DNA of 38,273 bases from Phycisphaerales bacterium. GTDB lineage: Bacteria > Planctomycetota > Phycisphaerae > WQYP01. The stretch is from the NCBI GenBank assembly GCA_013044165.1, contig JABEVB010000122.1, forward strand, positions 1-38,273, read 5' to 3'. This document shows positions 1 to 38,273 of this stretch, in pieces; positions within the stretch are counted from its first letter, which is position 1, and the number at the start of each line of letters is the position of its first letter. Made by a program: the position numbers and the translations under genes. A model generated the notes under the pieces. The model worked only from the letters and a program-made list of their open reading frames with translations, did not search any database and was not told where the DNA came from.

Positions 1-3000
1 CGTAGAGGTTCCGCTGCCAAGCTGAATCGAATCATAATTACTGCTGCTGGTGGCAAGCAGCGCCAAAATACCGCTGGCCGATTGCGTGTAGCTGCTGGCT
101 CGAATGCCTATGGTGGCGCCCGAGCCGGCTTGTGCGCCGGTGGTCTCCAGGGTACCGGCAGTTACCGTCAGGGCACCGGTGCCGAACGCACTGGCATTAC
201 CTGCGACCAATGTTCCGGCGTTGAGAGTGGTGCCACCGGTGTAGGAGTTGGGCCCCGAAAGCGTAAAGATGCCTGTACCATTCTTAATGAGGCTGCCGGC
301 AGCCCCGACACCGATGCCACTATTCTGCACAATGCCGGTGAACAGTTCGGTAGCTCCAATGTTCAGAGTGAGCGCTTGGGCACCCAAAGCCACTGTGCCC
401 GCACCGCTAAGGTCATTGATGGCCGCGCCTGCGGCGCTTTGAGAGATATCGAAGGTCGTACCGGTTTGCACCACAACACTGCTGGAATCAGCGATGCTGC
501 CGATTCCGGAAAGTGTCAGCTTGCCGCCGTTAATTAGCGTGCGTCCCGTATAGGTATTCGCACCGGAGAGCGTAAGTGTGCCGGTACCGTTTTTATTAAG
601 GTAGCCACCGCTGCCGCCGCCGATGCCGCCATCCTGAATTACTCCACTAAAACTGCCGCTGCCATTTTCCAGCAAGCCTTTGGCACCCAAAGCCACGGTA
701 CCGGCCCCGCTCAAGCCGTTGACGCTCGTGCCGCCGCCGCCGATTTGCGAGATATCAAAAGTCGCCCCGCTGGCAACAGCAACGCCGGAATTCTGAATGC
801 TGCCCGAGCCAGATAAGGCCAAGGTATCCCCTGCCGAAATGCTGCTGGATCCGCTATAGGCATTGGCCCCGCTAAGAGTGAATACGGTACTTGTGCCCGC
901 GATTGTCAGCCCACCTGTACCAGTAATGTCGCCCGCAAATGCGCTGCTGCCGCCGGCGCCTTCGGTCAGGGTGTTGCCGCCGAGGTTGACCGTCGCCGTA
1001 GAATTACCGATCAACTTCTGAATCGCTTGGTTACCACCGCCGGAAATATCAAATGTGCTATGCGTACCCTGCAGAAGTACCTCCGCGGAATCAGCAATGC
1101 TGCCACCGGCTCCTATGGCCAGCGTTTCTGTACCGTTGTTCACCACTGTATTACCGGTATAGGTGTCATTTCCGGTCAGGGTAAGGGTACCGGCACCATC
1201 TTGTTCCAAGACGCCGCTGCCAGAAATAACACCGCCGAATGTGACACTACTGGAACGGTCAAAGGCCAAGTCGCCATTATCAAGCACGTTGCCAGCAATG
1301 CTGCCGGTCGTTCCGCCTGCACCAATTTGCAGTGTTTGGTTGGTGAAAATGGTGGTGCCGCCGGCATAGGTATCAGTACCAGTCATAATGAGGTTAAACG
1401 TAGAGATACCGTCACCATTGACTGTGAGCGAGCCGCTGCCGGAAATATTACCGGCAAGCGTGAGAGCATGGAGCGTACCCGTGTTGATGGTGTTGCCGCC
1501 GGTAAGGGTCATCGCATTGCTTATGGTGTTGGCAGCGGTATCCACGGCTTCGCCATTTGGCCCGGCCGCACTGGCCTGGGTTAATGTCGCACTGTTGATC
1601 GCAAGCGTAACGCCATTGGCGGGCAGGTTATTTGACCCGTTGTAACCAAAGTCCATCGTCGTGGCCAGCGACCCATTGCCAATTTGCAGCGTACCGGCAC
1701 TAAAGGTGCTTGAATTAGCGCCGGTCAGGTAGATCGTCCCATCCTGCAGAACAAACGTGTCCGCATGTGTTTGCGTGATGTTGCTGGAAATGTCCTGGGC
1801 GTTTGCGGCACCACCGGCATCAAAAGTGTTGGTGACGGCGGTGCCATTGTCGGTCGAGATCACCGGCTGATTGAACCCGTTGTTGGTGGTGGTAAACTCA
1901 AATGTGCCGCTATCAAAGATAATCTGCGAGGGGCTGCCTGTGCCGCCACTGCCGCCCGCGACTTTCAGTGTTGGCGCCAACGAGGTGCTGCCGGTGCCAA
2001 TTTGAACACTATCGGTGCCAACAAAGCTCGTATTGCCGTTGAGGGCGAGCGTACCGTTGCCTGACACAGTAAAGTCGTTATTAAACGTTACCGGAGCGCT
2101 AATCGTGGCGCTGGCATTCATCACAAGCGGGATACCGGCGGAGTTGGTAAGGTTTAATGCGCCTGTGCCGGTGGCGCTGATCGTGTAGGGACTGGTCACC
2201 GTGTTAAAGGTCAAGCCCGCAACGGTAACGGGCCCATCAATGTTAATCGTTCCACCCGTTCCGCCGTTGCCGATGGCCGCAAAGTCGCCATTCGTCCACG
2301 CTACTCCGGGAGAGTTCCAGTTGGCGGTCGTGGTATCCCAGGTTCCACCGCCATCTGTTCCGGCTCCGGTTGGATCCCATGTCAGAGTCGGTGCAGAAAT
2401 GTTTGTAAGCAGCAATATTTCATTCGGCGTGAGCGTACCGTAGTTGAGTGACCAACCGGTCGGCAAGCCTAACACCGAAGCAAACGAAGTTCCGGTGAGT
2501 GTGCCGCCAGTGTAATTGGCCACAATGTATCTCGACTGAGTTTGCGTGCCGGTGGCGTGCACATCCAGATGCAAACCCGAAATCGTCAACCCGCCCTGGG
2601 CCGTGATGAGGTCGCCGGTATCATTGGCGAGATTCCAGTTCAGTGTGCCGGTGCCCGTCAGGCCCGCGTGCGATAGGATGGTAACGTTGCTGTTTGCTAA
2701 CGAGCCGGTCAGGTTCAGCGATACGCTGTTGGTATTGTCGCCTACGGTCGTGCCACCGGTGTAGGTGTTAGCACCGGACAATGTAAGTTGCCCGCCGGTA
2801 TTTTTAGAATCAATAACGGTCAAAGCACCGGCTCCGCCAACCACACCAGACCATGTTCCGATGGAGTTGCCGTGCATGTTGATGATGTCGTTGCTGCCGG
2901 CAGCCAATGTAAGGCTGTTGGCAATGCTAAGGTTGGTGAATGCGTACTTAATCACGCTACTGCCAGCGCCGCCTATCGCGACGCCGCCAGTGCCAAAGGC

Positions 3001-4227
3001 TGAATTGCTCCCAACTGCCGCTCCGCCGCCGTCTATGATCGTGCCTCCGCTGTATGTATTGTTGCCGGCAAGCCCCACGGAGTTGAGCGTCAACGGGCTT
3101 GTGCCGCTGATGGCTCCGGTAATTATTAAACTGTTGGCCGTTCCGCCATTTATTACATCGCCAGATCCAGTGAGCGTTATGTTGTTGGCAATCGTGTTGT
3201 CGGCTGTGTCAACAGTAAATGTATTGCTGTTAATGGTAATGTTACTGCTCGCCTGGGTCAGAGTCGCATTATCAAGGTTAATGGTTACGTTGCTCGCCGG
3301 CAGGTTGCTGCTATTTACGCCGCCAACCTGATAGCCGAACACAACCGTCGTGGCCAGGGCGTTGTTGCCGATTTGCAGCGTGCCGTTGGTAAATGTGCCA
3401 GAGCTGTTACCGGTGACGTTGATCGTGCCGTCACGAAGTTCAAAGGTGGCAGCGCCTGTTTGGTTAATCGCCGCGCCAAAGTCGCTGGTGCTATTGCCAT
3501 TGGCATCGAAGGTGTTGACTATGCCCGCACCGCCCAGCGAATTGATCGCAGTTCCGCTGCCGCCGATGCCAAACGTTTGGACAGTGCCACCGTTAAAATA
3601 TACCGTCGGATTGCCATTAAAATTATATCCTGTGGATGTAGACAGGAGCGAGGGCACATTGGTGGCACTGCCAGTGCCGATCGTCAATGTCAAACCCGAT
3701 GCAAATGTAATACTGCCAGGGGTTGCAAGCGTGAGTGAGTGATTGCCGGAAAGCAGCAGGTTGTTGTTGACCTGCAGCGGCGCGGAGATGGTGGCATCCG
3801 CGTTGAGCGCTATATCTACCGTACCACTGGAGTTGGCAAGCGTCAGCGTATAGGTTCCGTTGGGGGCAATGGTATAGTCGCCACTGTTAAAGGTAAGGCC
3901 GCTGGCAGTGAGGTTGCTGGCGTTAAGGCTCACCGTGTATGCAGTGCTGCTGCCAGAACCAAAGGTAGCGGTATCGCCGTTAACCCAGGTGCTGTCTGCG
4001 CTGCCGGTGGCCCAGAGCGGAAAATTAAAGTCCCAGGAGCCGTTGCTGTCGCTGCCGGTATGAGTCTGATTCGGGTCCCATGTAAGGTTCGCAGCCGAAA
4101 GCTTCGGTCCGGCGAACAAAGCGGCCGCTAAGCCAGCGGCCGCAAGTGCTACGAGTCGGCGCGCTGCGGGAGTGCGACGCTTGAACCCAATACGAGACAT
4201 ATTCATCCGATTAACTAGATGGGACAT
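1..4227 (-). CDS. Giant autotransporter-associated beta-strand repeat surface protein (3' end outside window)
   Basis: The minus-strand frame is open from 4227 to the window edge: 1,409 codons with no stop. The start at 4227 is chosen because AAGGAAGG lies 8 nt upstream and the next upstream in-frame ATG runs into a stop after four codons. An Arg-rich n-region and Ala/Leu core (about residues 16-45) form a signal peptide. The mature part is Gly/Thr/Ser/Asn-rich. Repeats of the type LTLSGANTYTGGTT recur near residues 385, 485, 950, 1020, 1125, 1220 and 1330, as in autotransporter-associated beta-strand repeat proteins (TIGR02601-like). A larger module starting LTWDP occurs at residues 48 and 615, so about 567 residues are duplicated. 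Such proteins form extended beta-helices at the cell surface. No passenger enzyme or beta-barrel domain is visible; the C-terminus (barrel or PEP-CTERM) would lie beyond the edge. The family is sure; the role is not. Confidence 0.85.
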   Translation of the reverse strand, partial: MSHLVNRMNMSRIGFKRRTPAARRLVALAAAGLAAALFAGPKLSAANLTWDPNQTHTGSDSNGSWDFNFPLWATGSADSTWVNGDTATFGSGSSTAYTVSLNASNLTASGLTFNSGDYTIAPNGTYTLTLANSSGTVDIALNADATISAPLQVNNNLLLSGNHSLTLATPGSITFASGLTLTIGTGSATNVPSLLSTSTGYNFNGNPTVYFNGGTVQTFGIGGSGTAINSLGGAGIVNTFDANGNSTSDFGAAINQTGAATFELRDGTINVTGNSSGTFTNGTLQIGNNALATTVVFGYQVGGVNSSNLPASNVTINLDNATLTQASSNITINSNTFTVDTADNTIANNITLTGSGDVINGGTANSLIITGAISGTSPLTLNSVGLAGNNTYSGGTIIDGGGAAVGSNSAFGTGGVAIGGAGSSVIKYAFTNLSIANSLTLAAGSNDIINMHGNSIGTWSGVVGGAGALTVIDSKNTGGQLTLSGANTYTGGTTVGDNTNSVSLNLTGSLANSNVTILSHAGLTGTGTLNWNLANDTGDLITAQGGLTISGLHLDVHATGTQTQSRYIVANYTGGTLTGTSFASVLGLPTGWSLNYGTLTPNEILLLTNISAPTLTWDPTGAGTDGGGTWDTTTANWNSPGVAWTNGDFAAIGNGGTGGTINIDGPVTVAGLTFNTVTSPYTISATGTGALNLTNSAGIPLVMNASATISAPVTFNNDFTVSGNGTLALNGNTSFVGTDSVQIGTGSTSLAPTLKVAGGSGGTGSPSQIIFDSGTFEFTTTNNGFNQPVISTDNGTAVTNTFDAGGAANAQDISSNITQTHADTFVLQDGTIYLTGANSSTFSAGTLQIGNGSLATTMDFGYNGSNNLPANGVTLAINSATLTQASAAGPNGEAVDTAANTISNAMTLTGGNTINTGTLHALTLAGNISGSGSLTVNGDGISTFNLIMTGTDTYAGGTTIFTNQTLQIGAGGTTGSIAGNVLDNGDLAFDRSSSVTFGGVISGSGVLEQDGAGTLTLTGNDTYTGNTVVNNGTETLAIGAGGSIADSAEVLLQGTHSTFDISGGGNQAIQKLIGNSTATVNLGGNTLTEGAGGSSAFAGDITGTGGLTIAGTSTVFTLSGANAYSGSSSISAGDTLALSGSGSIQNSGVAVASGATFDISQIGGGGTSVNGLSGAGTVALGAKGLLENGSGSFSGVIQDGGIGGGSGGYLNKNGTGTLTLSGANTYTGRTLINGGKLTLSGIGSIADSSSVVVQTGTTFDISQSAAGAAINDLSGAGTVALGAQALTLNIGATELFTGIVQNSGIGVGAAGSLIKNGTGIFTLSGPNSYTGGTTLNAGTLVAGNASAFGTGALTVTAGTLETTGAQAGSGATIGIRASSYTQSASGILALLATSSSNYDSIQLGSGTST

Positions 4228-4337
4228 AACTTAGCCTTCCTTCATAAACAGCCAGCGACAGCCAGTGCTTTGTTCAACACGATTCTCCTACTGGCCGACC
4301 AAGACCGAGTGGCATAGCCGGAACCAGATTGTTCGAT

Positions 4338-4365
4338 ATGATACCCTAGGCATGCAATTTAGCAA
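4338..4365 (-). promoter_or_regulatory. Possible promoter of the beta-strand repeat gene
   Basis: Read on the minus strand, TTGCTA (4365-4360) and TATCAT (4343-4338) are separated by 16 nt, about 110 nt upstream of the start at 4227. Both boxes are imperfect, so this is a weak call. Confidence 0.3.
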
Positions 4366-5058
4366 CATATCGAGATGTCCCGAAAAATAGATTAAATCGG
4401 CCGGCTCACAGCCCGCCATAAACGCTCTCTCGTCCAGGCAGACAGCAAGACGCATTACCGCCTATTTACAGTCGCTTTGTGGCTCGCTTGAGTCGGAAAT
4501 GGAGACCTTTTCGAGTCAAGGAAAATCCCAAGGCATCAGGCTTCTACGAAGAGGCACGCCGCTAAATTCCGTTCGCATTACCTTCCAACATCGTAACGGC
4601 ATATTTTGAAAAGTTCATACATCATCTCCCTGAGTTTAATCAAAGACCTACAGACGGTTTATGCGCGACCAATTCGGTTGTTCGTCGCCTTCCGTAAACC
4701 TTAGCCCAAGTTTCGCACTTCGGCCCCGAAAACCGCCGTATTTACAAATAAGACTGAAATTCTCCACTACAAACCAGCCCATATTTTTGGATTCTCAAAT
4801 CTGTAACTCCTCCTGCAGTGCCGGGGGTTGCCGGCCGATCCCTCGAGGTACAGCACGTGCCGCGTTGCAAGCTTTCACCTTAATTTGCTCGCTAAGACCG
4901 CCTTATGAGTATGTGCGTGTATAAATGTTCCATAAGCATGTTTATGCAATTATTTCAACTAAAAGCAGTATATTATAAGACTATAGTGCCATCCGACCCG
5001 ATATAAGACACTTAATAAACAATTGAGAAATATAGCCCATCTAAAAATATTCGGACGC

Positions 5059-5089
5059 TTGCAACAAACCCCTACCTTAAGCGTATAAT
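5059..5089 (+). promoter_or_regulatory. Promoter of the secreted Tyr/Pro-rich protein
   Basis: A perfect TATAAT (5084-5089) stands 44 nt before the start codon. TTGCAA (5059-5064) is upstream at a long 19-nt spacing; GCAACA at 5061 would give 17 nt. The -10 box is convincing, the -35 less so. Confidence 0.55.
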
Positions 5090-5133
5090 CAAGTAGAGCA
5101 GTGCGAAGGAGCTAGTCGGTAAAGGAGGCTAAC

Positions 5134-5631
5134 ATGCTGGGTACAAAGCTTCAAAAACTTTTTTCCGCAAGAATCGGTGCAATTAAAATGGCGACTGTAG
5201 CGGCCGTTGCGGCCACTGCCCTCTTGGCCGTACAGCCGCCCAAGGCAGAAGCGCACTGGGCCGTGCGCGTCGGCGTTGGGTTTGGTGGTTGCGGCTGGGG
5301 TGGCGGAGTAGGGTGGTATCATCCATTTTGCTATCACCCATATTATTGGCATCCCTACTATTACCAGCCCTGCTATGTGCCACCACCGGTCGTGTACACC
5401 CAGCCGGTATATGTTCCACCGCCAGTTGTGTATCAACAGCCGGTGTATCAGCCCCCCGTAACGTACACTGCGCCGCAAGTTGTTACCCCACCAGCGCCGG
5501 TAACATATACCCCAGCGCCGGTTTATACTCCCCCACCCGTGGTTTACAGCCCGCCGGTTGTGTATGTGCCGCCTTATGCATGTACGATTGGCCTGCCGCG
5601 TGTGGGCCTTGGGTTTGTCTACCACCATTAA
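5134..5631 (+). CDS. Secreted Tyr/Pro/Val-rich repeat protein
   Basis: A 165-residue protein of unknown function. AAAGGAGG lies 5 nt before the ATG, an excellent ribosome binding site. Residues 1-40 are a signal peptide with a positively charged start, an Ala/Val core and a likely AEA cleavage site. The mature protein has a Gly-rich stretch (47-60), a Tyr/His/Trp/Pro segment (61-80), then about ten imperfect copies of a Y-x-P-P-x-V type unit up to residue 147. Cysteines are at 53, 66, 80 and 150. Low complexity of this kind is typical of extracellular matrix or wall-associated proteins and can be extended or self-associating. It is monocistronic, with its own promoter and a strong terminator. 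That it is a real gene is well supported; the function is unknown. Confidence 0.8.
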   Translation: MLGTKLQKLFSARIGAIKMATVAAVAATALLAVQPPKAEAHWAVRVGVGFGGCGWGGGVGWYHPFCYHPYYWHPYYYQPCYVPPPVVYTQPVYVPPPVVYQQPVYQPPVTYTAPQVVTPPAPVTYTPAPVYTPPPVVYSPPVVYVPPYACTIGLPRVGLGFVYHH

Positions 5632-5765
5632 AGCCGGGGCCGACCATTACAATAAGCTTGACCTCCTTGTTCCGGCGGATGTGTTCTCGAATGCCCACTT
5701 GAGAATTGCATCCGCCTGAATTATTTTCAAAGGTGCATACCGCTTTGGCCGCTCAACGGCATCAA

Positions 5766-5810
5766 ACAAAAAAGCCGCCGCATGATCGTCATGCGGCGGC
5801 TTTTATTTAT
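5766..5810. terminator. Bidirectional intrinsic terminator between the secreted protein gene and rpoC
   Basis: A perfect 12-bp stem (5774-5785 with 5789-5800) with a 3-nt loop is flanked by a T-rich tract on the right (5801-5810) and an A-rich tract on the left (5766-5773). It can therefore end transcripts from both sides: the plus-strand secreted protein gene and the minus-strand rpoB-rpoC unit. Confidence 0.92.
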
Positions 5811-5853
5811 GCACTTGAAACAGTCACCTGCTCCGTCGGCTGTCGGCGGTCAA

Positions 5854-8800
5854 TCAAGAAACGCCGGCTTCAGCCTTGGCGGCAGATTTTGACTCGCCCT
5901 TGCTGGCACTGCGGCTCTCCGGTTTGGGCGACTCTTCTTCTTGAGCTTCCTGCACAGCCTTGGCTGTTGCCAGCATAAGCGAGGCAGGCACTTCTTCCGT
6001 CTGAGCGACAGGTTCGCCAAGGTGAGCGATCTGCATGTCCTGGTAGGGCCGGAAGGCCGTACCAGCAGGCACCAAGTGGCCCAGGATAACATTTTCCTTC
6101 AAGCCTTGGAGTGTGTCTTCGCGGGCGGCCAGAGCGGCTTCAGTAAGAACCTTGGTTGTTTCCTGGAAGCTCGCCGCCGACACAAATGATTCGCTCTGCA
6201 AGCTGGCTTTGGTAATGCCCAGGAGCAGCGTTTTGGCATTCGCCAGGCGGGGCTTGCGCGTTTTAGGCAGCTTGCCGCCCTTGGCTTCCACCTGAGCGAT
6301 AAGTTCCTTAATGCGTTCGCGCGGAACCAATTCACCGACGGTAAGTTCGGTATCGCCCGCATCTTCAACACGCACCATTTTGGCGATGGCTTCGTTGTGC
6401 TTGCGGAACCTGAACTTGTCCACAATTTCGCCGGGCAGCATATTGGTTTCGCCGGCGTTTTCAACCTTCACCTTGCGAAGCATCTGCGAAACAATCACTT
6501 CAATGTGTTTGTCGCTGATGCGCTGGTTTTGCGTGCGGTAAACGCTCTGCACGCCTGCAAGCAGGTATTCCTGCAGCGCGTCTTCACCCTTGATGCGCAG
6601 AACATCGTGCGGCACCAAAGCGCCTTCAATCAGCGGATCGCCGGCTTCCACCGTATCGCCGGTATGAACCAGCGCCTGGCGGGTTTGCGGCACGTGGTGT
6701 TCCTTGCTGATGTCACCAGCGCCTTTGATGATAATGGTAGTTTTGCCGCGGCGTTTGTCGGCTTGCAGTTCAACCGTGCCCGAAATTTCGGCCATAACAG
6801 CCGGGTCTTTGGGTTTGCGGGCTTCAAAAATTTCGGTAACGCGCGGCAAGCCCGACGTAATGTCGCTGGTGCCTTTGCTTTCCCGCGGCTGGCGGGCCAG
6901 CAGCGTACCGGCGACAACCACCTGGTTTTCGTCCACGTCAATACGCGCTTTGGCGGGCAGGTAGTGGTAGTCGAGCATCTTCTCATCTTTAGGGTCGAGA
7001 ATGATGACACGCGGACGACGCTCGCCACGATGTTCAACAATGACAAGGCGCTTCTTGCCGCTCTTGCCTTCGCTTTCAACGCGGGCGGTTTCGCCTTCCT
7101 GCACATCCTCAAACTTAACGATACCGCCTTTTTCCGCCAAAATCGGCACGCGGTGCTGGTCCCATTCGCAAAGTTGCTGGCCGGGCCGCACCGATTCGCC
7201 GTCTTTAACTTTAAGGTGAGCGCCGTAGGGCACCTTGTGCCGCTCAAGTTCGCGTTCTTTCGAGTCGCGCACAATGAGTTCGCCATTGCGCTTAAGGACA
7301 ACCACATGCTTGGAGCCATCCTCCTCGGCCACTTCCACCGGGTTAAGATCGTCATAAACCACGACACCCGCCACACCGGCGCGAATGTCGTGCTGCTCGG
7401 TAATACGGGTGGCCGAGCCGCCCGTGTGGAAGGTACGCATCGTAAGCTGCGTGCCAGGTTCACCGATAGATTGGGCCGCAATAATGCCCACGGCAAGACC
7501 TTCTTCAACCAGCACGTTGGTCGAAAGATCCACGCCGTAGCAGCGGGCACAAATGCCGGCTGTCGATTCGCAGGTAAGCGGGCTTCGAACACGCACGGTT
7601 TCGACGTTCATGTCCTCAATCTTGTGGGCCATTTTTTCATCAATAATCTGCCCTTCTTTGCAGATCACCTCGTCGGTAATCGGGTTGACGATGGTGTCTG
7701 CGGCGCAGCGCCCTATGATCGCTTCGCGCAGAGGCACATCCACCCGGTCGTCTTTATAGATGGCGGTTTTACGGATGCCATTTTGCGTGCCGCAGTCCAG
7801 CGTCGAAATAATCACGTTCTGCGCCACATCGGCAAGCTTGCGGGTTAGGTAGCCCGAATCGGCGGTTTTAAGAGCCGTATCGGCAAGACCTTTACGCGCG
7901 CCGTGCGTACTGGTGAAAAACTCCAGCACCGACAATCCCTCGCGGAAATTCGTCTTAATAGGCGTTTCAATAATTTCGCCCGACGGGCGGCTCATAAGCC
8001 CACGCATACCGGCAAGCTGACGGAAGTTGTCTACGTTGCCGCGGGCGCCCGAGTCGGCCATCAAAAACACCGGGTTTAGGTATGGTTTACCCTTCGGGTC
8101 GTTGGGCGGCAACAGTGTGTTGTTTTCGTCGCGGGTGTCGTTCTTGAGCTCATTCATCATGGCCTTGGTAACTTCTTCGCGCGCGTGCGACCAACGCTCA
8201 ACCAGCTGGTTGTGCCGCTCACGCTCAGTGATGGCTCCAAGGTTGAGATTGCGTTCAATGCGGTCGGCCTGCTTTTGCGTGTCTTCAATAATCTTGTTTT
8301 TGCTCGCCGGAATGCGCAAATCGGTAATGCCGAAGCTCAGGCCCGCAAGCGTAGAAATCTTAAAGCCGATTTCCTTCATGTCATCGAGCAGGTCAATGGT
8401 CGCCGGCCGCCCCAAAATGCGGTAGCAATCCGCAATAACGCGGCTGCCGCCCTTGTTGGAAAGCGCGAAGTTATAGAACGGCATCGCGGGCCGCAGAATG
8501 TCGTTAAACATGCAGCGCCCGACTGTTGTGACAATCACCCGATTGGCGGGCACGGCAACGGCAGCGTCGTTAATATCCTGCACCACATGCGATCGCTCAA
8601 TGCGCACCCGAATGGCCGTGTGCATCCCGATGTGTTTACGCTGATACGCCAGCATCGCTTCATGAAAATTATGGAACGCCAGTTCTTTGCCGGCGGGTCT
8701 TTCACCGGCTTCGCCGGCACGCTGGGTGGTCATGTAGTATGTCCCGAGCACAATGTCCTGCGAAGGCCCGATGATTGGCGAACCATTCGCCGGCGAAAAG

Positions 8801-10254
8801 ATGTTGTGCGTCGAAAGCATCAACAGGTGCGCTTCGGCCTGCGCTTCAACCGACAGCGGCAGGTGTACCGCCATCTGGTCGCCGTCGAAGTCGGCGTTAA
8901 AGCCTTTGCAAACCAGCGGGTGAATCTTGATGGCATTGCCTTCAATCAGCACCGGCTCAAACGCCTGAATACCCATGCGGTGAAGCGTGGGAGCACGGTT
9001 CAGCAGCACCGGGTGCCCCTTGATGACTTCTTCAAGGATGTCCCAGATTTCCCGGTCGCGGCGTTCGATCATTTTCTTGGCCGACTTAATGGTGTCAGCA
9101 AGGCCATGATCTTTAAGCTTCCGGATAATAAACGGCTGGAACAACTCAAGGGCAATCTTCTTGGGCATGCCGCACTGGTGAATCTTCAATTCCGGCCCGA
9201 CGACAATAACCGAACGCGCGGAATAGTCCACGCGCTTGCCCAGCAGGTTTTCGCGGAAACGCCCCTGCTTGCCCTTGATCATGTCCGTCAAGCTCTTGAG
9301 CGGACGATTTGATGACCCCAGCACCGGCCGACGGCAGCGGCTGTTGTCAAACAGCGAGTCTACCGCCTGTTGCAACATGCGCTTTTCGTTGCGGATAATC
9401 ACGTCTGGCGCATTGAGGTCCACCAGTTTTCGCAGCCGGTTGTTACGGTTGATAATACGGCGATACAAATCGTTAAGGTCGCTGGTGGCAAAATTGCCCG
9501 ATTCCAGATGCACCAGCGGCCGCAGGTCCGGCGGAATCACCGGAATAACCTCGTAAATCATCCAGTCGGCCTTGTTCGGCGATTTGCGAATAGCCTCAAC
9601 AATTTTAAGCCGCTTGGTCAGGTCTTTGATTTTCTGCTTGCTGCTGGTGTTGTCAATATCCTGGCGAATCTTCTGCGATTCCACCGTCAGGTCAAGCGAG
9701 TTCAGCAGCGCCCGAACGGCATCGGCGCCCATGGCGACGTCAAAATCGTCCTTGTATTTTTCGCGGGCGTCGCGGTATTCTTCTTCGGTGAGCAGTTGCT
9801 TGCGCTTCAAGGGCGAACCTTTCGGGTCCGTCACGCAATAATCCTGATAGTAAATGACCTTTTCAAGGTCGGTGGTTTTCATGTTCAGCAGGTTACCAAG
9901 GCGGCTCGGTGTAGCCTTGAAAAACCAGATGTGCACAATCGGTGCCGCAAGGCTGATGTGCCCCATGCGCTTGCGCCGCACGCGGCTGTGCGTAACTTTA
10001 ACGCCGCAGCGATCGCAAATAACGCCCTTGTACTTGGTGCCTTTGTACTTGCCGCAGGCGCACTCCCAGTCGCGCTCCGGGCCGAAAATGCGTTCGCAGA
10101 AAAGGCCATCACGCTCCGGGCGATATGTTCGGTAATTTATGGTTTCCGGCTTTTTTACTTCGCCGAAGCTCCACGAGCGAATGTCGTTGGGGCTGGCGAG
10201 GGTAATTTTTACCGAGCCGTAGTCGTTCACGCGATCGTATACAATTTCAGCCAT
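5854..10254 (-). CDS. rpoC: DNA-directed RNA polymerase subunit beta'
   Basis: Subunit beta' of RNA polymerase, 1,466 residues, close to the usual length. It forms the catalytic centre and clamp with beta. The N-terminal zinc site is C65, C67, C80, C83. The catalytic magnesium loop NADFDGDQ is at 453-460, with Asp455, Asp457 and Asp459. The second zinc site is C821, C895, C902, C905, followed by the bridge/trigger-region motif [16 protein letters not shown]. The ATG at 10254 has AGGAGA 7 nt upstream. The C-terminus ends in a tail of about 30 residues rich in Ser, Lys, Ala and Glu with no recognisable fold. It lies 226 bp downstream of rpoB on the same strand and is presumably cotranscribed, ending at the shared terminator. 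Confidence 0.99.
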
Positions 10255-10480
10255 GAGTGGTTCTCCTGGGTTAACTGTCCATTAAGTAAGGGTTTTATGT
10301 AGCGCCAAGCCCTTTGAACTTAGCGCCCCGCCGACTTTCGCCGCCGCAAGCGTGCCACACTGTCATGGGTGCATGGCTCACCGATGCAGCTCCTCGCCAT
10401 CCCAGTTCGCCTTAAAGGCATAGCACCGCGTCTATCGGGCGCCACGGGGTTGGCACAACAAAGCCTGGCATCAAGCGCGC
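10255..10480 (-). other. rpoB-rpoC intergenic spacer
   Basis: The 226-bp spacer is long for an rpoB-rpoC junction. It contains no clear terminator hairpin with a T-tract and no strong promoter, so read-through is the simplest assumption. It is GC-rich and could fold, but I see no specific motif. Confidence 0.4.
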
Positions 10481-14227
<3,747 letters not shown>

Positions 14228-14349
14228 GGAATCACCTCTGCCAAGGGGTCACAAATATCAGGCCGCAGCCAATGGATTGAAACAAACAACGTAGGAAGGA
14301 GAAAGATTACACCAACAAACAATACTCGCCCGGCTTTTCATAGCCCAAC

Positions 14350-14378
14350 AATATACGCCGCCCACACCGGCAATGCAA
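14350..14378 (-). promoter_or_regulatory. Promoter of rpoB-rpoC
   Basis: On the minus strand, TTGCAT (14378-14373) and TATATT (14355-14350) are separated by exactly 17 nt. The predicted transcript starts about 115 nt before the rpoB ATG. The same -35 hexamer appears in front of two other minus-strand genes of the window. Confidence 0.55.
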
Positions 14379-14673
14379 GCGCTGTGCCTTGCTCCAGCAA
14401 AAATAACAATATTTCGCATACACGAACTTACGGCTGCGCCCACAACTCCCCACTTCAAACTCGCCCCGCAAGCCCCATAATCGCTTTACGATCGCTTCAT
14501 AGGGCTGCCCACCACGCCACGACTCCCCGATAGCGCAGTAACGCATCTATCTAACAAGAGGTATGAAACACGTCGCGGCGGTGCGGCGACCACGCCCAAA
14601 CTCAGTGCCCGATAACCCACCAGCTACTACATCTACACTATCCTCTTGCAGCGCCGCCATGCCGTAAAGCTTG

Positions 14674-14702
14674 TTGACAATATTCTTTTATTGGCATATA
14701 GT
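14674..14702 (+). promoter_or_regulatory. Strong sigma-70 type promoter of the efflux operon
   Basis: A consensus TTGACA (14674-14679), a 17-nt AT-rich spacer and TATAGT (14697-14702) make the best-matching promoter in the window. The 5' leader is about 75 nt. Confidence 0.85.
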
Positions 14703-14784
14703 ATTGTTGTGCGGGGCAAACCGGCGGCAATGGGCCGCAAGGGCATTACCGCCCCGCCTGACTTGTATTCTGGAGTTTACTCCC

Positions 14785-15018
14785 ATGACCACTGAAAATG
14801 CCGTTCGTATTGTTGCTGGTATCATGATCCTTATCAGCCTGGCTCTCGCGGTAGAGGTCAACCGCTGGTGGCTGCTGCTCGCCGCCTTTGTTGCCCTCAA
14901 CCTCATCCAATCGGCCTTTACAGGCTTTTGCCCAGCCGAAATGCTCCTGCGAAAACTCGGCTGCAAATTCTGCTCATCCGCCAGCGACAACACCACAGGC
15001 CGTGGTAAACTAGTCTAA
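14785..15018 (+). CDS. DUF2892 / YgaP-type small inner-membrane protein
   Basis: A 77-residue membrane protein. The ATG at 14785 is preceded by CTGGAG at 9 nt; an in-frame TTG further upstream overlaps the promoter and is rejected. The sequence matches the DUF2892 family: an N-terminal NAVRIVAG motif, a first hydrophobic segment (about 8-23), a second (28-44), then the signature QSAFTGFCPAE and a C-terminal CKFC pair. In YgaP this domain anchors a rhodanese; here it stands alone. It is the first gene of a probable operon with an RND adaptor (22 bp gap) and pump. From memory, such domains also precede RND genes in sulfur- and iron-oxidising bacteria; that association is recalled, not checked here. 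Its exact role is unknown. Confidence 0.85.
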   Translation: MTTENAVRIVAGIMILISLALAVEVNRWWLLLAAFVALNLIQSAFTGFCPAEMLLRKLGCKFCSSASDNTTGRGKLV

Positions 15019-15040
15019 AATCTCGCGTGAAAGGTTGCCC

Positions 15041-16168
15041 ATGCAGGCCATCTCCCAATCCACACCCCTTAAGCGGTGGCTCGCCATCGGCGCAAAGCTC
15101 GGCATCGCCTTGCTGCTCGTCGCCGTCATCGCGATCCTTATGCTCTGGCTTATCGGCGCACTGGCCCCAAAAATTAATTCGGCAGTCCCAATCACTCCGC
15201 CCTCTCCCCAGCTAAACATGCCAACCGCCACCGCCACACTAACCCCAATACCCCAAACACAAGAGGCGGTCGGCGTTGTCAGCCCCATTCAACAAACAGT
15301 GCTCGCCCCTCAAATTATGGGCCGCATTGTGCTCCTGCATTTGCACGCCGGCATGACCGTGCATCGTGGTCAAGTGCTCGCCACCCTCGATCGGGCCGAA
15401 CTTACCGCCCGGCTCGCCCAAGCCAAAGCCAATCGCGATTTAGCCGCCGCCCAACTCACCCAGGCTCTCGACACCCAGCGCCGCTACACCGCCTTGCTCA
15501 AAACCGGCGATGTTACCCGCCAAAAACTTGATCTTATCAACACCGCCGTTCATGCCGCACGCGCACAGCTTGCCGCCGCCGCCGCCAGCGTTAATACCGC
15601 GCAGGTAGCCTTGGGCTACAGCGTTATTGCTTCGCCCATCAACGGCATTGTGGTAGACCGCCTCGTGCACCGCGGAGATATTGTTGCACCAGGCACGCCG
15701 CTGGCTCATCTTTACAACCCCGCCAGAATGCAACTCGTGGCAGTCGTACGCGAGGCTTTGGCCAGGCGTCTTTCCGTGGGCCAAAAACTGCCGCTCACGC
15801 TCGATGGCTTTCCTCAAAGCTTTGTCGGAACCGTGCGTCGCGTTGTGCCGCGGGTTCACGCCGCCAGCCGCACCTTTACCGTAAAAGTTGCCGCCGACTT
15901 TCCGCCGGGCGTCTACCGCGGCATGTACGGCCGCCTGCAAATTCCGCTGGGCAGCCAAACCGCGCTGCTCATTGCGGCCAGCGCTGTACAGCATGTGGGC
16001 CAACTTAATCTGGTGCATGTGCTTACGCACCATCGCCTGGCCCTGGTAGCCTTACAACTCGGTCGCCGCTTTGGCACTCAGGTTGAAGTGCTCAGCGGCC
16101 TGCAACCCGGCGATCGCGTGGAGTTGCCCCCCACCGTTACAAACCACCCAAAAGGTGCCAAGCCATGA
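15041..16168 (+). CDS. RND efflux periplasmic adaptor (membrane fusion protein)
   Basis: A 375-residue HlyD/AcrA-type adaptor that would link an RND pump to an outer-membrane channel. The ATG at 15041 follows GAAAGG at 6 nt; an in-frame TTG two codons upstream is less likely. A membrane anchor spans about residues 15-40. A lipoyl-like half motif (GVVSPIQQTVLAPQIMGRI) is followed by an Ala/Gln/Leu-rich helical hairpin (about 125-185) and the returning half (SPINGIVVDRLVHRGDIV). Beta-barrel and membrane-proximal regions follow, ending with a typical GLQPGDRVEL segment. The stop overlaps the start of the pump gene by 4 bp (ATGA), indicating translational coupling. The substrate cannot be told from sequence. 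Confidence 0.93.
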   Translation: MQAISQSTPLKRWLAIGAKLGIALLLVAVIAILMLWLIGALAPKINSAVPITPPSPQLNMPTATATLTPIPQTQEAVGVVSPIQQTVLAPQIMGRIVLLHLHAGMTVHRGQVLATLDRAELTARLAQAKANRDLAAAQLTQALDTQRRYTALLKTGDVTRQKLDLINTAVHAARAQLAAAAASVNTAQVALGYSVIASPINGIVVDRLVHRGDIVAPGTPLAHLYNPARMQLVAVVREALARRLSVGQKLPLTLDGFPQSFVGTVRRVVPRVHAASRTFTVKVAADFPPGVYRGMYGRLQIPLGSQTALLIAASAVQHVGQLNLVHVLTHHRLALVALQLGRRFGTQVEVLSGLQPGDRVELPPTVTNHPKGAKP

Positions 16169-19100
16169 GCAATAATGTTGCCAGCGATGCACCCGCCGAT
16201 GGCTTTATTGAGCGCATCGTCCGAGCATTTCTATATTCCAGACTATCCATTGTATTAATATTGATCGCCGTGCTGCTGGGCGCTGCCGCACTGCTAATTA
16301 CCCCCCGCGAAGAAGACCCCCAGATTGTCGTGCCCATGGTAGACATATTTGTCAATTTTCCAGGGCACTCGCCAACCAGCGTCGAACGGCTTGTAACCAC
16401 TCCGCTCGAAAGCATGCTGTATCAAATTCACGGCGTTAACCATGTGTATTCCATCAGCCGCCGAGGCGGTGCGCTGGTGACGGTGCGTTTTCTCGTCGGC
16501 CAAGATGTCGAACGCAGCGTCGTCAAGGTTTATCGCAAAATAAACGAACATCTCGACGTTGTGCCGCCGGGTGTCACCGGCTGGGTTATCCGGCCTGAAA
16601 CCATCAACGATGTACCCATTGTTACTTTAACACTTACCAGCAAAACCGCCGATCCGATGATGCTACGCCAAGTTGCCGCCGAACTCGCGCCGCGCCTCGC
16701 CACCATCAACAATGTATCGCGGGCGTATGTGGTTGGAGGCTTGCCAAGACAGGTACTCATTTATCCAAGGCTCGGTGCCATGCAGTCCGCCGGCGTAAGC
16801 CTGCTGCAAATTCAGCAGGCCATCACGGCCGCAAACGTCAAAGTGGTCGCAGGGGCATTTGACCGAAGCAACCATGTTGTGCGCGTGGATGTCGGCAAGG
16901 CTTTTACGCACGCCAACGAGCTAAAAACCCTGGTGGTGGCCGTCCACAACAACCGGCCGGTGTACCTCAGCGACGTGGCAAGCATTAAAGATGGTGCCGC
17001 GGAAGTTTCCAGCTACGTCTGGCATAGCTGGGGGCCGGCGCGAAGCGTCTCGGCAAACCCCAACTTCCCCGGGCACATCATCGCGACGCCTTCCATCGCG
17101 ACGCCCCGCCGCAACGGCATGGTACTCCAACCACCACAGGGCCAGAGTCAACCTGCGGTAACCATTGCCATTGCCAAAAAAGCGGGCAGCAACGCCGTAT
17201 GGGTGGCCCGCGATGTACTTGCCGAAGCCCGCAAACTCGCCCCAACCATGCTGCCGTCAAACATACAAATGATTATCACCCGCAACAGCGGTCTGGCCGC
17301 CAACGAAAAAGTCAACGGCCTTGTAGATGGCCTGCTTGTGGCGGTGGCAATTGTCATGGCCCTGCTGATCATCGGCTTGGGCTGGCGTGAGTCGCTGGTG
17401 GTGGCTGTCGCTATTCCCGTGGTCTTTGGCCTCACGTTGGCGGTCAACCTGCTCCTGGGCTTTACCATCAACCGCGTAACGCTCTTTGCACTTATTCTTT
17501 CGCTGGGCCTTCTCGTTGACGACCCCATTGTGGATGTCGAAAACATCGCCCGCCACTTTGCCTTGAGCAACAAGGCCAGCCGCGCCATTGCGCTCAAGGC
17601 CATCAGCGAAATTCTGCCACCCCTCGTTACCGCCACGCTCGCCGTCATCCTTTCGTTTGTGCCGATGTTTTTTATCACCGGCATGATGGGACCTTACATG
17701 CGCCCCATGGCCCTCAACGTGCCTGTCGCCATGATTGTCTCGCTGCTGGTGGCCATCACCATTACACCCTGGCTGAGCTATCAATTGCTGCGGCACAAAC
17801 ATCGCGAAACCCACGATCAGGCCCTGCAGGAAGCCGCCGACCCGCATGCCGTCGGCGATATAAAAAAGACCATGCGCTACAAGCTGTTTCATCCCATCAT
17901 GGCGCCGCTGCTTAACCGCCGGTGGGTGCGATGGAGCTTCTTTGCGGTGCTGGGCGCGGTTTTTGTCGCCGCAGTCATATTGCCGGCTCTGCGCAAAGTC
18001 CCCCTAAAAATGCTCCCCTTCGATAACCGCAACAACCTGCTGCTGGTGCTCCACCTCCCCCGCGGTACAACCGTAGAACAGACAAACAACGTCGTCGAGC
18101 ACATGGGCCGCTATCTTAAAACCCAGCCCGAAGTGGTTGATTTCACCAGTTACGCCGGCATTGCCGCTCCCATGGACTTTAACGGCCTGGTGCGGCAGTA
18201 TTACCTGCGAAACGACGCCAACAACGCCCAAATTACCCTGGACCTCGCCCCCAAAAACAACCGCGCCATTCAAAGCCACGAGCTTGCACTTCGCATGCGC
18301 AACGCCCTTACAGCCATTGCGCATCGCTACCATGCGCGTCTGCAAATTGTCGAAAATCCCCCCGGCCCACCCGTGCTCGATACGATTGTCGGCGAGGTTT
18401 ATGGTGCGCCAAACCTCCCATACGCCGGCATCATCGCCGCCGCCCGTACGCTCAAGGCACGCTTCGCCCGAGAACCTGGCGTGGTGGATATTGACGACTC
18501 CATCAGCCATAGGGCGGTACGCATGGTTTTTCGCACCGACAAAACCAAAGCGGCTCTCAACCACATCACCACCGATGACATCGCCCAAACCATAAAGCTC
18601 GCCCTCGCCGGCACACAGGTGGGTCTGCTGCATCGGCCACGCTCGCGCGAGCCTGTAGGCATTATCCTCCGACTGCCCATTTCCCAGCGCTCCAGCCTCC
18701 AGCAACTTAACCAGCTATGGGTTGGCCCGCCCAACGGCCCGCTGGTACAACTTGGCGAACTTGGCCATTGGCAGACTTCCACCACCAGCCAGCCCATCTA
18801 TCATAAAGACCTGCACCGCGTGGTGTATGTGTATGCCGACACCGCAGGCCGAGCACCGGCCAGTGTGGTTCTTGATGTCAGTGCCGACCGCGTGCGCAGC
18901 ACCACCGACACGCCGGCAGCCGCCGGCATGATTCCCGCAGGCGGCGGCTTCGTAGGCACTCAAAAGCCGCGACCACTATCCGACCGCTCCTTCATACACA
19001 ACGGGTCCGGTATACCTTGGCAGGTGCAGCCGGGCATTCACATTAACTTTGCCGGCGAAGGCGAATGGCGAATCACCATTCATGTGTTTCGCGACCTCGG

Positions 19101-19629
19101 CATTGCTTTTGGCGCAGCGCTTGCCGCCATTTATGTGCTGCTCGTCGCCCAGACCGGCTCATTCCTGCTGCCGCTGATTATCATGCTGGCCATTCCACTG
19201 ACCATTCCCGGCGTGATGCCGGGGTTCTGGCTGCTTAATGTTATCACCCGGCACAGCGTAGGCGGGTATGCCGATCCAATTTATTTTACGGCCACCGCCA
19301 TGATCGGCATGATTGCACTCTCCGGCATCGTGACCCGCAACGCCGTCATTCTCATAGATTTCATTCACCGGGCGCTGGCCCGCGGGCAAACGCTTTTCGA
19401 CGCTATTCTCGAAAGCTGCACCGTGCGTTTGCGCCCGATTTTACTCACCGCCGGGGCCGCCATGCTCTCGTCCATCCCCATATTGGTAGATCCAATATTT
19501 TCAGGCCTGGCATGGTCGCTGATCTTCGGACTTCTGGCCTCCACGCTCTTTACGCTCATTGTCATTCCCGTAACCTACTACATGCTATTCAAAAACCGCC
19601 CCGGCCACGGCATAAGCAAAATTGAGTAA
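16165..19629 (+). CDS. RND efflux pump permease (AcrB/HAE-like)
   Basis: An inner-membrane proton-driven pump of 1,154 residues, longer than AcrB (1,049). It has the expected plan: a first transmembrane helix (about 28-47), a large periplasmic domain, helices 2-6, then the same arrangement repeated in the second half. The TM4 motif GLLVDDPIVDVENI carries the proton-relay pair Asp452 and Asp453. The second half has the matching TM10 region (MIGMIALSGIVTRNAVILIDF). The N-terminal ITPREEDPQI motif is typical of a subgroup of HAE/HME-like permeases. Extra residues are visible before TM2 (about 290-330) and in the second periplasmic loop (about 915-955). No outer-membrane factor gene is adjacent, so the TolC-type channel must be encoded elsewhere. 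Substrate unknown. Confidence 0.95.
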   Translation: MSNNVASDAPADGFIERIVRAFLYSRLSIVLILIAVLLGAAALLITPREEDPQIVVPMVDIFVNFPGHSPTSVERLVTTPLESMLYQIHGVNHVYSISRRGGALVTVRFLVGQDVERSVVKVYRKINEHLDVVPPGVTGWVIRPETINDVPIVTLTLTSKTADPMMLRQVAAELAPRLATINNVSRAYVVGGLPRQVLIYPRLGAMQSAGVSLLQIQQAITAANVKVVAGAFDRSNHVVRVDVGKAFTHANELKTLVVAVHNNRPVYLSDVASIKDGAAEVSSYVWHSWGPARSVSANPNFPGHIIATPSIATPRRNGMVLQPPQGQSQPAVTIAIAKKAGSNAVWVARDVLAEARKLAPTMLPSNIQMIITRNSGLAANEKVNGLVDGLLVAVAIVMALLIIGLGWRESLVVAVAIPVVFGLTLAVNLLLGFTINRVTLFALILSLGLLVDDPIVDVENIARHFALSNKASRAIALKAISEILPPLVTATLAVILSFVPMFFITGMMGPYMRPMALNVPVAMIVSLLVAITITPWLSYQLLRHKHRETHDQALQEAADPHAVGDIKKTMRYKLFHPIMAPLLNRRWVRWSFFAVLGAVFVAAVILPALRKVPLKMLPFDNRNNLLLVLHLPRGTTVEQTNNVVEHMGRYLKTQPEVVDFTSYAGIAAPMDFNGLVRQYYLRNDANNAQITLDLAPKNNRAIQSHELALRMRNALTAIAHRYHARLQIVENPPGPPVLDTIVGEVYGAPNLPYAGIIAAARTLKARFAREPGVVDIDDSISHRAVRMVFRTDKTKAALNHITTDDIAQTIKLALAGTQVGLLHRPRSREPVGIILRLPISQRSSLQQLNQLWVGPPNGPLVQLGELGHWQTSTTSQPIYHKDLHRVVYVYADTAGRAPASVVLDVSADRVRSTTDTPAAAGMIPAGGGFVGTQKPRPLSDRSFIHNGSGIPWQVQPGIHINFAGEGEWRITIHVFRDLGIAFGAALAAIYVLLVAQTGSFLLPLIIMLAIPLTIPGVMPGFWLLNVITRHSVGGYADPIYFTATAMIGMIALSGIVTRNAVILIDFIHRALARGQTLFDAILESCTVRLRPILLTAGAAMLSSIPILVDPIFSGLAWSLIFGLLASTLFTLIVIPVTYYMLFKNRPGHGISKIE

Positions 19630-20348
19630 ACCGTAACCACTCCTGGCCGGTGCACCCCGCCGCACCGCGCATTGACATAAACCCCAAACTCCGTGAAATA
19701 CATTCATTGGGGCAACCCCCGTCGCGCAGCGCCCAATCATCTCGCCTGCGCCGCACCTACAGTCAAAGGCGTCTGTCCAGGTAATAGGAACTTTGCGATG
19801 GGACCAAAACGCACTGGATGCGCGATGTCGGGCCGAGACCGTGTCCGGCAGGGCGACACATCGAGACCCGGCAACTTAGCAGACGGAGTGCTTCCGACTC
19901 ACCCTCCGGGCGATACGCCTTTCGGCTTTCCTCGGCGGCGGGGCCTTGTCGGCGCATCATCTGCGCCAGATACGCTCTCGTTGCCGCTTTCTGATGAAAA
20001 ACAAAATTCATATCGTCGCAGACCTTCTATTACCTGGAGCGACTCCTGGATGCTCCATAGCACCTACAAATCCCAACCGCTCGCCCAAGCAACTAAATCG
20101 AAATTTCCGTTTGTATTGCAAATGATGCAGCGAGGTCTAAGTACTTCATGCGAGGTTAAGCTGCGGCTATAATTTCTGCTAGAATAGCATCCGCGCGACT
20201 GCTTTGACAGAATAAACGCGGACGTGTCGCTCGGAGGCATTTTCACGGTGCTTTCATATTCGATGCCGTATAAACAAGATGCCCATGCCAAATCGCACGC
20301 CCGCGCCGGGTGTGTAATATATGGACGTGTTTTGTGAGGTTCCCACAT
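19630..20348. other. Long non-coding stretch holding a structured element
   Basis: Between the pump gene and the next gene, 719 bases lack a convincing protein gene. The plus-strand frame 19693-20172 and the minus-strand frame 19763-20011 both run across the self-complementary element and look like chance frames. A small hairpin just after the pump stop (arms CGGTGC/GCACCG, 19649-19668) lacks a T-tract. A consensus TTGACA at 19672-19677 has no matching -10 box. TATAAT at 20168-20173 and TTGACA at 20204-20209 could belong to a promoter for the downstream secreted protein, but neither has a good partner box. Confidence 0.5.
19771..20043 (-). ncRNA. Candidate structured non-coding RNA (novel), closed by a long terminal stem
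   Basis: The two ends form a 12-bp perfect inverted repeat (TCCAGGTAATAG at 19776-19787, complement at 20027-20038). Pairing continues inward, with G-U wobbles and one 2x2 mismatch, to 19801/20013, and outward by GTC/GAC after a 2x2 mismatch. This gives about 27 base pairs. Inside are GGCGCA/TGCGCC (19951-19967), GCC/GGC (19918-19927), GAGT/ACTC (19886-19900) and CGATGT/ACATCG (19823-19828 with 19858-19863). Read on the minus strand, two of these hairpins have GNRA-type loops (GAAA and GGAA), which is why that strand is preferred. I do not recognise it: it does not match tmRNA, RNase P, 6S, SRP RNA or a common riboswitch by eye. A miniature inverted-repeat element is the alternative, but no target-site duplication is visible. 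Confidence 0.45.
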
Positions 20349-21308
20349 ATGAAAATCGCTATCGCTACAACCGTTGCTGCCCGCAACTGGAGACAATGGA
20401 TGGCCTGCAGCCTGCTGGGGGCTTTTCTCCTGCTGGCATTGTCGGCCGCCGGGCAAGCGGCCGAACTATCGCTAAGCGATATAAACCGTCTCATGGCCGC
20501 CAAGCACAATCATCAAGCGCTTCAGGCAATTACAAGGTTGCTCGCCCTGACGCCCGACAAGCTCGCCCAGCAACAAATTGGCCGCTACGATCTGCTCATG
20601 ATGCAAGGCCAGGCACTATTAAACATCTATGAAAATGCCAATGCCCGCACGGCCTACCTGGCGGCAGCCAAGGCCGCCGCCACGCCAAGCGAAGCCTGCA
20701 AAGCGAGAGCAACGGCCGAACTCATCGCGGCGTCTCGCGGCAGACAGTACGTTTCAGCATCGGGCGCCAAGTTCCCGTACATATCCTCTTCGCTGCGCCC
20801 GGCGGCATTTGCGGCATTTTATAAGGATGTATGGGCGTCGCTTTCCAAACGACTTAACGCCGCCAAAGCCAGCCACGAAATTGTGCCCTCTGTAGAGTTA
20901 CTACCCGATTTACGCACGGCGATAGATGTTGCGGCCAGTTTGCAAAGCTCCTCCGCAACCAAACAACCCGGTGAAGCCCTGACGTCCATTGCGGCACACA
21001 TGACACAATTAATCACCAGCGCCCTAAAAGCAATGCAGGCAAAGGCTTGGAGTATTAGCCGATCTGCCAACCAGCGCATAACCCGCACCGTAAACCATCG
21101 CCGTCAATCGTATCGTCGCGGGTTGTCGCGCAGCGAAATGGCAGAGCTTGAAACCATCGCCCGCACCTGCGATGAAATTGCGGCTCCGGTACACCAATTT
21201 GTCGTCACCTTTCCGGACTTTCCCAAACAGGTCGCCGCACTGAATGCAACACTTAAAACATCGCAAAAAATCTACCACTCCGCTGAAACCGCCCTGCAGG
21301 CGCGTTAA
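20349..21308 (+). CDS. Secreted alpha-helical protein of unknown function
   Basis: A 319-residue protein I do not recognise. The ATG at 20349 is chosen over an in-frame ATG 13 codons upstream because GTGAGG lies 9 nt before it and a signal peptide starts there. That signal has a basic N-terminus, a hydrophobic core at residues 19-34 and likely cleavage after AGQAA near residue 38. The mature part is Ala-rich and helical. Residues 40-130 resemble a pair of TPR-like helical hairpins (NHQALQAITRLLAL, then ENANARTAYLAAAKAA), but this is a weak impression. The C-terminal third is basic and then helical. It is monocistronic: 360 bp follow before rpsD, with no clear terminator. Confidence 0.75.
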   Translation: MKIAIATTVAARNWRQWMACSLLGAFLLLALSAAGQAAELSLSDINRLMAAKHNHQALQAITRLLALTPDKLAQQQIGRYDLLMMQGQALLNIYENANARTAYLAAAKAAATPSEACKARATAELIAASRGRQYVSASGAKFPYISSSLRPAAFAAFYKDVWASLSKRLNAAKASHEIVPSVELLPDLRTAIDVAASLQSSSATKQPGEALTSIAAHMTQLITSALKAMQAKAWSISRSANQRITRTVNHRRQSYRRGLSRSEMAELETIARTCDEIAAPVHQFVVTFPDFPKQVAALNATLKTSQKIYHSAETALQAR

Positions 21309-21449
21309 GCACGCCGTCGCCAGCCTCGTCGGCAGAGTGCTCGCGAAGCTGCAACACACCAAAACCATAACAACCTCCGCCAGCCAGGCTCGGCAATATA
21401 TCAGATCCTCGGCATACATAAATTTGCTTTGTGTCACTTTTCACAAAGC

Positions 21450-21478
21450 TTGTATTTTTCCTATTTTTTCGATACCAT
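21450..21478 (+). promoter_or_regulatory. Possible rpsD promoter
   Basis: TTGTAT (21450-21455), a 17-nt T-rich spacer and TACCAT (21473-21478) lie in an AT-rich island between GC-rich sequences. It would give an rpsD leader of about 185 nt. Confidence 0.45.
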
Positions 21479-21484
21479 TGCTCC

Positions 21485-21656
21485 TCTTACATCCGCCGAG
21501 AAGGCCCGCGGGTTGTTTACCGCAGGGTACGCCGGCTTTGAAAGCGGTGTTAACCGCAGGCAGGCTTACATCGCCTGTCAGCATGCCAATGTGGTGCATG
21601 GGCTTTGGCTAAACGCCGAGGCGGATCGGCCCCGATGGCACACGCGTTAACCCGCA
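21485..21656 (+). promoter_or_regulatory. Structured rpsD leader, possible S4 autoregulation
   Basis: The GC-rich leader between the promoter candidate and rpsD can form several hairpins, for example CAGGC/GCCTG near 21560-21578 and CATGC/GCATG near 21582-21600. In other bacteria S4 represses translation by binding a structured mRNA leader, although those leaders differ between phyla. I cannot match this one to a known leader, so the regulatory role is inference. Confidence 0.3.
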
Positions 21657-21669
21657 AGAGGAGTTTTTC

Positions 21670-22272
21670 ATGTCCCGTTACCTGGGTCCCAAAGTTCGTT
21701 TGTCGCGCCGGCTTGGCGTGGCTATTGTTGATCTTCCCAAGCACACCAAGTTTGGCACCGAGTTTACCGCCCCCGGCATGCACGGCTTCCGCAAGGGCCG
21801 CTTGTCAGAATACGGCATTCGCCTGCGCGAAAAACAGCGTCTAAAGGCTCACTACAGCGTGCTCGAAAAGCAGTTTCGCCGCTACATGGCCACAGCTAAA
21901 AAGGCCAAGGGCAACACCGCCGTTACCCTGCAGCAACTGCTCGAAACGCGCTTGGACAATGTGGTTCGCCGCCTCGGTGTGGTGCGGTCCATTTGGGCAG
22001 CGCGGCAGCTTGTGGCGCACGGGCTGGTAAAGGTCAACGGCAAAAAAGTGGATATTGCAAGCTTTCAGGTAGCGCCTGGCATGACCATCACCTTCAAAGA
22101 AAAAATCCACAAGATTCTGCGCGAAAACATGGAAGGCCTCGCCGGCCATCAGCTTCCAACATGGATGGAGTTTAATCCTGCCGCCATGGAAGCTCGCTGC
22201 GTTGCCCTGCCCATGCCCGAGCAGATACCCTTTGAAATCAATCCGAACCTGATTATCGAATTTTATCGGTAA
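21670..22272 (+). CDS. rpsD: 30S ribosomal protein S4
   Basis: A full-length S4 of 200 residues. It nucleates assembly of the 30S body by binding 16S rRNA. AGAGGAG is 6 nt before the ATG. The N-terminal region (RYLGPKVRLSRRLG, then TEFTAPGMHGFRKGR and KQRLKAHY) is followed by the S4 RNA-binding fold at about residues 92-150, including VRSIWAARQLVAHGLVKVNG. There is no cysteine zinc knuckle near the N-terminus, so it is the zinc-free form. The gene stands alone rather than in the usual rpsM-rpsK-rpsD-rpoA cluster. Its last 20 bases overlap the convergent transglutaminase gene. Confidence 0.98.
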   Translation: MSRYLGPKVRLSRRLGVAIVDLPKHTKFGTEFTAPGMHGFRKGRLSEYGIRLREKQRLKAHYSVLEKQFRRYMATAKKAKGNTAVTLQQLLETRLDNVVRRLGVVRSIWAARQLVAHGLVKVNGKKVDIASFQVAPGMTITFKEKIHKILRENMEGLAGHQLPTWMEFNPAAMEARCVALPMPEQIPFEINPNLIIEFYR

Positions 22273-23254
22273 CAGGCCTGTCGGCATTTTGTTGCTGTTG
22301 CTGCTGCTGGACTTGCTCATCCAAGGCCCAGCGCAAGGCAGCGCCGCGCGCGCTCTGCCGATATACCGGTATGCCCAATGGCGTAAAACGCTCGCCAACG
22401 CTGCGATTCGACACTTCCGGAAGTTCTTCGGTAAGCACTTCAACCGCAATGTTTTCGTCGGCAAAACCGCGAAAAACGCCCTTGTGCGGCGGCACATCGC
22501 GATAGCTGCGCCCCAAACCCACCTTGACGAAATGCTCCCCTACCATGCAGTTGTTGGTGGGGTCGAAGGGCAGCCAGCCAGCCGATGGAAAGTACACCTC
22601 GCACCAGGCATGGCTCTGAGCCGCGCCCCGATACGACTGCCGCCCCGCGTGAATGTACCCACTCACATAGCGAGCCGGCACGCCAAGCTTGCGTAAGGTC
22701 GCAATCATAAGGTGGGCAAAATCCTGACATACGCCGCGGCCATGGCCCAGCATTTCAGAAACCGGGCTGGCGGCGTTGGTGACGCCGCCCTGGTAGGTAA
22801 AGTCACGGTTGATGGCCGCCATAATTTGGCCCACAACCTCAGCCAGGCGTGCCTCGCCGCGCGGCCGCAGTTTTTGGACAAAGTCCGTGAGCGCCGGAGA
22901 GTCGCAAACAAGCATGTCAAAACGCAGGTAATCCGCAAGGGCATAATCGTCCAGCGGCCCCAACGGAAATATGTCCACGAGCTTTTCTATCAGGCCGGGG
23001 CGGGCCGTGGTTTGCACAACGCTGGTGGCGACAATTTCGATGGCGTCATGAAACCCGCCAATCGAAAATACATGCACCGTATTGCCCAGCCAGTCGAAAT
23101 AACTGCGAACTTCCGTCGCCGGCCCTACGGCCAAATCAAACGCAAGCCGGTGCTGATTGCGTTCGTGGCGCGGCGCCATGCGCAGTTCCATGACGGTTTC
23201 GCCGATGAGGCTGGAATACGACAGCCGCGTTTTATGGGTTGTTCGCAGCAACAT
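22253..23254 (-). CDS. Transglutaminase-like cysteine protease-fold protein
   Basis: A 333-residue bacterial transglutaminase-like protein (COG1305 type). The ATG at 23254 follows AAGGAG at 6 nt; the frame is open further upstream but only across the neighbouring gene. The N-terminal domain (about 1-100) is the Bact_transglu_N type. The catalytic core has Cys176 in GRGVCQDFAHLM, His215 in QSHAWCEVYF and Asp231 in PFDPTN, so the triad is intact. The C-terminus carries a run of glutamines (residues 316-322) encoded by a CAG/CAA-like repeat. The gene is third in a minus-strand cassette after an ATP-grasp enzyme and an alpha-E protein. This trio is widely conserved and is predicted to make or cleave peptide bonds on a peptide-like product. 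It overlaps rpsD tail-to-tail by 20 bp. Confidence 0.92.
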   Translation of the reverse strand: MLLRTTHKTRLSYSSLIGETVMELRMAPRHERNQHRLAFDLAVGPATEVRSYFDWLGNTVHVFSIGGFHDAIEIVATSVVQTTARPGLIEKLVDIFPLGPLDDYALADYLRFDMLVCDSPALTDFVQKLRPRGEARLAEVVGQIMAAINRDFTYQGGVTNAASPVSEMLGHGRGVCQDFAHLMIATLRKLGVPARYVSGYIHAGRQSYRGAAQSHAWCEVYFPSAGWLPFDPTNNCMVGEHFVKVGLGRSYRDVPPHKGVFRGFADENIAVEVLTEELPEVSNRSVGERFTPLGIPVYRQSARGAALRWALDEQVQQQQQQQNADRPVTDKIR

Positions 23255-23283
23255 GCAATGCTCCTTGCACAAGGTCGAGCCGT

Positions 23284-24348
23284 TCAGACGTTGATCGTCG
23301 GTTCGACCTGTAAAAACCACTGGTCCTGCACCGCAATGGCGGCCTGCGCCGCGCCGGCACGAATGTTTTCCAAAAACTCCGTAAGCGGTGCATCCGCTCC
23401 CAGCGTGGCCTGACCGTACTGCAGTTCGGCATACAGACGCCCGAGCTGCCGCTGGGCTTCGCGACCGGCATCGGCGGAAAGCATCGCCCGAATTCGGTCT
23501 ACGGCTTCGAGTGAGTGCTGCACACAAAATAAAATGCTTCGCGGAAACGACGGTGCAAAAATGATGAACTCCGCAACGCGGTCGGCATTGATTTCTCCAA
23601 TGTTGGCGCGACGGTAAGCTTCGATGCAGCAGCAGCTTCGCAGCACCGACATCCATTGAATAACCTGCAACGGCCCCTGCACGGAAAGCGTCGGGGCGCA
23701 CAAGGTGGTGAATTTGGCGGCAAGAATGCGACAGGTCATTTCCACACGCTCCAGGTATTTCGCCAACTGCATGAACAGCCAAATCTGCCCGTGGTCCATC
23801 GTCTGGTCGGCGAGGCCCTGCAGCAGCAGCGAGCCGGTCAGAACCTGGCGGCATGTTTCCTGTGGGGCCTCATCAAAGCGCGCTGCCGCGTCATCAGAGC
23901 GAAACGACCAGTACAGCACGTTAAGATTTTCCCATATTTCAGCGGAAATGCTCTCCCGAATGCTGCGGGCATTTTCGCGGGCTTTGCTGATGCAACTGAT
24001 GAGGCTGTTGGGATTGGATTCATCCAGCGTCATGTGGCGGGCAATGGCGTTCATGAGGCTCATGGGCGTGGGCGCGGTCTGCTGGAGTTGCGAGAGCAGG
24101 TGGTCGTGCTGGGTAATTTGCAGCACATCCGTGCATACGCGCAAGGCAAAGTCCGCATCGAGTTCGCCGGCGCCGGTGAGCACATCCATGCTTACGACCA
24201 GCAGGCGGGCGAGGTGTTCGGCCCGTTCAAGGTATCGGCTCATCCAGTAACTGGCATCGGCCACCCGCGCCAGCAGAGCTGAGGTACCCAAGGGTGCGCT
24301 GCCAACCCGCGATCGCACTGGCTGGCTGCTGCTTAAATGTCTGTTCAT
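23284..24348 (-). CDS. Alpha-E domain protein (DUF403, COG2307)
   Basis: A 354-residue, mostly alpha-helical protein of the alpha-E family. The motif [18 protein letters not shown] (about residues 33-50) and the later [12 protein letters not shown] are the family's conserved helices with the repeated E-R pattern. The ATG at 24348 follows AAGAGG at 7 nt and overlaps the stop of the ATP-grasp gene by 4 bp (ATGA), so the two are translationally coupled. The transglutaminase gene follows after 29 bp. The biochemical role is not established; conserved linkage suggests it acts with the ATP-grasp ligase and the transglutaminase. The family call is secure. Confidence 0.92.
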
Positions 24349-25787
24349 GCGTTATCCTCTTCTTCCAGCACCCATGTATCTTTACTGCCGCCGCCCTGCG
24401 ACGAATTGACGACGAGGCTTCCCTTTTTGAGCGCCACGCGCGTAAGGCCGCCAGGCATCACGGTTACACGCTGGCCGCACAGGATATAGGGCCGAAGGTC
24501 TATGCGGCGTCCTTCAAAGTGCGAATCCACAATGCCGGGGTGCTGGCTCAATTGCACCACCGGCTGGGCGATGAAATTGCGCGGTTCGCTTTTGATGCGT
24601 TCGGCAAATTCGCCCCTTTCGGCGGCAGTTGCCTGATGCCCCATAAGCATGCCGTAGCCGCCCGCCTCGTTGGTGGGCTTTACCACCAGTTCATGCAGGT
24701 GTTCAAGCACATATTGGCGATCGGCGGCACGAGCGCAAATGTAGGTTGGCACGTTGGGTAAAATAGGCTCCTGCCGCAGGTAAAAACGGATCATATCGGG
24801 TACGAAAGGGTAAATGGCTTTGTCATCGGCGATGCCGGTGCCTACGGCGTTGGCCAAGGCGACATTGCCCATGCGGTAAACATTCATCACGCCCGGTATG
24901 CCCAAAAAAGAATCGGGCCGAAAACAAAGCGGATCTAAAAAGTCGTCGTCCACGCGCCGGTAAATCACATCCACACGCTTAAGTCCGGTGGTGGTGCGCA
25001 TGTATATAAAATTATTTTCAACCAGCAGGTCACGGCCCTCAACAAGCTCGACGCCCATTTGCCGGGCTAAAAAACTGTGTTCAAAATAAGCCGAGTTAAA
25101 AACGCCCGGCGTAAGAACAACAATGCAGGGTGTTTCGGACGGCCGAGGTGAAATATGCTTAAGCGCGCACAGCAAATTATGCGGATAATCTTCTATAGCG
25201 CGAACGCGGGCATTTTGAAATAACGCCGGAAATACGCGTTTCATGACCGCGCGATTTTCCAGCACATAGCTTACACCGCTGGGCGAACGACAATTATCTT
25301 CGAGCACGAGGTAGCGGCCCTGCGCATCGCGGATGAGATCGGTACCGCAGATGTGAATATATATGTCTCGCGGCACGTTGACGCCCATCATCTCGCGGCG
25401 CAGCATCTTTGCGCCATATATAAGCTCAGGGTCGATAATTTTTTCACGCAGGATAGACTGCCGATGATAAATATCGTGGCAAAACATGTTGAGCGCGGTA
25501 ATGCGCTGGACGAGGCCTTCTTCAATGGTGCTCCATTCGACGGCGGGTATAAGGCGGGGAACCAGGTCAAATGGAAATATCTTTTCGACACCGGCGGTGT
25601 CTTTATAGACCGTAAAGGTAATGCCCTGGTTTCGAAAGCACAGATCAGCCATCCGGCGACGCTGTGCCAAAGCCCCTGCGCCAAGGGTGATTAGCCGCTG
25701 GTGAACCAGTTGGTAAAATTGTCGCGGAACGCCTGGCTTCTCGAACATTTCGTCGAAAAGCCCGTCCATCTCATAGGAATCAAACAT
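24345..25787 (-). CDS. Circularly permuted ATP-grasp enzyme (COG2308)
   Basis: A 480-residue member of the CP_ATPgrasp family, predicted amide- or peptide-bond-forming ligases that activate a carboxylate with ATP. Recognisable parts are [19 protein letters not shown] (162-179 region), the nucleotide-binding [14 protein letters not shown] (368-381), DLRPYIL (430-436) and [11 protein letters not shown] (462-472) near the end, in the permuted order of this family. The start is not certain: ATG 25787 has only a distant AGGA, and ATG 25769 has no better site. It heads the cassette with the alpha-E and transglutaminase genes. The substrate is unknown; a link to peptide or polyamine-like conjugates has been proposed for the family. 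Confidence 0.92.
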
Positions 25788-25835
25788 AAGGAAGTCGGTC
25801 CTGTTCTACTCGTCAGGCCAACCTCCGCCGCAGGT

Positions 25836-25865
25836 ATTATGCCCGATAGTACGAACCAGATGCAA
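25836..25865 (-). promoter_or_regulatory. Promoter of the ATP-grasp/alpha-E/transglutaminase cassette
   Basis: On the minus strand, TTGCAT (25865-25860), an 18-nt spacer and CATAAT (25841-25836) give a leader of about 42 nt before ATG 25787. This supports that start codon. Confidence 0.5.
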
Positions 25866-25914
25866 CGTTGTGGCTTATCTTGCGGAATTTTCGTATATAT
25901 AAAATCCATTTGAT

Positions 25915-25943
25915 TTTACATCCACTTTCGACATCTTTATGAT
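25915..25943 (+). promoter_or_regulatory. Promoter of the heme O synthase operon
   Basis: TTTACA (25915-25920) and TATGAT (25938-25943), each one mismatch from consensus, are separated by 17 nt. The transcript would begin near 25950, leaving a leader of about 190 nt. Confidence 0.6.
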
Positions 25944-25969
25944 GTAGGACTGTGCTTTGGTTGCCGGGA

Positions 25970-26100
25970 GGCGACTAGCGCCTTGGGCTAGGCTGAAAAC
26001 GCCGCGCAATCCGCTATGCCATTGGGGCGGGTAGTACCCCAGGCAATTGCACCGCACGCGGCAATATGCCGCACCTGACGGGCCTAAAAGCCCGCGTCAG
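25970..26100 (+). promoter_or_regulatory. Leader of the heme O synthase operon with tandem hairpins
   Basis: Three clear hairpins follow the promoter: GGCG/CGCC (25970-25982), the perfect GCGGCA/TGCCGC with a 3-nt loop (26058-26072), and CTGACG-GGC paired with GCC-CG-CGTCAG (26075-26100) around a CTAAAA loop. None is followed by a T-tract, so they are not ordinary terminators. They may act in mRNA stability or regulation; no known riboswitch is recognised. Confidence 0.35.
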
Positions 26101-26141
26101 CAGCGAGCCGCAGCAGGCCACCACCATGAAAGACAGGCTTA

Positions 26142-27146
26142 ATGAGCACCAACGATATTTGTTCCACTCCCCATTTAGCCGAGCCGAACAGCACGGCCGC
26201 AGCCGCGCGAGCCAATACGTTGGCCGCGAAGTGCTCGCTGCTGGCGGAGCTTGCCAAAATCCGTCTTACGGCCATGGTTGTTATTACCACGGGGGTAGGC
26301 TTTGCAATTTCTACCACGGGCCTGCACCACTGGCCACTGCTGCTTTGGACGGTGCTGGGCACCTGGCTGTTGGCGGCGGCGGCAGCGGCAATCAACCAAA
26401 TATTGGAAGTTGCGCCAGACAGCCGCATGAACCGCACATGCCGAAGACCTTTACCCGCCGGCGAGTTGAGCCGCTCCACCGCCCTGATTTTCGCCCTGGT
26501 AACGGCCGTGGGTGGCGCGGGCTTGCTGCTGGCTCTGGTCAACCCGCTGGTGGCGGCATTGGGAGTGGCCAATCTGGTGATTTACGCCTTCGTTTACACG
26601 CCGCTTAAGCCGCGAACAACGCTCAACACATTGGTGGGAGCCATTTGTGGAGCCATTCCACCAATGATGGGCGTAGCGGCCGCCACAGGGCACCTCACGG
26701 CCGCAGCGTGGCTGCTTGGCGCAGTGCTATTTGTATGGCAAATTCCGCACTTTTTAGCCTTGGCCTGGCTGTATCGTGATGATTACATTCGCGGTGGCTT
26801 TCGCATGCTGCCCGTTATAGACCCCGGCGGGCGCATTACCTGCCTGATGATTGTGCTCTATAGCGTGCTGCTCATTGCGGTAACGCTCGGGCTGGCTTTT
26901 TTTGGCGTCGCCGGCGGCTGGTATGCCCCTCTGGCCACAGTGCTAGGCCTGCTGCTGCTCGTGCAGGGGCTGCGACTCGCGGCCGATCACACCCGCGAGA
27001 GTGCCCGCAGAGTATTTTTGGCCAGCGTTTTATATTTACCGGCTCTGCTGGTGCTGCTTCTGGTTTGCCACACACCTGTTCATGCGGCCGTGGCCTCGGC
27101 GGCTCCGGTGGCAACTGCACCCGTGCAATTGACGCCGGCGAGGTAG
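26142..27146 (+). CDS. ctaB: Protoheme IX farnesyltransferase (heme O synthase)
   Basis: An integral membrane UbiA-family prenyltransferase, 334 residues, that converts heme B to heme O by adding a farnesyl group for heme-copper oxidases. The first aspartate-rich motif is N85-Q-I-L-E89-x3-D93-SRMNRT followed by RRPLPAG. The second is YTPLKPRTTLNTLVGA (152-167), and the HFLALAWLYRDDYIRGGF motif (203-220) is typical of CyoE/CtaB rather than other UbiA enzymes. About nine hydrophobic helices are visible. A non-conserved N-terminal extension of about 35 residues precedes helix 1. The ribosome binding site (ACAGG) is weak, so a start further in is possible. No oxidase genes flank it, so it serves an oxidase encoded elsewhere. 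DUF3179 follows after 30 bp. Confidence 0.95.
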   Translation: MSTNDICSTPHLAEPNSTAAAARANTLAAKCSLLAELAKIRLTAMVVITTGVGFAISTTGLHHWPLLLWTVLGTWLLAAAAAAINQILEVAPDSRMNRTCRRPLPAGELSRSTALIFALVTAVGGAGLLLALVNPLVAALGVANLVIYAFVYTPLKPRTTLNTLVGAICGAIPPMMGVAAATGHLTAAAWLLGAVLFVWQIPHFLALAWLYRDDYIRGGFRMLPVIDPGGRITCLMIVLYSVLLIAVTLGLAFFGVAGGWYAPLATVLGLLLLVQGLRLAADHTRESARRVFLASVLYLPALLVLLLVCHTPVHAAVASAAPVATAPVQLTPAR

Positions 27147-27176
27147 TAAACTACTCGCGCATCTTGGTATTATGGC

Positions 27177-28385
27177 ATGAAACCTACACATAATGACCCC
27201 TCTCTGCCGCCCTCATCGCCGCAGACTCCTCAAGAGCCAACACCTAAGCCACCCCAGCACCTCGGACAGCTTCGGCGCTGCATCCATTGGCTCGGTCAAG
27301 GGGGCTGGATCATCGCCCTGCTATTGGTGCTCACCGCCGGCGCTCTAATTAAAGATGTGATCATCCCCATCATGCAGGGGCACATCGTGCACATTGTGGG
27401 CGATGGCAAGCATGTTTCAAGCTATGGCTTTAATCTCCAGCCGCTGCTGGTGCCGCGCCAAGAGTTGATCGCCTCCGGCCAGTGCAAAAACTTTCTCGTG
27501 GCCTTGCGTCAGCCCAAGGTGCTTGACGTGGCCGAGGTTTCTGCAATCAACCGCCGGCTACGCGACAGTGGTGGCTTTGTGGTGGCAGCCTCACGCGTCA
27601 TAGGCGTGGTTATCAACGGCCAGGCCCGGGCGTATCCTCTGCAAATGCTTAATTGGCATGGCATCGCCAACGACACGTTGGGCGGCGATCCTATTGCGGT
27701 CATTTACGACGGCCCCTGCGACAGTTCGCTGGTGGCAAGCCGCGTCATTGACGGCAAGAAGTTGCGCTTCGCCGAGAGCGGACTGGTATACAACAGCAAC
27801 GCGTTAATTTATGACCATCAACAGCAGGCCAAGAATGAAAGCCTCTGGACCAGTATCGGAGGCAGGGCCATCAGCGGTCCGGCCGCAGCCAATCATTTAA
27901 CGCTCCATGCGATGCCTTGCTGCGTCGTACCGTGGGGCGTATGGCGAAAGCTGCATCCAAACACCACCATGATCGCCGGCGACCCGGCTCTTTACGATGC
28001 CTATCGCAAAGACCCCTACGGTGCATACTACTTTGAGTCTGGCTTATTGCGTTACCCGGTCAATCCACGGTGGGACCGATCCATCTATCGCCTAAAAGAG
28101 CCGCTCCTGCTGCTAAAACTCAACGGACATTGGCGGCCCGTGGCCTTTGCCGACCTTTTAGCCCATGCGCCCCCGCGAGATAATCCGCTGGCCGGCCGCA
28201 ACGGAACGCTAACCGTTGCAGGCAAGCGGATTACCTACCGGTGCTGGGTTTATCCGCAATCCACCACGGCGATGGTTTTATCACCTGAACACACCCCCAC
28301 AACTTACTGCCTTTTGTTTGCGTGGTACGCACAGCATCCCAACGAGTTTGCCGGAGCGCACTGGGGTGTAGCAACAACGCCGTGA
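27177..28385 (+). CDS. DUF3179 family protein with N-terminal membrane anchor
   Basis: A 402-residue protein. A Pro-rich N-terminus (1-35) is followed by one transmembrane helix (about 43-66), placing the rest outside the cytoplasmic membrane. Residues 140-265 fit DUF3179: VIGVVINGQARAYPLQMLNWHG, then DTLGGDPIAVIYDGPCDSS, SGLVYNSNALIYD and ESLWTSIGGRAISGP. The usual YCPLC-like cysteine pair of the family appears here as a single DGPCDSS cysteine. Extra cysteines (248-249, 356, 378) lie in the C-terminal half. The molecular function of DUF3179 is unknown. It is likely cotranscribed with ctaB (30 bp gap), which hints at, but does not prove, a heme or respiratory connection. Ribosome binding site weak. 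Confidence 0.85.
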   Translation: MKPTHNDPSLPPSSPQTPQEPTPKPPQHLGQLRRCIHWLGQGGWIIALLLVLTAGALIKDVIIPIMQGHIVHIVGDGKHVSSYGFNLQPLLVPRQELIASGQCKNFLVALRQPKVLDVAEVSAINRRLRDSGGFVVAASRVIGVVINGQARAYPLQMLNWHGIANDTLGGDPIAVIYDGPCDSSLVASRVIDGKKLRFAESGLVYNSNALIYDHQQQAKNESLWTSIGGRAISGPAAANHLTLHAMPCCVVPWGVWRKLHPNTTMIAGDPALYDAYRKDPYGAYYFESGLLRYPVNPRWDRSIYRLKEPLLLLKLNGHWRPVAFADLLAHAPPRDNPLAGRNGTLTVAGKRITYRCWVYPQSTTAMVLSPEHTPTTYCLLFAWYAQHPNEFAGAHWGVATTP

Positions 28386-28512
28386 TGCAGCAATGGGTGC
28401 CGGCCTCCGCAGGAGCAGTCGCCCGCCGTTGAATAGGACACTGGCGACGGGTCTATAATGGTCAGGGTGATACGCACCACTTGAGCGCAAACGACAAGGG
28501 CACCTCGGTTTT
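28386..28512. other. Convergent intergenic spacer
   Basis: A short 127-bp spacer between convergent genes. A T6 run occurs at 28509-28514 but without a convincing stem. A TATAAT at 28452-28457 on the plus strand faces the flavoprotein gene in antisense; TTGAAT lies 19 nt upstream. Neither is called as a functional site. Confidence 0.3.
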
Positions 28513-29841
28513 TTACGCACTGTGTGTGGCAGTTGCTAGCGATCGGGCGATATTCACGCCCGCAAGGCGGCCCGTGGAAAACGCAAGCTGCAAATTGTAG
28601 CCGCCGCTGGGGCCGGTAAGATCGAGCACTTCGCCGGCAATAAACAATCCGGGACACACACGCGATTCCATGGTATCAGGATTTACCTCTGCAAGGCTTA
28701 CGCCGCCGGCCGTTACCATCGCCTCTTTGAAACCGCGCGTCTGATAGACGGTAAATCGAAGCGACTTAAGGCTTTCGATGAGGTGATGCATTTGCGCCGC
28801 GGTTAACACCGCGCAGGTTTGCGTTTCGCCAATGCCCGCAAGGCGGCAGAGCACGTCCGCAAGGCGTTGAGGAATCAGGCTTGCCAGCATGGTGCGGGGC
28901 AGCCGACGGCCGCAGCCGCTTTGCCATTGCCGCATCTCGGCGGCAAGTTGTTCGCGTGTGTGGTGCCGCAGCAGGTCTATCCGCAGAGTGATGACATCAA
29001 AACGTTCGAGCAATTCCGCAACAATTTCAGATATATTAAGCACCGCCGGGCCGGAGAGGCCAAAATGCGTGAACATCAGATCATTGATGCTGGGCGCTGG
29101 TTTGCCGGTAGCAAGCCGCGGCAGAGGGCCCGGCGCCTCAATGCGAACCTCAACATCTTGAACAGCAACGCCCTGGCATTCAGCCACCCAAGACTGCTGG
29201 CATAGCAAAGGCACAATCGCCGGGCGCGGCGTTACGATGGTGTGCCCCATTGCCTGGGCGAAGCGATATCCGTCGCCTGTGGTGCCCATGCGGGTGTAGC
29301 TCTGACCGCCGACGGTTAGAAGCAGCAGGCTGGTGCTCAGGGTGCGGCCGTCGGTCAAGGTTACCGCAAAGCCCGGCGAGTCGGGTTCACCTGCACCCAA
29401 CTTCCTGACGGCCGTGGCGGCGCAGCCGGGCCCCGCAAAGGATGCAACGCCCAATTCGGCCATGCGCGCGGCCAAGGCATCTACCACTGATTTTGCCTGG
29501 TTGGAATCAGGATATATTTTGCCATCATGCTCTTCGTGCGTGGGCACGCCGCGCGCGGCAAACCACGCTCGCAGGGCATCATTGTCAAAATGGCGCAGCG
29601 CCGGGGTTAAAAAGCGTCCATTGCGCCCAAACTGCCGGATTAAAAAATCCTGGCTGCCGGCATTGGTAAGATTGCAGCGTCCACCGCCGCACACCAGTAC
29701 CTTGATGCCGGGGCGGGCGTTCTTTTCAAGTATCGCAAGTCGCAGAGCCGGCAAATTCTGTGCCAGTCGCTCCTCGCCGCAGGCGACTGCAGCCATCATT
29801 CCGGCGGCACCGGCTCCGAGGATGATTAGCTCAAAATCCAT
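28513..29841 (-). CDS. HI0933/YhiN-family FAD-dependent oxidoreductase
   Basis: A 442-residue flavoprotein. The N-terminal dinucleotide-binding motif is GAGAAG (9-14). It is followed by the family hallmark KVLVCGGGRCNLTN, a Rossmann-like LLLLTVGGQSYTRMGTTGDGY segment, and the C-terminal FAD motif GLFIAGEVLDLTGPSGGYN with LQLAFSTGRLAG. Proteins of this family bind FAD. The physiological substrate is unknown, and some relatives are annotated as aminoacetone-type oxidases without strong support. There is no ribosome binding site; the -10 box sits 6 nt before the ATG, so the mRNA may be leaderless. No cotranscribed partner is apparent. Confidence 0.92.
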   Translation of the reverse strand: MDFELIILGAGAAGMMAAVACGEERLAQNLPALRLAILEKNARPGIKVLVCGGGRCNLTNAGSQDFLIRQFGRNGRFLTPALRHFDNDALRAWFAARGVPTHEEHDGKIYPDSNQAKSVVDALAARMAELGVASFAGPGCAATAVRKLGAGEPDSPGFAVTLTDGRTLSTSLLLLTVGGQSYTRMGTTGDGYRFAQAMGHTIVTPRPAIVPLLCQQSWVAECQGVAVQDVEVRIEAPGPLPRLATGKPAPSINDLMFTHFGLSGPAVLNISEIVAELLERFDVITLRIDLLRHHTREQLAAEMRQWQSGCGRRLPRTMLASLIPQRLADVLCRLAGIGETQTCAVLTAAQMHHLIESLKSLRFTVYQTRGFKEAMVTAGGVSLAEVNPDTMESRVCPGLFIAGEVLDLTGPSGGYNLQLAFSTGRLAGVNIARSLATATHSA

Positions 29842-29847
29842 GGCGAC

Positions 29848-29876
29848 GTTATAGCTGCCAACCAGGCAAGATGCAA
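29848..29876 (-). promoter_or_regulatory. Promoter giving a leaderless flavoprotein mRNA
   Basis: On the minus strand, TTGCAT (29876-29871), a 17-nt spacer and TATAAC (29853-29848) place the transcription start within a base or two of the ATG at 29841. The -35 box overlaps the U-tract of the upstream terminator. Confidence 0.6.
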
Positions 29877-29918
29877 AAAGAGAAGGAGGCCGACAGGTTA
29901 TAACCCAGCGGCCTCCTT
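29873..29918 (-). terminator. Intrinsic terminator of the PEP-CTERM gene pair
   Basis: A perfect 10-bp stem (29909-29918 with 29883-29892) encloses a 16-nt loop that can itself pair (GGTT/AACC). On the minus strand it is followed by CTCTTTTTGC. It sits 46 bp after the stop of the gene at 29964. Confidence 0.88.
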
Positions 29919-29963
29919 AAGGGAGTCGTCAAAAAAATAACGTACCGCGCCTTAGAGCAAGAC

Positions 29964-30746
29964 TCAGGCTTTGGCGATCTTGCGGCGACGAACCAAAAGC
30001 AGGCCCGCGCCCCCCAAGCCAAGCATGGCAAGACTCGCCGGCTCTGGAGCAGCGACGGTTTGCGTGGTATCGCTGATGTTGGCCGAAGCTCCACCTGACA
30101 AGGTGATGGTGAGCACATCGGTCAGCGAGTAACTTCCGCTCGTGCTGAATGTCGTCATCGTCGTTGGCTCGGCAAACGACTGAAGCGGACTGGACGGCAG
30201 ACTCGGCGTCGCATTATACGTTGACGTTGGCGTACCATTGGGGGTAGTGCCCCAGCCATTGGCCGGATCTGCATAGCTGGTAAACGTTACGTTATCCGGC
30301 GCGATCACTGAACCACCAGCATTGGTGATGGTGCCGCTAAGCTCGTTGAGCAGCGAGACGCTGTTGCCCTGTGGCACATTAAAGCCGACTTCCGTCACTT
30401 CGATGGTGATGGTCTTTTGAGTGAGGCCGGTATTGCGGAACGCCAACTGCAACCCCTGGAGAATAGAACTGCTGCTCGTGGACGTTGTGTAGGCACTGAA
30501 GGTACCAGTGAAATCCGGTGAGGCCGAGCCAGCAGAATCTTGTACCGACATATTACCCGCGGCAGCGTCCAAGTCACCGGTTTGGTTGTCGTAAACGACA
30601 GCTTGCGATGAACCAGCCTCTTGATAGCCCAGCGCCATAGAGGTGCCGGTTCCAGGGCTGATGACGATGGAGGCGCTGGCTGCCGGCACGATGGCTGCGG
30701 CCGCCAAAGCCGCGACATACAGTTTGATGTTCATTAAAGTCTTCAT
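29964..30746 (-). CDS. PEP-CTERM secreted protein A
   Basis: A 260-residue exported protein. GGGGGAG lies about 8 nt before the ATG at 30746. The signal peptide spans about residues 1-25 (cleavage in ASASI). The mature region is Ser/Thr/Gly-rich and predicted beta-strand, with no enzymatic motif. The C-terminus (233-260) is a textbook PEP-CTERM sorting signal: A-PEP-A, a hydrophobic helix, then RRRKIAKA. Such proteins are processed by an exosortase, which is not in this window. Upstream by 102 bp on the same strand is a second PEP-CTERM gene. The two have similar lengths, leaders and domain plan, with clear C-terminal but little other similarity. Function unknown; a surface or matrix role is likely. 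Confidence 0.9.
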   Translation of the reverse strand: MKTLMNIKLYVAALAAAAIVPAASASIVISPGTGTSMALGYQEAGSSQAVVYDNQTGDLDAAAGNMSVQDSAGSASPDFTGTFSAYTTSTSSSSILQGLQLAFRNTGLTQKTITIEVTEVGFNVPQGNSVSLLNELSGTITNAGGSVIAPDNVTFTSYADPANGWGTTPNGTPTSTYNATPSLPSSPLQSFAEPTTMTTFSTSGSYSLTDVLTITLSGGASANISDTTQTVAAPEPASLAMLGLGGAGLLLVRRRKIAKA

Positions 30747-30756
30747 AAGAAAGACT
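30738..30756 (-). promoter_or_regulatory. Hairpin over the start codon of PEP-CTERM gene A
   Basis: AGTCTT (30756-30751) and AAGACT (30743-30738) are perfect complements with the ATG in the 7-nt loop. The arms directly follow the purine-rich ribosome binding site. The same arrangement occurs in the paralogous neighbour. Confidence 0.45.
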
Positions 30757-30786
30757 CCCCCTAAAAGAAGGAAACTCAGATTCGCA

Positions 30787-30829
30787 GCGGGCTTTCGTGC
30801 GGCCCAGACACAATCTAGGCCGCACCCGC
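30787..30829 (-). other. Intercistronic hairpin between the two PEP-CTERM genes
   Basis: GTGCGGCC (30797-30804) pairs perfectly with GGCCGCAC (30818-30825), and an outer GCGG/CCGC extends it across a 6-nt bulge. There is no U-tract on either strand, so it is more likely a stabiliser, processing site or weak attenuator within a shared transcript than a terminator. Confidence 0.5.
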
Positions 30830-30848
30830 CACGTTCAATTCAAAATCC

Positions 30849-31607
30849 TTAAGCAAGCGTCCCCTTGCGGCGACGCAGCAGCAACGGCAATGCTGCCGCG
30901 CCAAGCAGAGCAAACGATGCAGGCTCAGGTGATGGGATGGTTGAAACGTTGGTGCTCGTTGTTGCAGACAAGTTAAGCTGGGCACCCACCGGCACCACCA
31001 GAGTAGCGACCTGAGCGAGCGAAAAATCACCGGATCCCAGCGTATAGTTAACGGAGGTGCTAGTCCCATTGAAAGTGCCATCTGGGAGCGTTGACACGCT
31101 GGACGCCCCTGTGTTGGTAAACGACGAATAGTTGCTCAGCGTAATCTGTGCATTGTTGGGATCCACATAGCTCGTCACCGAGGCCGAGGCCGAACCAGTC
31201 GAACTGTCGGGGTAATAGGTACCCGCGAGTAAATTAGTAAGCGATGGGGGGCTTCCAACAGAACCGGCCGGGGCAAAATTGTAGTCGCTAAGCAAGATGG
31301 TAACATCTGCCGATGCGTTACCAGTGTTGGTGATGGAAATCGTATTGTCATTAAGCTGAGTGGTCGGACCACGTGTCGAAATATTGTTGCCACCGAAGCT
31401 CACGCCACCACTGGCGGTACCGCTCGCAATGGTGATGGTGCCGATGGCATTATTGATATCGCCCGTGCCATTGTCATTGATGGTAATGGGTGTTCCACCA
31501 TTGACCTGCAATTGAAGGAGTTCGGTCGTAGCGGCATTAGCGGCAACCGGCACCGCAGCCAAGGCGGCGAGTGCCAACAGACATTGAATTTTTCCAGAAG
31601 TCTTCAT
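30849..31607 (-). CDS. PEP-CTERM secreted protein B
   Basis: A 252-residue exported protein. The frame is open 26 codons further upstream, but the ATG at 31607 is chosen: GGGGGAG lies 5 nt before it and the signal peptide (about 1-25, cleavage after ANA) starts there. The middle is Thr/Ser/Asn/Gly-rich beta-type sequence without catalytic motifs. Residues 226-252 form a PEP-CTERM signal: S-PEP-A, a hydrophobic stretch and RRRKGTLA. It is first of a probable two-gene unit with PEP-CTERM protein A, which ends at a strong terminator. Function unknown. Confidence 0.9.
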   Translation of the reverse strand: MKTSGKIQCLLALAALAAVPVAANAATTELLQLQVNGGTPITINDNGTGDINNAIGTITIASGTASGGVSFGGNNISTRGPTTQLNDNTISITNTGNASADVTILLSDYNFAPAGSVGSPPSLTNLLAGTYYPDSSTGSASASVTSYVDPNNAQITLSNYSSFTNTGASSVSTLPDGTFNGTSTSVNYTLGSGDFSLAQVATLVVPVGAQLNLSATTSTNVSTIPSPEPASFALLGAAALPLLLRRRKGTLA

Positions 31608-31614
31608 AAAGACT
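31599..31614 (-). promoter_or_regulatory. Hairpin over the start codon of PEP-CTERM gene B
   Basis: AGTCTT (31614-31609) and AAGACT (31604-31599) enclose a 4-nt loop that contains the ATG. It is the counterpart of the hairpin at gene A, with the loop shortened by 3 nt. Confidence 0.45.
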
Positions 31615-32435
31615 CCCCCTATAAAAAAGAGACAGGCGTAAAACCCCACACCGCAATGAGAACATCTCATCACAAGTGACGCCATAATTTTTTGTTCACC
31701 AAATCGCTTATCGCACTATTCTGCAGCAAGGTGACACGGCTCTTTGCGTACCAGATCACCAAACTGCCGCTGATTTTTAAGCGACCTATCGCACCATGCG
31801 TGACAGCTCATCAGGCGCAAATCAAGCCGAGTTCGAACCCGCGAGGAGTTCGCCCGGCACATCCATGCGCCCGCTTGCCAAGATCCGCCAGCCAGCTTTA
31901 TGCCAACGAGGTCGGCTTTACTTGTCGAAGCACTGCCTAATCGCTGAGTTTTTAACCGGGTTCAGACCGCCCCGTGTTGAACTTCATCAACGCCTAACAG
32001 TAGGCGCGCAAAATGCGAAGTCAACAAAAACTTTAAAAAAATGATCGGGGAAGGCGATGTTTTTAATAAGCGATTATTTTACCTTAACTTACGCCAATAG
32101 CCATCCTCGATAGCGCACCTACTCTGACCTTATTATCGGATGCATATCTTCTTTTAAATGAATTATTTTGAGTTATCGGGCGATAAACTTGCCCCACACG
32201 CTGCACAGAAGTCAAGCCGAAGCTATCGAGAAGATAAGCTCAACGCCGATTCTCCCGCCCCATTTGCCATGCGAACACGTCATGCCGCCTCCAAACGGGA
32301 GCCAACGCCGCCTGGTACGGGCCATTTGGCACGCTGCGGCGATAGCCCCGTCTTACCGCAATGTCCCTGGAAGGCGTTGGCGGTGTTTGTGGAAGATTGT
32401 CGGGGCATTTGCCACCAGCCACCAACCGGTTCACA
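31608..32435. other. Divergent intergenic region, no gene seen
   Basis: About 830 bases between the PEP-CTERM pair and the glycosyltransferase genes. Several short inverted repeats occur: CGCCTA/TAGGCG (31991-32006), AATAA/TTATT (32065-32078) and TTATCG/CGATAA (32173-32186). The section 32040-32190 is AT-rich and would suit promoters. The frames at 31692, 31796 and 32158 lack ribosome binding sites and are not called. No promoter is clear for either side. Confidence 0.45.
31656..31670. repeat. 15-bp palindrome upstream of the PEP-CTERM genes
   Basis: ATGAGA-ACA-TCTCAT is a perfect inverted repeat about 50 nt upstream of the PEP-CTERM gene B start. Its position fits an operator or a leader hairpin; no regulator is known. 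Confidence 0.35.
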
Positions 32436-33806
32436 ATGCACAACGTGAATCAGCAGCCTCGCATACCGGCTCAACGCATTGTGGTCATCATGCCCAACTG
32501 GCTTGGCGATGCCGTCATGGCCACGCCATTTTTATACGCATTGCGGCAGCTTTATCCACAGAGTCATATTGCCGGCCTGGCCAATTCGCTGGCCATGCCG
32601 GTATTAAGCGGCCTTAGTTTGCTGGACGCGGCAATATCCTATCCACCACGGCCCGGTAAAAAGAAGTCGTCTATCGCTGCGACCGCGGCCCTGCTCCGAC
32701 GGGAGCATTTTGATCTCGCCGTGATTTTGCCCAACAGCCTGCGTAGCGCCCTGGCGGTTTGGCAAGCAAACGTTCCGCGGCGGCTTGGTTACGCTCGCGA
32801 ATACCGCAGCCTCCTGCTTACCGATACCCTTTGCCCAAAGCACCGCTGCGATAACGACCTTGACCTTCAATGGGCACGCAACTTTGCCCGACGACTCATC
32901 GAAAATCGAACAAAGGCCTTGGCACATAAGGCCACGAGCAATACCCGGGCCCAAGCCAGGAAAACTCCGCCTGATTGTGTAAGTCTTGAACCCGCGGCAG
33001 GCCATGCCCATCGTTTTAACTTTTTAATGCATCATGACGATGGCAGCAGCTTTACCCAACGGGGCCATTTTGGCCCGTTGCAACGCCCCCTGGCGCGATA
33101 TCACAATTACCAGCCGGCGCCGGTGATTGACTACTACCTTCAACTCGCGGGTTATCTTGGTTCAAACGAGCAATCACGGACGCTGCGACTGGGCGTTACC
33201 GAAGGCGAGCGTGCCGAGGCGCAAAGCGCTTTAGCGGCTATGGGTATAGGCAGCCAGCAACCGTATGCGATGGTGTTTCCGGGCGCGAACTTTGGCAGTT
33301 CTAAATGCTGGCCGGCGGAGCGCTTTGCCGAAGTATCGGCTAGAATAAGCAACCCGGCAGGCCCCATCGCAGCGCGCGTAATAATAGCCGGCTCGCCAGC
33401 CGAGAGGCCACTGATAGATGCCATTTTACGAAACGCCATCAACCAGTCTGACATGAGTGTGCTCAATCGGCAGATTGTGCCGCTGGCGGCAGTACACGAT
33501 GGCCGGGGTGTTTCGCTGGGTGCGGTAAAAGCCTTGGTGCGGCAAGCCGCGCTGATGCTGTGTAATGATACCGGCCCACGGCATTTTGCGGCGGCGTTCG
33601 GCGTGCCGCTGGTAACGCTCTTTGGCCCCACGGACCCGCGTTGGGCCGAGATTTTTTATGTCGGCGAGCGACAACTCTCCGTGCCCGTGCCATGCGGCCC
33701 CTGCCAGCTTAAGCGGTGTCCAATAGATCATCGTTGTATGAGGGCGATTGGTGTTGAACAGGTTTGGAAAACAGTCTTAGAGCAGTGGCAAAGGACCCAA
33801 CCGTGA
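32436..33806 (+). CDS. Glycosyltransferase family 9, heptosyltransferase-like (WaaF type)
   Basis: A 456-residue GT9 enzyme that would transfer heptose or a similar sugar during lipopolysaccharide core synthesis at the inner face of the cytoplasmic membrane. The N-terminal motif PNWLGDAVMATPFL (20-33), the donor-site motif FPGANFGSSKCWP (281-293), NDTGPRHFAAAFGVP (377-391) followed by LFGPTDP, and the cysteine cluster C420-C423-C428-C434 near the end match WaaF-like proteins. It is about 100 residues longer than usual; residues about 157-228 form an inserted, hydrophilic linker between the two Rossmann-like halves. The start is uncertain: ATG 32436 lacks a clear ribosome binding site, and the frame is open to 32361. 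The stop overlaps the next gene by 4 bp. Confidence 0.88.
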   Translation: MHNVNQQPRIPAQRIVVIMPNWLGDAVMATPFLYALRQLYPQSHIAGLANSLAMPVLSGLSLLDAAISYPPRPGKKKSSIAATAALLRREHFDLAVILPNSLRSALAVWQANVPRRLGYAREYRSLLLTDTLCPKHRCDNDLDLQWARNFARRLIENRTKALAHKATSNTRAQARKTPPDCVSLEPAAGHAHRFNFLMHHDDGSSFTQRGHFGPLQRPLARYHNYQPAPVIDYYLQLAGYLGSNEQSRTLRLGVTEGERAEAQSALAAMGIGSQQPYAMVFPGANFGSSKCWPAERFAEVSARISNPAGPIAARVIIAGSPAERPLIDAILRNAINQSDMSVLNRQIVPLAAVHDGRGVSLGAVKALVRQAALMLCNDTGPRHFAAAFGVPLVTLFGPTDPRWAEIFYVGERQLSVPVPCGPCQLKRCPIDHRCMRAIGVEQVWKTVLEQWQRTQP

Positions 33807-35041
33807 AGCTAGCGCTGATTATCGAACATTTCGACCCGCATCGCGGCGGAGCTGAAGCCATGACGGTATGGCTCGCAGGCGAGCTTGTCGCCCGCGGTCA
33901 CGAAGTACACGTGGTATGCCATGATGCTAACCCACCCAACCCGAGGCAGGCCGCGCATGCCGGTGCATCGTATGATGCCGAGCGGTCGCGCAACAGCCTG
34001 TCCGCACCAGCAGCGGCACCCGACGGCGTCGTGATTCATCGTCTGCGCGGTGGGCGATTAAGCACAGGCTTTGGCTTTCGACGTTTTGGCCGCGAGGCCG
34101 CCGCCTGGTGTCGCGAGCATAAACCGCAAGTAGCTCATTCCATGACCATCGCCTGGCCCGGCGATGTTTACCACCCGCACGCGGGAGTATATGCCAGCAT
34201 TCAGCGGCAGTCGGTGGCCATGCGTGAGACGCCGGCCAAAGCACAGATAAAGAAACTGCTGCTGAAACTGGCGGGCAAACAGCGAATGCTGCTGAAGCTT
34301 GAGCGGGCCGCCGTCGAGTCGCCGGTTCGCGGCGGAGCCAAGCATATTATTTGCATCAGCGGCCTGATGGAGCAGGAGTTTATTAAGCTGTATTCTGTGT
34401 CACCGCAACGGTTGATTAAACTTGAGAACCCGCTGATGCGACCCGCGCCAGATGCTGCGGAGATGGCCGAGCACCGGCGGTGGCTGCGCGACATCTATGG
34501 CTATAAACCTGATGACCGGGTAGCGCTATTCGCGGGCCACGATTTTCGGCGTAAGGGGCTGGCCTGGGCCATCCGCGCGATTGGCGCTTCGCAAAGCCAA
34601 TGGAAGTTGCTGGTGGTGGGTCTGGGGCGGGTACGGCGCTTTTTGGAACTGGCCCAGCAGCTTGGCGTTGCCGATCGCGTAAAGTTCATCGGCCCGACTG
34701 AGCAGATGAGCCGCATGTTCGCCGGCAGCGATGCATTGCTGCTGCCAACATTTTATGAAAGCTTCGGATTGGTGGCTTTGGAATCGCTGGCGCACGGGCG
34801 ACCGGTGGTCAGCACCAGCTATTTGGGCTGCGGCGAACTTGTCCGCAGCAGCGGTGCTGGCAGCATTGTGCCCACGCCCCGGAACGTGGCGGAAATGGCG
34901 TTGGCGCTTGACGCCTTGCCCAGCAGCGGCCCCGAGTTAGATCGCATGCAGGCAGCCGCCATGCGAGCCGCCGCCAATTCTCAGCCCGGCCCATACCTCG
35001 ATAAACTCGAAGCGATTTACCAAATGTTGGCACGCCGATAA
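33803..35041 (+). CDS. Glycosyltransferase family 4, WaaG-like
   Basis: A 412-residue GT-B glycosyltransferase. It starts with GTG at 33803, inside the stop of the GT9 gene (GTGA overlap), with AAAGGA 7 nt upstream, so the pair is translationally coupled. The N-terminus has HRGGAE (13-18). The C-terminal Rossmann half has FAGHDFRRKG and the retaining GT4 signature E319-x7-E327 in ESFGLVALE, followed by GRPVVSTSYLGCGELV. The closest described family is WaaG/RfaG, which adds the first hexose to the inner LPS core. Linkage to a WaaF-type enzyme supports a core-oligosaccharide role. Donor and acceptor cannot be told from sequence. Confidence 0.9.
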   Translation: MKLALIIEHFDPHRGGAEAMTVWLAGELVARGHEVHVVCHDANPPNPRQAAHAGASYDAERSRNSLSAPAAAPDGVVIHRLRGGRLSTGFGFRRFGREAAAWCREHKPQVAHSMTIAWPGDVYHPHAGVYASIQRQSVAMRETPAKAQIKKLLLKLAGKQRMLLKLERAAVESPVRGGAKHIICISGLMEQEFIKLYSVSPQRLIKLENPLMRPAPDAAEMAEHRRWLRDIYGYKPDDRVALFAGHDFRRKGLAWAIRAIGASQSQWKLLVVGLGRVRRFLELAQQLGVADRVKFIGPTEQMSRMFAGSDALLLPTFYESFGLVALESLAHGRPVVSTSYLGCGELVRSSGAGSIVPTPRNVAEMALALDALPSSGPELDRMQAAAMRAAANSQPGPYLDKLEAIYQMLARR

Positions 35042-35149
35042 ACACACTATCTCTCGTCGGTAAGCCGAAGCGAATACAGCCGTCCGCAGGCATAAAACAT
35101 AATCGGCCTGGCTGCCACCTCGGGCCGTCGGCGTCCAGAACTTCCAATA

Positions 35150-36004
35150 TCATCCCGGCGGCAGCCTGAGCCACTGCATTGTCTCTCGCCCCTCGGCGAG
35201 GCGTTGGGTTGCCGGGCGATCGGAAAAATCTTCCAATAACAGCCCGCCAGAGAAGTGATTTTTATGAAGCGCTACGCGCAATTCATGGAGGTCAGCCATG
35301 CCCGCTGCAAGCGAGTCCCACTTCACGCCCCATCGCTGCCGACCGCCGTCGTCGGTTTTAACCCGCGTGGCATTTTTGAGATGAATTTCGGCGAGATAGG
35401 GCCCTAACATTTCGACAGCCATGGAAAAATTTTCGTAGCCTTCCACAACGGTGTTGCCAGGGTCCATTATCACGCCGATGTACTTTGGATTTAGCCCATC
35501 TACCATGCGTACGCACGCACTGGCGGAAGGCGTCAGCGAGCCTTGGTGCTGCTCCAAACAGGCGCGGACGCCGTAGCGTTGAGCCAGTCGCTCGATGTTT
35601 GCGAAAGCGCTGCGTGCGGCCGCGAACTGGGCGTTGTAATGGCGCGAGGCGTCGTAGTTGGGCGCGGTAACGCGAACATGCATGCCGCAGCCAGCCGGCA
35701 TAGCCGCCATGACCGATTCTACACTGGCTGGCTCGAGGCAGGTGTAATAAGGCGAAATCGCACAGGTGCTCACGCCATGGGCGGCGGCGAGCTGTATAAG
35801 CCTCGGAAGTTCGCTTGCCAGTGCTTCGGGGGCCAGCGTGGCCCGGTTGTTGTTCCAGTAGGTGTGCGGCCCATGCGCTGCAGCGGGAGCAGCCACGCGC
35901 CATTCGATGCCATCAAAGCCGGCTTGTGCAACACGCTCGATAAGCTCATCCGGCGAAAGTTCCGGCAGAATAATTGAACAGATACCGCAATGAATATCAC
36001 CCAT
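35150..36004 (-). CDS. Sugar phosphate isomerase/epimerase-like TIM-barrel protein
   Basis: A 284-residue member of the xylose-isomerase-like TIM-barrel (AP endonuclease 2) superfamily. The expected metal ligands are present: Glu151 in CLEQHQG, Asp181 in IMDPGN, His208 in EIHLKN and Glu258 in LLLEDFSD, so it is probably active. GGAG lies 7 nt before the ATG. It follows the sodium:solute symporter gene by 18 bp on the same strand, so the two look like a small uptake-and-catabolism operon for a sugar, polyol or sugar acid. Family members include hydroxypyruvate isomerases, tagatose/psicose epimerases and inosose dehydratases; sequence alone does not choose among them. Confidence 0.88.
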   Translation of the reverse strand: MGDIHCGICSIILPELSPDELIERVAQAGFDGIEWRVAAPAAAHGPHTYWNNNRATLAPEALASELPRLIQLAAAHGVSTCAISPYYTCLEPASVESVMAAMPAGCGMHVRVTAPNYDASRHYNAQFAAARSAFANIERLAQRYGVRACLEQHQGSLTPSASACVRMVDGLNPKYIGVIMDPGNTVVEGYENFSMAVEMLGPYLAEIHLKNATRVKTDDGGRQRWGVKWDSLAAGMADLHELRVALHKNHFSGGLLLEDFSDRPATQRLAEGRETMQWLRLPPG

Positions 36005-36022
36005 AGCACTACTCCATATTTA

Positions 36023-37798
36023 TCAAGTTATTTTGACAGCAGCGGTCGTCCTGCGTAAGCGGCGGCGGCTCGCCAGCAGCAGCAAGCCCACAACCAGCAG
36101 CACGCCACCGCAGAATAAAAAGCTCACCCGTCCCGAAACGGGGTTGGGTATGAACGCAAAGAGCATAACTGCCACGCCATAGGCTGCGCTAAGCCGCCCA
36201 AGGATAAGATACAGATGCGGCCGATGATCGCTGATACACTCAACATGCGGGTCTACGGGCGTGCGCAGATTCGCCCGCAGTTTTTCGATTCGGGCCTGAT
36301 GCTCCGGCGAACTGGATCGGTAAAAGAGCCCCGTCAAAAAAAACCATGCGGTGCCAATGAGAATGACGCCGACGGTTGTGAGAATAAACAGGCCATCGGC
36401 TTGCGCGCCGGCGCTGTGCTGGCGAGCAAGCGCCGGAAACATAAATCGGAGCAGAGGTGCGCTTTCGATTTTCAGCACCAGCGCCGCCCCCAGCGACACC
36501 AACGCGGTGCTCCAGGCGGCCCAGCCGGGTGTCCGCAGATAAAACAGCCCATACACCAGCGGCAGCGTCAGCGGCAGGCTCAGGCTTGCCGCAAGCTGAT
36601 TGGTGAGATCAAACAGGCCCGTCAGGTGCATGGTGCTTAATACAAGCCCGACGGCGGTAATAAGGGCGCCAAACACCAGCGTCAGCAATTTGCTTACCAC
36701 CAGCAACCGCCGTTCGCCGCATTGCGGGTTCATAATGGGAAGATAAAAGTTGCGAACCATTACACCCACGCCTTGGTTAAGAGTGGCATCCATGCTGGTG
36801 ATAGTGGCGGCGAAGATGCCGCTCACGAGCAGGCCTATAAGCCCGCGAGGCATGGTATCCATGCAAACCGCCACAAAAGCCGCCTCCGACGGGTGTTGCA
36901 ACCTGGGGAACTCCGCGTGCAGATTTGGATGGGTGATAATGGCCGTCATGGCGGGCAGCAGCCACAGCACCGGCGCGATTAAGAGGCCGATGATCGGAAT
37001 AAGCACCATACGCCTGGCTTCGCGATCGCTCCGCACCATGAGGTATTTTGGCGACACTTCAATGCTGTTATATGTCAGCATGTTCAGCAGAAGCATGGCC
37101 GCCATCCAACCAAACAACATGACCGCCGGCGCTTTGGCGGTCCAATCAAAGTAATAACTGGGAACTTTGTGAATAAAGCCGCTGATGCCTCCAACGGCCG
37201 GCTGGTTCAGTGCCAGCACGGCCGCGACTGCGGTGATGGCGGCAATTAGAAACATCTGAACGAAATCGTTGGCCGCAACCGCCCAGGCGCCGCCGGCAAA
37301 CGACACCAGCGTAATGACCGCTCCACAGACGACCAGCGTCAACGAAAAGCCCACGCCAAACACCGCCGACATAAACACCGCGACCGCGTTAAGCCCTACG
37401 CCCGCCAATAAAATCAGCAGCGGGAGCTTAATCCAGGTGTAAAACTGCTGCGTCGGTCGGCCGTATCGCTCGTACACGGCTTCCATCCACGTAATTACGC
37501 GCAGCCGCCGTAATCGTCTGGCTCCCAGGAAAAACACGGTGACGTAGCCAACCACATTGGTGAGGTACAGCACCAATACGAAGGTTCCATCATGGTAAGC
37601 CTGGCCCGCCGCGGCGGTAAAGGTCCACGCGCTGAATCCCATAAACAGAGCCGCACCGGTGATCCACCAGGGCATTGAACCGCCGGCGCGAAAATAATCG
37701 GAGGTGTTTTTACTTAACCGACGGAACAACACGCCCGCGGCCATTATGAACGTGAAATACAGCCCAATAACCAGATAATCATAAATGGATAATTTCAT
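36023..37798 (-). CDS. Sodium:solute symporter (SSS family)
   Basis: A 591-residue integral membrane transporter of the SSS family, which couples sodium entry to uptake of sugars, amino acids or organic acids. The ATG at 37798 follows GGAG at 6 nt; a TTG further upstream is rejected. The N-terminus has YDYLVIGLYF, then SDYFRAGGSMPWWITGAALF, a family hallmark. The conserved helix SGIFAATITSMDATLNQG (about 325-345), followed by VGVMVRNFYLP, corresponds to the sodium-binding region. About 13 to 14 hydrophobic helices are seen. The C-terminal part has a cytoplasmic-type loop (about 490-540) and ends in a basic tail. It precedes an isomerase gene by 18 bp; the substrate is unknown. Confidence 0.92.
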   Translation of the reverse strand: MKLSIYDYLVIGLYFTFIMAAGVLFRRLSKNTSDYFRAGGSMPWWITGAALFMGFSAWTFTAAAGQAYHDGTFVLVLYLTNVVGYVTVFFLGARRLRRLRVITWMEAVYERYGRPTQQFYTWIKLPLLILLAGVGLNAVAVFMSAVFGVGFSLTLVVCGAVITLVSFAGGAWAVAANDFVQMFLIAAITAVAAVLALNQPAVGGISGFIHKVPSYYFDWTAKAPAVMLFGWMAAMLLLNMLTYNSIEVSPKYLMVRSDREARRMVLIPIIGLLIAPVLWLLPAMTAIITHPNLHAEFPRLQHPSEAAFVAVCMDTMPRGLIGLLVSGIFAATITSMDATLNQGVGVMVRNFYLPIMNPQCGERRLLVVSKLLTLVFGALITAVGLVLSTMHLTGLFDLTNQLAASLSLPLTLPLVYGLFYLRTPGWAAWSTALVSLGAALVLKIESAPLLRFMFPALARQHSAGAQADGLFILTTVGVILIGTAWFFLTGLFYRSSSPEHQARIEKLRANLRTPVDPHVECISDHRPHLYLILGRLSAAYGVAVMLFAFIPNPVSGRVSFLFCGGVLLVVGLLLLASRRRLRRTTAAVKIT

Positions 37799-38201
37799 TC
37801 GTCGCTCCACAGGCGTCAACCACCTGCGTATCCTGCGGCGGAGCGTAAAACTCCAGCCCGACCGCCCATCCTGTGGCTTTATGCCGGGTTATGACTTCAT
37901 GCAGTCGCCACTGCACGAGTCTGGCAATCAGCTATGGCTGGGGGGAACACGGCCCGCGGCCATACGGCACATGGTGCTATTAGAATGTATGCGGCCACAT
38001 TTGTCAGTTATGGCGGTTTTAACATAGCGCTTTTTTTAGCTACCTCGCGGACTTTCAGAGTGGAGAGTCTATCGGGGGTTACCGTGAGTTTACCGCCGCA
38101 AGCCATATTAGCGTGACTCGAGGGCCTTGCGTCCACTTTTGCCTGGGGCAACGCATTGCCGCGGACTACGCCAGCGCCTTGCCCAAAATGCCCAAGAGGC
38201 T
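37799..38201. other. Intergenic region upstream of the symporter
   Basis: About 400 bases. The left part would be the symporter leader. A T-run at 38031-38037 is flanked by AGC and GCT and forms only a weak hairpin. I see no terminator for the gene entering from the right edge and no further gene. Confidence 0.4.
37979..38007 (-). promoter_or_regulatory. Promoter of the symporter-isomerase operon
   Basis: On the minus strand, CTGACA (38007-38002) and TCTAAT (37984-37979), each one mismatch from consensus, are separated by 17 nt. The leader would be about 170 nt. Confidence 0.6.
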
Positions 38202-38273
38202 TTAATCAAACACTGCAACTGGCACGCCGACGAGGGTCGAGCGCACGCGCGAGGCAATGGCTTCAAGTTCTTC
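38202..38273 (-). CDS. C-terminal fragment of an unidentified protein (5' part outside window)
   Basis: The minus-strand frame is open from the window edge to a TAA at 38204-38202 and encodes 23 residues. The sequence (EELEAIASRVRSTLVGVPVA, then VFD) has normal coding composition and looks like the end of a cytoplasmic protein. It is too short to assign a family. It runs in the same direction as the symporter operon, which has its own promoter. Confidence 0.55.
   Translation of the reverse strand, partial: EELEAIASRVRSTLVGVPVAVFD

Follow-up and report, generated by a model that had tools for sequence, protein, structure and literature searches.

The locus analysed here raises the question whether a long gene-free gap holds a structured RNA or a miniature transposable element (MITE). 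The window, i.e. the whole stretch of 38,273 nucleotides under study, contains a self-complementary element between an RND efflux gene (plus strand, ending at 19629; Pfam ACR_tran) and an open reading frame at 20349-21308, for which no Pfam match was obtained when a longer reading of it was searched. The first-pass annotation placed this gap at a convergent operon end, which is not the case, as both neighbours are encoded on the plus strand.

The self-complementary element described there at 19771-20043 is real, but alignment with relatives shifts its limits to 19768-20046. It thus ends a few bases beyond the 12-bp perfect inverted repeat on each side. This repeat, TCCAGGTAATAG at 19776-19787 and CTATTACCTGGA at 20027-20038, was found again, and so was the long outer stem with its wobbles and small symmetric internal loops. 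The coordinates of the parts were transferred to window numbering from the consensus structure of alignment A1, which comprises 16 planctomycete copies; a second alignment, A2, comprises nine copies from other lineages.

19768-20046, no strand: whole element, a decayed copy of a probable IS1182-type MITE, 279 bp
19768-19785, plus strand: left terminal inverted repeat GGCGTCTGTCCAGGTAAT, 4 mismatches to GGAGCCTGTCCGAGTAAT
20029-20046, minus strand: right terminal inverted repeat, ATTACCTGGAGCGACTCC on the plus strand, 5 mismatches
19768-19798, no strand: closing stem P1, left strand, pairing with 20016-20046 (A1 consensus structure)
20016-20046, no strand: closing stem P1, right strand (A1 consensus structure)
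19911-20015, minus strand: long arm P2, labelled in the orientation of the alignment (minus strand); in the family with symmetric GA/GA-type internal loops
19902-19910, no strand: central mini-hairpin P3, CCC-nnn-GGG (A1 structure)
19799-19901, no strand: second long arm P4, whose GA-rich strand is the plus strand

The window copy is flanked by CAAA and TGGA. Since its ends carry four and five mismatches and the TA duplication is no longer intact, this copy is old and decayed; it is able to form 76 of the 85 family consensus pairs. Its 82-aa minus-strand reading frame has no Pfam match, open frames vary between copies, and a conserved reading frame is absent from the element.

A dispersed repeat inserted at CTAG

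The genome of the window (G000) carries a further copy at 87% identity and a third full-length copy (G000:C224). Similarity of the window copy to the copy in G000:C135 continues past the element for 18 bp on the left and 39 bp on the right, and thus the two may stem from a local duplication that included the flanks. For the window copy's own locus, no alignment downstream of the efflux gene was obtained in the sister species G001.

Matches to the element were obtained with blastn in 9 of 41 genomes, and the near relatives of the window genome are Phycisphaerae-like Planctomycetota assemblies. The end GGAGCCTGTCCGAGTAAT, allowing up to three mismatches, occurs 15 times in G000, 64 times in G001, 72 times in G019, 158 times in G022 and 307 times in G014, compared with 1, 5, 6, 3 and 44 occurrences of a reversed-pattern control. 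A two-ended pattern recovered 82 stretches of GTDB contigs from approximately 24 species. Full-length members are carried by Planctomycetota, Acidobacteria, Gemmatimonadota, Alphaproteobacteria and one Nitrospira, and on these matches the repeat spans at least five phyla of bacteria. In Nitrospira, the single copy (L063) shows the family ends, but its interior is different and weaker, which makes its membership in the cloverleaf family doubtful. Members measure 265-292 bp, a constancy that is no evidence in itself because the length range was preset by the search pattern. In one Acidobacteria genome, the copies are 97.8-99.6% identical at different sites and therefore recent. No copies were found in a plasmid collection, queried by blastn with two members, or in viral contigs, searched with the end pattern.

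The element ends in GGAGYCTGTCCRAGTAAT and inserts at CTAG with duplication of TA, and the 18-nt ends are found family-wide. Of 75 distinct insertions, 29 are bordered by TA left and right, and the consensus reads CTA-element-TAG. Over all copies, position -1 is A in 74 of 83, position +1 is T in 80, position -3 is C in 61 and position +3 is G in 67. An empty site for one G001 copy with TA/TA flanks is provided by the window's own genome (G000:C196:17675-18028): after removal of one TA, the joined flanks align ungapped over 354 bases at 82% identity, and where the joined G001 sequence reads GGCTAG, the unoccupied locus has GGCCAG. A clean empty site did not emerge for another G001 copy. Judged from copies, ends and target sites, the element is a dispersed, non-coding mobile repeat, i.e. 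a MITE.

According to crude ORF calls, the genes around family copies are co-directional in 33 cases, convergent in 14 and divergent in 9. When interrupted genes were sought by joining the flanks of copies, only spurious open frames appeared, as is typical of high-GC DNA, and no gene disruption was shown.

Two side observations concern the surroundings of individual copies. In eight G014 copies (L035, L040, L054, L064, L070, L072, L078, L095), the element sits within a second, different short palindromic repeat, arranged as GCCGGCCAGCATA - element - TCGTGGCCGCG; the L078 copy is adjoined by an unoccupied version of this repeat, GCCGGCCAGCATGTTGGCCGCG. In L102, positions 819-892 match the group II intron family D1D4-4 below the gathering score (41.3 versus 49 bits, E 7e-6); the match stops at the contig end, near one element copy.

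The folded core

The region 19771-20043 folds with a minimum free energy of -117.4 kcal/mol on the plus and -110.2 kcal/mol on the minus strand. Both values lie beyond chance (z = -4.9 and -3.0, respectively, with zero shuffles as stable), and one Acidobacteria copy reaches z = -9.2. Members drawn from separate lineages adopt, with either strand, a common fold in which P1 encloses one long arm, a tiny CCCnnnGGG hairpin and a further long arm. The same four-way shape arises on both strands because two unequal hairpin arms are inverted around the tiny central hairpin. This fold is kept in a core of about 200 nt while the sequence changes. An earlier assignment of GNRA loops to the minus strand alone does not hold, as in the covariation-supported fold GCCGAAAGGC lies inside the long P2 stem and forms no tetraloop.

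Compensatory changes among the homologues are many. They affect 24 of 85 pairs in A1 and 41 of 79 pairs in A2. The covariation score of A1 is 0.217, compared with 0.116 (sd 0.006) for shuffled versions, a control that disregards the kinship of the copies, and at most 0.076 for slid versions, a control that favours the structure because the latter was derived from the same sequences. With the same two reservations, A2 scores 0.368 against 0.123 (sd 0.013) and at most 0.085. The impression that the element matches none of the common bacterial RNAs was borne out: zero Rfam families were hit at gathering score, and the lax threshold of E <= 10 returned chance-level matches only. Given the many compensatory changes and the lack of an Rfam match, conservation of the cloverleaf core as a structure is well supported by the alignments.

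Covariation alone does not settle whether the core acts as RNA, acts as single-stranded DNA or does not act at all. DNA-level correction can keep the arms of a palindrome complementary, and for this reason covariation is no proof of selection on the fold. The element could thus be an ordinary palindromic MITE with a functionless core, its arms being kept complementary by template switching or hairpin correction at replication, a reading to which we give somewhat less than even odds. It agrees with A2, where nearly all pair changes are two-sided with few one-sided G-U intermediates, as DNA-level correction predicts, with the like folding of both strands, and with the persistence of core-less copies. 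It fits less well with the long arms, which are separate and distinct hairpins: by eye, each half is of its own kind, and the two kinds stay joined across phyla. The arms also carry symmetric loops of the GA/GA kind, set apart by single pairs, which correction to a perfect palindrome would remove. A count over 19 representatives gives 79 GA-N-GA motifs for the inward-reading strands of the two halves, compared with 9 for the opposite strands; the purine bias of the inward strand (58%) explains, by our estimate, about a fourfold but not a ninefold excess. Finally, G-U exceeds A-C on the inward strand (53 versus 32 positions, p = 0.03, in a test that ignores kinship and sums three sets, with pairs picked by Watson-Crick majority). 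This weak excess hints at selection on a single strand.

The core-less copies deserve a closer description. In one Acidobacteria genome (G050), six copies of 52 bp (L274-L278, L283) consist of P1 alone, the whole core being gone. The deletion junction is GGCC, which is present on both sides of the core, and it is the same at all six sites, whose flanks differ; 270-bp full copies reside in the same genome. Elsewhere, forms of 49 and 91 bp consist of the two ends only (G041, L284; G043, L285 and L286). Such copies arise if movement requires no more than the ends, or if cores were lost in place. In the former case, the core is dispensable for mobility and its conservation needs another reason. 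Given these 49-52 bp derivatives, the core may serve as cargo and not as a site for the transposase.

The probable transposase partner

The ends, over 17-18 nt, and the CTA/TAG flanks recur in complete IS1182 elements, namely L235, L236, L237, L238/L239, L246 and ISMno8 of Methylobacterium nodulans (L230), an IS1182-family element with GGAGYCTGTCC ends. L235 carries GGAGTCTGTCCAAGTAAT at both ends and L237 carries GGAGCCTGTCCGAGTAAT at one end, and bit scores of 347-371 against the NCBIfam IS1182 model (cut-off 270) were obtained for the L235, L237 and ISMno8 transposases. The autonomous elements measure 1.4-1.7 kb and hold a transposase gene, whereas our element has no gene and an interior unlike theirs; the sequence in common is confined to about the terminal 18-24 nt. 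More distant IS1182 elements bear other ends, e.g., GAGCCTGTTGCA, and therefore the partner would be a single IS1182 subgroup. As ends and target also flank autonomous elements of this subgroup, the assignment as one of its MITEs is well supported, and an IS1182-family transposase most likely performs the move. No partner gene was detected in the genome of the window or in several other carriers, metagenome assemblies that are incomplete. A 985-bp end pair in G014:C88, considered as an autonomous element, was rejected, since it encloses a cupin-like reading frame and no transposase.

Further IS1182 loci were observed along the way. An identical 1732-bp element with identical flanks occurs in assemblies of two genera (G019:C74 and G018:C55; L206, L207), which reflects either a recent transfer or cross-binning; its transposase reading frame is interrupted. 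Partial or internally deleted elements with the same ends were seen at L242, L243 and L249 (G233, G257 and G173, respectively), L249 being a 1105-bp form with both ends intact.

IS630 also targets TA within CTAG, and IS630-type genes are present in several carrier genomes. A MITE of an IS630/Tc1-type element is nevertheless very unlikely: among 15 DDE_3 loci examined, none has matching ends that enclose the DDE_3 gene, the sole close end pair near such a locus belongs to the adjacent IS1182 element (G019:C74), and in several independent elements it is an IS1182 gene that the matching ends enclose. Partner searches with IS630 (DDE_3) and the general DDE_Tnp_1 model led to the ends at IS1182 loci only.

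The free-standing, non-mobile structured RNA gene or riboregulator proposed at first would account for covarying helices, missing coding capacity and an intergenic position, but is refuted by the many copies scattered through each genome, the resemblance of the ends to those of insertion sequences, the duplicated TA and the exact empty site, and neither a sigma-70-type promoter nor a terminator above chance was found near the window copy, so that we hold it to be barely conceivable. Multiple genomic copies with target-site duplications were named in the first-pass annotation as the mark of a miniature transposable element rather than an RNA gene, and these, with TA as the duplicated sequence, were found together with the IS1182 ends and the empty site. 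Of the proposed new structured RNA, the structure thus stands and the stand-alone RNA is unsupported; an RNA reading possibly survives for the core.

Taken as a whole, a MITE of an IS1182 subgroup with a cloverleaf core of about 200 nt is the best explanation, with a probability of roughly 0.87. The transposase of this subgroup would recognise the MITE ends in trans and insert the MITE at CTAG under duplication of TA. As the shape persists while the letters change, the folded form probably has some effect of its own, and we infer that selection acts on it. It would exert this effect in a transcript that runs across the element, or in a single strand exposed there; one candidate role is that of a self-contained site of RNase III-type processing, or of an insulator, which would function whichever way round the element is inserted. 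A tentative proposal, which we consider rather unlikely, is that the core is a functional nucleic-acid module: its cloverleaf, formed as RNA or as single-stranded DNA, would contain stacked GA/GA loops, be independent of orientation and travel as cargo between IS1182-type ends, with selection for its structure across several phyla. If true, the element would represent a mobile structured-RNA family and not junk between transposon ends.

Comparison with known MITE and palindrome families

The usual view of bacterial MITEs is that of lineage-specific junk enclosed by transposon ends. In the present family, conservation from Planctomycetota to Acidobacteria, Gemmatimonadota and Alphaproteobacteria concerns the covarying fold of the interior and not its sequence, while core-less copies coexist. 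This constitutes a natural experiment on whether the folded interior of a MITE is selected, and for what. In the literature searched, mostly openly readable papers, no link between IS1182 and such a MITE was found, and the end sequence was not printed in an IS1182-MITE context. With respect to this literature, the element adds a widespread IS1182-type MITE family.

Correia/NEMIS in Neisseria, RUP in Streptococcus, ERIC, and QMITE2 in Coxiella are non-coding, intergenic elements of 70-300 bp with terminal inverted repeats; stable folds are predicted for their transcripts, and Correia copies in mRNA are cut by RNase III (PMC10969869, PMC3733652). Our element resembles them in size class, terminal inverted repeats, lack of coding capacity and stable predicted fold. 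Their ends differ from those described here, and each of them is known from a single group, whereas our element maintains one covarying fold in several phyla. REP/REPIN palindromes, which have been reported in Planctomycetes (PMC3733652) and are associated with RAYT transposases, are likewise palindromic, intergenic and present in high copy. In contrast to our element of 265-292 bp with IS1182-type ends and TA duplication, REPs comprise 20-40 bp, carry a GTAG or CGTC tag and are linked to tyrosine transposases.
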